From positions 3,658,001-3,722,000 of the forward strand of contig CM066291.1 of NCBI GenBank assembly GCA_033816765.1: a DNA stretch of 64,000 nucleotides, in the 5' to 3' direction. Source of the stretch: Nothopassalora personata. Taxonomy: Eukaryota; Ascomycota; Dothideomycetes; Mycosphaerellales; Mycosphaerellaceae. Positions 1-64,000 of the stretch are shown one piece after another (the first letter of the stretch is position 1; every line of letters starts with the position of its first letter). A program made the position numbers and the translations under genes. The notes beneath the pieces were generated by a model, which worked only from the letters and a program-made list of their open reading frames with translations, was not told the DNA's origin and did not search any database.

Positions 1-2860
1 CAACGCTCGGTGCAATCCCTGTGAGTCTGTATAGCAAGGCGTCGCGATACCACTCAGAATGAAGCCAATCCGACCACTTTGCATATAGTGCAGGGTCAAG
101 CGTGTCCTCCGGTTGTAGGTCTGCAACAATCTCGTCCTCAGGTTCAGAGACCTGCGGAGAAGGGGCGACACCTCCCGCAGGATCGCTTCCTGGGGTGGCC
201 TCAGCAGACATTGCGTGAAACGTCCTGTCTGGGTCTCCAAACCCAAGCTCATATGACGCTGAGGATCTGAGGCGTGACAGGCCATCGGCGACAGCGAGGT
301 TGCGGCCTGGCACGTGGTGAACCTGAAGGTCATACTCCATGAACTGAATCTGCCAACGAAGAAGGCGCGAGTTGTTGTGGTCACCTGTCATGATAGATGA
401 CAACGCCTTGTGATCTGTATAGGCCATAACAGGAAGCTTGCGGCCCTTGAACATCCAGCCGATGTCGTTCAGACATTTCAGCAAGGCCAGAGCCTCACGT
501 TCTGTCGTATGGTAGTTGCGCTCCGCAGGCGTGAACGCGAAGCTCAGAAACGCGATCACCACAATGTCATCTGTGCCATCCATGTTGGCAACTGTGCCGC
601 TCGGAACTGGCTCAGGAAGTTGAAACAGGACACCGCCCGCGCCATAGAGCGACGCATCCGTAGCAAGATGATACTGCCGGTCTGGGTCCCCAGCGCTGTT
701 GACGTTTGTGCAAACGCTATGCTTGATCTCATCGAAAGCTTGCTGCTGCTCAGGGCCCCAATGGAAGCCGATAATCTTTGAAGACTTCTTTCCACGAGCC
801 TTGGTCTCGGTCTCAATCAGGACGGCGTCGTTCATGATGCGCACCCGATCCGTGCGACCAGGTATAAAAGCTTTCACCCATGGCAAGGCGTTCAAGAAGC
901 GTTTAAGCTCTTCAGGATCCGTTGGTGCTGGCCAGTTGCGGAAAGCATCCAACTTGTTCGCTGCCGGCCTAATGCCGTTGACGCCTTTGGTGTGGCCAAG
1001 AACGTCCACTTCGCTCGCGAAGAACAGCCATTTCAGAGGGTTCAATGTCAAGCTGGCCCAGTCTAGCCTCGGGAAGTAGTGCTCTGACAAGAAGGTGAAC
1101 ATCTCGTCAAAAGTTGGGCTGCCCATAAAGTCGTCGTCGAAGAAAGGGGAGAACCATGTGTTCGGCAATGCGTCCTCCAAAGATGGCTCTGGTTGAGGCT
1201 CTGGGATTGGTCCTGACATAATGTCCTTGAGTCTAGTGTAAGTTCCTGGGCCTCCTGTAAGTCCTTGACCCATCCTCAGGTATTTGAACTGTCCGAAGAT
1301 GGAGTGGAATGCTGTCTTGTAACTGTGTATCTTGTCAAGAAGCACAGCCCAAAATCCGTTGCTTGCATCTGTTTTGCAGAGGACCTTGCATCGTGGTCTC
1401 GCAATGCCATTCAACACCACCTCCAACCTCCTCATGGGGTAGTTGGATTTGATGGTCACTGCGTTCAAGCCAACCCAGGCATGCACCATCCTTGTGCCTC
1501 CATTTGGCTTCGGCACGAAGCGTGTCTTCGCGCAGAAAGGTGAGTTGCACTCAATGATGATGCCGGCTTCTTTCAGCGCTGGGAAGTGTTCCTTTTGAAA
1601 CTTGATCTCTGGTTCAGTGTACAGACTTGGCTTCGCAGGTTTCGGTGGAGGACCGAAAGTCGGGATGCTGTGCTTGATCAAGTTGGTCGCCGGCATGTCT
1701 CTGACGTCTGTCACAAACAGATGCTTCCAGGTCAACAGCAACCGCTTCACCTTGATCTTGCGAAACTCGGTGTCAACCAAGTCGCCAATCATGGAGTCCA
1801 CGTTGTCAAAGACGTCTGCGCAGAGTTTGTTGACCTCTTCCAAACTGATCTGGTCACCTCCCGCAAGGTGTTGCTTGCGGTGGCCACAAGGACGGTGCTC
1901 AACTGGAAATCCAGTTTGATTTGAGAACTCACGTTCCTCCGCAGACATCCATGCAGTTTCAGCTTCCAAAGTTTCAGCCTGGTCCTGACGATACACACCT
2001 CGTCGATGTTCCTCGTCAAGGTCTCTCCTGCGGCGGACTTCTGCAAGTTCAGCCTGCTGCACATCGTGACCGCTCATTGCAGCCACCAGCAGGGTTTTCG
2101 TGGCCAGCGTGGTTGGCAATGCGGCGACGGACATCACCGGCACCGCCGTGTCTGGAAGTTCCTGAGAGCAATCTTTCTCAAAGAAGAAGCTGAGAGTTGC
2201 TTTGATTCGTTCGCGCCGTTGATTCCCATCAGAAGCCTCCTTTGCAGGATTCATGGCCACCTCAGGTACCAGATTAGCGGGGGGTGTCCAGTTCTTCCCG
2301 CCATCTGTGCTGACGTGGGATACTGTCGATTTGACAGCAGCAGCCTGCTTGAGCCGCCTCTTCGAGCCACGATCCAGTGGGAATGCGTCGCCAGTCTCAG
2401 CGGCCGCAACCCTGACTTGAGCTAGGTGTTGAGGTGGTGGTGCAGGATTTTGAGCCCTCTTCAATGCTCGTCTCTCCTTAGCAGGAAGTCTTGGACCGTC
2501 TGGTGGTTTGAGAGTCCGATGATCGCCATCCTGACAATCTTGTCTCTCGCCGTAACAGTCCCGAGCATTGATCCTCCTGGTGGCCACCTCCCGCAGGAAA
2601 GGGGCATGAGGTGGCACCTCAAGTTCGGAGACACGAGTGGGCACCTCCTGCAGGGCATCAGTCTGGGGTGGCCCATCTTTGGCGTCTTCGGTGGGTTCAA
2701 CTGCCAGGCGACGATTCATGATGTCGTCCAGTGAGTGTCGTGGAGAGTGTTGCGGCCTTTGGTCGCGGAGCAAGTGTCCTGGACTCTGAGGAGGTGAATA
2801 CTCAGAATGCTCCCTCCCATATTCGCCATCCGAGCTGGGAGTGCTCAGTGGCGAAGAACT
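1..2860 (-). CDS. pol: pol polyprotein of element 1 (reverse transcriptase, RNase H), -1 frame, partial
   Basis: Hand translation of the minus strand in the frame -1 to gag is open from the slippery site (2860) to base 1, about 950 codons, with no stop found. A proline- and charge-rich linker of roughly 350 codons comes first. The reverse transcriptase follows: FCKTDASNGFWAVLL (about 1385-1335, motif A), YKTAFHSIFGQFKYL (about 1320-1275, motif B) and the catalytic box FFDDDFMG (about 1141-1118), where F-F-D-D replaces the usual Y-x-D-D. RNase H follows: YHLATDASLYGAGGV (about 690-640), TDHKALSS (about 418-395) and a terminal PGRNLAVADGLSRL (about 312-270). The product should be made as a Gag-Pol fusion by frameshifting, since no ATG lies near the start of the frame. 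Integrase is expected outside the window. The family call is firm; the exact clade is not known to me. Confidence 0.88.
167..200 (-). repeat. Dispersed hairpin motif, copy 1 (within pol)
   Basis: On the + strand the copy starts CACCTCCCGCAGG (169-181) and ends CTGGGGTGGCC (190-200). CAGGA and TCCTG give an inner stem. On the coding strand it is read in the phase ending CCT GCG GGA GGT (protein P-A-G-G). Confidence 0.7.
1853..1885 (-). repeat. Dispersed hairpin motif, copy 2 (within pol)
   Basis: The + strand has TCACCTCCCGCAAG at the left and CTTGCGGTGGCC at the right. CCGCAAG (1861-1867) and CTTGCGG (1874-1880) form a perfect 7-bp stem. The coding phase is the same as copy 1 (L-A-G-G). Confidence 0.7.
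2582..2615 (-). repeat. Dispersed hairpin motif, copy 3 (within pol)
   Basis: GCCACCTC (2583-2590) and GAGGTGGC (2608-2615) form a perfect 8-bp inverted repeat around CCGCAGG and a short loop. The coding phase is shifted relative to copies 1 and 2 (protein L-R-E-V). Confidence 0.8.
2639..2673 (-). repeat. Dispersed hairpin motif, copy 4 (within pol)
   Basis: GGGCACCTCCTGCAGG lies at the left and CTGGGGTGGCC at the right, about 23 bp beyond copy 3 and in the same orientation. The coding phase matches copy 3 (L-Q-E-V). Confidence 0.65.
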
Positions 2861-2866
2861 TTTCCC
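2810..2866 (-). promoter_or_regulatory. Predicted programmed -1 ribosomal frameshift signal: slippery heptamer plus H-type pseudoknot
   Basis: On the minus strand the gag frame reads TTG GGA AAA at 2868-2860, which contains the heptamer G GGA AAA (2866-2860) in the X XXY YYZ phase required for -1 slippage. Four bases later TTCGCCA (2855-2849) can pair perfectly with TGGCGAA (2828-2822). The loop contains CTCCC (2841-2837), which can pair with GGGAG (2818-2814 or 2814-2810) and so close a pseudoknot. The gag stop TGA (2847-2845) lies inside the loop. The -1 frame is the pol frame. The spacer is a little shorter than the commonly quoted 5-9 nt. Confidence 0.75.
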
Positions 2867-5784
2867 AAGTCCAACCCGAGGCTCAATGCTGAGGGCCGGA
2901 ATGCGAAACCACGCTCATCCACATCATGCCCATCAGCCATCTGATTGAGAATGGAGTCCACAGAAACTGATGGTGGTGCATTTAGGCCTTGGCCCGGCAC
3001 TGGAGTTGTGGCCTGCTCCAGAAGTTCAACCTTTGGTGCCTGCAGAGTTGTGGCACGAGTGTTCTTGATGGGCCTCAACTTGCCGTCATCATCTGTGATG
3101 GAATATCCGTCATCCGCATACTCCCCGAAGACTTTGTTGTCCTGCAACCAGGCTCTCGACAGCAAGAGGCTGTAGAAAGTTGGCGCCTTGATGACGTACG
3201 CGCTGACCATGCGTGTCACGCCAGAGACTGTGAACGGGAAGTAGACATATGTATCCATGATGTCCTGAGAGCCATTCGCCATTGTTGCAATCATCGGCGG
3301 AGCCTTCCAAGTCTGCAACTTCAGATGGATGACCACTGACAGAGCGATCATGTTGACGCCAGCACCTCCATCCAGGAGTGACTTCTGCACTCTGAACGCT
3401 GGGTGCGACGCATCCAACTTGATGAAACCCACGGCGAAGAATGTAAGGACGCATCTTGGTCGTGGTGGTGCGGCTGACGCCTGCACATGATTGACCATCA
3501 CATGGTTGACGTCGACGTAGACAGCTGACTGTTTCACATTCGGAGTACCTGAGGAAAGAGCACCGCTATTCGGTGACTGGCTATCTGAAGAAGGAATCGC
3601 TTGAGCAGGGTCACCAGTTCGTGAGGTGACCGGTCCGGGCGCAGAGTGCTCAGGGTGCTGAGTGTCGGCAGGACGCTTCCTCGAGGTGTCCATATCAAAT
3701 GTCAGCATGCCAGCAATGCTCTGTCTTGCAGCGGCGTTTCCGTTGAGGTAGTCCCATAGGGGAACTTGGATGTCAGCTGCATGCAAGGCCTGCACAATAT
3801 CGTACTGTGGTTTGCCAGTCATGGCTCGAATATTTCCGTGCAAAGAGGCTGGCTTGAACTTTGGAGTGATCACCGTGCGACCCTTGGTATCGCCAGCAGT
3901 CAACACAGGTCTTGACTGGCGGTCGTTGCCAACTTGGCGCTTGGCCTCATACGCTGCGATGTCCACAATCTCATCGTCGAAGCGTACTGTGGGCTTATTT
4001 GCTGCGGCGTCCAAAACCTGTACTGGTGCAGCAAAGGCGGCAGCAGTCTCGATCTGTGATGAGGCCTCCCAGTCATCCACATCAACGAAGTCCTCTGGGT
4101 CGTATGTGGGCTCCTCGATATCAACCGCGTTGGCATTAGTGCGGCGCTCATACTTGCGTCTGAAGTTGTTCACAAGTTCCTTCTGCTTCCCACGAGGCAG
4201 TTCATCCTTGGTGCACTTGTTCTCGCGCGAAGTGTGACCGGTCTCTCCGCAGCGGAAGCACTGAGTCTCACCATCTGGAATCGAAGTGTCACCTCCCGCA
4301 GGGGCGGTCTTCGAGGTGGCCATTTGACGGCGGTCCTGAGAATCGTTGCCAGCAGTATTGTCCCTCGAGGACTTCTGGGTTGAGACGTTGTTCGATATCT
4401 CACCAAGCGCTTGGCGCGGGCGAGAAGTCTGCGTGTTCCCAGCACGCTGTGGCTGCTGAGTTCCAGTCTGACCAAGATTCTGGATGTTGGTGTTCATGTG
4501 GCCCAACATTCTGAACATCGTCCTCGTAGCAGCATCGTCAATCGAGTTAAGCTGCTCCTCCCACTGTGACTGAGCTGGCTTGGAGTCCGCAGCACCTTGA
4601 AACATCCTGCTCGCATTGCGTACGATGTCCACGAGCGTCTCGAACGGCAGTGATTGCTGTGCAACAGCGGATGCCGCAGCCTGCTTCGTGCCATTGTCAG
4701 AGAGTCCAGCCACAAAATACTCGCAAACGTCAGCCTCATTCTCTGGAATGATTCGAAGGATGTTGCGAGTGATCTCGATGTACTCCGGCAACGGCTTGTT
4801 CAGCTGCTTGAGGGTGCTCATATCCCTGAAGGCTTGTCTGCGATCGCTGCGGGCGTCTGGCTTGGGGAATCGCTTCATCAACGCGTCCACAAGGAGTTGC
4901 GAGGAGCGCTGTGACATTTCATCCAGCCGGTTGACATATTCTTCAGCATCGCCTCGGCAGTGGCCAGCAATGTATTCTGCAAAAGCTTGGTCCTCAGTCA
5001 TGAATTGTGGAACCATCTTCTCGATGCCCCAATTCATAGCGGTCACACGCAGGAAGCGCTCAACGTTGTCAGACTTCTTGCCACAGAAGTGGATGCGGTT
5101 GTAGATGGACCGAGTCTGCTGAGTGCGGTAGCGTGGTGGTGACACCTCCCGCTGCTGATGTGCCTGGGGTGGCATCATATTCTGCACAATTTCCAATAGT
5201 TGGGACAACGTGAACATCTGCTGCGCCTGCGGCGGAGGAACTTGAGGATTCGCGGGCTGAGGGGCTGATCCATGAGAACGAGCATCCTGATATTGCGGGT
5301 GAACTGAAGCGCTAGCAACCGTGGGCTGGGGTTGAGGAGCCGGGTAGCCTGGGCGAGCAAAGCGCTCAGCGGCCATGGCTGACGGCATGTATCCAGTGAA
5401 TGCAGGCGCGGTGTAGGTGAATGGACGGTAAGGCAGATCGGCCCGCCAGTGCTCGTGAGGTGAATGATTGCGAGACTGCATTGCGCTATCCGTGCGCTTG
5501 GGCAGGTCAGTGTTCAGCTTTGGCGGTGGTGATGGGCGCCTGTCACGACCCCGGCTGCTCTCCTGAACAGTCTCATCTTGTACCTCTTCGATACGAGGAG
5601 CCGGCGACGTGTCCTCATCGTCGTCTTGCGAATCACGTCCAAGGCGTTCCAGCACCTTGTCAGCAGGACCCACCTCTGTCTGTGGGGACTTGCCCTTGAC
5701 AGAGCCAGTGCCGTTGGCGTTGACGCGGCTGAGTGATGCTTGGGCACTCGACGGACCTGGTACTCCGTAAGGTGCGGAGGCCAT
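2845..5784 (-). CDS. gag: gag-protease polyprotein of element 1
   Basis: This is a 979-aa ORF on the minus strand. I chose the ATG at 5784-5782 (MASAPYGVPG) because its context AAACCATGGCC is a strong Kozak match; the frame is open further upstream but with no ATG there. Residues 1-220 are Pro/Ser/Gln-rich and low-complexity. Residues about 230-396 look like the retrotransposon Gag capsid domain. A zinc knuckle CFRCGETGHTSRENKC begins at residue 509; its spacing CX2CX4HX6C is two residues longer than the canonical form. A retropepsin-like motif LLDGGAGVNMI has its Asp at about residue 805, so the protease sits in the gag ORF. The protein should form virus-like particles, with pol added by frameshifting near its C-terminus. 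Confidence 0.88.
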   Translation of the reverse strand: MASAPYGVPGPSSAQASLSRVNANGTGSVKGKSPQTEVGPADKVLERLGRDSQDDDEDTSPAPRIEEVQDETVQESSRGRDRRPSPPPKLNTDLPKRTDSAMQSRNHSPHEHWRADLPYRPFTYTAPAFTGYMPSAMAAERFARPGYPAPQPQPTVASASVHPQYQDARSHGSAPQPANPQVPPPQAQQMFTLSQLLEIVQNMMPPQAHQQREVSPPRYRTQQTRSIYNRIHFCGKKSDNVERFLRVTAMNWGIEKMVPQFMTEDQAFAEYIAGHCRGDAEEYVNRLDEMSQRSSQLLVDALMKRFPKPDARSDRRQAFRDMSTLKQLNKPLPEYIEITRNILRIIPENEADVCEYFVAGLSDNGTKQAAASAVAQQSLPFETLVDIVRNASRMFQGAADSKPAQSQWEEQLNSIDDAATRTMFRMLGHMNTNIQNLGQTGTQQPQRAGNTQTSRPRQALGEISNNVSTQKSSRDNTAGNDSQDRRQMATSKTAPAGGDTSIPDGETQCFRCGETGHTSRENKCTKDELPRGKQKELVNNFRRKYERRTNANAVDIEEPTYDPEDFVDVDDWEASSQIETAAAFAAPVQVLDAAANKPTVRFDDEIVDIAAYEAKRQVGNDRQSRPVLTAGDTKGRTVITPKFKPASLHGNIRAMTGKPQYDIVQALHAADIQVPLWDYLNGNAAARQSIAGMLTFDMDTSRKRPADTQHPEHSAPGPVTSRTGDPAQAIPSSDSQSPNSGALSSGTPNVKQSAVYVDVNHVMVNHVQASAAPPRPRCVLTFFAVGFIKLDASHPAFRVQKSLLDGGAGVNMIALSVVIHLKLQTWKAPPMIATMANGSQDIMDTYVYFPFTVSGVTRMVSAYVIKAPTFYSLLLSRAWLQDNKVFGEYADDGYSITDDDGKLRPIKNTRATTLQAPKVELLEQATTPVPGQGLNAPPSVSVDSILNQMADGHDVDERGFAFRPSALSLGLDLGKVLRH
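4287..4322 (-). repeat. Dispersed hairpin motif, copy 5 (within gag)
   Basis: CACCTCCCGCAGG begins at 4290. CACCTC (4290-4295) and GAGGTG (4313-4318) pair perfectly and GGCC follows. The coding phase is as in copy 1 (P-A-G-G). Confidence 0.75.
5141..5173 (-). repeat. Dispersed hairpin motif, copy 6 (within gag)
   Basis: GACACCTCCCGC is at the left end and CTGGGGTGGC at the right. The coding phase is as in copy 3 (Q-R-E-V). Confidence 0.65.
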
Positions 5785-6118
5785 GGTTTCCGAATTGGTA
5801 CACCTCCCGCTCGTTGTTGCTTGAGGTGTCCACTGTTGACAGTCCGCAACTGCCGGGTCGAAACAAGCGACTTCCCAGGAAGTCGGTAGGGGTAAACAAT
5901 GCAAATAGCTGAAGGGTGATCAGCCAGAAAAGGCGAAGCTGAGGTGCCGTATTCTGCTGAAGTATCGTATTCCAGTTTCTGAAAGGTATCGTGCAGTGCT
6001 GTGCAGGCCAGATCCGTGGTCGTCTTGAGCAGGATTCCTGAGCGGTTGGTAGAAACAGACGCGACAGCGTCACCAATTGTGTGTCCCAGTTGACGTTGAT
6101 TGAAAGTGCTCCAGTACG
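5785..6118 (-). other. 5' leader of element 1
   Basis: This 334-bp stretch lies between the candidate LTR and the gag ATG and has normal base composition. It holds hairpin copy 7. A tRNA-primer binding site starting TGG directly after the LTR is not evident; the first bases are CGTACTGGAGC. Confidence 0.5.
5799..5832 (-). repeat. Dispersed hairpin motif, copy 7 (just upstream of the gag ATG)
   Basis: ACACCTC (5800-5806) and GAGGTGT (5823-5829) form a perfect 7-bp stem around CCGC. It lies 15 bp upstream of the chosen gag start. If translated, it would be in the third possible phase (S-G-R-C). Confidence 0.75.
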
Positions 6119-6279
6119 TGTTGTAACAACAAGGTGGTAGAGAGGTCCAGACCCAGTACAAAACCCGATTTGATCGCGCCCCAGTTTGTGGTGTGAAAGG
6201 TGGATGTCGAATACAAGCTATCTAGCTAGAAGGAGGAAGTGGTACCCAGTGCCAAGACTGCACTGCCACTGGCCCCACA
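6119..6279 (-). repeat. Candidate 5' LTR of element 1
   Basis: The minus strand starts TGTGGGGCC and ends GTTACAACA (161 bp, TG...CA). The outer end falls where normal-composition DNA meets RIP-mutated DNA. There is no second copy in the window, so the LTR is inferred from termini and position only. Confidence 0.45.
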
Positions 6280-7118
6280 GCCTATTTAGCTCTAGTGTAA
6301 GCTATCGCTTACGTAACATGTCGTTTAGTCCATACTAATCCTTTAGAGCCTAGACAGCGTTTACTATACATTAGCTCCTAGCCTAGCTCTATAGTAGTCC
6401 TAATTAGGTAGGTGACCAATTTAGACCTTGCGGACGTAAAGATGTTATACATCCGCTACCTACGGTCGGTATCTAACTAGCGGAGCTTAATAAGCTCCTT
6501 ATCTTTAGCCGTAGCGTCTTTAGTAGTGTATACTAATTGGATTTGCTCGAACGTTAAGTACACCGGCTCTATTAGCTCGGCGGTAGTGTCGTTCGGATCT
6601 ATATACTTCTAGATATTTAGAGACTTAGCGTAGAGCTCTAACTAACGGTTAAACTTATCCCATTAGTTATGACTCTTAAGAACGATAGTACCGTACGGTA
6701 AAACACCGGTACTACCGGGTGTCTCGGTAGTCGCTATAACGGTGTTAATAGGCCTAATAAAGGGTCCTATAGGTCTACTAGGGTTACTGCACTACTGTGC
6801 AATAGTTGTTAATAGGATAATAATAGATCCTACTAGTTTTTAATAACGATGCAAAATCTGCTCTAGGGCTTCGTTTTATATAGCGAATGTTAGTAAGCGC
6901 CTATCGGGCTTATAACTATTACGTTATAAGTGGTTAGAAGTTATAAAATAGGCTTATAAAGGTGTTTTAAAAGCAGGTAGTAGATTACATATACCTAAGC
7001 TAGAATTGAAAGGGCTGCTTATAAAAAGGCTGTAGGTGACTAATTAATGTTACCTAATTCTTAGCCGCTACTACCTTAGGTTTAATTAGGCTACAGCGCC
7101 GGTATACGCTTAGATCGT
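6280..7118. other. RIP-mutated repeat remnant, unclassified
   Basis: TA-rich DNA with stops in all frames. I could not recognise a domain or matching ends within the window. It occupies the place where the 3' LTR of element A/G would be expected but does not resemble the family's LTR. It may be a separate degraded element. Confidence 0.4.
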
Positions 7119-7673
7119 AACACTTCTTCCTCCTATAAACGCCGTTAACGACTTACTCTAGATACTAAAATTTCTAGTATTAAAATAGCTCTATACACGA
7201 ATTGTTAGAAGTCTCGATCCTCGGGCATAGTAGTAAAGTATATCGTAGGTTCTCGGTCTAGGAAGTGTTCGGCCTATATTTAAAAAGGCTATAAGGACTA
7301 CGACGTACGTCTTTCTCGTCCGGAGTAGGAACGTCTTCGCAATTTACGCGATAAGCTTAAGCTAGAGCTTAAGAGGATTAAAGAGGAGGAGGTACGGCTA
7401 AAGATACGTAAGGTCCGTCTTTAGAAATAGCTACGCTTAGCTAAGCGTCGTACCAACGACGCCGTCGCTAAGGAGTTAGAGGAGCTCGAGGAGAAAGAGG
7501 CGCGCGAGGAGCTAGCGTCTCTTAAGTAGGCGTCGGGGGTAGAGGTGTCGCCTTCGCTAGTTTCTTTCTCGGATATCCTAGAGATACCCGTAAACGACTA
7601 GGCGGCGCTTTCTAGGGCGGAGTCCTAAGGCGAGTCCCTAGGGGTAGAAACTTATTAGGGTATTTATTTATAA
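7119..7673 (+). pseudogene. Antisense Cys6/coiled-coil ORF of element A/G, RIP-mutated
   Basis: On the + strand, opposite to this element's gag-pol, a frame ends in KELEELEEKEAREELASLK, GVEVSPSLVSFSDI and GIYL-stop (7671-7673). It matches the ORF of element B (37838-37284) across its whole length. About eight stops are visible, nearly all TAG at expected Gln codons. The start is damaged: ATG has become ACA with a one-base loss. Cys positions of the cluster have become Tyr in places (TGC to TAC). The protein would be a small Zn-cluster, basic coiled-coil protein; its role is unknown. Confidence 0.65.
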
Positions 7674-7697
7674 ATTGTGTCTCCGTTCCTATTAATC

Positions 7698-7770
7698 GGC
7701 TAGGTAGCTTAGTAGTAGAGCGTAAGCTACCTAAACTCTTAAGGTCGTAGGTTCGATTCCTACCCTAGTC
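7698..7770 (+). tRNA. tRNA-like sequence of element A/G (degenerate)
   Basis: 73 nt. The acceptor halves GGCTAGG and CCTAGTC pair over all seven positions (one G-T). The T arm is GTAGG-TTCGATT-CCTAC, with a B box matching GGTTCGATTCC. The A-box region is TAGCTTAGTAGTAGAGC. GCTTA and TAAGC can form a D-type stem. The central arm contains CTCTTAA (as in Lys-CTT loops) but does not fold as a canonical anticodon stem. It lies 24 bp after the stop of the antisense ORF, same strand. Confidence 0.5.
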
Positions 7771-7789
7771 GCTCGTCGGCCGAGAGATC

Positions 7790-8079
7790 GATTATCGTTA
7801 GTCGTATCGGCGGACCTATTTTTAGTATTGTCGGATCTTCTGCTAATAGTTTCGTAGGTTTTGTTTTAGTTCCTAGGTATTTTCTAATTCGTCGTATCCT
7901 TTCTACTTAATAAGGTATCGCTAACCTTTCTTATCTAGGATTTTTTTGACTTCGAATTCGTTTTCTACTTCTAGCTCGAAATAGAAGCTTTCCTAGTAAG
8001 GTCTTTTAGCGTCCGCGGGTTCTAACTTAGAGATGTAGAAGACTAGGTAGATTTTAGCGTCTAGTAGTAGTCGTAGGCG
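7790..8079 (-). pseudogene. Element A/G pol C-terminus (chromodomain region), RIP-mutated
   Basis: The minus strand reads as a chromodomain-like segment equivalent to 37140-36890 of element B and 46480-46780 of element D (conserved RYLVKW-like and YDxxExTWE-like residues, with Trp and Gln codons changed to stops). It is interrupted at AGGCG by element 2 and continues at 14992. Confidence 0.65.
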
Positions 8080-8265
8080 TGTCACGGGGTGGCCTTGACC
8101 TTGGACCCTTCGCCGGCTTAACCGCGGACCTTCCGGATCGGGTTAGCGCGGCTTGGCACGAGATCGACCTTGCTTCTCTCTTCTCTCTCGTTCTTAGACT
8201 CTTCGTAGATTGTATTATTCACGACTTGACTCCTACACTCTCTGGATCTCATATCGCCCGTGTCA
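8080..8265 (+). repeat. 5' LTR of element 2
   Basis: 186 bp, TGTCACGGGG...GCCCGTGTCA. Same sequence as 14801-14986 by eye. Confidence 0.95.
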
Positions 8266-8402
8266 TTACAATCTACCGCTCATAAGCTGCACGCGTCCGC
8301 AAGGATCCGTACAGCGCGCTCAAACTAACAGCGCATTGTCAGCTCGAGCAACGCGCTCTAGCACCAGACCCGAGTGGTAGCGATTGTCAACATCCCACCA
8401 TC

Positions 8403-11400
8403 ATGGAAGGCGAACAAGCAGTTCCAAACCCTCCTCCTCCGCAGCGAGGCCGACGACAGTCTCGAGGCGAGGACGAGGAGCGACCCGACTTACCAAGAGA
8501 CCGATCACCACGAGAGCGATCCTCTATGCCACCCACCACGCGACTTCGGCGCCAACTCGACAGTGCTGACGACGCAGTTACACCGAAAGTAACAGGCAAC
8601 TTCAATCTCGACGAGCCGACGCCAGGGCGCCCGCTCAAGCAGAAGGGAACTGTCGTCGCCGACACGCAAGAGACGATTGGCCGACAGTCAGAATCAGCAT
8701 CGGCAGCACCGGCTCCGAAGCCAGCGAAGAAGTACCCTCTGACAGAGGAGCAGCGCGAAGAGTATGCGCAGAGGAACTCCACGGACCGCCTCACGTACAA
8801 CAAGGACGAGGGAACCGTGGCTAGACAGACAGAGCACTGCGACCTCGGCTGGGCAGTGCCACGCGACATTACCACCTACAAGAATGCCGAAGGTCACAGA
8901 CTGCTACAGGCCCGGTACAAGGTCAACAACTTCAAGTTCGGCAACGCGAAGGACCTCAAGCTGGTCGTCAACCAGGGCAATGAGGAACACCCGGATGCCG
9001 GTGCCAAACGCTTCCTAGACGTACTCGACAACGTCAACCTGATTATCGCCAGAAGCGAGGAGGCCGTTGAGGAACACGATGCGCTCATCGAGCAGCACGA
9101 AGATACTATCGCCCAACAGGACAAGACTATCACCCAGCAAGAGAAGGTGATCACGCGCTTGGAAAAGAAGGAAAAGACTTCAACAAAGATGATAGAAGAA
9201 GCCATCGACAAGTTCGCCGCGTACAAGACTGAGCTGGCGGCCCTTCGACAGGACAAGCAAGACCTAGAGCAGCGTCTCAAGGCCATGGAGGCAAAGGAAA
9301 CAGAAGCTGACGACAGTGAGAAGGAGGATGCAACACTTGCACGACTAGGCAAGTACCTCCAGGATACCGACGGCGACGATTCCGACGTCGAGTCGGAAGC
9401 CAATCTCAGACGTCGGTACACCACCCACACCACGAAGGTCCCGCTGCGCAAGGCGGCCGGATCAGCTGGTGGTACACCAATGCCGAAGCCGCGGCCACGA
9501 GGCGTCTCCCCAGCAGGTTCCGGTATCAGCGCTATACTCGGTCGGAAGCGCAGCTCACATGCTCAAGAACTCATCGACGACGATGATGATGCTCGGCCGA
9601 CCTGTTCCGGCTCCGAAGCACGCGCCAGCGGCATCAAGGCGCCGGATGCATTCTCCGGCGAGGCAGGCAAGGAACAGAAGCCTTACCTCGAGTGGAAGCA
9701 GAAGATGAAGTACTACCTACGTATGGGTTGCAAGGGCTTCAGCGACGAAGACTTGAAAGCTACTGTCATCAACTGCACCACTGGATTCGCCTACAGTGTC
9801 CTCGAACCTATCGAGTCCACACTGGCTACGGCGGATCACGTCTTCGAGGTGCTCGACGAGGCCTGCGGCGATAAGCATACGCGCACCACGAAGCGTGCAG
9901 AGTATCAGTACCTCAAGCAGGGTGACGGCGAGGTTTTCAGCAAGTTCTGGGCCAAGTTCGTGTCATATCTGCCATACATCTCACACGACAAGGATGACCC
10001 AGATGATTTGCCCGAGCAGATGCGGGCAAAGCTCAGCAAGGCTTACCGCGACTGCATCCGTGGCGAGCGTTTCAAGGATATCATGGCTATGAAGGACAAG
10101 CTCCACATGATCGAGGCTGACTTCCTTCACGATAAGGCAGGCGGCAGTAGCGGCGGAGGTCGTCGCCATGGCGGAACTGGTGGCGACGGCAACGACAAGT
10201 CACCTCTCCAGAAAGCCAATGATGCACTCAAGAACGGCTATGATTGGGACAAGGCCAAGGATGGCGGTCTCTCATCGTTCCGGCCCATTACCCAGAAGGA
10301 GTTCGACGACCGCACTAAGTGCTTTGCTTGCAAGAAGGAGGGATGCCGCAAGACCCTTCCAACATGCCCGTATGCACCATACAAGAAGGCCTCGCGTCGT
10401 CCGAACAACAGCACTCTCGACGTGCCTGGTGTTGAGGAAAAAGTCGCCGCTTCAACAGTGCAGCTGGGCGGACGACGGCAACCTATCGCCCTAACTGCTG
10501 ACCTGCCAACGGTTTGTTCTCTCTCGGTTTCACCGCACATGAGCCTCCCACCCATATCGAAGCATGTCGTGCTTTGCGGCATGGTCGGAGGGCAGCTCGT
10601 ACGCTGTATGCTCGACACAGGTTGTACCTCTCTCTTTGTCCATGAGAGGTTTGCGAAACTAAATCTACAGCGCAAGCGCCTGCCAGAAGCGCTGCCATAT
10701 ACTGGCTCGAAGGGCAGCACTGCGGGACTGATCACACAGATTGCCAGCATTCCAGACATCGACTTCAACGGCCAGCACGACAGCTTCAATGCCTGGGTCG
10801 CTGATCTCGGGCAATACGACCTCATCCTCGGCATGCCATGGTTTGAGTCCAACCTTCCACACATCGACTTCGTCACGCGCACGCTTACCTTCGACAGCGG
10901 GATCTCCGCTCGCTGCGAGACCAAGTCCGATCCCAAACCTGGCACACCGCGTTTCGCCTCTGAGCCGGTGGTGGAAGGCCCTCTCGAAGACCTTCCAGAC
11001 ATCAACATCATAACTGTGGGAGAAGCGCAGTCTGCAGTGGACGAGGGCCAAGAAGCATACCTCGTCTGGGACTACGATGACACGTCTGACACAGCAGCAG
11101 TGCTCGACGACGTCGGATTGCACATCTGCGCCATGAACCCAGATGACCTGGAGCGCTACATGAAGGGCAAAGAGGAGGTCGACGCTAAGCAGCTCTTGCC
11201 ACCTGATTTCCACCAGCGCGTCCAGGCATTCAACCCCGAGCTTGCGAAGTCACTTCCGCCACACAGGGAGGGGGACCTTGCGATCGATTTCATCCCTGGT
11301 GCTAAGCTGCCTTTCGTTAAGCCCCGGCCGGCAGGACGAGATGAGCTGATTGTGACCAAAAAGCACATCACGGATCTCGCGTCCATCGGCTACGTTCGTC

Positions 11401-14400
11401 CATCGACATCACGGGTCGCATCACCGCTTCTCATTGTTAAGAAGCCTGGTGGTGGACTCCGGGTGTGCGTGGACTACCGAGCCATCAACGAGATCACCAT
11501 TAAGAACAGGTATCCCATACCTCAGATACGTGAAACTCTAGCGCGCCTGTCCAAGGCCAAGATGTTCACTATCCTCGATATCATTGCGGCATTCAACCAG
11601 CTCCGTATCAAAGCCGGTGACGAATGGAAGACTGCTTTCACTACGCGCTATGGAACATACGAGTACTTGGTCGTGCCTTTTGGGCTATGTAACGCACCAG
11701 CGGCTTTCCAAGCCTACATCAATTCCGCACTGCACGACTATCTCGATGATTTCTGCACGGCGTATTTGGACGACACTATCGTGTACACAGAGCCGCCGGA
11801 GCAGGGAGGTTTCGACGCGCTTCGCAAGCTCCACGTCGAGCACGTCAACAAGGTCCTTGACAAGCTTATCGAAGCCCGCCTGCCCTGCGACATACTGAAG
11901 TGCCGTTTCTTCCAGACCGAAGTCAAGTTCTTAGGGATCATCATCACGGCGACCGGGCTGAAGATGGATCCCAAGAAAGTTCAAGCGATCCAAGAGTGGG
12001 CGACTCCACGCAATGTTACTGACGTCCTAGCATTCCTAGGGTTGTGCAACTTCTATCGCAGATTCATCGCCGAATTCGCTACTATAGCATTCGCCCTTAC
12101 ATGCTTGACCCGTGGCGCCAACAGCAAGGACCCAAAGCACCGTCCGGTCTGGCGCTGGACTGCAGAGTGCCAGGAGGCTTTCGATGCTCTGAAGCTGGCT
12201 TTTACCAAGGCACCAGTACTTAAGCATTTCGATCCGGACCTCCCAAGCACTGTCGAATGCGACGCCTCTGACACGGTTACAGCTGGAGTCCTGTCCCAGC
12301 CAGATCCAGACGACGGCTAGGCACTCAAACCAGTTGCTTTCTACTCTACAAAGATGATTCCAGCGGAATGCAATTACGAGATCTACGACAAGGAACTTAT
12401 GGCAATCGTGCACGCATTCGAGGAATGGCGGCCCGAGCTTATGTCTTGCGATCCAGCTACACCAATCAAGGTGCTATCCGACCACCGCGGCTTGGAGTAC
12501 TTTATGACTACCAAGCAGCTTAACAGACGTCAAGCCCGGTGGGCGGAGTTCCTGTCTGCTTTCAACTTCAAGATCACGTACAGACCTGGCAAAGACAACG
12601 TGAAGGCCGACTGCCTTACACGACGATCCCAGGACCAGGACAAGTCCGATGATCTGCGCAACCGCCGCCAAGTTCTGCTCAAGGAGGACAATCTCAGCGA
12701 CGAGGTGCGTGCGACACTGCCGCAGGTCGCTTGTCTCGAGGTACCCGATCCAGCAGCAACAGCCAAGCGTCAGTACGAGCTCGCCATAGCTGCACTGGAA
12801 GTCCTAGACGGCGCCACTCCAGGCGATCCTTCCATTGAGGAACAGATCCAGCTTGCGTACGCCAAAGACGAGCTCGCTTGTGACATTCGCGAAGCAATCA
12901 AGAAGGATCTGCCCAAGCTGAAGGACGCACGCGTATCTATCACCGATTGCCGCATCGAACATGACACGATCTTCGTGCGCGACAAGGTGTATGTACCGGA
13001 TTCTGAGGACTTGCGAGGCGAAGTCATGCGCCAGCACCACAACACTCTCCTCACCGGTCATCCAGGCCGCGAGAAGACGTATGAACTGATCGCCCGCGAG
13101 TACTGGTGGCCGGGGATGTTCAAGGATGTTCGCAGGTACACAGATGCATGTCACGTCTGCACCCGCATACGCGCTTTCACTCGAGCATATTCAGGAGGTT
13201 TGCGGCAGCTGCCAGTACCACAAGGAGCATACCGCGAAGTCACGATGGACTATGTGGTTGAGCTGCCAGCTAGCACATCAGCCGAGGGCGTCACCTTCAC
13301 CAACATCCTGACAGTCACGGAGCGACTCACTAAACGCAAACACTACATCGCAGTTAAGGACTTGACCGCCGAAACAGCGGCAGATGTCTGCCTGCGTTAC
13401 ATTATCAAGGACCAGGGACTTTTCGACGTCGTTTACAGCGATCGCGGGTCCCAGTGGGTCAGCGCATTCTGGAAACGCCTGTTGCTACTGATGCGCGTCG
13501 ACCAGCGACTGTCTACTGCTTTCCACCCGTAAACAGATGGGCAGAGTGAAAGCACCAACAGGATTATGGAAATGTATCTCCGCGCATTCGTCAACTACGC
13601 GCAGGACGACTGGGTCCAGTTGCTTCCTATGGCCGAGTTCGCCGCCAACAACGTACGGTCTGACACTACAGGTGTGTCACCGTTCTTCGCAACTCTGGGC
13701 CGCCATCCGCGCATGACTTTCACACCGCCATCGGAGCTCGCCAAGCATTCTGGACCTACCGCACAGCGCATTGACCAGCAAGCTGCCGATGACTTCGCCG
13801 CCAAACTTGAGCAACTTCATGACTACTGTGCGACTCAAATGCGTTGGGCGCAGGCTCGATATGACGACAGCGCGCTCACTTCTCGACAAGCAGCACCGCG
13901 CTATCGCGTCGGCGACAAGGTTTGGCTCGACACGCGCAACATACTGACTCGCCGACCAAGCAAGAAACTCGACCACAAGAACAACGGCCCTTGGCCAGTC
14001 GAGAAGGTACTAGGCAACGACGCATACCGACTTACCCTGCCAGCCACTATGAAGATACACAACGTCTTCCACACCAGCCTCTTGCGCATCGCCGACTCGA
14101 ACCCGTTTCCCAACCAACACGATACCGAGCCACCGCCAGTTATCGACGCCGAAGGTCAGCAACGTCACGAGGTGGAGGAGGTGATTAAGAGCAAGTGGAC
14201 AGGCAGGGCGCACAAGGAGGTTCGCTACACATACCGATGGGTCGGCGGCGCCCACACCTCAGAGGTCTACAAAGTCAACATCGGCGGACCCGATGACTTG
14301 ATCGCAGACTTTCACCACAACAACCCTGATGCTGATGGCCCGCCGCCCGGATGGAAGCCGCCAGCGCTATGGATACCGAACGAGAAAGTTGGGTCAACCG

Positions 14401-14525
14401 CATTACCCGCGCACATGGCAGATGCTGGACAACCACCTGTCTCCGCACCGACACCGACCACAGAAACGCCGGTCCTCCGCCGTTCAGCGCGCACGCGAGG
14501 AGATACAGCTGTCTCGCCGAAGTGA
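8403..14525 (+). pseudogene. gag-pol: Gag-Pol polyprotein of element 2, single frame with two nonsense codons
   Basis: One frame of 2040 codons starts at the ATG at 8403 (context CATCATGG). Residues about 215-300 are a Gln/Glu/Lys coiled coil. A retrotransposon Gag domain follows (about 400-590), then a cysteine cluster CFACKKEGC from residue 640. The protease motif MLDTGCTSLF has its Asp at residue 738. RT: VCVDYRAINEITIKNRYPIP near 1022 and YLDD with the first Asp at 1123. RNase H is interrupted by TAG at 12318-12320. Integrase has an HHCC segment (about 13036-13155), the D, D and E boxes MDYVVEL, YSDRGSQW and DGQSE, and TAA at 13530-13532 inside the conserved HPQTDGQ box (CAA to TAA). A chromodomain-like segment EVEEVIKSKW (about 14170-14270) ends the protein. 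Without these two CpA-type changes the frame is open. Confidence 0.9.
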
Positions 14526-14610
14526 TGAACTGCTCGGACACGGCCTTCAATGCGTGTGTAAGCACCGACTGTAGCCTCTCGCTGTTACAGCACGGCCTTA
14601 CTGAAGCACG

Positions 14611-14662
14611 CACACTGAAGCACCGGTCCGCGGTAACACACTGAAGCACCGGTCCGCGGTAT
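14611..14662 (+). repeat. 26-bp tandem repeat, two copies
   Basis: The unit CACACTGAAGCACC plus GGTCCGCGGTAA occurs at 14611-14636 and 14637-14662. A partial ACTGAAGCACG precedes it near 14600. Confidence 0.85.
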
Positions 14663-14787
14663 CTACACGCACCGCTCGAGCCGACCATGCTACACATCCC
14701 TTACACGCCAGACGAGGCCGCTGTCGCATTGGTTACATACTGTTTGATTTTCTTTTTACGCACGTCGCAGGCGCTCGTGGCCATTTT

Positions 14788-14800
14788 GGAGGGGGGGTAC
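14788..14800 (+). other. Polypurine tract of element 2
   Basis: GGAGGGGGGGTAC directly precedes the 3' LTR. This is the usual plus-strand DNA primer site in LTR retrotransposons. Confidence 0.8.
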
Positions 14801-14986
14801 TGTCACGGGGTGGCCTTGACCTTGGACCCTTCGCCGGCTTAACCGCGGACCTTCCGGATCGGGTTAGCGCGGCTTGGCACGAGATCGACCTTGCTTCTCT
14901 CTTCTCTCTCGTTCTTAGACTCTTCGTAGATTGTATTATTCACGACTTGACTCCTACACTCTCTGGATCTCATATCGCCCGTGTCA
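14801..14986 (+). repeat. 3' LTR of element 2
   Basis: 186 bp, same sequence as the 5' LTR, followed by the TSD AGGCG. Confidence 0.95.
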
Positions 14987-14991
14987 AGGCG

Positions 14992-16054
14992 GTAGTTAAC
15001 TAGTCCTATAACTTTGTCGATAGAAAATAGTCCGACCTTAATATAATCTAGTTTCTTAGTCTATCTTCTTATTCTTAAGTTTTTTATAAGAAGATAGACC
15101 TTATTCCCCTCTTTTAGTAGAGGTACTATTTTTCTCGTGTCTTGCCGTTATTAAGACAGTTTATGTTATACATCTTCGATCGCCTTACGTGTTTCTTTAT
15201 ACACTTCCTTAAGAGTATCCGTCGTTACAATTGCTCTTTCGGCTTGTAGGTAGGATCTAGGTGTTCCGAATAGGTTAGGATCTTTACTAAAGTTCATATA
15301 GAATAGTGTCGTTAAAGTTGTCTCTAATTTATAGTTGTTTAGTGCAATCTACGCTATTAGTAGTAATAAAACCTAGTTATCTTATACGTAGTTAATATAG
15401 TGTCGTAGGTATTGTTCTAGCGTTTAGTTTATCCTTTTAGTCTATCCGTCTATCTCCGGATAATATGCTATTAATAGCTTATGTTTAATTCCGATCGTTC
15501 CTATAAGCGTCTTCTAGTAGTTCGATGTAAATAGCTTATCTCTATCCGTTATAAACGCTTAAGGGAATCCGTAGTATTAGATAAGTCTATCTAGTACGAG
15601 GTATCCGAGCTACTCTACATTGTATGTTTCTAATGTAGGAATAAAGTATACGTATTTCGTAAGTCTATTAACTATAACTAGTATTATGTCGTATAGTTGT
15701 TTCGTGACTTAATCCCTTAACGGTAGGAGTTTTGTAATAAAGTCTATTATAACTTCGTCCTATAGTTTTGTCGGTAGTGTCCTAAACTGTAGGTAACCGT
15801 ATTTTGTATGTCTCGTAGCCTTGTTTCGTTAGTAGTATACGTATTGTTTAATGTAGCATAACACCTTAAGTCTTATCTATAGGAATAAGAAGCTACGTTA
15901 TATTAGGTCTATTGTCTTTAAAGTTCTAGGGTGTCTATATATTAGTCCGTCGTAATGTTGTCGTATATATTCTTCTTCTCGATCCTTCGGTACTTAGTAT
16001 TTTCCTTACGATATAGGGAATTGTTCGTCCTTATTGCCTAATATCTATACGATG
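14992..16054 (-). pseudogene. Element A/G integrase region, RIP-mutated
   Basis: Minus-strand translation with stops shows integrase landmarks: a Zn-binding segment ending in a CVYCQRNK-like region (about 15850-15800), IDFITKLLPLRD (about 15750-15700), DRDKLFTS (about 15550-15510) and the DGQTERIN box (about 15450-15430). It is interrupted at CGATG by element B and resumes at 38682. Confidence 0.75.
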
Positions 16055-16756
16055 TGTTACGGAATAATTCCTATGGATCCTAGAATTATAACGATAAGAC
16101 GAACACGTAACTTATCCTACCTAAGCGCTTAGACTTAGAGCGATTAGACTGCTTATGCTTAGACTGATTAGACTGCTTATACTTAGACTAATTAGACTAA
16201 TTACCGAGATCTATAAATCTCCTTTATATCTAGGAACGCTAAGAACCCCCTATAGTTTCGAAGCGTTTAACTCACTGTTTAATCTTACTGTTTAGAATAT
16301 AACCTTACCTAACCGCTGCCTCTCTACTGCTTTATACTACTCTCCCTCTTACTCCTACTTAACGAGAACAAATCTCGATCGAACGAAGGTCCCTAGAATC
16401 ATAACGACAAGACGAACACGTAACTTATCCTACCTAAGCGCTTAGACTTAGAGCGATTAGACTGCTTATACTTAGACTAATTAGACTGCTTATGCTTAGA
16501 CTAATTAGACTAATTACCGAGATCTACGAATCTCCTTTGTATTTAGGAACGCTAAGAACCTCCTATAGTTTCGAAGCGTTTAACTCACTATTTAATCTTA
16601 CTGTTTAGAATATAACCTTACCTAACCGCTGCCTCTCTACTGCTTTATACTGCTCTCCCTCTTACTCCTACTCGACGAGAATAAATCTCGATCGAACGAA
16701 GGTCACCTAACTCGTTAGTTAACTTAGTAAGATTATAGGTTTAACTAAACCTAATA
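16055..16756 (+). repeat. 5' LTR of element B, with an internal 313-bp tandem duplication
   Basis: 702 bp against 389 bp for the 3' LTR; the difference is exactly 313 bp. The duplicated unit starts CCTAGAATT at 16079 and CCTAGAATC at 16392. The copies differ by scattered C/T and A/G changes. The LTR ends CCTAATA (CCTAACA in the 3' LTR). Confidence 0.85.
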
Positions 16757-19194
16757 GCTTTAAACGCCCTCTAGAATAGGAGATCGACAGAGCACTAGGG
16801 GAACACCCGCCCCTAGTAAAGTAGATAGAGGTACCCGACTACGGACCGCGAACGATGCTATTAATGCCTTAGCTACTTACGTAGGCAATGAATCCCTTAA
16901 GGTTAGTAAGCTAGAGTTCTACTATAGCGACCGAGACAAGTTCGACACTTAGGTTACTTAGATAGATATATACTTGTTATTTAACTCCTTAGCTAAGAAT
17001 CTTAAGCCTATCTTCGCTACTACCTTCTTAAGAGGACGAGCATAGCATTAGGTTAAACCCTTCCTAAGGACCTATTTAGATAGTAACGGTACCGATAACG
17101 CTAATAGAATCTTTACGTCTTATAACCATCTTAAGAATGCTATAAAGAGCGTCTTTAGGATCTCTAACGAGGTCGCTACTACCGTTCGAGTTATACAACA
17201 CTTAACTTAGAAGACGTCTACCGCCGAGTATACTGCTAAATTCTAGGAATACGCTTAACTTACCGATTGGGACGATAAAGCCTTATAAGTTATGTACCGA
17301 CGTAGCTTAAAGGAGAACGTTAAGGACGAGTTAATGCGGGATAGTCGAAGAATCGATAACTTAGGTAACCTTATTAAAGTCACGATTAATCTTAACGATA
17401 AGCTCTACGAGAGAGCTATAGAACGACGATACGACTCTAAGGTATCCGGAAGGGCCGGATTCACACTAGGCTACGACAATCGTAATAGGGACTATAATAG
17501 CTTTAATAATAATAAGCCTAGCTACAAGCTATACTATAGACTATAGCCTATGGAACTCGACGTTACCGAGAAAGGTCGTAAGATCGGAAGTAAGAATAGG
17601 GGTAAGAAAGGGCCTAAGAGTTCGAAAGGAAGCTTTACTTACTATAATTGTAGTAAGGAAGGTTACATACTAAGGGACTACTACGGTAAGAAAAATATAG
17701 TGCGCCGTAAGCAGTTTAACATAATATAATAAGGAACTAGTAAACTCGAGAGCAGCGTCGGACCACTAGGAGGTACCGACTATACTCGAGGAGTAGAGGA
17801 GAGAGTTAATAACGGAAGCAACATACCTCTCCTAGACCCCTTATAAGGACGAGGAGGATACTACGGGTAACTAATAGAAGTTACACTATTCGGGTTATAG
17901 AACCGACTATAATAGTTCGAAGGAACATGCTAATTTAATATAATCTAAACAAGGGATACCTCGGAAAGTTACCGGGACGACCGAAAATGTAGAAATCGAG
18001 ACGGTCGAACAAGTAAAACGAGAACTTAGCATAATAGTAAGAAGAGTCGACTACGAGATCGAACGAGATGCTCGAAATAGTTACGGAGCCCTTCATTAGC
18101 GTTTCTGTTACTAAGACTCGTGCTAAACCTACTACTCCGCTAAGGAAGGCGTAGGGTATTTCCTATAGTAACTACGAGGAACCCTAGGAGCGATACATAG
18201 GTAGAATACTACGCTCCGAGAAGTAGACATCGATAAATCCTACTTTAATAGCGATAGAAGCGATAAAGAGAACTAGGAGCTAGGATAGAATAGATCGTAG
18301 TTACCGGAACTATAGGAAGAAAGTTAAGAAACTACCAGGCTAGATACTATCGAAGAAAATTAGAATCTAGAAGAATTAAGCGAAGAAGATTCCTCTAAAG
18401 GAGAAGAGAGCGACACTAACGACGATAACGAACAACTAACCTTTACGATCGATGCACCTAAGAAACTATATAACATAATTGTATACCTATAAAGAAGGTA
18501 CGAAGAATTCCTACCTAAAATAAGCGGACGGCAAATGCTATACTCTATTAAGTTCGATAAAACACTCGATACCCTACGAGGCATAGCCTAGGGATATCCA
18601 CTTATAGAAACGACCGAAAACCTAGTGACCGCTATTATAGAACGACTACCGATAGGAAGCCGAATAATAGGTACCGGATACCTTATACCGTTAGGAACAT
18701 TTATATCGAATAAATTACGTAACGTAGTGCAACACGTACGCGCACTCTACTTAGAAACGTAGAAGATCTAGGAGCGTTACCGGAGACAGGTGTAGACATA
18801 GAAAGGCTCGCGCTAGGTTTAGGCGGAGGCCTCGAGACACGAAGTACGACGTTCTATATATAAATAGGGAAAAGGATCGACTCCTTAGGAATAAGCGACT
18901 AAAAGGAGTTATGTAATACGTAATAAGCTTAAGCATTAATAGTAGTCTTCCGAACAATAGTAATCGTTAATAGTTATAGGACTAGGGTTATAATTAACTC
19001 CGGAGCGAGCGGGAATTTTGCCTCCGAAGCATTTATTAGCACTAAAGGGATCGTAACCTAATATAAGAACGAAGGGTATAAATTGATCGCGGTAGACGGA
19101 TTATCCTTACCTAGCGTAGAACGAGAGACGATACCGTTACTACTAGTAATCTAACGGCACTACGAGGAGATTATCTTAGATGTTACTAACATAG
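16757..19194 (+). pseudogene. gag: Element B gag and protease, RIP-mutated
   Basis: The translation with stops shows a Gag domain whose best-preserved part is 17292-17546 (YRRSLKENVKDELMRDSRR...), homologous to the intact gag of element C (FYLGLKDNVKAELSRN). PMELDVTE follows, then a zinc knuckle at about 17640-17690 (C-S-K-E-G-Y pattern, two Cys now Tyr). A long Ser/Asp/Glu linker comes next, then a retropepsin motif INSGASGNF near 18990-19015. Element H interrupts the frame just after the protease. Nearly all stops are TAG/TAA at likely former Gln or Trp codons. Confidence 0.8.
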
Positions 19195-19589
19195 TATTAA
19201 CGACTAATTAGTTGTGTTAACCTTAGGTTTAGTTGTGTCGACCTTAGGTTTGGAGGGGGGGGGTTCCTTAGGTCTAACTTGCCCCTATTTCATTTAGGTT
19301 TAATTAGACATTTAGGTGAGCTAGCGGGACTAGTATAGCTGTTAAGATATATACTGCGCAGTTAAGTATTGTAAGCGTAGCATTAAGGTAACAATTCAAT
19401 TTATACCTCTCGAGTAGAGGGTATAGGGGTTTAGGTCCGCTAATTCTCTTATTTTATCCGGCTACTGCGCTACTCGTCACGTAACCTGATTTCACGGTCC
19501 CGGGACCGGCAAATACCTCTGCTTACATAAGCGCCGCTCTATACTACCATAACTTAGATAGGCCTATATAGGGTGGTTAGTAGACATTA
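19195..19589 (+). repeat. 5' LTR of element H
   Basis: Starts TATTAACGAC and ends GTAGACATTA; matches 33642-34037 throughout, with scattered transitions (for example TAATTAG against TAATTGG near the start). It contains an 11-base G run, the core palindrome GGTCCCGGGACC (19496-19507) and a former CACGTG now CACGTA (19479-19484). Confidence 0.85.
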
Positions 19590-20004
19590 TTTTAGTAGTT
19601 AATAAGGGGGGGTATTAAGTGTACACCCGGTAGCGTATTAGCATCTAGTTTGTAAGGTTAAAATTACGGTTTAAGGTCTAAGGTTTACGGTTAAGGTTAT
19701 TACTTAAGGTTAAGGTTTACGGTTAAGGTTTAAGGTTAAGGTTTAAGGTTAAGGTTTAAGGTTAAGGTTTAAGGTTAAGGTTTAAGGTTAAGGTTCACGG
19801 TTAAGGTCGACTAAGGTCGAAAACACTTAAGGTCTAAGGTATTTAGTAACAATTACGGTTATAAGGTCCTATTAAGTAACAACTAGTATTAGCACATTCT
19901 AAAGTAAGTACTACGTAACAATAGATACGGCTACATTACTAGAAAAACTTAGCACCTTTACCGACATAGGTAGAGGCTACGAATAGCCTATAAACCCTAC
20001 GAAA
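19590..20004 (+). repeat. Leader of element H with TTAAGG-type minisatellite
   Basis: Between the 5' LTR and gag. From about 19640 to 19850 it is built of GGTTTAAGGTTA-like 12-bp units, with variants GGTTTACGGTTA and GGTTCACGGTTA. The core has five or more consecutive near-perfect units (about 19725-19795). The rest is TA-rich without an ORF. Confidence 0.8.
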
Positions 20005-21957
20005 ATGGAAGGGGTCTATAGGGATTCTATCCCTTATAAGGGGATAGAGGAATCGGAGGAAGGGGAAACACCTAAATCTAGTAAGGAAGGGAGAAGCGGA
20101 ACTAGCGCCGCTAAATTGGGTATAGGTATAGGAACGAATAGCACAATTGGAATAGATACTATAACTGCCCTCTTTAGACGATTAGTAGTAGCAATAGAAA
20201 ACGCTAGCTCTCGCTTTCCACCTCTAGGAGGTGCTAAGAATCCGTTCTTTAATAGCACTAATGCTACTAAGTTCTAGGAGCGGTTTAGCGACCTAATAGA
20301 CTAGTATCCGCCTCGGGCATCTATTAAGAAGGATAATTTCTAGGGCAGGTTTAAGCACAATTGCGAAACTACTATCCGGCGCGTAGTTATGAGGCTGCCT
20401 AGGTGGCTTACTAACAAGGCACGTTTTAGGAGGGCGTTCTTATTAGAGTTCTTAAGGTTTAACGCCTACTCGATGTTAGGGAGTCGGGAATATCTTAAGG
20501 AGATTATTAGGGCGCAGTAAGGTAAGAGGCCTAAAGAACAAGATGTGAAGGAATTCATCCGCCTGTTTGTATCCTTAAGTGATCTAATTGAACCTAAGGA
20601 TTTGGATAATAGCTCCCGGAGTCGCCTCCTCCTTTAGGGATTACTAGAGGGAGTCGCGAAAGCGGTCTACAAGGCTTACGGGCTTTACCTAAAGCAACCT
20701 AAGAAGTTTAGGGACTTTTAGAGGATCCTCGATAAAGCTGCTAGCATCGTAGATAGTAAGGAGGGATAGAAAGCTATATATATAAATTTCCCTCTTACTT
20801 TACCTTAGCTACACCGCTTAGTCGTAAAGTAAATACCGCGCCTTAAGCCTAAGATTAACACGCTTAAGAAGGCCACTTCTAGGACTGTTATTAATGATGA
20901 CCTTATCTAGAAGGTAGCTAAAATAAGCATACGTATATACTAGCGCGGTCGCGTCGCGGACGCGGGTACCTTCTACCCGAGCGAGAATTAACGCTCTATG
21001 TAACCGGAGAGGCACGACCTAGACACTAAACTGTAGGTTTACGTAATGTAGCGTCCCCTATTGTAGAATCGCGAATAGTCTAAAGCGATAGATGGTTGTT
21101 ACTATAACTATAGTAGTTCGAAGCACTAGGCTAGTAACTATAGGGCGATAAGGTCCTTAATATCTCGGGGCTACGTACACCTCGCCCCGAACAACTAGTA
21201 GTATCTAGGGAAAGAAGGCGATCCGCGTCCCACTAAGTTTAACTTTCGGAGGGACTACAGTAAACCGAAACTGCTCTATATGCTCCCTCTACTCGAAGAA
21301 TATTATAGGCCGATCGAGTTTAATAACTAGTATAAGATTTCTGCACTACGTAAGCAATAGATAGGTAGGGACTACACTAGGGTAATAAAGGTTACGCCTC
21401 CTAATTATTCTAAGCCCCCTCCTAACTTCAGGCATTTAATAGAGTATAGCCCTTAGGACGCACGGTCTAGCTAAATAGAGAAGGCTACTAGTACATATTA
21501 GGTCTCATTCGGAGAAAGTAAAGTGGAGTAGGCGGTCGACTTAGGCGAGCTTAACGAGGTATCTACCTATCCTATACAGTCTAACAAAGTGAAAGGGAAG
21601 GCACCCGTAGGTATTCTAAAGAATCTGCACCCGAGGACCCGGTCCTTAGCCTAGGATCTACGAGCCCGAGCTAAGGCTACTAAGAAAGTTCGCCTACAAT
21701 TAGAACAGGAGATCCGGTAAGCTAAGATTAACTAGTAGGAGGTTGAAATGATTAATGAAGTTAGTGCTTAAATAAGCGAAACTCAATTATTAGCTAAATC
21801 CGGGGTAACCCTAGGAAGGGGAAATGATGCCTAAGTAAATAGATTAGGGAACGATGCTAATAAAGGACTGCCTAAGGATATACCTGTTAGTCCCGTAAAC
21901 GCCCCCTTCGCATAAAGGAAGCGTATACAGAATGCTAAGACTATAAGGATTGATAAC

Positions 21958-22305
21958 TGTTACGGAACAGTGTTATCGGTGCAAATGGTTGGACAACGGA
22001 GCAGGAAACCAGACGAAGCTGCAGACATGGATGCCTGGGGAGTCACGTGACAGAGCGATCAGGACTGATCGGTCCTGATCACTCTTGATCAGTTGATCAG
22101 ACTCGCTCAGGGCAGAGCAGGACAGATCACGCCAAGACATGGCACTATATAGACGACGCTTCTTTACGAGTAGATAGGAGCCTCGTGCTCAACTCATTTT
22201 AAGTATACACCATATACTGTTTGGAACCACTACCTTCATAACTGATTGAGACATCCCTGCAAAGATCCAAGCCCGAGTTGTGATAACGTACAGCGGTTCC
22301 TAACA
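21958..22305 (+). repeat. 5' LTR of element C
   Basis: 348 bp, TGTTACGGAACAG...GTTCCTAACA, identical to the 3' LTR line by line. Contains TCACGTGA (22043-22050), an inverted repeat GATCAGGAC/GTCCTGATC (22057-22065, 22072-22080) followed by further TGATCA motifs, and a TATATA box (22146-22151). Confidence 0.97.
22146..22151 (+). promoter_or_regulatory. Candidate TATA box in element C LTR
   Basis: TATATA in context GCACTATATAGACG, about 155 bp from the LTR 3' end, a plausible Pol II promoter for the element transcript. The same context occurs in reverse in the solo LTR at 37897-38267 (near 38050). Confidence 0.55.
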
Positions 22306-22337
22306 ACTTTGAGCACCACCACCAGGGCCCTTTGCAT

Positions 22338-23330
22338 ATGTCTGGGAGAGACGCTACCCGGAGTCCGTCACGACAACAGCCACAGTCAACTGGCATCACG
22401 GAACGAATGAGCGAAATGTCGATTACAGGAAGCAGCAAGAACAACAACACTCCTATGGGTATGCTGAACCCATTGGACCACCACCGTGCACCTAAGGTGT
22501 CTACGCCGGAGACGTTCGACGGGACCAAGGACAAACTGGAGGCTTTTCAACTGCAGGTTCAGTTGTACCTTCACTTCAACGCACACCAGTTTCAAGGCGA
22601 GGCTTCTAAAGTCTTGTACGCCGCATCCTTCCTACGAGGAAAAGCAGCTAGAGGATTCCGACCATACCTCAAGGACTGGCTACACAACCAGGGCGAGGGA
22701 GAAACACCGAAAACGGAAACTCGAAAAATTTTCCACGACTACGACGAGTTTGAGACGAAACTCGATGATCTATACGGGATACCAAATGAGGAGGTATACG
22801 CCGACCGACATATCCGACAACTTCGACAGACTACTTCTGTAGCGCTGTACGCCTCAGAATTCCAAGGATATGCCGCCGACCTGGAATGGAACGACGCAGC
22901 TTTGCGATCGCAGTTCTACCTCGGGCTGAAAGACAACGTCAAAGCCGAACTATCCCGAAACGCCAGCGTCGTTACGCTAGGGGCGATGATCAAGGCAGCA
23001 AAGGAGATCGACGAAAGGCTCCAGGAGTTGAGGTACGACCGACACGTACAGCCTGGATACCAGAGACCCGCCGCGGGCGGAAGAGGGGGCTTCAAGGCCA
23101 GAAGTCAGGACCCTAATGGTTACGGAGACCCAATGGAATTGGACGTAACGGAACGTAGGACAGGAAGGGGGCTGAAGAGCAAAGGTTCCACCTGCTACGT
23201 ATGTGGCGAGCAAGGCCATTTTGCAAGGAACTGCAAGAAAAAGAACATGGTTAGCCGCGAGTTCAACGCAATGATTCGCGAAGAGAATACATACCAGGAA
23301 TGCGAGAACTTCTTCTCGAAATCTGCCTAG
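22338..23330 (+). CDS. gag: Gag protein of element C
   Basis: 330 aa from the ATG at 22338 (MSGRDATRSPSRQQPQ). A retrotransposon Gag domain spans about residues 55-245 (VSTPETFDGTKDKLEAFQLQ..., ...FYLGLKDNVKAELSR). A Gly/Arg-rich stretch and PMELDVTERR precede the zinc knuckle CYVCGEQGHFARNC (CX2CX4HX4C, near residue 290). The protein ends shortly after the knuckle at TAG, before any protease. It should assemble particles and bind element RNA. It is homologous to the RIP-mutated gags of B, D, F and G. An intact, uninterrupted frame. Confidence 0.93.
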   Translation: MSGRDATRSPSRQQPQSTGITERMSEMSITGSSKNNNTPMGMLNPLDHHRAPKVSTPETFDGTKDKLEAFQLQVQLYLHFNAHQFQGEASKVLYAASFLRGKAARGFRPYLKDWLHNQGEGETPKTETRKIFHDYDEFETKLDDLYGIPNEEVYADRHIRQLRQTTSVALYASEFQGYAADLEWNDAALRSQFYLGLKDNVKAELSRNASVVTLGAMIKAAKEIDERLQELRYDRHVQPGYQRPAAGGRGGFKARSQDPNGYGDPMELDVTERRTGRGLKSKGSTCYVCGEQGHFARNCKKKNMVSREFNAMIREENTYQECENFFSKSA

Positions 23331-23405
23331 CAGAAACAACCTGAGGACAGCAAGGCATCAAACAGCGGCTTCTTGATTTGATGACCTAGGGAAAAGAAGT
23401 CAACA

Positions 23406-23978
23406 CTACGACACGGCCACAACGAACAAGAATACCCACGATGGGAGGACACCACTGGGGGTTTCTAGGAAACCAGCGGGAAGGGAGTCCCAATCGAAAG
23501 TATCCAACCACTGCAGGGACTTGGTCGACAAGGGCTCGAGGGGAAGATCGGGATCGGACCGGAGAATGGCGGATTGCTCCGAGCGCCAGGTCTGCTGATC
23601 CTCCAGAAACAACTCTTCCTGGAGGCACGTCGCCTTCTTCGAAGCGCGCTCTTCGGCAAGCTTCAGAGTGCGACGGAGACGCGAGATCTTGGAAAGAAGA
23701 GCGCTCAACTCCTCTTGTTTCTTGTCCAGAGCGTCGAGGGAGTTCTCAAGGTCTCTCGAGACCTGCTCCCTGGTGCGGTCAAGCGAAGACCACGACGCAT
23801 TCACACACTTGCGACCCTGGGAAATGCAGTTGGAACAGCGGGCGGAACGAGATTCGTCTGGAAGCATGATGCAACAAAGGCCGCGACTATTACAGTAGTC
23901 GCAGGGGGATTCGGCGGGAAGACCAGACCGGGAAATTTCGTCCAGAACGCGCTTGCGACGGTCAGTCGAGGACGGCAT
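23406..23978 (-). CDS. Antisense Zn2Cys6-like coiled-coil protein of element C
   Basis: 190 aa on the strand opposite gag. I chose the ATG at 23978-23976 (MPSSTDRRKRVLDEI); the frame continues upstream only through non-ATG codons. The cluster CDYC...CC...C..C...C fits CX2CX6CX11CX2CX6C, the spacing of fungal binuclear Zn2Cys6 DNA-binding domains. It is followed by a Glu/Lys/Leu coiled coil (about residues 70-125) and an acidic/aromatic tail. The start lies 79 bp from the 3' LTR. Equivalent ORFs occupy the same place in A/G, B and D. Function unknown; candidate roles are DNA or RNA binding, or regulation of the element or host. The ORF is certain, the zinc-cluster reading likely, the role open. 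Confidence 0.85.
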   Translation of the reverse strand: MPSSTDRRKRVLDEISRSGLPAESPCDYCNSRGLCCIMLPDESRSARCSNCISQGRKCVNASWSSLDRTREQVSRDLENSLDALDKKQEELSALLSKISRLRRTLKLAEERASKKATCLQEELFLEDQQTWRSEQSAILRSDPDLPLEPLSTKSLQWLDTFDWDSLPAGFLETPSGVLPSWVFLFVVAVS

Positions 23979-24009
23979 CGTTAGCAAGAGAAGGAAAGGA
24001 CTCACAAGT

Positions 24010-24017
24010 CTTTATAA
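24010..24017 (-). promoter_or_regulatory. Candidate TATA box for the antisense ORF of element C
   Basis: The minus strand reads ATTTTATAAAG, placing TATAAA about 33-40 bp upstream of the antisense ATG. Its position between ORF and LTR fits antisense transcription starting at the 3' end of the element; the leader would be very short. Confidence 0.3.
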
Positions 24018-24044
24018 AATGGATTGTTGGGGACAACAATGCTG

Positions 24045-24057
24045 AAGGGGGGGATTA
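24045..24057 (+). other. Polypurine tract of element C
   Basis: AAGGGGGGGA followed by TTA immediately before the 3' LTR. Confidence 0.8.
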
Positions 24058-24405
24058 TGTTACGGAACAGTGTTATCGGTGCAAATGGTTGGACAACGGA
24101 GCAGGAAACCAGACGAAGCTGCAGACATGGATGCCTGGGGAGTCACGTGACAGAGCGATCAGGACTGATCGGTCCTGATCACTCTTGATCAGTTGATCAG
24201 ACTCGCTCAGGGCAGAGCAGGACAGATCACGCCAAGACATGGCACTATATAGACGACGCTTCTTTACGAGTAGATAGGAGCCTCGTGCTCAACTCATTTT
24301 AAGTATACACCATATACTGTTTGGAACCACTACCTTCATAACTGATTGAGACATCCCTGCAAAGATCCAAGCCCGAGTTGTGATAACGTACAGCGGTTCC
24401 TAACA
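24058..24405 (+). repeat. 3' LTR of element C
   Basis: 348 bp, identical to 21958-22305; followed by the TSD ATAAC. Confidence 0.97.
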
Positions 24406-25376
24406 ATAACTACGTCCGACAATATAGTTTAGCTAGTAATGGCCCGGTTATAAAGGAAGAGGGTATTATCTACTAGATTAATTAGATCCTCTAGACAACG
24501 TTTCCTAATGTGAACGCCTAAGATTAGTTTCGATATAGTCGCTAGTTCGAGGCTACCCTCTTCGGTCGCGTTACTAACACCCCCGCTCTTTAGGAGAAGC
24601 TCGCTATAGTACGACGCCTTATAGGAAAGGACCCTAAGGTTTGCACTAGACAAGTAGTTACCTATAAAGATGAACCTAAGTATAATAAGGAGGTCTTCCG
24701 CGAAGATAGTAAGGCCTAGTATGTCGGAGTGTATTTAACTATGCTTTACTCTAAAGGAGCGGTCCCTACTACTAAGCTCTATAAGGACGTTAAGAAAATC
24801 GGGCTCTCTAGTGTCCTTAATAACTTTACTATAGTTCCTAGTCCTTAGGTAGTAGCGGAGTTCGGGATGAACAAGAACTAGATTAGGTACCTAATTAACG
24901 AGGGTTCCGAGGTAAATATCATCGGCTAGAGGAACGCTTATAGATTTAGGTTACCGGTAATGTCGAGTGCTTAGCTTACCTTTCGAGGTGCTAGAGGGCG
25001 GGCCTAGTTTAAAGGTGTTATAAGCAATTTATATGTTTAGGTATTTAGGGTTCACTACTAAATAGACATGTTTATCTCCTCGGATCTAAACTCACTAATA
25101 ATCCTAGGACGTCCGTAGGCCCGTAAGGTGCGACTTACTACCCGTAACTGCGATAATAGTTTATAGGAGGGGACTGTTACTAGCCGTAAAGGTGAAAGTG
25201 TTATGTTTACTACCCTAGTTAGCTCGGACAGGTGTAAGACCCTTTAAGAACTGTTAAAAGCGTCGGGAAATGGAAGGGTAGGTTAAGTTACGGCGCTTAA
25301 CCTACCGATTTGCTAAAGCCGGATTTAATAAAATTAGTGAGGTTCTCGCACTATCTCGGAAAAACCTCGGACTTTA

Positions 25377-25402
25377 ATTTACCGGTCCCGGGACCGGTAA
25401 AT
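25377..25402. repeat. 26-bp perfect palindrome between gag and pol of element H
   Basis: Two 13-base arms meet at 25389/25390; the core is ACCGGTCCCGGGACCGGT flanked by ATTT and AAAT. Relatives occur in both LTRs (core GGTCCCGGGACC at 19496-19507 and 33944-33955) and at 29232-29257. A 21-bp unit, ACGACACGACGTATCTATAG plus G, is repeated twice in tandem just after it (25431-25472). Confidence 0.9.
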
Positions 25403-25439
25403 AGCTATAGTAAGGAAAACGGATACGACTACGACACGA

Positions 25440-28400
25440 CGTATCTATAGGACGACACGACGTATCTATAGGAACCCGGCAAGGCTCTAACGCCTAGTAA
25501 CCATTTAGCTCACTTATTAGGATTGCTTAGGACTGCTAAAGTAAAGGAACGAGTTACAGAAATTGGAATAGGCGCGTTTAAGGGAGATTCTATTACTAAC
25601 GTTTATTTAGTTTAAGGGGATTGGCCTTCCGAGATCCTAAGGCAATCTGCATTAAATGCTTAGGTACGAAAGTAATAAGTAGGCTAACATGTAGCTAATA
25701 TTAGGATACCGCAGGTCTTCACGATGTATAAGCGTAAGGCGGATAAGAAGAAGCTAGTAGACGCGAGCGTTTACGAACGCCTAGAATCACGAGTTAAGGG
25801 AGATATAGAATGGAAGCGTAGGGCACTATACCTAGAATCTAAGATGCCTAAAGGACAAGGACCGTTCGATAGGAAGTACTTAACTAAGAAATTCTCAAGT
25901 ATTAAGCGAGGTAGCCGAATTACTCTAGAACGACTTACCTTAATTAAGGTTAGTATTAAGCTATTACTAATGGAAAGGGCCTTATTTAATAAGATGCTCT
26001 ACAACCGGGAGGCAGTCCTCGCTTAGGATTTTAGTTACATAAGGCAAATTAGGCACGACGTCGTACTACCTTAGAAGGTTAACACGGTCCCTTATAGGCT
26101 ATAGTAGGCACGCCCTATCCGGTTGCACCTAAGTCTTAGGGCAATCGTTAAGCGCATAATTAGAGCCCGGATTAAGAACAACATCCTAGAATACTTATAA
26201 GGGGCATACTGTAATAGCTAGTTCCTAGTCGTAAAAAAGGTTAATGCCTCTAGAAGCGATGTGCTATATCGGTTAATTAACTTAGCTATGCTCCTAAACG
26301 AGGTTACTATACGCGATGCTAACATTCCACCGGACACGGATAGCTTCTTAGAGGATTTTACCGGTTACCGAGTCGCTTTACTTATGGACCTGTTTTTAGG
26401 TTATAATTAGATCACTTTAGATAAGTCCTACCGGGACTTAATAGCCTTTATAACCCCTCTTAGCCTAGTACGCAACACGACTCTACCTTAAGGGGCTACT
26501 AATTCGGTTACTTAGTTCGTGCGTACGGTAACAAAGATTCTACTTAATTATATCTCGCATCGAGTAAAGCCGTTTCTCGATAACATCGGTATTAAGGGAC
26601 TAACTAAGGACTATAGGAATGCCGAAGTAGAGCCTAGGCTAAGGAGATAGGTCGTTAAGCATATCGTCTCCCTAGATCTAGTTCTTACTAACCTAGAGAG
26701 AGCTAGTACGGTGGTTGCTAGAGGCAAATCCTAATAGTTATATAAAAAGCTTAAGATTGTTAGGTACGTTACTAGCCCGGATAGTCGCTATCCTAACCTA
26801 AAGGTTATATCTAAGATCCTAGACTAGCCTACGCCTACCTATATTAAGGAGGTCCGCACCTATGTAGGGCTATGTATGTACTTCCGGATATAGATCCCCT
26901 AGTTCGTCATTATCGCTCGACTAATGTACAAGCTACTAAAGAAGGACGCCGAGTTCACCTAGATAGAAAATAAGCAGTTCTTAAAAGAAGAGGTTACTAG
27001 GTACCTTATGTAGGCTCTAGCCTTAGTTACCCTCTACTACTTACCTAGTGCTAGGTCCATCTTTGTCTTAGTTAATGCTAGCGGCACTAGATAGGGATGT
27101 ATCGTTTCTTAAGAATTAATAGACAGCACTCGACGGCGTTACCCGGTACGGTATAAGAGTAGAATCTAGAACGCGTTAGAATCTAGATATAATGCTAGTA
27201 AGCGGGAATGCCTTAGGGTCCTTAAGGGGCTTAAGAAGATCTAAAGATATATCACTAGCGTTGATTTTGTCCTTAAGGTTAATGCTAAGACACTTATATA
27301 GTAACTTAACCGGCCGGCTTCGGACCTGCCTAACTCGGCAATAGCCCGGTAGGTCGCATAGATTAGGCTATTCACATTCGAAGTGAAGCACGTTACGGGA
27401 GCTAGGCATACTAGCCTAGATGCCCTGTCTCGTAGGCCCTCTACACCTTAGGAACCTAGGGAAGCTAACGAAGACGAAGTCGACTAGATGATTAATAATA
27501 AGCTATTCGGGTACCCGGAGCCGGTCGACACCTATCTAGTTGAAATCTAGAAAACACGACATCTCGGGGACTAATATTCTAAAAGCTCTTAGTAACTTAC
27601 TTAGGTTATAGAAACTAGGACCCGGCCCGATAGTGTTACCCGTACTAAGTACCGGCGACTAGTAAAGAAGAGCGTCAATTTCTTTATCCGAGACTAATTA
27701 CTATTCTTCTAGAAGCGCCGAGGAGTACCGTCACAACTTGTAATTAACGATAATAAATAAGGCTTAGAAGGAGATCGTTATAGAATGCTATAAAAGACAC
27801 GGTTATCGCACCGCTAAGGTCGTGTATAACCTTATTTCCGATCGATATTACTAGGACGGGTGCTTCGCCGATGTCTCTACGTAAGTTCGAAGTTATGCTC
27901 CTTATAGGTTTCGCGAAGGTAACTAGCGCGCTAGTAAGCTTCACTTATCGAGCCCTTAGGTTATTAGTAAGAAGTAGTACTCGGACCCCGTCTAGGTACA
28001 TAAAAATGGATACCTTATAGTTACGCGCGAAGCACTTAGTAACGAGATCGAGGCTAGAGTAACGAGGGCACCTCCTAGCTCTAAGACGGTTGCTAAGTTT
28101 CTATACGAAGATGTCTTCTATAGGCACGGCTACTATGCTAAAATTGTGCTTAATAACGCTACGGTTTATACGGCTAAGGTTAAGCGGTTACTCGTGGGGC
28201 TTAGTGTTCGGAGGATCCGAATATTACCGTACTATCCGTAGTCTAATGCTCCGGTCGAGGCTAGACACCGTCCGATTCTTGTAGCGTTAGTAAAGCTTAT
28301 AAGGAACACATACCGCGGATAGGAGTAATAGGTACCCGCTGTATTATAGGCCAATAGGACTACGACCTATCGTACTACTAGAATAACGCTAGCTTAGGTC

Positions 28401-29090
28401 CTATATAGCTATCGCACGATTCTACCAATTGAGGTTAAGTACCCGACGTAGGCGAATTACTAATAGGGATCGGTAAGAACGACTAAGGACCTGCTTACTA
28501 TACGTGCGCGTTAACTCTAGGCTCGAGACCTTAGTTTAGAAGAGCTACATGCTCGAAGGAAGCGACTAAGAGAACTTAGTAAGGACTACTTTAATTCTTA
28601 CCGGAATGTTAACTCTATTAGTTTCTAGAAGGGCGACCTTATTATAAGATTCGATAAGCTATATAAGGATAACTTCTTACGTAAGATCGGTTACCGATAG
28701 TAAGGTCCATATCGGGTGTCTAGTGTCTCTAGGAAGTTTAGTACCTATATTCTTAAGGAACTTAATAGTACGCTAATGAAGGGTGTTTAGGCACGAGAAA
28801 ACCTTAAGCTAGTTCTAGAGCTTCGCCCGGATAACATAGGAGTACTAAACTTAGATAATGGGACTGATCTCGTAATAGGGGAGGGAGAAGTCGCTAATAG
28901 CGTCGCTAATAGCGAAGACAGTAGTAATTCGAACGAGATCGAGCACATCGCCGACGAAGATGTGCTACCTATAGGAGTTAATAAAAAGGGATCGTATCCT
29001 AAACCGGAATCTAAGAAGCTACGGGTTAGGCCTTATAACCTTTCTATAGCCGAAATTTCACAGTTTAGTAGGATTGAGGCTAAGAACTAA
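25440..29090 (+). pseudogene. pol: Element H pol: reverse transcriptase, RNase H and integrase, RIP-mutated
   Basis: The translation with many TAG/TAA stops shows RT landmarks: LLMDLFLGYN (about 26385-26415, motif A), a segment through LVRNTTLP and GATNSVT (about 26465-26510), and the catalytic box FLDN at 26573-26584, where the second Asp codon has become Asn (G to A). YLNLKVISKILD-like and TYIKEVRTYVGL sequences follow. RNase H ends in VKHVTGARHTSLDALSRR (about 27385-27440). Integrase remnants run from about 27760 to 28400, then a basic C-terminus to about 29090. The gypsy-type order RT-RH-IN is clear. One open fragment (25724-26026) is merely a less-hit stretch. Confidence 0.78.
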
Positions 29091-29699
29091 TTAGTTAGTA
29101 ATAGCATATAGAGTTTACTTTCCTTAGGCATGTGTTGCATATGCCCTTCAGTTTATTAAGCCGATTCGGTTATCTAGACTTCACTTTATAGGGTATTCTT
29201 ACCTTAGTTAGACCTTAGTTAGTAGAGTTACATTTACTAGTCCCGGGACCGGTAAATCGGATCACGTGACAGCGTAGCATGGCCCTACCGAATACTCACC
29301 TAGGTAGTTACTAGCACTAGTTTTCGGTTACATGTAGGGTTATCGGACCTTTAGTATAACCTTAATAGCACTGCTCTTACCACTTATAAGACCGGTCTCG
29401 GCGCTACTACCTTATAACGGTTATAGGGACATACGCTAAGAGGCATACTTAAGCGTAGCTCTCTACCTACTACTTCCTCTCTTTTTCTTTAAACACTAAT
29501 ACTATTACTAGAGCCACTAACACATCCATCTACTACTATACACATTAGACGGTTCTTTAGCCTCTCTCTCTCTTTACGACCTTAACCTTCTTTAAAGCCC
29601 CTACCCTAACACTAAGCTTTTAAAGCTTACTATTACTCTAGAGTAGCACTACGAGATAGCTAGCTCTTACGATCTTACTAATAGCGAATCCTAGTTATT
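29091..29699 (+). other. Intergenic region of element H between pol and ORF3
   Basis: TA-rich, no long frame. Contains the near-palindrome at 29232-29257 and TCACGTGAC at about 29262-29270. It could hold a promoter for ORF3, but this is inference. Confidence 0.5.
29232..29257. repeat. Imperfect copy of the H palindrome ahead of ORF3
   Basis: Same 26 positions as 25377-25402; the left arm reads CTAG where the palindrome needs CCGG, so two of 13 pairs are lost. Confidence 0.8.
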
Positions 29700-32600
29700 A
29701 TGGCTTTAGCTAGTCTATCGTTACGCCCGGCTAGCTCGAGCATAGCGCTTACTAGTACTGTTACTAGGCTTACCCGCCTACCTTAGACCTTGTTCGAGTC
29801 CCTTCGCCTACCGGATAACGTTAAGCATGTCCTTACTAATACGAACACGCCGAAGTCCGCCGCTAATGTTATGTTCCGAGAGCTTAGTCCTTAGAAGCGG
29901 GTCGAGGTGTTAAAGGACTTCTATAAGGGCTTCGAGAAGGTGTTCGAAGACTACTCCGTCTAGGTTAACCTATTTTTCGAGGAAGTTAAGAGCGGTATAG
30001 GCAAGAGCTACTAGGATGAATTCCTTAGTAATAAGAAGCTCGATGTCTTATTTCCTATCGTCGGTAAGATTCGTAAGACTGGTTTAGAGATTCGTAACCG
30101 AGAGAAGACTCTTCGAGCTACGCTTACCCGCTACTAGCTATAGTAGATAGATAACAAGATTCTTAATCGACGCGTTATCTCCGAGCTTTATAGTACTAAT
30201 AGCGGGCGCCGCTAGTTCACGGCCTTTATTAACAAGTACCTAGATTACAGTAGGGCTATTAGTAGAATTTAGAGGGTACTAATCTAGCGTATAAGGATCG
30301 GCCGTAAGGGCATAGATCGTAAGCGAATTCTAGAGCCTAGTAATCTTACCCGGTGCGATAGGGAGGCTAAAGTACGTAGCATTAATCCGTAGTCGGCTAA
30401 GAGTAGGGAGATTATTAGAAGACACCGCCTAGCCGTCTATAAGGATAGTCTTCTATACTTTATAGAGGGTACTATTACTAAGAAGTCCGCGTCCCCGGAG
30501 GACAGCATAGCTTAACCTAGACCATCTAGCTAACAATAGCCTTAGCTACGTTAGCTACCGGGTAGTAAAGGTAAAGGACGTGTAAAGAGTACTACGCTAA
30601 CTCTACTAGCCTCTACCTAGCCTACAGTCCTATCGAGAGGCGGTCGTAAGTCGAGTCGACTTAAGTAGCTCCGTATAGGCGAGAGCATAGGTAAGGGTAT
30701 AACTGCGCCTACTCGATCCTTGCCTAACCGAACGCTAGATAGCGCATCTATACGCGAGGGCAGTCCGCTAGGTACACCGGTTAGCACCCTACGATCTACT
30801 CCGGCCCTAACTAAGAATAGTAATCCGATACTTACTATGTTACCTTCGGCTATAATTAGGGATGTATTAGTCTTTAAGGATTAGATCCTATAAGAAGACG
30901 AGGCCCTCCGGATTAAGCGCGCTAACTGTACCTATAATAAGCGGTACTGTAGCATTAAGTTTAGAAACTTGATTAATGTAAATAGCATTAACTAGCTACC
31001 TAAGCACCGGATAGCGGGCCTTAAGATGCTCGAATATGCTGTCTCGGACGTTCTTAAGAGGGATGGTAAGGTTAGCGCTGTAATGTGCGATTAGCATGTT
31101 CGAGATTTCTACTATAAGGCCCTCTACTTCGTTACGAATCCCGGTATTACCGCTAATACCCTATGTAAGCGCGCGCTTAAGGTCTAAGACTAGCTCTTTA
31201 AAGGTAAGAGTTTTTCAGCTATTAAGGTAAAGAATAGGTCGTGGTTTCGCCCTAATAAGCGTGGTTAGAAGACTGTTAACCCGCTTAGCTACCTCCGTGT
31301 TCGAGGTAAAGTCGGTACTATGAGTAGTATCGTTACGTATACTAACTATAACTAGATCCTCAATAAATTCGGCATTAATGAAGCTAACTAAGCCGATCTT
31401 AATAGCACCGGTACCTACATTAATAGTAACATGCTATACTAGTACAATGACGCTAAACTAGCACCGCGGGTTAAATTAGTTAGAGAAATAATGAGTCGAG
31501 AATTCGACGTGTACTGATAGTACCTACGAGAATTAAATAAGGTTAGTAACGGCGGTGTCTACTAGAACATATAGTATTCTCTAAGCTAATAGATCATACG
31601 ACAAGACCCCGGACTATAGCTCTTATAAGTGGCGCTACACCCTTAACACTACACTCGGTTCATCTCCTTCCCTAGCCCTACGATTTTTAGCTTTAATAGG
31701 GCTTATTAGGGGGGTAACGCGAACACTATAGTACAGTATACTAGGGTCGACTTAAACCTCGAAATTGAAAACTACTAGACTAGTAACCGGCTTAACATAC
31801 TATACTCTCTTAACTTAGAGGGTACTAGTAGGCCGGAGTTTTTATACGGTTTTCATAAGAAAGGGAATGCTAGAGAGTTCATCCAGTAGTGCTAGATTAA
31901 CGACTGTATAGAAGACGGCCGATTTAAGCGTTTCTTCTCGGTTAGGGTCTAGAATTACCTAAGTAAGAATAGCATTAGCTAGTTTAGAGAGGACCTAAGC
32001 GCTAGGTAAATGCGGGTAACTACTATAGGCGTTCTAATAAGGCAGGCCGTACATAAGAGGACACTACGTTAGATTAACCCTTACTTTATCGAGATCCGCG
32101 ACGATAACTATCTTAAACTCTAGAGAAGCTAGAGTATGCACTAGGTGATGGACCTCTATCGTAACTTTAAGACGCTAAGTAAGAGCGCTGCAGGATTTGA
32201 GTATCGACGCCTAGTACCCGGCTATCCTTTTCCTACGGCCGTACACCTTAGTAGCATTAGCCCTTGTTACGGTTCGGATGAAGGACGGTGCAGGACGTGG
32301 CATGGGGAGGAAGAATCAGAAGACACGAACCAATCGCTAGGAAGAGAAAGGGACCCCACGTCCGGGTCACGTGCACGACCGCGCGCTTAGTGCATGGTCG
32401 AACACGACCGCAGAAGTAGCGTATGGACGTACACGACCACACGACCAGACGACCGGTCGAGTGGACAGACGGACATCTAACACCGGATGGCATACGAACC
32501 TCCTTTGTATTTAGGAACGCTAGAAACCCTTATGGTTCTGATGCGTTCAACTCATGTTACTATCTCACTGATTGGAATACAACTCTTATTCCTATCATTC

Positions 32601-33047
32601 ATCTTCGCTCAGCTTGCTTCAGCCTCTCCAAAGAATAATACCGCCACGTGACTTGACTTATCTCTCTTTGAGACTAGCCCTGGAACGAGACAATAACAGC
32701 CCTCTGTCCGATGCCCTAGCGGGTTTAAAGTCTTAGAACGATAACGAAGTTATCCTTAATGCTAGAAGGTAGCTTAATGCTACGGTCCGCCTAGACTCGG
32801 AGCTCTTCTATAAGAAGATGCATAATTGGCGCGTCCGAGCTATAAAATTAATAGACAAGTAGCTTAGCTTAGTTACTACTCTCGAGTAGATGTGCTTTAT
32901 AAGCGAAGGGCGTAATAAGAGCTTCTTCCGCAACTACTATGGGAACTTTACTAACTAGCTACTTAGGGACGCGTCTAGTAAGACTAGTATTAGCCACGAC
33001 AACGAGTAGGTCTAGATAAAGGAGTTGTGTAAGACTAAGTAGAACTG
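29700..33047 (+). pseudogene. Third sense ORF of element H, unrecognised, RIP-mutated
   Basis: The ATG at 29700 (MALASLSLRPASSSIALTST) opens a frame that stays in phase, interrupted only by TAG/TAA codons, to 32264. After removal of the solo LTR and one TSD copy it continues from 32699 to a TGA near 33045, about 970 codons. Readable pieces include LPDNVKHVLTNTNTPKSAAN, a Ser/Thr/Pro-rich middle, and MDLYRNFKTLSKSAAGFEYR near 32148. I do not recognise a domain. Its place after pol is where env-like or accessory ORFs occur in some LTR elements, but I see no convincing signal peptide. It may also be an unrelated gene captured by the element. Confidence 0.6.
32265..32698 (+). repeat. Solo LTR (element D family), unmutated, inside H ORF3
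   Basis: 434 bp, TGTTACGGTTCGG...GACAATAACA, with a perfect duplication GCCCT (32260-32264 and 32699-32703). Its reverse complement matches the RIP-mutated LTRs of element D (45288-45696, 51946-52354), including the tract with CTCCTTTGTATTTAGGAACG and CACGTG sites (32368-32373, 32645-32650). It has normal composition, so it is younger than its host. The solo state implies LTR-LTR recombination after insertion. Confidence 0.93.
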
Positions 33048-33641
33048 AGTGGTTAGTGTGGGTCTATGGGCTCCTAGTTTCTAGTTGATTTCCGGCTATA
33101 GCTATAGCCTATAGGATTCTAGTCCTAATTCTAGTTCTAATTCTAGTTCTAATGCTTCGGGTACAGGTGCTTCTAGTCCTTAGATCTTACTTGTTTCTTA
33201 TGGTTACTTATCTTCCCTTAACTTACCTTCTAGCTACGCGGTGGATTCGTCTTTAGATTTATTAGGTTACTAGTACTAACGCTCACTTGTCTTATAAGTA
33301 GCGTTTACGTTATTCGACCATCTAGCCCGCTCGATTAATGCTAACATAGCTGTCTATTCCCTCGCCAGTTTTGTAGTATACGTTAGTACAGTGCGACGGA
33401 TACGAGTCGCGGTTATTAACGTTATTATTACGGTCTCTATTAGAAGGATCCTTTCGATCTTTATAAACTGTCGCTAGTAGGCCCTAGGACTGCCTAACAT
33501 CTTATATGTTAAGCTAAATGGTAGGGTAAGCTACTGTGCTGCTATAAGACTACCTTAGCTTATAGCGACTAATTAAGCTACCTATAATGCCCGGGCTTAC
33601 TACTTTAGAACCTAAGGACAGGTTCGTAATAGGGAAGGATA
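33048..33641 (+). other. 3' noncoding region of element H
   Basis: RIP-mutated; includes a short TCTAGTTCTAAT-type tandem stretch (about 33116-33160) and hydrophobic but stop-broken frames. The purine stretch AGGGAAGGA (33631-33639), just before the 3' LTR, is a likely polypurine tract. Confidence 0.5.
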
Positions 33642-34037
33642 TATTAACGACTAATTGGTTGTGTTAACCTTAGGTTTAGTTGTGTCGACCTTAGGTTTAG
33701 AGGGGGGGGGGTTCCTTAGGTCTAACTTGCCCCTATTTCATTTAGGTTTAATTGGACATTTAGGTGAGCTAGCGGGACTAGTATAGCTATTAAGATATAT
33801 ACTACGCAGTTAAGCATTGTAAGCGTAGCATTAAGGCAACAATTCAATTTATACCTCTCGAGTAGAGGGTATAGGGGTTTAGGTCCGCCAATCCTCTTAT
33901 TTTATCCGGCTACTACGCTACTCGTCACGTGACCTAATTTCACGGTCCCGGGACCGGCAAATACCTCTACTTACATAAGCGCCGCTCCACACTACTACAA
34001 CTTAGACAGGCCTACATAGGGTAGTTAGTAGACATCA
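33642..34037 (+). repeat. 3' LTR of element H
   Basis: About 396 bp, TATTAACGAC...GACATCA; CACGTG at 33926-33931 and palindrome core at 33944-33955. Confidence 0.85.
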
Positions 34038-34041
34038 ATAG

Positions 34042-37000
34042 CTAGTTATAAGATCGTACTAGGCATACCTTAGTTAAGAAAGCACAATCTAGCTATCGAC
34101 TAGAGAAGAGGAGTACTTACATTCGAGCAATGCGATTGCGTTATCGATATTAATCCTACGTAGCGGTAGCGTTCGCTAGTAGATAAGGTAAAGAGATAGC
34201 TTAACCGAATAGAGCTTACGCCGATAAGAAGGATAGAAGAACCACCTTCGACCGGGATAGATACTAGCGTAGGGCCGCCGGGTTATAAAGTTACTAGAAG
34301 TAATAGACTTAACGCACCATCGAAGGATACTAACATTTCGGAGTTAACTATCCCTAAGGAGTACCTTAAGTGGAAGAGGCTCTTTAAAGAGGAAAAGGGT
34401 ATAGACGCCTTACCTAAGTACTAACTATAGGACTACAAGATAAACATTTAGCTAGGGAAAGAGCCTCTATAGGGACCCCTATATTAAATGTCCGAAAAAG
34501 AGCTAATAACCCTACGAGAATAGCTAAAGGAGAACCTAGTAAAAGGACGAATACGAAGATCGACCTTAAGCGTAGCATCTCTATGTATGTTTGTTCTAAA
34601 AGTAAACGGGAAATTACGACTCGTACAAGACTACCGAAAGTTAAACGAGATTACTATTAAGAACCGATATCTACTACCGAACATCGAAGAAGCATAGGAC
34701 AGATTAACCGGATTAGACTAGTACACGAAGATCAATTTATAAGACGCCTTCTACACTATCCGTATAGCGGAAGGAGAAGAATGGAAAACCGCGTTTAGGA
34801 CTCGATACGGACTATACGAGTTCTTAGTTATGCCTTTTAGATTAACTAATGCACTAGCCGCATTCTAAGACCTAATTAACGAGATACTAAGAGACCTACT
34901 AGACGTATACGTTATTACTTATGTCGATGATATTCTTATCTATACGAAAGGGACACTTTCGTAGCATATACGACAGGTCTAGGACGTACTCGAGCGACTG
35001 TTAAAAATAGGTTTCCGGACGGTACCGAAGAAATGCGAATTCTATAAGAAAGAAGTTAAATTCTTAGGATTCATTATTAGGACGACTAGAATCTAGATCG
35101 ACCTAGCTAAGATACAGTCTATTAGAGAATAGCTAGAGCTAACATACGTTAAGGACGTACAATTATTCCTTAGCCTCGCTAACTACAACCGGAAATTCAT
35201 TAAGGATTATTCGAAGACATTAATACCTATAACGATGCTTATAAGAAAAGATGTTAAATAGATATAGGGTAGCGTACAACGACTAGTATTTAAACGACTA
35301 AAGGAATAATGCGCCTTAGTACTAACGCTTCGATTATTCGACGGTACGAAGGAAGTCTAAATCGAAACGGACGTATCGGATATAGCTATCGGAGTATGCC
35401 TTACCTAAGAGCATAATAGGAAACGACACCTAGTAGCCTACTACTTAAGGAAACTATTACCCGCGGAATAAAACTACGACATCTATAATAAGGAACTTCT
35501 TGCTATTGTCGCTACAATGCAGCACTAGAGAATATATACGGAAGGAGTACCTAGGCTAACGCGATTCTTTCTAATTATAAGAATCTCACTTACTTCACTA
35601 CGACTAAATAGCTAACGAGAAGACAGTGCCGCTAGTTGGAACTGCTTAGTTGGTATAAGTTCGAAATCCGCTATATACCCGGTAAAGACAATAGTAGGGC
35701 CGACGCACTAAGCCGAAGAAGCAACTATATAGAAGGAAAAGAACTAGTGCAGTAATAAGTACTTAAGGTAAATCCCGACGGAAGTCTTAGTATAAACACG
35801 AGAGAATTTAATAACATCGTACGGATACTAGGCGACAAGGACGAACAATTCCCTATATCGTAAGGAAAATACTAAGTACCGAAGGATCGAGAAGAAGAAT
35901 GCATTTAACAACATTACGACGGACTAACTTATAGACACCCTAGAACTTTAAAGACAATAGACCTAATATAACGTAGCTTCTTATTCCTATAGATAAGACT
36001 TAAGGTGTTATGCTACATTAAACAATACGTATACTACTAACGAAACAAGGCTACGAGACATACAAAATACGGTTACCTACAGTTTAGGACACTACCGACA
36101 AAACCATAGGACGAAGTCATAATAGACTTTATTACAAAACTCCTACCGTTAAGGGATTAAGTCACGAAACAACTATACGACATAATACTAGTTATAGTTA
36201 ATAGACTTATAAAGTACGTACACTTTATTCCTACATTAGAGACATATAATGTAGAGTAGCTCGGATACCTCGTACTAGATAGACTTATCCGGTACTACGG
36301 ATTCCCTTAAGCGTTTATAACGGATAGAGATAAGCTCTTTACATCGAACTACTAGAAGACGCTTATAGAAACGATCGGAATTAAACATAAGCTATTAATA
36401 GCATATTATCCGGAGATAGACGGACAAACTAAAAGGATAAATAAAACGCTAGAACAATACCTACGATACTACATTAACTATGTATAAGACAACTAGGTTT
36501 CATATCTGCTAATGGCGCAGATTGTACTAAACAACTATAAATCGGAGACAACTTTAACGACACTATTCTATGCGAACTTTAGTAAAGATCCTAACCTATT
36601 CGGAACACCTAGATCCTACCTATAAGCCGAAAGAGCAATCGTAACGACGGATACTGTTAAGGAAGTGTATAAAGAAACACGTAAGGCGATCGAAGATGTA
36701 TAACATAAACTGTCTTAATAACGGTAAGACACGAGAAAAATAGTACCTCTACTAAAAGAGGGGAATAAGGTCTATCTTCTTATAAAAAACTTAAGAATAA
36801 GAAGATAGACTAAGAAACTAGATTATACTAAGGTCGGACTATTTTCTATCGATAAAGTTATAGGACTAGTTAACTACCGTCTACGGCTACTACCTAACGC
36901 AAAAATCCACCTAGTCTTCCACATCTCTAAGTTAGAACCCGTAGACGCCGAAACACCCTACTAGAAAAGCTTCCATTTCGAACTAGAAGTAGAAAACGAA

Positions 37001-37135
37001 TTTAAAGTCGAAAAAATCCTAGACAAGAAAGGTTAGCGATACCTTGTTAAGTAGAAGGGATACGACAAATTAGAAAATACCTAGGAACTAAAACAAAACC
37101 TACAAAACTGTTAGTAAAAGATCCGACAATACTAA
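34042..37135 (+). pseudogene. pol: Element B pol: RT, RNase H, integrase, chromodomain, RIP-mutated
   Basis: Continues the frame broken by element H. RT motifs: LVQDYRKLNEITIKNRY (about 34621-34672), [19 protein letters not shown] (about 34782-34840) and YVDD at 34920-34931. RNase H: TDVSDIAIGVCL-like (about 35370-35400) and PGKDNSRADALSRR-like (about 35680-35720). Integrase: IDFITKLLPL (about 36120), DRDKLFTS (about 36325) and DGQTKRIN (about 36420). The C-terminus has a chromodomain-like stretch (about 36990-37100). Stops are mostly TAG/TAA in place of Gln or Trp. Confidence 0.85.
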
Positions 37136-37186
37136 AAATAGGTCCGCTAACATAACTACCGACAAGCGACCTATTAGCCGACGAGC

Positions 37187-37259
37187 GACTAGGGTAGGAA
37201 TCGAACCTACGACATTAAGAGTATAGACAGCTTACGCTCTACTATTAAGCTACCTAGCC
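37187..37259 (-). tRNA. tRNA-like sequence of element B (degenerate)
   Basis: Minus strand, 73 nt. GGCTAGG and CCTAGTC form the acceptor, GTAGG-TTCGATT-CCTAC the T arm, GCTTA/TAAGC a D-type stem. The central segment differs from the A/G copy (TGTCTATACTCTTAATGTC). Antisense to B's pol and just downstream of the antisense ORF, on the same strand. Confidence 0.5.
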
Positions 37260-37283
37260 GATTAATAAGAATAGGGACACAAC

Positions 37284-37838
37284 TTATAAATAAATACCCT
37301 AACGAGTCTATACCCCTAGGGACTCGCCCTAAGGCTCCGCTCTAGAAAGCGCCGCCTAGTTATTTACGGGCATCTCTAGGATATCCGAGAAAGAAACTAG
37401 CGAAGGCGACACCTCTACCCCCGACGCCCGCTTAAGAGACGCTAGCTCCTCGCGCGCCTCTTCCTCCTCGAGCTCCTCTAACTCCTTAGCGACGGCATCG
37501 TGGGTGCGATGCTTAGCTAATCGTAGCTGTTTCTAAAGACGGATCTTACGTATCCTTAGCCGCACCTCCTCCTCTTTAATCCTCTTAAGCTCTAGCTTAA
37601 GATTATCGCGCGAATCGCGAAGACGTTCCTACTCCGGACGAGTAAGACGCACATCCTAATCCTTATAGCCTTTTCGAATATAGGCCGAATACTTTCTAGA
37701 CCGGGAACCTACGATACACTTTACCGCTACGCCCGAGGATCGAGACTTCTAACAATTCGTACATAGAGCTATTTTAATACTAGAAACTTTAGTATCCTAA
37801 GCAAGTCGTTAATAGCGTTTATAGGAGGAAGAAGACAT
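37284..37838 (-). pseudogene. Antisense Cys6/coiled-coil ORF of element B, RIP-mutated
   Basis: ATG at 37838-37836 (MSSSSYKRY) to TAA at 37286-37284, exactly 185 codons in one phase with ten internal stops, nearly all TAG. CTNC is intact (residues 26-29); later cluster positions read Cys, Tyr and Tyr (C41, 50, 53), consistent with TGC or TGT to TAC or TAT. A basic then acidic coiled coil (ERLRDSRDNLKLELKRIKEE, KELEELEEEEAREE) and GVEVSPSLVSFSDIL follow. The ATG is about 73 bp from B's 3' LTR once the solo LTR is discounted. Homologous to 7119-7673. Confidence 0.75.
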
Positions 37839-37896
37839 AGTTAACTATTACTATAAGAAATGATAACGGCTTAAGAAGCTTCGGGACGAAGCTAGG

Positions 37897-38267
37897 TGTT
37901 AGGAACCGCTGTACGTTATCCCAACTGGGCTTGGATCTTTGCAGTGATGTCTCTGACTCGTTGAGAAGGTAGTGGTCCCAAACAGTATATGGTGTATACT
38001 TGAAATGAGTTGAGCACGAAGCTCCTATCTACTTGCAAAAGAGCGTCGTCTATATAGTGCCATGTCTTGGCGTGGTCTCGCGAGATCTGTCCTGCTCTGC
38101 GGATCTGTTCGACAGATCCCACAGATCCCTCAGATCCCTTGGTCACGTGTTCTGATCCTTGCCTTGCTGCCTGGATGATTGGTTGTCCCCTCTCTGCGAA
38201 CTAAACCGTAACACCCCTTGCTGCCTGGATGATTGGTTGTCCCCTCTCTGCGAACTAAACCGTAACA
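37897..38267 (-). repeat. Solo LTR (element C-like family), unmutated, with terminal 54-bp duplication
   Basis: The minus strand is an LTR ending GTTCCTAACA; the + strand starts TGTTAGGAACCGCTG and ends CCGTAACA. Perfect duplication CTAGG (37892-37896 and 38268-38272). Related to the C LTR through the ends, the TATATAG context and the ATATACTGTTTGG-like segment, but clearly divergent. A 54-bp unit is duplicated in tandem (38162-38215 and 38216-38269). It has AGATC repeats and CACGTG (38144-38149). It lies only 20 bp from B's 3' LTR. Confidence 0.92.
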
Positions 38268-38287
38268 CTAGGCTAAGAAGGGGATAG

Positions 38288-38676
38288 TGTTACGGAATAA
38301 TTCCTATAGACCCTAGAATTATAACGATAAGACGAACACGTAACTCATCCTACCTAAGCGCTTAGACTTAGAGCGATTAGACTGCTTATGCTTAGACTGA
38401 TTAGACTGCTTATGCTTAGACTAATTAGACTAATTACCGAGATCTACGAATCTCCTTTGTATCTAGGAACGCTAAGAACCCCCTATAGTTTCGAAGCGTT
38501 TAACTCACTGTTTAATCTTACTGTTTAGAATATAACCTTACCTAACCGCTGCCTCTCTACTGCTTCATACTGCTCTCCCTCTTACTCCTACTTAACGAGA
38601 ATAAATCTCGATCGAACGAAGGTTACCTAACTCGTTAGTTAACTTAGTAAGATTATAGGTTTAACTAAACCTAACA
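38288..38676 (+). repeat. 3' LTR of element B
   Basis: 389 bp, TGTTACGGAATAATTCC...CCTAACA, preceded by the purine-rich AAGAAGGGGATAG and followed by CGATG. Single copy of the unit that is doubled in the 5' LTR. Confidence 0.9.
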
Positions 38677-38681
38677 CGATG

Positions 38682-40787
38682 TTATTAAATTCTCTAGTGT
38701 TAGTACTAAGACTTCCGTTAGGGTTCGTCTTTAGTATTTTATGTTGTACTAGTTCTTTTCCTTCTATATAGTCGCTTCTTCGGCTTAGCGTATTAGCGCG
38801 GCTATTCTACTTTCCTAGAGTGTATTTAATTTCGAACTTATATTACCCTAGTAGCTCCGGCTAGCGGGCTTGCCTTCGGGTAAGTTCTTTCGTCGTCGTA
38901 AAGTACGTAAGATTCTTATAGTTAGAAAGAATCGTTAACTTCGGTAGGCCCTCGACGTATACTCTCTAATGTTACATAGTAGTAATAATAGCTAGAAGCT
39001 CTTTATTATAGATGTCGTAGCTCTGTTCCGCTATAGTTATTTTCCGGGAGTAATAGGCTACTAGGTGTCTCTACCTATCGTGTGTCTATGTTAGGTACGC
39101 GCCTATTGCTATATTAGACGCATCGGTCTCGATGTAGACTTCCTTACTACTATCGAATAGTCGAAGCGTAGGGGCTAAAGCGTATCATTTCTTAAGTTTC
39201 TTAAATGCTTTAATCTATTCCTTTCCCTATTTCTAAGTAACGTCCTTTCTCGTAAGTATCGTTATTAGTGCTACTGTCTTTAAATAGTCCTTAATAAATT
39301 TCCGGTTATAATTCGCTAGTCTAAGGAATAATTATACGTCCTTAACGGTTTTTAGTTCTAGCTATTCTTTCATTAACTATGTTTTCGTAGGATCGACCGT
39401 TATCCCTATAGTACTAATAATAAAGCCTAAGAATTTAACTTCTTTCTTATAGAATTTGTATTTCTCGGGTGCTGTCTTAAATCCTAATTGCGTAAGTCGT
39501 TCGAAGACGTCCTAGACTTGTCTTATGTGTTCCTATAGGGATCCTTTCGTATAGACTAGTATATCGTCTATGTAGGCGATAGCGTATACGTCGAGTAGGT
39601 CTCTGAGTGTCTCGTTAATAAGGTCCTAGTAGGATACGGGTACGTTAGTTAATCCTATTAGTATAACTAAGAATTCGTAGAGTCCGTATCTTATCCTAAA
39701 AGCGGTTTTCTATTCTTCTCCTTCTACTATTTATATAGTATAGAAGGCATCTCGTAAGTTAATCTTTATATACTAGTCCGATCCGGTTAATCTATCTTAT
39801 ACTTCTTTGATATTAGGTAGCGGGTACCGGTTCTTAATCGTAATCTCGTTTAACTTCCTATAGTCTTATACGAGTCGTAACTTCCCCTTTACTTTTAGAA
39901 CGAACATATATAGAGTTTCTACACGTAAGGTAGATCTTCTTATCTATCCTTTAGTTAGCTTCTCCTTTAGCTATTCTCGTAGGGTCTATAGCTCTTTCTT
40001 AGACATTTAATATAGGGGTCCCTATAGAGGCTCTTTCCCTAGCTAAATGTTTATCTTATAATTCTATAGTTAGTGCTTAGGTAAGGCATCCTTACCTCTT
40101 TCCTCTTTAAAGAGTTGCAACTACTTACGATACTCCTTAGGAATACTTAACTCTAAGATATTAGTATCCTTCGATAGTGCGTTACTTCTATTACTACTAG
40201 TAACTTCATAACCCGGCGGCCCTACGCTAGTATCTATCCCGGTCGAAGGTAGTTCTTCTATCCTTCTAGTCGGCGTAAGCTATATCTCGTTTAGCTATTT
40301 CCTTACCTTATCTACTAGTGAACGCTACTACTACGTAGGCTAAATATCGATAACGTAATCGTATTCCCTAAATGTAAGTACTTCTCTTCTCTAGTCAATA
40401 ACTAGATTGTACTTTCTTAACTAAGGTATACCTAATACGGATGTTATAACTAGCTATATTAGTAATATCTAAGATAATCTCCTCGTAGTACTATTAGATA
40501 GTAAGTAGTAGCGGTATCGTCTCGCGCTCTATACTAGGTAAGGATAATCCGTCTACCGCGATTAATTTATAACCCTCTTTCTTCTTATAGGTAGCGATTC
40601 TATATCTTATAATAAATAATTCGGAGGTAAAGTTCCCGCTTACTCCGGAATCTATTATAGTATCTATCTTATACCCGTTAACGATAATCTTAGTTCGAAA
40701 CACTATTATTATTAGTAATGCTTAAGCCTTTTCTATGTCGTATAACTCCCTTCGGTCGCTTATTCCTAGGGAGTTAATCCTTTTCCC
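38682..40787 (-). pseudogene. pol: Element A/G RNase H, RT and protease, RIP-mutated
   Basis: The minus strand resumes the A/G frame after element B. RNase H (about 38800-39250), RT with YIDD at 39563-39574 and the EITIKNR-type motif near 39830-39850, then a protease: the short open piece 40703-40494 includes INGYKIDTIIDSGVSGNFTS-like sequence (DSG triad present). It stops abruptly at TTCCC (40783-40787) against element E's LTR. Confidence 0.8.
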
Positions 40788-40949
40788 TATAAGGGGCGGG
40801 CCCCTATTTCTTAGCATAGGCTACGCCTATGCGTTCGGATTGCTTTCCGACACCTTTTCTTCGGACAGCGTGTAGCTTCCCCTTTCTTCTATATCGAACT
40901 TATTATAAACTTTATAGAACTTTAGTATATACGTCGTTCACCCGTAACA
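40788..40949 (+). repeat. 5' LTR of element E
   Basis: 162 bp, TATAAGGGGCGGGCCCC...CCCGTAACA; contains a perfect hairpin GCATAGGC-TAC-GCCTATGC (40814-40832). Matches 54111-54272 with few transitions. Confidence 0.88.
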
Positions 40950-40994
40950 TTAAGTTCGATCCACTCGAATTAGCTAGGCACCTACTATTAAAGA

Positions 40995-42290
40995 GACGGG
41001 ATACGTAATAACGTCGCCGGGTAGCGAGAACCCCGGGACTAGTACCCCGAATGAAAACTTCTAACTTATGCTATAGTAACTGTACTAGCGATAGGAAGAG
41101 ATGTAAGCCGAGTTAATTGTAACGCGCGCCGCTTTAAAAGAATCGGAAGACGCTCGACGTTAGTTAACACCTATAGTCTCGCCGCTAGTTCATAACGAGA
41201 CGACTACTAGTGACCTAATAAGACAGCTACTATAGACGCTAAACGCCGCCGCGCCCTCGCCGCGTACCGGAGAAGAACCGTCGAGTCCTAGAGGTTAGAA
41301 CCCCCCTTCCTAGGACGGTAAGGTAGAGACATTCCGCGATTACTTCTTAAGGTTAAAGAGCTCTTTTAGGGTACGATCCGCCCTAAAACCGACGCTCTCT
41401 AAGGAGTATTACTAGGACGCGATTAACGACACCTTACTAGCGAGAGAGCGTACTAGGATGCGGCACTTCTAGGACAAGGGAGACGGCGAACTTAGGAAGG
41501 ACCCCGTTACTTTCTTTACGTAACTCGAGAAAGTCTTCGGTAATAGCAACGAGCGCGCTAAGGCCCTAGAGTAGCTTACTAAGATTAAACATACGAACGG
41601 TTAACCTTAGTACGATTACTAGATGAAATTCGACGGACTCCTACTAAGCGCCGGCGGAGAGAACTAGAGCGACGACGCGAAGATTAGTTACTTACGTAAC
41701 ACCTTCTCGAACCCCGTTCGGATGTACACGGCGGCTATACTAAAGAAGGAGGACTACTACGAGTTTACGGGGGAGGTCGAACGGATTATAACTAACCTCG
41801 AGGACACGGACTAGTTCAAAATAGCCCATAAGAGGTAGAGGGACAATAATAAGGACTCTAGTACGACCGCTATAGTTACTACCCGTTCTTTTACGAGAGC
41901 GGCTAGTAGCTAGGTTAATGCCGATAGTAACACTATTATAGTACTAACCCGGATAAGCGGAGGCCGCTCTAGAAGTCGTAGAGATCGGAAGGAGGATAAA
42001 GGGAGGTAGAGAGTAAAATAGGTAGACACCGCGGAGAGGGATCGTAGGCGCTAAGAACAGCTCTGTTTCCGCTATAGAGCGAGCGGACATCGAGTGAAGG
42101 AATGCCCGTACGCCGTAGTAGTCAATCCTACTAGGATTAATGCGGCCTCGGTCGCGCCGATCCTAGAGGACGACGGATTTAAGTCGGGTCCCGAAGAGAT
42201 AGGAAAAGACTAGCTCCTAGTCAAAAGCTAGAACTAGGAGACAAAGAAGCACTAGTAAAGGGGTAGAACGTAGTTAAGAGTTCTATAAAT
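40995..42290 (+). pseudogene. gag: Element E gag, RIP-mutated
   Basis: The translation with stops shows a Gag domain (about 41320-41830: KVETFRDYFLRLKSSFRVRS, ...PVRMYTAAILKKEDYYEFTG). A basic linker follows, then a zinc knuckle at about 42061-42105 (LCFRYRASGHRVKEC) in which the second Cys is Tyr (TGT or TGC to TAT). The start codon is not clear. Confidence 0.75.
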
Positions 42291-45287
42291 AGGAATCTTA
42301 TATATACTAACGTACTCCTAAACGAAAGTTACGGAACGTTTGCCCTTATCGATAAAGGATATATGTACTACGCTATAATTAACGGAGACCTAGCGAAAGG
42401 CCTCGGTCTTACGTATGTTAGTAACGAGAGCCGTAAGGCTATAGGGTTTACGAAGGCGATGCGGAACTCGATCGAAGGAGTAGTCGCCTTCCGTATAGAA
42501 ACTGCCGGAATCTACTAGGTAGTTTATGCTTACGTCGTGCCTAATCTAGACTTCCCTATAATCCTAGGGAACCCGTAGAAGGCGCATAACTAGATCCGGA
42601 CTACGCCTAAAAAGCGCCGGTACTACTATAGCTTAGTAAAGAAATAGGTACCCGAAGGACGTAACTACGAAGAACACGAATCGGGTAAGCGTTTCGCTAC
42701 GATTGCCGCGGTAACCGTAGAAGATATTAAGAAAGCCCTTAGTAAGAAGGAGCCGCCTACGCGAGAGGAACTTAAGAAAGGCTTGCCTCTAGAACTTTAG
42801 GATATGTTACCGCTGTTTTCTACTAGGGAAGCTAATAAACTAGCTCCGTACCGCGGCGACCTTAACTATAAGATCGAGATACGGACGAAAGCCGACGGAA
42901 GCCCGGAACCATTGCCCTAGGGACCGCTCTATAGCATGTCTAAAGACGAGCTACTTATCCTCCGGAAGTTACTAACGGAACTATAGCGTAAGGGTTACAT
43001 TCGCCCTTCCACCTTAGAAGCGGCGGCTCCCGTCTTATTCGTAAGGAAGCCCGGGGGAGGACTTAGGTTCTACTATAATTATAGAGCATTGAACTCGATT
43101 ACTAAGTAGGACCGTTATCCGCTACTATTAATCTCGGAAACCATTCGGAATCTAACGGGCGCTAGATAGATTACGAAGGTTAACGTTGTTACCGCATTCT
43201 ACTACCTTCGGATAGCTCGAGGCGAAGAGTATAAGACGGCTTTTCGAACTAGATTCGGTCTTTAGGAGTAGCTAGTATGTCCGTTCGGTTTGTCCGGGGC
43301 CCCCATAACATTCTAGCGGTATATTAACAGTTTATTACGGGACTACCTAGACGACTTTACCTCGGCCTACGCTAACGACGTCGTTATTTACTCCGACGGA
43401 ACAAAAAAGGACTATTTCTAGAAGGTTTGCATCGTGCTCTAGAAGCTTTAGGACGGAGGCCTTTTCCTAGATCTAGGGAAGTGTAAGTTCGCATAGAAGA
43501 AGGTTAAGTACCTCAGGTTTATTATACACGCCGACGGGATAGGAGTAGGACCCGACCCCGAGAAGGTAGCAGTAGTAAAGGACTAGAAGGCACTAGTTAC
43601 CTAGAAGGAAGTGCGGCGTTTCTTAGGCTTCGCGAACTACTACCGGATGTTTATTCTAAACTATTCGAAGCTCGCCGAGCCCTTAACGTCGCTAACCGGT
43701 AAGAATAAGGTATTTTCCTAGAGAGATCGTTAGGCTAATACGTTTAAGTCCCTAAAAGATAAGTACTATAAAGCACTAGTTTTAGCCTACTAGAACTCGG
43801 AGCTCCCTACCTTTTTAGAGACGGACTATAGCGGCTTTACGCTTAGAGGCGCCCTCCTATAAGAAAAGGACGGAGTCGTAAAACTAGTAGGATTCTACTC
43901 GAAGAAGCTTAACAAGGCTAAGATTAACTACTACATTCACGATAAGGAGATGCTCGCGGTAGTGTCCTATCTTAAGGAATAGGCTCCCGAGTTAAAAACA
44001 TGTAGGCCCTTTATAATCTAGACGGACTATAAGAACCTAGAATACTTTAAAAAGAAGAGATAGCTTTCCGAACGGCAGATCCGGTAGGTTAAGGAAGTTA
44101 CAAAATTCCAGTTTTCACTAGTGTATAGGCCGGGTACCGAGGCGATTGTGCCGGACGCCCTTTCTCGAAGGGAGTAGGACACACTTAGGGAGGACGACAA
44201 GTTATTACGGTATCGTAGGTTTCTTAAACCGGACATCGTAAAGAATTAGCCGGGCTCGAGGGTAGTAGACGTTAGCTCGACTATAAAGGTTTCGTTAGTA
44301 CGAATCTTAGCTACGTAGTTCGAAGGACTATCCGCTATAGAAGAGGCGGATTTACCGGACGTACTATAGGGACCCTTCTAAGACTAGGAGCTAAACGACC
44401 TCTAGGAAAGAACTATCGAGAAGGATAGCACGTTCTAAGCGGTACACCGCGCGATTAAGGTAGGAGCGCGTTCGCTTCCTAGCGAGGTGAAACTTAAGGT
44501 ATAAGTAGGTAACTATAGCATCGACCGTAACGGGTATCTTTACTACCGCGGTAGGATTTAGGTGCCTAGAGCTCCTAGTTCTACGGAGTCCGACTACAAG
44601 GAGGCGGACATAGCGATTCTATAGAACGACACCCTTCGAACTAAGCTAATCTAATCCGTACACGATTCACCGGTGTACGGCTACCCTAGCCGGGACTCTA
44701 TAGCATCGATACTAAGTCGTAACTTCTACTAGCCCCTATAGTCTAAGCACGTAAGGCAGTTCTTAAGGAACTGTAACTACTACGGTAGGAATAAGGTGTA
44801 GAGAGAATAAAAACACGGCCTCCTATAACCCTTACCGGTCCCCGACCGATTCTTCTAGGAGATCTCGATAGATTTCATAACGGACATACCTGAGTCGTAA
44901 GGGAACACTTGCCTCTAGGTAATTAAGGATCGACTAAGTAAGACCGTCGTTTTAGAAGCGATGCCTACTATAAAAGCCGAGGACTGCGCTAAAAGGTTCT
45001 TAGACTACTAGGTAAGATACTACGGCCTCCCTTAAGCTATTACGAGTGACCGGGGTACTAACTGGACGAGTACCTTCTAGAGGACCTTCTATCGTTTAAC
45101 CGGTATAAAATAGAGGCTTAGCTCCGCCTACTACCTATAAACCGACGGAGGCCCGGAACGGTTAAACTAGGAAGTCTAGGCTTACCTTCGTAACTACATT
45201 AACTATAAGCAGTCCGACTAGAAACGCTAGCTCCCTACGGCGTAACTTACTCTAAACGCGCGGTATTACGCTAGGCTAGGAATAAGC

Positions 45288-45696
45288 TATTATTGTCTCG
45301 TTCTAGGGCTAGTCTCAAAAGAGAGATAAGTTAAGTCACGTGGCGGTATTATTCTTTAGAGAGGCTAAAGCAAGCTAAGCGAAGATGAATAATAGGAATA
45401 AGAGTTATATTCCAATTAGTGAGATAGTAACATAAGTTGAACGCATTAGAACCATAAGGGTTTCTAGCGTTCCTAAATATAAAGGAGATAGAGCGTTTAC
45501 TCTCCGTGCTCTCTATGCTCTCTATGCTCTCTCGAGATTACCGAGATTAACGAGATTAAGGAGATCACTTCAGTTACTCTCTCGGTTCCTTAGTTTTATT
45601 CCTACGGGTAAGAGAGCACTTCTCGGGCGGAAGCGCCTACCAATTGTAGAGGTCTAATTAGTTAGCTTCCTTTAGCCCTAGATTAGAACCGTAACA
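45288..45696 (-). repeat. 3' LTR of element D
   Basis: 409 bp; + strand TATTATTGTCTCG...ACCGTAACA (first G changed to A). CACGTG at 45337-45342. Same family as the solo LTR at 32265-32698. Confidence 0.9.
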
Positions 45697-45771
45697 CTAT
45701 CCCCCTTTTAGCCTAGCTCTATCCTAGAGCTTCATAAGTTATGTTGTACTTCCTTTTCGTGTCTCGTAACG

Positions 45772-46435
45772 ATGTCTTCTTCCTCCTAATCTAAATCTAC
45801 CGCTCGCCGTAAGAAGAAAGCCTAGTAGATCTTTCGTAACGGCGATACCGCAATGCGTCCGTATGATTCTTATTAAAAGGAGGGCCGTGTGTGTAAGGTG
45901 TACATCTCATCTAGTCGCTATTCCGAGTACTAGTAGCGGAATCTAAAGAGTTGCAATGCGAGGGTAACCGAGGGCGAGTGGAAGCGCTTATCGCTTTAGC
46001 GGAAGAAATTGTTGTAGGAACTAGATACCGCGAAGAGGATTCTTAGTGAAAGGTAGGATGCCTTAATAGAAGCGTATATAAAGGAAATGCGCTTTCGTAA
46101 GCAATTGGATGCGGTTAATTAGAAGGTTGCGGAGGGTCGTTCGTTAGAAGATCGGTTGTTACTAGACGAGGATCTAGGGGCGTAGGAGTACGCTATAGTA
46201 GACGCGGATCATAGTGCTCCTAATCTATCCTTGTCTCCTTAGACCTAGAGTACTGTCGAAGGTCTTCCGGACGACTTCTAGCTTTCTCCTTCTAGCGAGA
46301 CGGTGCCGTCGGTAGCTTAGCCGTCTCCTTCGTAAGGGTATTTATTTATAAGTTGTGTCCCTGTTCTTATTAATCGGCTAGGTAGCTTAGTAGTAGAGCG
46401 TAAGCTGTCTATACTCTTAAGGACGTAGGTTCGAT
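45772..46435 (+). pseudogene. Antisense Cys6/coiled-coil ORF of element D, RIP-mutated
   Basis: The ATG at 45772 (MSSSS-stop-SKSTARRKKKA) lies 75 bp from the 3' LTR. Cluster positions fit CX2CX6CX8CX2CX6C with four Cys now Tyr (YDSY...C...Y..Y...C; TGC or TGT to TAC or TAT). A coiled-coil region (EWKRLSL, ELDTAKRILSER, EAYIKEMRFRKQLDAVN) and an acidic tail follow. The natural end is uncertain: the phase read here passes into the tRNA-like sequence, to a TAG near 46433. The sequence is well diverged from the B and A/G versions but is the same architecture, closest in layout to the intact ORF of element C. Confidence 0.7.
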
Positions 46436-46448
46436 TCCTACTCTAGTC
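46376..46448 (+). tRNA. tRNA-like sequence of element D (degenerate)
   Basis: 73 nt, GGCTAGG...TCTAGTC acceptor (one more G-T pair than the A/G copy), T arm GTAGG-TTCGATT-CCTAC, D-type stem GCTTA/TAAGC. Central segment TGTCTATACTCTTAAGGACG, in which GTC and GAC can pair. Confidence 0.5.
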
Positions 46449-46479
46449 GTCCGTTTACTTAAAAGTTACTATATCTTAT

Positions 46480-49400
46480 AGTATAGTTACTTCTAAGTAA
46501 GCGCCGTTTTAATACTCCCGAATCTTCTACTAATAGTTTCGTAGGTTTTCTTTTAGTTCCTAGGTATTTTCTAATTCGTCGTATTCCTTCCATTTAATAA
46601 GGTATCGCTAACCCTTTTTTTCTAGTATTTTTTTAACTTTAAATTCGTTTTCTGCTTCCGGCTCGAAATGGAAGCTCTCTTAGTAAGGTGTTCTAGCGTC
46701 TACGGGTTCTAGCTTAGAGATATAGAAGACTAGGTGGATTTTTGCGTTAGGTAGTAGTCGTAGTCGATAGTTAACTAGTCCTACGACTTTGTCGATTAAA
46801 AATGGTCCGACCTTAACGTAATCCAGTTTCTTAGTCTACCTTCTTGTTCTTAAGTTTTTTGTAAGGAGATAGACCTTATCCCCCTTTTTTAGTAGAGGTG
46901 CCATTTTTCTCGTGTCCTACCGTTATTAAGACAGTTTTCGTTATGCATCTTCGATCGCCTTGCGTGTTTCTTTATGCACTTCCTTAAGAGTATCCGTCGT
47001 TACGATTACTCTCTCGGCCTATAGATGGGATCTAGGTGTTCCGAATAGGTTAGGATCTTTACTAAAGTTCGCATAAAATAGCGTCGTTAAAGTTGTCTCC
47101 GATTTGTGGTTGTTTAGTGCAATCTGCGCCATTGGCAGTAATGAAACCCAGTTGTCTTATACATAGTTAATGTAGTGTCGTAGGTATTGTTCTAGCGTTT
47201 AATTCATCCTTTCGGTTTGTCCGTCTATCTCCGGATAATATGCTGTCAATAGCTTATGTTTAATTCCGATCGTTCCTATAAGCGTCTTCTAGTAGTTTAA
47301 TGTGAATAGCTTATCTCTATCCGTTATAAACGCTTAAGGGAATCCGTGGTATCGGATAAGTCTATCTAGTACGAGGTATCCGAGCTGCTCTACATTGTAC
47401 GTTTCTAATGTAGGAATAAAGTGTACGTATTTCGTAAGTCTATTAACTATAACTAGTATTATGTCGTATAGTTGTTTCGTAACTTAATCTCTTAACGGTA
47501 GGAGTTTTGTAATAAAGTCTATTATGACTTCGTCCTATGGTTTCGTCGGTAGTGTCCTAAACTGTAGGTAACCGTATTTTGTATGTCTCGTAGCCTTGTT
47601 TCGTTAGTAGTGTACGCATTGTTTAATGTAGCGTGACACCTTAAGTCTTATCTATAGAAATGAGAAACTGCGCTATATTAGGTCTATAGTTTTTAAAGTT
47701 CTAGGGTGTCTATAAGTTAGTCCGTCGTAATGTTGTTAAATGCATTCTTCTTCTCGATCCTTCGGTACTTAGTATTTCCCTTACGATATAGGGAACTGTT
47801 CGTCCTTATCGCCTAGTATCCGTACGATGTTATTAAATTCTCTCGTGTTTGTACTACGACTTCCGTCGGGGTTTGTCTTTAATATCTTATGTTGCACTAG
47901 TTCTTTTCCTTCTATATAGTCGCTTCTTCGGCTTAGCGCGTCGGCGCGGCCATTCTCTCTTCCTAGAGTATATTTGATTTCGAACTTATACTATCCTAGT
48001 AGCTCCGACTAGCGGGCTTGCCTTCGGGTAAGTTCTTTCGTCGTTATAAAGTACGTAAGATTCTTATAGTTAGAAAGAATCGTTAACTTCGGTAGGCCCT
48101 CGACATATACTCTCTAATGTTACATAGTAGCAACAATGGCTAGAAGCTCTTTATCATAGATGTCGTAGTTCTGTTCCGCTGTAGTCATTTTCCGGGAGTA
48201 ATAGGCTACTAGGTGTCTCTACCTATTATGTGTCTATGTTAAACACGCGCCTATTGCTATATTAGACGCATCGGTCTCGATGTAGACTTCCTTACTACTA
48301 TCGAATAGTCGAAGCGTAGGGGCTAAAGCGCATTGTTCCTTAAGTTTCTTAAATGCTTTAATCTGTTCTTTTCCCTATTTCTAAGTAACGTCCTTTCTTA
48401 CAAGTATCGTTATTAGTGCTGCTGTCTTTAAGTAGTCCTTAATGAATTTCCGGTTGTAGTTCGCTAGTCTAAGGAATGATTGTACGTCCTTAACTGTTTT
48501 TGGTTCTAGCTATTCTCTAATTGACTATGTCTTCGCAGGGTCGATCGTTATCCCTATAGTGCTAATAATAAAGCCTAGGAATTTAACTTCTTTCTTATAG
48601 AATTCGCATTTCTCGGGTACCGTCTTAAATCCTAATTACGTGAGTCGTTCGAAGACGTCCTAGACTTGTCTTATATGTTCCTATAGGGATCCTTTCGTGT
48701 AGACTAGTATGTCGTCTATGTAGGCGATAACGCATACGTCGAGTAGGTCTCTAAGTGTTTCGTTAACAAGGTCCTAGTAGGATACGGGTGCGTTAGTTAA
48801 TCCCATTAGCATAACTAAGAATTCGTAAAGTCCGTATCTTGTCCTAAAGGCGGTTTTCCATTCTTCTCCTTCTACTATTCGTATAGCATAAAAGGCATCT
48901 CGTAGGTTAATCTTCGTGTACTAGTCTAATCCGGTTAATCTGTCTTATGCTTCTTCGATGTTAGGTAGCGGGTATCGGTTGTTAATCGTAATCTCGTTTA
49001 ACTTCCTATAGTCCTATACGAGTCGTAACTTCCCGTTTGCTTTTAGAACGAACATGCATAGAGTTCCTGCACTTAAGGTAGATCTTCTTATCCATCCTTT
49101 AGCTAGCTTCTCTTTTAGCTATTCTCGTAGGGTCTATAGCTCTTTCTTAGACATTTAATATAGGGGTCCCTATAGAGGCTCTTTCTCTAGCTAAATGTTA
49201 ATCTTGTGATCCCATGGGCGGTACTTAGGTAAGGCAGTTTTGCCTCTTTCCTCTTTAAAGAGTCGCGACCACTTACGATACTCCTTAGGAATACTTAACT
49301 CTAAGATGTTAGTATTCTTCGATAGTTCGTTACTTCTATTACTTCTAGTAACTTCGTAACCCGGCGGCCCTACGCTAGTGTCTATCCCGGTCGAAGGTAG

Positions 49401-49865
49401 TTCTTCTATCCTTCTATTCGGCGTAAGCTGTATCTCGTTTAGCTATTTCCTTACCTTATCTACTAGTGAACGCTGCTACTACGTAGGCTAAATGTCGATA
49501 ACGCAATCGCATTCCCTAAATGTGAGTACTCCTCTTCTCTAGTCGATTACTAGATTGTGCTTTCTTAACTAAGGCATACCTAATACTATGTTATAACTAG
49601 CTATATTAGTGACATCTAAGGTAATATTCTCGTAGTGCTGTTAGATAGCTAGTGGCAATGGTATCGTCTCCCATTCTACGCTAGGTAACGATAATCCGTT
49701 TACCGCGATCAACTCGTAACCCTATTTCTTCTTTAGGGTAGCTAACCCGTTTCTTCTTGTAAAAGACTCAGAGATAAAATTCCCCGCTACTCCTAAGTCG
49801 ATTATGACACTAGTCTTATGTCCGTTAACGATTGCTTATGTCTAGAAAACTGTGTTTAATGTCGA
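46480..49865 (-). pseudogene. pol: Element D pol with protease, RIP-mutated
   Basis: Minus strand: protease IIDLGVAGNF (about 49810-49778), RT with EITI-type motif near 48990 and YIDD at 48711-48722, RNase H (about 48000-48500), integrase (about 46900-47830), chromodomain region (about 46500-46780). Fewer stops than in A/G, but no frame is intact. Confidence 0.85.
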
Positions 49866-51945
49866 TACGTGAGCCTAAGTATTGCATAACTCCCTCCGGT
49901 CGCTTATTCCTAGGGAGCTAATCCTTTTCCCGAATAGTATGTAGTTCGCTATGCTTCGTGCCTAGAGGCTTCGGCTAGAACCTGTAGCTCGTTGCCCTGT
50001 GTCTACACTTGTAGTCTATTACGTTCCTAGATCTTCTACGTTTCTAAGTAGAGTGCGCGTGCGTGCTACACTATGTTGCGTAATTCATTCGATATGAATG
50101 TTCCTAACAGTGTAAGATATCCGGTTCCTATTATTCGGCTTCCTATCGGTAGTCGTTCTATAACGGTGGTTACTAGATTCTCGGTTGTTTCCATAAGTGG
50201 GTATCCCTAGGCTATGCCTCGTAGGGTGTCGAGTATCTTGTTAAACTTAATGGAATGTAGCCTCCTTCGTCTACCTATCTTAGGTAGGAATTCCTCGTGC
50301 CTTCTTTATAGGTAGATAATTATGTCGTACAGTTTTTTAGGTGCATCTACCGTGAAGGTAAGTTGTTCGTTGTCGTCGTTAGTGTTGCTCTCTTCTCCTT
50401 CGGAGGAATCTTCTTCGCTTAATTCTTCCGGATCCTGTTCTTCCTCGATAGTATCTAGCCCGGTGGTTTCTTAACTTTCTTCCTATAGTTCTAGTAACTA
50501 TGATCCGTTCCATCCTAGGTCCTGATTTTCTTTATCGCTTCCATCTTCGTTAAAGTAGGATTTATCGATGTCTACTTCTCGGAGCGTAGCGTCTTACCTA
50601 TGCGTCGCTCCTAGGGTTCCTCGTAGTTGCTAAGGCTAATACCCTACGCCTAACTTCGCGGCGTAGTGGATTTAACACGAGTCTTAGTAACAGAATCGCT
50701 AATGAAGGCTTCTATAACCATTTCGAGACTTAGATTCGGTCTCGTAGTCGACTCTTCGTGTTATTATGTTGAACTGTCGTAGTTGGTTCTTCGCATTAAA
50801 TGGAATAACTACCATTTGCTGCCTATAGTATCCTCCTCGTCCTTCTAAGGGGTCTAGGAGAGGCGTCGTGCTTCTATTACTAGCTCTCTCCTCTACTCTC
50901 CGGGTATAGTCGGTATCTCCTCGAGATCTAACGCTACTCTTAGATTTACTAGTTCGGGGTTGCATTATATTGAACTACTCGCGGCGTACTATATTCTTAC
51001 CGCGGCAATCCCGCGCTATGTAACCTTCCTTACTATAGGCATAGTATATAAGTTTTCCTTTTCCTTTAAAGGGCTTCTTTCCGTAGCCCCTACTCTTATC
51101 GATCCTCCGTCCTCGTTAGGTAACGTCTAGTTCCATTAGCTGTAGTCTATAGTAGGGTTGGCTTTGTCGTGAGAATTCTCCCTTCGTAACGTATCCTCCT
51201 AAGGTCCTACGGTCCGGAGCGTATCCTACTATTCCTCCTACTTTAGAGTCGTATTTCTTCTCCTAGTATCGTTCCTAGAGCTAGTTATCGATGTTAATCG
51301 ACGCTTTTATTAGCTCTTCGAGGTTAGTAATCTGTCCTCCGTGTCTTATTAACTCGTCCTTAACGGAGTCCTTAAGTCTACGTCGGAACATAGTTATTAA
51401 CGCCGTCTAGTCCCATCCGGTGATTTGTCCGTATTCTTCGAATTTGGCTACATACTCTAAAGTAGACGTCTTCTACTTTAGGTGTTAAATGATTCGTATA
51501 GCCTATTGGACTTCGTTCGAGGTTCTAAAGATTGATTTCATCTTCTCTTTAAAAAGGGTGTAGCTCCTAAACATTCTAGTGGGGTCTAATCGTCCTATAC
51601 CTTCAAGGTATTCCTTAAGGTAAGGTTTAATCCAGTTCTACGCGCTTCCGCGAAGGTACGTAATGGCGAAGATAGTTCTTTTATCGGCATCGACTAGGTT
51701 AAACATGAGATACATATCCATCTAATTGATCCAGTCGTCGAACTTAGCCCTGCCTCTATAGAAGAGGTCTAGCTTAGTAGCCTTAACGTCGTTCCTCCTT
51801 AGAGTAGGCTCGTTATCGTTATTAGACTTATCGTCCTTCGTGGTAGTCTATTGTAGTAGCGCACGGCGGATGCTTCCTACTTCGCTAGGGGCGGGTGTTC
51901 CCCTACTAGCTGCTTAAGTAGCGCTTATCCTAAGGGCGTTTAAAG
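49866..51945 (-). pseudogene. gag: Element D gag, RIP-mutated
   Basis: Minus strand: Gag domain (about 51250-51800), zinc knuckle near 51055-51005 (YYAYSKEGYIARDC, Cys to Tyr changes), an open piece at 50965-50699 (MQPRTSKSKSSVRSRGDT...) and a Ser/Glu/Asp-rich linker toward the protease. Homologous to the gag of element C. Confidence 0.8.
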
Positions 51946-52354
51946 TGTTATTATCTCGTTCTAGGGCTAGTCTTAAAAGAGAGATAAGTTAAGTCACGTG
52001 GCGGTATTATTCTTTAGAGAGGCTAAAGCAAGCTAAGCGAAGATAAATAATAGGAATAAGAGTTGTATTCCAATTAGTAAGATAGTAACATAAGTTAAAC
52101 GTATTAGAACTATAAGGGTTTCTAGCGTTCCTAAATATAAAGGAGATAGAGCGTTTGCTCTCCGTACTCTCTATGCTCTCTATGCTCTCTCGAGATCACC
52201 GAGATTAACGAGATTAAGGAGATTACTTCAGTTACTCTCTCGGTTCCTTAGTTTTATTCCTACGGGTAAGAGAGCACTTCTCGGGCGGAAGCGCCTACCA
52301 ATTGTAGAGGTCTAATTGGTTAGCTTCCTTTAGCCCTAGATTAGAACCGTAACA
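51946..52354 (-). repeat. 5' LTR of element D
   Basis: 409 bp, TGTTATTATCTCG...ACCGTAACA on the + strand; followed by TAAGC. Confidence 0.9.
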
Positions 52355-53060
52355 TAAGCCCCTTCTTCGCGGTATACGGATACGAGGTACTATTACCCGT
52401 TTAGTTATAACCGGATCTAGAGACCTCTTAGTTAGACGCCGCGTAACGGGCAACGCTATTCGTAGAAAGGATGTAAAAGATTACGGACTTGTATTAGGCG
52501 AGTATAGCGGAAGCCGCCTAAAAATAGGAGGACTACGCTAACCGGGATAGGAAGCCCGTACTAATCTATCGTATAGGCGACAAAGTTTAGCTAGATCTAC
52601 GCAACTATGTTACTATACGACTAAAGAAGAGCCTCGACTATAGACACGCGAAGTATACGGTAGTAGAAGTAATCTTACCGTTATCTATACGCTTATCTAG
52701 GATCCCCGACGGGATCTACCCGGTCTTCTATCCTAACTTGCTACGACCTATAAGCTAAGACCCCTTACCTAGATAGGAGATCGATAATAAACAGCCGGAC
52801 CCTATTATAATTGAGTCTTACGAAGAGTAGTAGGTAGAATAGATCCTTTACGCTAGAACTAAGGTTAGAGGTAGAGGCCGAGTACACGAAGTCCTAGTGA
52901 AATAGACCGGATACTACAAGCCTACATAGGAACTATTAGGGTACCTCGCGGACATAGTAGCCGCGGATAACTTCGAGAGGAGATATAGTAACCCGATAAC
53001 GCATAACGGACCGAAGGAGGCATAGGATACAAATAGAAGGGGGAGAAGGCGAAAAGGTAA

Positions 53061-54110
53061 GGATTACTAGGGATTTAGCGTAGATATAGGCGTTTAGGAA
53101 AAGGTAGGTGTTCTTTTAGGCTAGGGAGTCTTTTCAGGAGATAGAGAGAAGTAAGAAGGTATAGGTAAGTTTAAGAGCGTTTTATTTTAGCGGCGTCCGC
53201 CGTAAAAGTAGCGGAGCCCGATCCCTTTCGAGATAGCTACATACTATAATAGCCCGGTCGCGGCCCGCGCGAAAGACGAGGGTGCCCGAAGGCTAGTTAG
53301 TAGAGGCTAAGGCCTAACGTACGCGGCGCTAGCCTAGCTAGAGGTCGCGTAGGGCGCCCCCGGGACTAAGAGGTCGGTTAGAGATAGTTTTATAACGGGG
53401 CCCGTAGTATATACGTCTACCTAAAGGTAAGCTAAGCATTAGCTACAGTGCCTATAACCTTAGCGGCGACCGCACTAAAAGAATCGGTAAACGCGTATAA
53501 AGAGGCGGAGGCCGTAGAAACTCACCGGGAGAGCATACTAGTAGAGGCGTAGGGGACGTAGTAGATGCGGCGTTAGGCTATTTTATACTAGGCTCCGGTT
53601 AGAATGTTTCGGTCTCCGTAGGAATTTATTTGGACTTACTTACTAGTGTTAATAGGAGATGTAGTAGTAGTAGTTTCTATTTACGGCATACCATTAGTAT
53701 CTGTCGGAACCCGTAGGGAAAATGTTGTCTCCCTAAGCGATAGGCATAAGATGCGCGAATATGCCCCTAAGGCTAGAGACGCTTAGCTAGGGGGAGGGGG
53801 AGGGGCGACTTACGCGTACGGTAGGTAATAAGGAAAAGAAAGAAAAGAAAAAAAAAGAGAACGAGAACCTAAAGATATGTTCTAGGCTCCTATTGTTCAC
53901 ATATAATAATAGCTATTATTACTTAATAGATAATAGCAAACCTTACACTTACCTAGGTAACAATACTTTATCTCGGCGTCGGCGGGGCTAGACAATAAGG
54001 AAGAGAAGCTCGGGCGCTTCCTATTGCGAGCCTAACGAAAACACCTAGGACAATGGGCTCTAGGGCGGAGCTATAACTAGGGGCGGCGGAGGAGGAAGGG
54101 GGGGGGGTAG
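53061..54110 (+). other. 3' noncoding region of element E
   Basis: About 1 kb with no recognisable ORF. It ends in a purine-rich tract with a ten-base G run (about 54089-54110) directly before the 3' LTR, the likely polypurine tract. Less TA-rich than its surroundings. Confidence 0.6.
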
Positions 54111-54272
54111 TATAAGGGGCGGGCCCCTGTTTCTTAGCATAGGCTACGCCTATGCGTTCGGATTGCTTTCCGACACCTTTTCTTCGGATAGCGTGTAACT
54201 TCCCCTTTCTTCCATATCGAACTTATTATAAACTTTATAGAACTTTAGTGTATACGTCGTTTACCCATAACA
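54111..54272 (+). repeat. 3' LTR of element E
   Basis: 162 bp, TATAAGGGGCGGGCCCC...CCCATAACA; hairpin GCATAGGC-TAC-GCCTATGC at 54137-54155. Confidence 0.88.
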
Positions 54273-57200
54273 TAAGGTATCGCTAACCCCTTTTATCTAG
54301 GATCTATTCGACCTCGAATTTGTTTTCTACTTCCGGCTCGAAATAGAAGCTTTCCTAGTAAGGTATTTTGGCATACGTAGGTTCTAATAGCGAAACATAG
54401 AATACTAGGTAGATCCTTACATCCTTTAGTAGCCGTAGTCGGTAGTTAACGGGTCCTCGTACCTCTTTAATAAGAAATAGTCCGACTTTTACCTAATCTA
54501 GTTTCTTAGTCTTTCTTCTTATTTTAAGGTTTTTCGTAAGGAGATAGACCTTATCCCCCTTCTTAAGCTAAGGTACTATTTGTTATTTCTTATTATATAG
54601 TATCGCAATTTTGTCTTAATTGCTCTTAACCCTTTGTATTAAGTTCTCGTAGATAGTTTTTATCGCTTCTATAGTTACGATTGCCCTTTTAGCTTATGGA
54701 TGTAATCCTTCTTTACTAAATAGGTTCGGGTACTTCCTATAGTTCGCGAAGAAAGGTGTTTCGTCCGTCGTCTCGGACTTATAATTGTTTAGTGCTAATT
54801 GTGCTATAGGTAGGAGTATAATCTAATTGTCCTATGTATAGTTAATATAGTGTCGTAGATATTGTTCTAGGGTTTAATTTATTCTTTCTATTTGCCTATT
54901 AGTTTACGGATAGTAGGCAGTAGATAGCTTATGCTTAATTTCGATCGTAGAAACTAAGGTTTTCTAGTAGTTAGATATAAATAGCTTATCTCTATCTATA
55001 ATAAAGACCCTTAGGAATCTATAGTATCGTACGAGTCGATTAAGTACGAGGTGTCCGAGTCACTCTATATTGTACGTTTTAGATGTAGGAGTAAAGTATG
55101 CGTATTTTATAAGTCGATCTACTATAACTAATATTATGTTATATTGTTATCCTATAGTTTAATCCTAGGATGTCGGTAACTTAGTAATAAAGCCTATCGT
55201 AACTTTGTTCTATAGGTTTATTAGTAGTGTCCGGAATTGTATCTCGCCGTACTTTACGTGTCTTACGGCTTTATTTTTCTAATAGTGTTCGCATCGTTTA
55301 ATGTATCGTAGTACTTTCTATCGTAACTACGGGAATGCGAAGCTCCTCTAAATAAGTTCTACTATCTTAGATGTTCCGGGGTGCCCGTAGGTTAGTCCGT
55401 CGTAATATTATCGTATATATTCTTCTTCTCGGTCCTTCGGTACCTAGTATTTCCCCTATACTATTAGGAATTGTTCTTCTATGTCTTAAAGAACACGTAC
55501 TATATTATTAAACTCCTTTATATTAGTACTAAGGCTTCTATTAGGATTCGCCTTTAGTATTTATTATCGTACTAGTTCTTTTCCTTCTATATAGTCGCTT
55601 CTTTAGCTTAGTGCGTCGGCCCTACTATTGTCTTTACTAGGTATATAGCGGATTTTGAACTTATACTAACCGAGTAGTTCCGACTAGCGGTACTATCTTC
55701 TTATTAGCAGTTTAGTCGTAGTAAAGTAAGTAAGATTCTTATAATTAGAAAGAATCGTTAGCCTAGGTGCTCCTTCCGTATATATTCTCTAGTGCTACAT
55801 TATAGCGATAATAGCGAGAAGTTCCTTATTATAGATATCGTAGTTTTGTTCCGCGGGTAATAGTTTCCTTAAGTAGTAGGCTACTAGGTGTCGTTTCATA
55901 TTATACTCTTACGTAAGGTATGCTCCGATAGCTATATCCGATGCGTCCGTTTTGATTTAGACTTCCTTCGTACTATCGAATAATCGAAGCGTTAGTACTA
56001 AGGCGCATTATTCCTTTAGTCGTTCGAATGCTAGTCGTTATACGCTACCCTATATCTATTTAACATCTTTTCTTATAAGCATCGTTATAGGTATTAATGT
56101 CTTCGAATAATCCTTAATGAATTTCCGGTTGTAGTTAGCGAGGCTAAGGAATAATTGTACGTCCTTAACGTATGTTAGCTCTAGCTATTCTCTAATAGAC
56201 TGTATCTTAGCTAGGTCGATCTAGATTCTAGTCGTCCTAATAATGAATCCTAAGAATTTAACTTCTTTCTTATAGAATTCGCATTTCTTCGGTACCGTCC
56301 GGAAACCTATTTTAGATAGTCGCTCGAGTACGTCCTAGACTTGTCGTATGTGCTACCAGAGTGTCCCTTTTATATAGATAAGGATGTCGTCGACATAGGT
56401 AATAACATATACGTCTAGTAGGTCTCTTAGTGTCTCGTTAATTAGGTCTTAGAATGCGGCTAGTGTATTAGTTAATCTAAAGGCATAACTAAAAACTCGT
56501 ATAGTCCGTATCGAGTCCTAAATGCGGTTTTCCATTCTTCTCCTTCCGCTATACGGATAGTGTAGAAGGCGTCCTATAAATCGATCTTTATGTACTAGTC
56601 TAATCCGGTTAATCTATCCTATACTTCTTCGATATTCGGTAGTAGATATCGGTTCTTAATAGTAATCTCGTTTAACTTTCGGTAGTCTTGTACGAGTCGT
56701 AGTTTCCCGTTTACTTTTAGAATAAACATATATAGAGATGCTACGCTTAAGGTCGATTTTCATATTCGTCCCTTCGCTAGGTTCTCCTTTAGCTATTCTC
56801 GTAGGGTTGTTAGCTCTTTTTCGGACATTAGATATAGGGGTCCCTATAGAGGCTCTTTCCCTAGCTAAATGTTTATCTTATAATCCTATAGTTAGTACTT
56901 AGGTAAGGCGTCTCTACCCTTTTCCTCTTTAAAGAGCCTCCTCTATTTAAGGTACTCCTTAGGGATAGTTAACTCTAAAATGTTAGTATCCTTCGATAGT
57001 ACGTTAAGTCTATTACTTCTAGTAACTTTATAACCCGGCGGCCCTACGCTAGTGTCTATCCCGGTCGAAGGTAGTTCTTCTATCCTTCTAGTCGGCGTAA
57101 GCTCTATTCGATTAAGCTATCTCTTTACCTTATCTACTAGCGAACGCTACCGCTACGTAGGATTAATGTCGATAACGCAATCGCATTGCTTAAATGTAAG

Positions 57201-57510
57201 TACTCCTCTTCTCTAGTCGATAGCTAGATTATGCTTTCTTCACTAAGGTATACCTAGTACAATCTTATAACTAGCTATATTAGTAATATCTAAGACAATT
57301 TCCTCGTAGTACCGTTAGATAGCTAGTAGTAACGTTATCGTCTCTCGTTCTACGCTAGGTAAGGTTAATCCGTCTACCGCGATTAATTTATACCCTTCGT
57401 TCTTATATTAGGTTACGATCCATTTAGTCCTATCAATGCTTTGGAGGCAAAATTCCCGCTTGCTCCGGAGTTAATTATAACCCTAGTTCTATAACCGTTA
57501 ACGATTGCTT
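54273..57510 (-). pseudogene. pol: Element F pol with protease, RIP-mutated
   Basis: Chromodomain (about 54280-54480), integrase (about 54490-55500), RNase H (about 55600-56050), RT with YVDD at 56386-56397, protease INSGASGNFAS near 57480-57440. Very close to element B's version. Confidence 0.8.
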
Positions 57511-59716
57511 ATGTTCGGAAGACTACTATTAATGCTTAAGCTTATTATGTATTATATAACTCCTTTTAGTCGCTTATTCCTAAGGAGTCGATCCTTTTCC
57601 CTATTCGTATATAGAACGTCGTGCTTCGTGTCTTAAGGCCTCCGCTTAAACCTAGCGCGAGCCTTTCTATGTCTATACCTATCTTCGGTAACGTTCCTAG
57701 ATCTTCTACGTTTCTAAGTAGAGTGCGCGTACGTATTGTACTATATTACGTAATTTATTTAATATAAATGTTCCTAACGGCGTAAGGTATCCGGTACCTA
57801 TTATTCGGCTTCCTATCGGTAGTCGTTCTATAATAGCGGTTACTAGGTTTTCGGTCGTCTCTATAAGTAGGTATCCCTAGGCTATACCTCGTAGGGTGTC
57901 GAGTATTTTATCGAACTTAATAGAGTGTAGTATTCGTCGTCCGCCTATTTTTAGTAGGAATTCTTCGTACCTTCTTTATAGGTATACGATTATATTATAT
58001 AGTTTCTTAGGTGTATCGATTGTAAAGGTTAGTCGTTCGTTATCGTCGTTAGTATCGCTCTCTTCTCCTTTAGAGGAATCCTCTTCGCTTAATTCTTCTA
58101 GATCCTAGTTTTCTTCGATAGTATCTAGCCCGGTAGTTTCTTAACTTTCTTCCTATAGTTCCGGTAACTACGATCTATTCTATCCTAGGTCCTAGTTCTC
58201 TTTATCGCTTCTATCGCTATTAAAGTAGGATTTATCGATGTCTACTTCTCGGAGCGTAGCATTCTACCTATGTATCGCTCCTAGGGTTCCTCGTAGTTAC
58301 TATAGGAAATACCCTACGCCTTCCTTAGCGGAGTAGTAGGTTTAGCACGAGTCTTAGTAATAGAAACGCTAATAAAGGGCTCCGTAACTATTTCGAGTAT
58401 CGCGATCAATCTCGTAGTCGACTCTGCTTACTATTATGCTAAATTCTCGTTTTCCTTATTAGTGGATTCTACCTATAACTTCCCCCTACTACTTCTATAG
58501 TTCGTTATAGAGACTCTCGGTCGTCTAGTAATTTTCCGAGGTATCCCCTATCTAGATTATCTTAAATTAGTATGTCCTTTTAAACTGTTATAGTCGGTTC
58601 TATAACCTAAATAGTGTAATTTCTATTAGTTGCCCGTAGTATCCTCCTCGTCCTTATAAGAGGTCTAGGAGAGGTATATTACCTCCGTTACTAACTCTCT
58701 CCTCTACTCCTCGAGTATAGTCGGTACCTCCTAGTAGTCTAACACTACTCTCGAGTTTACTAGTTCTTTATTATATTATATTAAACTGCTTACGGCGTAC
58801 TATATTTTTCTTACCGTAGTAGTCCCTTACTATATAGCCTTCCTTACTACAATTATAGTAAGTAAGGCTTCCTTTTAAACTCTTAGGCCCTTTCTTACCT
58901 TTCTCGGTAACGTCAAGTTCTATAGGCTATAGTCTATAGTATAGCTTATTATTAGGCTTGTTATTATTAAAGTTGTTATAATCCCTATTGCGATTATCGT
59001 AGCCTAGTATAAATCCGGCCTTTTCGGATACCTTAGAATCGTATCGTCGTTCTATAGCTCTCTTATAGAGCTTGTCGTTAAGATTAATCGTAACTTTAAC
59101 AAGGTTACCTAAGTTATCGATTCTTCGACTATCCCGCATTAACTCGTCCTTAACGTTCTCCTTTAAGCTACGTCGGTACATAACTTATAAGGCCTCGTCG
59201 TCCTAATCGGTAAGTTAAGCGTATTCCTAGAATTTAGTAGCATATTCGGCGGTAGACATCTTCTAGGTTAAGTATTATATAACACGAACGGTAGTAGTAA
59301 CCTCGTTAGAGATTCTAAAGACGCTCTTTATAGTATTCTTAAGATAGTTATAAGACGTGAAGACTCTATTAGCGTTATCGGTACCGTTACTATCTATGTA
59401 GGTTCTTAGGAAGGGTTTAACCTAATACTATACTCGTCCTCTTAAGAAGGTAGTAGTAAAGATAGGCTTAAGGTTCTTAGCTATAGAGTTAAATAAGAAG
59501 TACGTATCTATCTAAGTAATCTAAGTGTCAAACTTATCTCGGTCGCTATAGTAGAACCCTAGCTTACTAACCTTAAGGGATTTATTACCTACGTAAGTAG
59601 CTAAGGCATTAATAGCATCGTTCGCGGTCCGTAGTCGGGTACCTCTATCTACTTTACTAGGGGCGGGTGTTCCCCTAGTGCTCTATCGATCTCCTATTCT
59701 GGAGGGCGTTTAAAGC
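57511..59716 (-). pseudogene. gag: Element F gag, RIP-mutated
   Basis: Mirror of B's gag: open piece at 59181-58927 (MYRRSLKENVKDELMRDSRR...), zinc knuckle near 58855-58805, and a Ser/Glu/Asp-rich linker at about 57900-58110. Not an independent gene. Confidence 0.8.
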
Positions 59717-60106
59717 TATTAGGTTTAGTTAAACCTATAATCTTACTAAGTTAACTAATAAGTTAGGTAACCTTCGTTCGATCGAGATTTATTCTCGTCG
59801 AGTAGGAGTAGGAGGGAGAGCAGTATAAAGTAGAGGCGAGGCAGCGGTTAGGTAAGGTTATATTCTAAATAGTAAGATTAAATAGTAAGTTAAACGCCTC
59901 GAAAGCTATAGGTATTTTGCCGCGTTCCTAAATATATAGGAGACCTTATCCTTAGTTACCTAGTTACCCGTACGCGAGTAACCCGATTACTTAGTCGCTC
60001 GTAAGTAAGTAATCTCGCGTAGGTGTCAGTTACGTACGCTCTCCTTATGTAATCCTATTATCTAATAAGCGTAGTAGTCGGAGCGCGACTGTTTTAATCC
60101 GTAATA
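59717..60106 (-). repeat. 5' LTR of element F
   Basis: 390 bp, + strand TATTAGGTTTAG...AATCCGTAATA (mutated TGTTAGG and CCGTAACA). Same family as B's LTR in the half next to gag; the outer half is diverged. Confidence 0.7.
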
Positions 60107-61922
60107 ATAAGGTATCCGGTACCTATTACTCTACTTCCTAGACGTAGTCGTTCGGTAACTACTATCGCGAGATTCTCTATAACACTTATAATTAGGTATG
60201 TCTAAGCTATTACTCGTAATATATTAAGGGTTTTATCAAACTCGTTTAGGTATAGTATTCGTCGTCCCGATATTTTTAGTGGGAATTCCTTTATACCTTC
60301 TCTATAGATAAACGATTATATCGTATAGCTTCTTAGGTGCATCGATCGTAAAGGTTAATTGTTTATTGTCGCCGTTAGTGTCGCTCTCTTCTCCTTCGGA
60401 GGAATCTTCTTTGCTTAATTCTTCCGGATCCTAGTCTTCCTCGATAGTATCTAGCCCGGTAGTTTCTTAACTTTCTTCCTATAGTTCCGGTAACTATAGT
60501 TTGTTCTATCCTAGGTCTTAGTTTTCTTTATCGCTTCTATTATCGTTAAAGTAGGATTCGTCGATGTCTACTTCTCGGAGCGTAGCGTTTTACCTATACG
60601 TTGCTCCTAGGGTTCCTCTTAGTTATTAAGGCTAATACCCTACGCCTAACTTCGCGGCGTAGTAAACTTAATACGAGTCTTAGTAATAGAATCGCTAATA
60701 AAGGCTTCTATAACTATTTCGAGATTCGGATTTAATCTCGTAGTCGACTCTTTGTGTTATTATATTAAACTATCGTAGTTAGTTCTTTACATTAAATAGA
60801 ATCACTACTATTTACTACTTATAGTACCCTCCTCGTCCTTCTAAGGGGTCTAGGAGAGGCGTCGTGCTTCTATTACTAGCTCTCTCCCCTACTCTCCGAG
60901 TATAGTCGGTATCTCCTCGAGATCTAACGCTACTCTTAGATTTACTAGCTCGGGGTTGTATTATATTAAACTATTCGCGGCGTACTATATTCTTACCGCG
61001 GCAGTCCCTTACTAGGTAGCTAGGTTTACTATATCTATAGTAAGTTCGTGTTTCTTTCGAACTCCGGGATGCTCTATTCCCGTTACTAATCCTAATCTTA
61101 CGACCTTTCTCGGTAACATCGAGCTCTATTAGCTATAGTCCGTAGTACGGTTTGTCCCTAGGCTTATTATTATAGTTATCGTAGAAGCCTCTATTACGGT
61201 TATCGTAGCCTAGTATATATCTAGCCTTTCTGGATATCTTAGAGTCGTATCGTCGTTCTATAGCTCTCCCGTAGAGCTTATCGTTAAGATTAATCGTAAC
61301 TCTAACGAGGTCGCCTAAGCTATCGATCTTCCGACCGACCCTTATTAACTCGTCCTTAATATGCTCCTTTAGTCCTCTTCGGTATATAACTTAAAGTGCT
61401 TCGTCGTCCTAATCGGTAAGTTAAGCGTATTCCTAGAATTTAGTAGTATATTCGGTAGTAGATGTCTTCTAGGTTAAATGCTAAATAACACGAACGGTAG
61501 TAGCAATCTTATTAGAGATACTAAAGACGCTCTTTATAGTATACTTAAGATAGTTATATAACCTAAAGATTCCGTCGGCATTATCTTCTCTGTTACTGTC
61601 TAGGTATTTCCTAAGGAATAGTTTAACCTAATACTATGCTCGTCCTGTTAAGAAGGTAGTAGTAAAGATAGGCTTAAGGTTCTTAGGTATAGAGTTTAAT
61701 AAGAAGTATATATCTATCTAGGAAACCTAAGTTTTAAACTTGTCTCGGTCGCTATAGTAGTATTCCGGCTTACTAACCTTAAGGGTATCGTTACCTATAT
61801 AAGTAGCTAAGGCATTAATAGTATCGTTCGCGGTCTAAGGTCGTCAGGCTCTACTTACTTTACTAGGGGCGGGTGTTCTCCGTTTACTCTATCGGTCTCC
61901 TATCGTAGAGGGCGTTTAAAGC
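60107..61922 (-). pseudogene. gag: Element G gag (5' part of A/G), RIP-mutated
   Basis: Minus-strand gag equivalent to 50112-51945 of element D: linker (about 60240-60700), zinc knuckle near 61065-60990, Gag domain (about 61190-61800). It begins abruptly at the F LTR. Confidence 0.75.
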
Positions 61923-62326
61923 TATTAGGTTTAGTATAACCTAATAATATTACAAGTTAAGAAGACAAGCTTAATCGGGTTTGTTCTCGGGCCGATAGGA
62001 AGTCGAGGGAAAGTAATAAAGTAGTAGCTATCTTGTCTTATAAAGACTAAGTAGCAGTAAGGTAGAGGTTAGGTTATAGTATATTCTAAATAGTAATATT
62101 GAATAGTAAGTTAAACGTATCGAAACTATAAGGGATTCTTAGCGTTCCTAAATATAAAGGAGATTCGTAGATCTCGGTAATTAGTCTAATTAGTCTAAGC
62201 ATAAGTAGTCTAATTAGTCCAAGTATAAGTAGTCTAATTGCCCTAAGTCTAAGCGCTTAGGTAGAATAAGTCACGTGCTCGTCTCGTTATTATAATTCTA
62301 GGGTCTATAGGAATTATTCCGTAATA
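61923..62326 (-). repeat. 5' LTR of element A/G
   Basis: 404 bp, + strand TATTAGGTTTAG...AATTATTCCGTAATA. Same family as B's LTRs; CACGTG at 62272-62277. Confidence 0.8.
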
Positions 62327-62986
62327 GCTTACTAGATATAGGTAGGCCCTTTCTACTATTACTAGAAGGATGCTTATTAGGATCGTTACCGTTACTAGAG
62401 CTAGTTCTACTACTAAAGACATTACTAGTATTACTAAATTAGTTTATAGGAGTCTACTTAATAATATCTACTATAATACTACTTATAAGTTAGTAAATAC
62501 CCTTAAAATATTATTATATATATAGCATACCTTACTAAAGCTTCTTAAGAAGCTTTAAGAGTATATATATAGTAGTTATTAGTATATATAAGTATATATA
62601 GTAGTCTAGAGGGGGGTAAGAGAGGTATAAAGTAGTATAAAGTAGAGAGAGTTACTTAGTAAAGAACTAGCTTCTTTTATATATACCTATAAGGCCTATA
62701 CGCTACTACCTAGCTATAGGAGCCTTCTTAAGCCGAGAGAACCTTCTATTTGCTTCTAAAAGCAGAAAGATAAGGCTATAATATATTTAAAGTAGGTCTA
62801 GTCTATAAAGATCTCTTATATAAGCAGATCTAATAAGATCCCTATCCTTAGTATATACTTACTTATAAGGAGGAACCTAGTGTCTAAAGCTAGTAAGGTG
62901 TTCGAGACTAATATAGCAATATAGGTAATATTAAGTTAATTAGACTACCTTTATAGTAGTTAGTCTAAAGGGGGAGTGTTATAAAT
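62327..62986 (+). other. AT-rich RIP-mutated remnant, possibly copia-like
   Basis: Very TA-rich, with TATATA runs and a 22-bp perfect palindrome (62536-62557, arms TAAAGCTTCTT and AAGAAGCTTTA). A frame near 62780-62990 ends in SKGGVL before a purine tract, reminiscent of copia-type 3' ends. No RT motif was identified, so the class is tentative. Confidence 0.35.
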
Positions 62987-63182
62987 CAGGTAACTAATAG
63001 CTATGTTAGTTAGGACTTAGCACATACACACCCTATATTACACTGTTTCTATAGCTAGATAGTTATACACTGTGTGCAATTTATAAGGGTTACTAATCTA
63101 CCCTATCGTTTCAATCTAGAAGCTTGTACTCGTCAAATATCCTATCTACAACATGCAATCCGCAATTAGGCTCTTGATACCA
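62978..63182 (+). repeat. Candidate polypurine tract and 3' LTR of the AT-rich remnant
   Basis: AAGGGGGAG (62978-62986) followed by TGTTATAAATCAGG; a possible LTR end CTTGATACCA lies at about 63173-63182, where composition returns to normal. There is no second copy in the window. Confidence 0.35.
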
Positions 63183-64000
63183 TTCAGTCAGTTGTAATGT
63201 GTCCCGAGTGGCATAGCCAACTTCCGCTCGCTCGCTTCTTCGGCACCGCTTCGTGATCGTCCTCTAGTCTTGGGCTTTACCATCGCAGCGCATCGACAAC
63301 CGTTCTTGGTCAAGCGGGGGCAGCATATTTTGTGGTCGTAGCCGGTCTTGACGAGAAGCCAGCACTGTTTGATTCGAAGCTTGCGGTCTTCGTGGTCTCA
63401 GGTCTTCATGATGGCTGGAACTTCCTGTAGTTGAAGATTAGGAGTCAGGAGATTAGCACGGAGGCTATCAATCATCAAAGGAATGCAAGATCCTGGTATG
63501 CAGTCCGCACTAGCCGACTATAGCGAGACATCAAAACTTGAAATAGGCCAGCTGGTGTCGGAAGGTTTGGCAAAATGGAGGATCCTTGGAGGGAGGCCCT
63601 TGAATAGTTCATTTTCTTGAGCCGCTTAGCAAATGTAAAACCATAAACAAATCACAGCAGCGTCCGTACATCCATGCTGTACAAAGATGAGTCGCAAGAA
63701 GTCTAGAGCATCGCATTGCTGTCGACTGTCCAGTCTGCTCGTCGACAGCGATGTACTTTTTCGCCAGGAGACCGCATGTGCACAGCAACATTAGGCCATT
63801 GTCCTTTACTTGCTGAATGAATGACTGCCAGGCAAGCATTCTGGTGAACATCATTCAATATCGCGGTCACGAGGAAGTTTGCCGCTGAGAGAGCTGAAGA
63901 AAACGTCAAGTCGCCATTCAGAAGATTGTTGGCCACTAAAACCGGGTGCCAAATACCGAGACTGATCTGAGTGAGGGAGTATTGAAGATGGAGATCGAAC
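63183..64000. other. Normal-composition sequence without a supported gene
   Basis: GC content and dinucleotides look ordinary here. Short open frames exist (for example 63854-63609 and 63936-63703, minus) but overlap each other in different phases and resemble nothing I know. This may be the start of non-repetitive DNA flanking the nest, or a noncoding part of another element. Confidence 0.45.

Follow-up and report, generated by a model that had tools for sequence, protein, structure and literature searches.

An antisense gene for a Zn2Cys6-like protein in LTR elements of Nothopassalora personata tends to vary with the front part of U3

Introduction

Antisense genes between pol and the 3′ LTR have been described in Boty (brtn), Grande, RIRE2 and Retand (PMC7264820). 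In the sections of this 2020 review that deal with them, their products are said to have no clear similarity to other proteins, apart from SMC and TRP28 domains, and what the genes do in LTR elements is described as unknown (PMC7264820). The brtn gene of Boty, an element of Botrytis cinerea, goes back to Zhao et al. (2011, Virology 417:248) and is taken here from summaries in later papers (PMC4227169, PMC7264820, PMC8365987). For the retroviral antisense protein HBZ, the relevant sections of PMC4793531 describe repression of Tax-driven activation upon overexpression, and an activation domain.

The window analyzed here is a stretch of 64,000 nucleotides of Nothopassalora personata (GCA_033816765.1, contig CM066291.1, positions 3,658,001 to 3,722,000), which was compared with related elements elsewhere in the genome. 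An initial annotation of the window had described an antisense ORF with a Zn2Cys6-like cysteine cluster in four LTR elements, designated A/G, B, C and D. The results are best read as an LTR-borne antisense regulator that acts on the U3 of its own element, probably as an activator.

Results

Element C carries gag and an intact antisense gene

The features of element C and the antisense copies of the other three elements are listed in Table 1. Between the end of gag and the 3′ LTR of C lies the antisense ORF alone. The ORF had been annotated as intact with the pattern CX2CX6CX11CX2CX6C, which it matches exactly, and as opposite to gag-pol, which does not apply to C, an element with gag only. The annotated distances from start codon to 3′ LTR, 79 bp in C and 75 bp in D, were both confirmed, the latter from an LTR start motif ending at 45696 on the minus strand. 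A simple TATA scan of ten other representatives with a leader found no counterpart of the TATA-like box in the leader of C. The shared LTR part of C is 91–96% identical to those of families F5, F6 and F7 and close to that of F2 over the first 70 bp only, and the whole LTR front of C contains 23 repeated 7-mers, compared with 6.8 in shuffled sequences (reached by 1 of 300 shuffles).

Table 1. Positions of the features of element C and of the other antisense copies, counted from the first nucleotide of the window
Feature	Position	Strand	Description
Target site duplication, left of C	21953..21957		ATAAC
Element C	21958-24405		gag and antisense ORF, without pol
5′ LTR of C	21958..22305	+	348 bp, TG...CA; identical to 3′ LTR
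gag of C	22338..23330	+	330 aa; Retrotrans_gag, zinc knuckle
Antisense ORF of C	23406..23978	-	190 aa, open; six-Cys cluster aa 26-58, long helix aa 63-141, then acidic Trp-containing tail
Leader of antisense ORF of C	23979..24057	-	79 bp, ATG to 3′ LTR
TATA-like TATAAA in leader	24011-24016		38 bp before antisense ATG
G-run in leader	24047-24053		putative sense polypurine tract
3′ LTR of C	24058..24405	+	348 bp
Cassette-specific LTR front of C	24058..24225, also 21958-22125		differs between families with antisense gene
Repeated TGATCAG-type motif, U3 of C	24157..24202, also 22057-22102		limits set by eye
Shared LTR part of C	24226..24405	+	TATATA at 24246-24251; presumed R + U5, limits presumed
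Target site duplication, right of C	24406..24410		ATAAC
Element A/G antisense copy	7119..7673	+	RIP-type mutated, 10 internal stops
Element B antisense copy	37284..37838	-	RIP-type mutated, 10 internal stops
Element D antisense copy (family A4)	45772..46332	+	RIP-type mutated, 15 internal stops

The antisense ORF reported for all four elements is intact in C, while the copies in A/G, B and D are stop-bearing RIP-type relics. Their GC content is 0.46–0.48, compared with 0.58 in C, their dinucleotide ratios are shifted, and in D tyrosine now occupies some cysteine positions. The four copies were therefore rejected as a comparable set of genes, and dN/dS was calculated without A/G, B and D. The strong sequence divergence noted for the protein is partly an effect of RIP in the window, but intact copies at other sites in the genome have truly diverged.

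The distance of about 73 bp given for B was recovered after setting aside a solo LTR at 37897-38267, which splits the leader into 58 + 15 bp. This solo LTR, between the antisense gene and the LTR of B, is flanked by a CTAGG target site duplication; its front resembles by eye that of element L029 (F9 type), and 54 bp at its U3 end are tandemly duplicated. The copy in A/G has no start codon and, against the annotation, no LTR of its own beside the reading frame, which is abutted by 7115-7122, apparently the end of a different LTR. Inserted into the RIP-mutated A/G is a further element (8080-14986) with identical 186-bp terminal repeats and gag-pol-type ORFs of 1305, 392 and 319 aa, with RT, RNase H, integrase and a Tf2-1-like SH3 domain.

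The antisense ORF is a protein gene under purifying selection

The antisense ORF of C is a real protein gene. The antisense proteins of elements L032 and L033 are 97% identical, and the gag of each matches the query gag at 100%. Their antisense genes differ at 58 nucleotides, distributed as 4, 5 and 49 over the first, second and third codon positions (chi-square p 1.5e-15), with dN 0.017, dS 0.417 and dN/dS 0.040 over 215 codons. The dN/dS check proposed with the annotation, made here on close copies, indicates purifying selection, with the value of 0.04 resting on one informative pair: two other close pairs, with one and two differences, were uninformative. Among the more distant pairs, 10 of 12 had a computable dN/dS, from 0.12 to 0.54, at saturated dS. 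Copies free of stops were 14 of 14 in F1, 9 of 9 in A3 (at 100% identity), 27 of 32 in F5 and 13 of 23 full-length rows in A4. The cysteine pattern recurs in other members as predicted: in 15 related proteins M1, R100 and the six cysteines never vary, and in 25 proteins (24 public ones and P0001) the six cysteines alone are invariant.

A non-coding or chance ORF was ruled out by the codon-position pattern. The same pattern largely refutes the proposal that the antisense RNA, through dsRNA or interference, is the working part and the frame incidental. A transcript extending past the ORF would overlap gag, and RNA-level roles of antisense transcripts have been discussed for plant elements, in the passages of PMC7264820 concerned with them; nevertheless, with differences concentrated on third positions and six cysteines invariant in both protein sets, this explanation is very improbable.

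The protein resembles a miniature Zn2Cys6 factor

Zn2Cys6 clusters have cysteine spacings in the range CX2CX6CX5-16CX2CX6-8C. Spacing of this type was found in 34 of 38 antisense proteins, C included, and in the other four X13 replaces X6; the set comprised the A1 and A4 members, the latter without the fragments P0003 and P0027. Pfam Zn_clus (PF00172) scored P0001 at 7.8 bits, below the cut-off of 21. In ten public relatives scanned to E 0.1 it was listed for three (13.8–14.6 bits), and 10 of 15 A1 members matched it at E up to 10, with a best E of 3.6e-4. A basic residue directly precedes Cys3 in 4 of 38 family members compared with 20 of 20 host domains, a host set biased toward the best-scoring domains and the one from which this feature was taken. 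The seven hits that P0001 gave in Pfam at E up to 10 include neither a bZIP family nor the TRP28 domain (PF04195), and a search of viral_contigs for relatives of A3 gave 47 pattern matches and no relative.

Two AF2 models (mean pLDDT 85.7 and 79.3) predict a short helix at each CX2C and a long helix of 79 or 81 residues, a coiled-coil length that agrees with the charged coiled coil annotated after the cluster. In Foldseek searches with the two models, 12 of 13 and 6 of 7 listed chains were Zn2Cys6, counting in each list 6gys_B, which we take to be a Zn2Cys6 protein; all listed matches were weak, none with E under 0.001, and absences in Foldseek and VIA-align were not used as evidence. The modeled fold may resemble Gal4-type clusters, all matches being weak. 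The term Zn2Cys6 is partly supported by cysteine spacing and by the predominance of such folds among the listed chains; the sub-threshold profile scores shown and the rarity of the basic residue before Cys3 speak against it, and membership in PF00172 is not claimed. Outside the cluster, the first 25 residues are net basic in 34 of 40 proteins, the last 60 are acidic in 39 of 40, and tryptophan occurs in these last 60 in 38 of 40.

One gag is combined with many antisense families

At least 122 copies of the C gag were counted in the genome, a lower bound from 122 scored among 1049 candidates; all are 98–100% identical, and one has an in-frame stop. Directly downstream and on the other strand, 118 of the 122 have a match to an antisense gene of one of 13 families, which were drawn by the analyst from search identity bands and include stop-bearing rows (5 of 32 in F5, for example). 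In the remaining four (L034, L037, L044 and L047) less sequence separates gag from the shared LTR part. Antisense frames are disturbed in L043 and L046. With L046 set aside, antisense representatives are 18–63% identical between families, mostly 20–40%, and the gags of the elements carrying these diverged proteins are 98–100% identical.

The first ATG lies 72–103 bp from the LTR in 22 of 32 mini-elements with an ORF, a survey made without L022 and the second element of L026. The exceptions are families F2 and F13, in which the first ATG is upstream of the conserved start, and L046 and L043. Full-length elements of about 7 kb (L011–L014) have the same kind of antisense gene at the same place. 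In L011, the one scanned, Chromo, RT, RNase H and integrase domains were found, and its gag ORF (L011:5118-7214) matches the Pfam WCCH motif (PF03716, E 1.2e-7); L012 and L014 have a split gag frame. No autonomous element with the mini-element gag was found among the 122 scored of 1049 candidates.

Two further arrangements were observed. Six F7-type mini-elements form a head-to-tail tandem with a constant period of 2056 bp (G000:C12:1356314-1367580), and LTR sharing between them is suggested by the period. On many small contigs (G000 C9, C20, C21, C30, C31, C33, C34, C39 and C40), a relative of the antisense gene recurs with an unchanged score and number of stops (4 TAG, 1 TAA); a spacing of 14,804 bp occurs twice, as would be expected inside a larger repeated unit.

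Retention of the gene in 118 of 122 copies, where pol has been lost, and the basic first 25 residues would also suit a structural or nuclear-entry cofactor with a part in the particle, in the import of cDNA or in the choice of integration site, and not in transcription. The near-identity of gag beside mostly 20–40% identity of the antisense proteins argues against a fixed gag partner. The tendency of the gene to change with the LTR front, described below, also speaks against a cofactor. We regard a cofactor as quite unlikely.

The antisense gene and the front of U3 tend to change as a pair

Ten pairs from five mini-element families were compared by blastn, and each gave a single long match through gag at 90–99%. 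In eight pairs the match starts at LTR position 122–169 and ends about 85 bp beyond the gag stop; in F5-F6 it starts at about LTR position 80; in F2-F7 it begins behind the LTR, and 67 bp around the TATA box form a match of their own. Outside the long match, families mostly show no match in LTR front, leader or antisense gene; F5-F6 still match at 79% across the leader and the beginning of the gene, and a few other pairs keep short pieces. The shared LTR part starts upstream of the TATA box. Its TATA part is constant in all five families and the remaining rear LTR in four; in F2, the close match in the rear LTR is confined to about 70 bp.

Short repeats in the LTR fronts exceed shuffled sequences in 14 of 15 mini-element sequences (0–23 of 300 shuffles reach the observed count), the exception being L030 (154 of 300). 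This test covered 15 of 34 mini-elements, among which L032, L035 and L040 are one family, plus A4 (0 of 300) and A3 (11 of 300). In the shared core no excess was found (2 repeats, compared with 5.1 in shuffles), and counts in gag windows, which had no shuffle control, were low. In the LTR front of L031 one 7-mer occurs 18 times, mostly in 8-bp steps, and those of L032 and L033 contain runs of AGAGATCA or AGAGAGCA.

Proteins and LTR fronts were compared in 16 of 34 mini-elements, 15 of them with a protein. In 13 representatives of the 34, identity of the first ~70 bp of U3 correlates with protein identity (rho 0.23, p 0.036) and with cysteine-region identity (rho 0.34, p 0.010). Post hoc removal of L033 and L043 raised the former to rho 0.35 (p 0.005), which is not relied on. 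Tracking of the protein by array motifs was not supported (array k-mers, p 0.13 by Mantel test and 0.18). L032 and L033 have nearly the same protein and different U3 leads, L016 and L042 have similar LTR fronts and proteins 38% identical, and L030 and L043 have the same LTR front and unrelated proteins, which rules out strict linkage of U3 and antisense gene. On the whole, replacement of the antisense gene tends to go along with a change in the U3 front, and the coupling is imperfect. In L026:4979-9483, a heterotypic F2-F1 tandem whose outer flanks have no matching target duplication, the middle LTR is chimeric, with an F2 front and an F1 rear, and recombination inside the LTR is concluded from it.

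Related elements appear to swap the antisense gene together with the DNA stretch that it probably controls. The gene and U3 might instead travel together as neighbors in the segment from gag to R and be functionally unconnected. The exchange route by itself predicts such joint travel, and the L030/L043 and L016/L042 mismatches, the chimeric LTR in the L026 tandem and the array motifs that do not track the protein are all consistent with it; purifying selection on the protein is left unexplained by linkage alone. This alternative is possible, if doubtful.

Discussion

The reading that we favor, with moderate confidence, is that the ORF is a transposon gene for a Zn2Cys6-like DNA-binding dimer acting on the U3 of its own family, most likely as an activator. 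An antisense promoter at the LTR edge would produce a leftward transcript from the edge of the 3′ LTR. The product, with a predicted zinc-binding cluster, would dimerize via the long helix, bind the front part of U3 of its own family and most likely activate sense transcription of that family. The succession of basic end, zinc cluster, coiled coil and acidic tail would amount to a miniature Gal4 plan. The acidic tails are the sole reason for favoring activation over repression.

An HBZ-like repressor made from the same protein, limiting transcription and copy number of its own family, is rather unlikely. The gene does sit at the same place as HBZ, beside the 3′ LTR, and repression by HBZ has a parallel in APH-2, which inhibits the HTLV-2 5′ LTR according to the account of these proteins in PMC4793531. 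The acidic, tryptophan-containing tails of nearly all members look more activation-like, a weak argument, as HBZ has an activation domain too.

During reverse transcription, strong-stop DNA is transferred between strands at R, and templates are switched. If strong-stop DNA is transferred between molecules at the shared R and the template is switched where gag ends, regulator and U3 could be moved jointly. The two would move together because the antisense gene sits between gag and U3, so elements with the same gag could change their regulatory identity. In this genome, one gag occurs with no fewer than 13 antisense families. By analogy with lambdoid phages, which swap repressor-operator regions, each antisense protein might recognize only the U3 of its own cassette, so that elements with the same gag would escape or compete by swapping the unit. 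Such "immunity types" are offered tentatively and would be a doubtful bet at present.

Here an antisense gene combines selection at the protein level with an architecture of DNA-binding type, and its exchanged versions form a natural set on an unchanged gag and core promoter; what such genes regulate, and whether this is private to the family, can thereby be tested directly. If the regulator reading is true, non-autonomous elements that borrow pol keep a regulator of their own, and regulatory identity evolves separately from the capsid gene.

Among known systems, Boty is the nearest fungal one, a gypsy element with an additional antisense gene between pol and the 3′ LTR in the summaries cited above. 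Such an ORF, between pol or gag and the 3′ LTR, was found here in L011–L014 and in the mini-elements. Boty gag-pol is described with a chromodomain, and so is the gypsy host of the gene in L011; Boty is a gag-pol element, whereas C has gag only and mini-elements such as C lack pol. The summaries of brtn do not mention a zinc cluster. Retand has antisense ORFs between pol and the 3′ LTR with predicted DNA binding, tandem repeats in about half, a proposed regulatory role, and some non-autonomous members, as described in the corresponding sections of PMC11963269; these name a TRP28 domain (PF04195) rather than a six-cysteine cluster and do not mention an exchange of regulator and U3 (PMC11963269). 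HBZ of HTLV-1 and APH-2 of HTLV-2 are antisense regulators from the 3′ LTR that act on 5′ LTR transcription; in the account of PMC4793531 they belong to retroviruses, with bZIP in HBZ and proven expression, compared with a predicted zinc cluster known at gene level here.

Gal4-type Zn2Cys6 proteins (PF00172) share the six cysteines followed by a coiled coil, the cysteine spacing in most members and the nearest listed folds. The antisense proteins differ in being very short, in the available bit scores, which lie below the cut-off, in the X13 loop of four members and in the scarcity of a basic residue before Cys3. For a zinc-cluster antisense gene in LTR elements, no precedent was found in the open-licence PMC literature, among the matches listed. 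Antisense genes in LTR elements are already known from brtn, Retand and HBZ, and a zinc-cluster one in swappable cassettes appears to be new. Set against the published descriptions cited here, the locus adds the zinc-cluster nature of the product, measured protein-level selection and many combinations of regulator and U3 on one gag.
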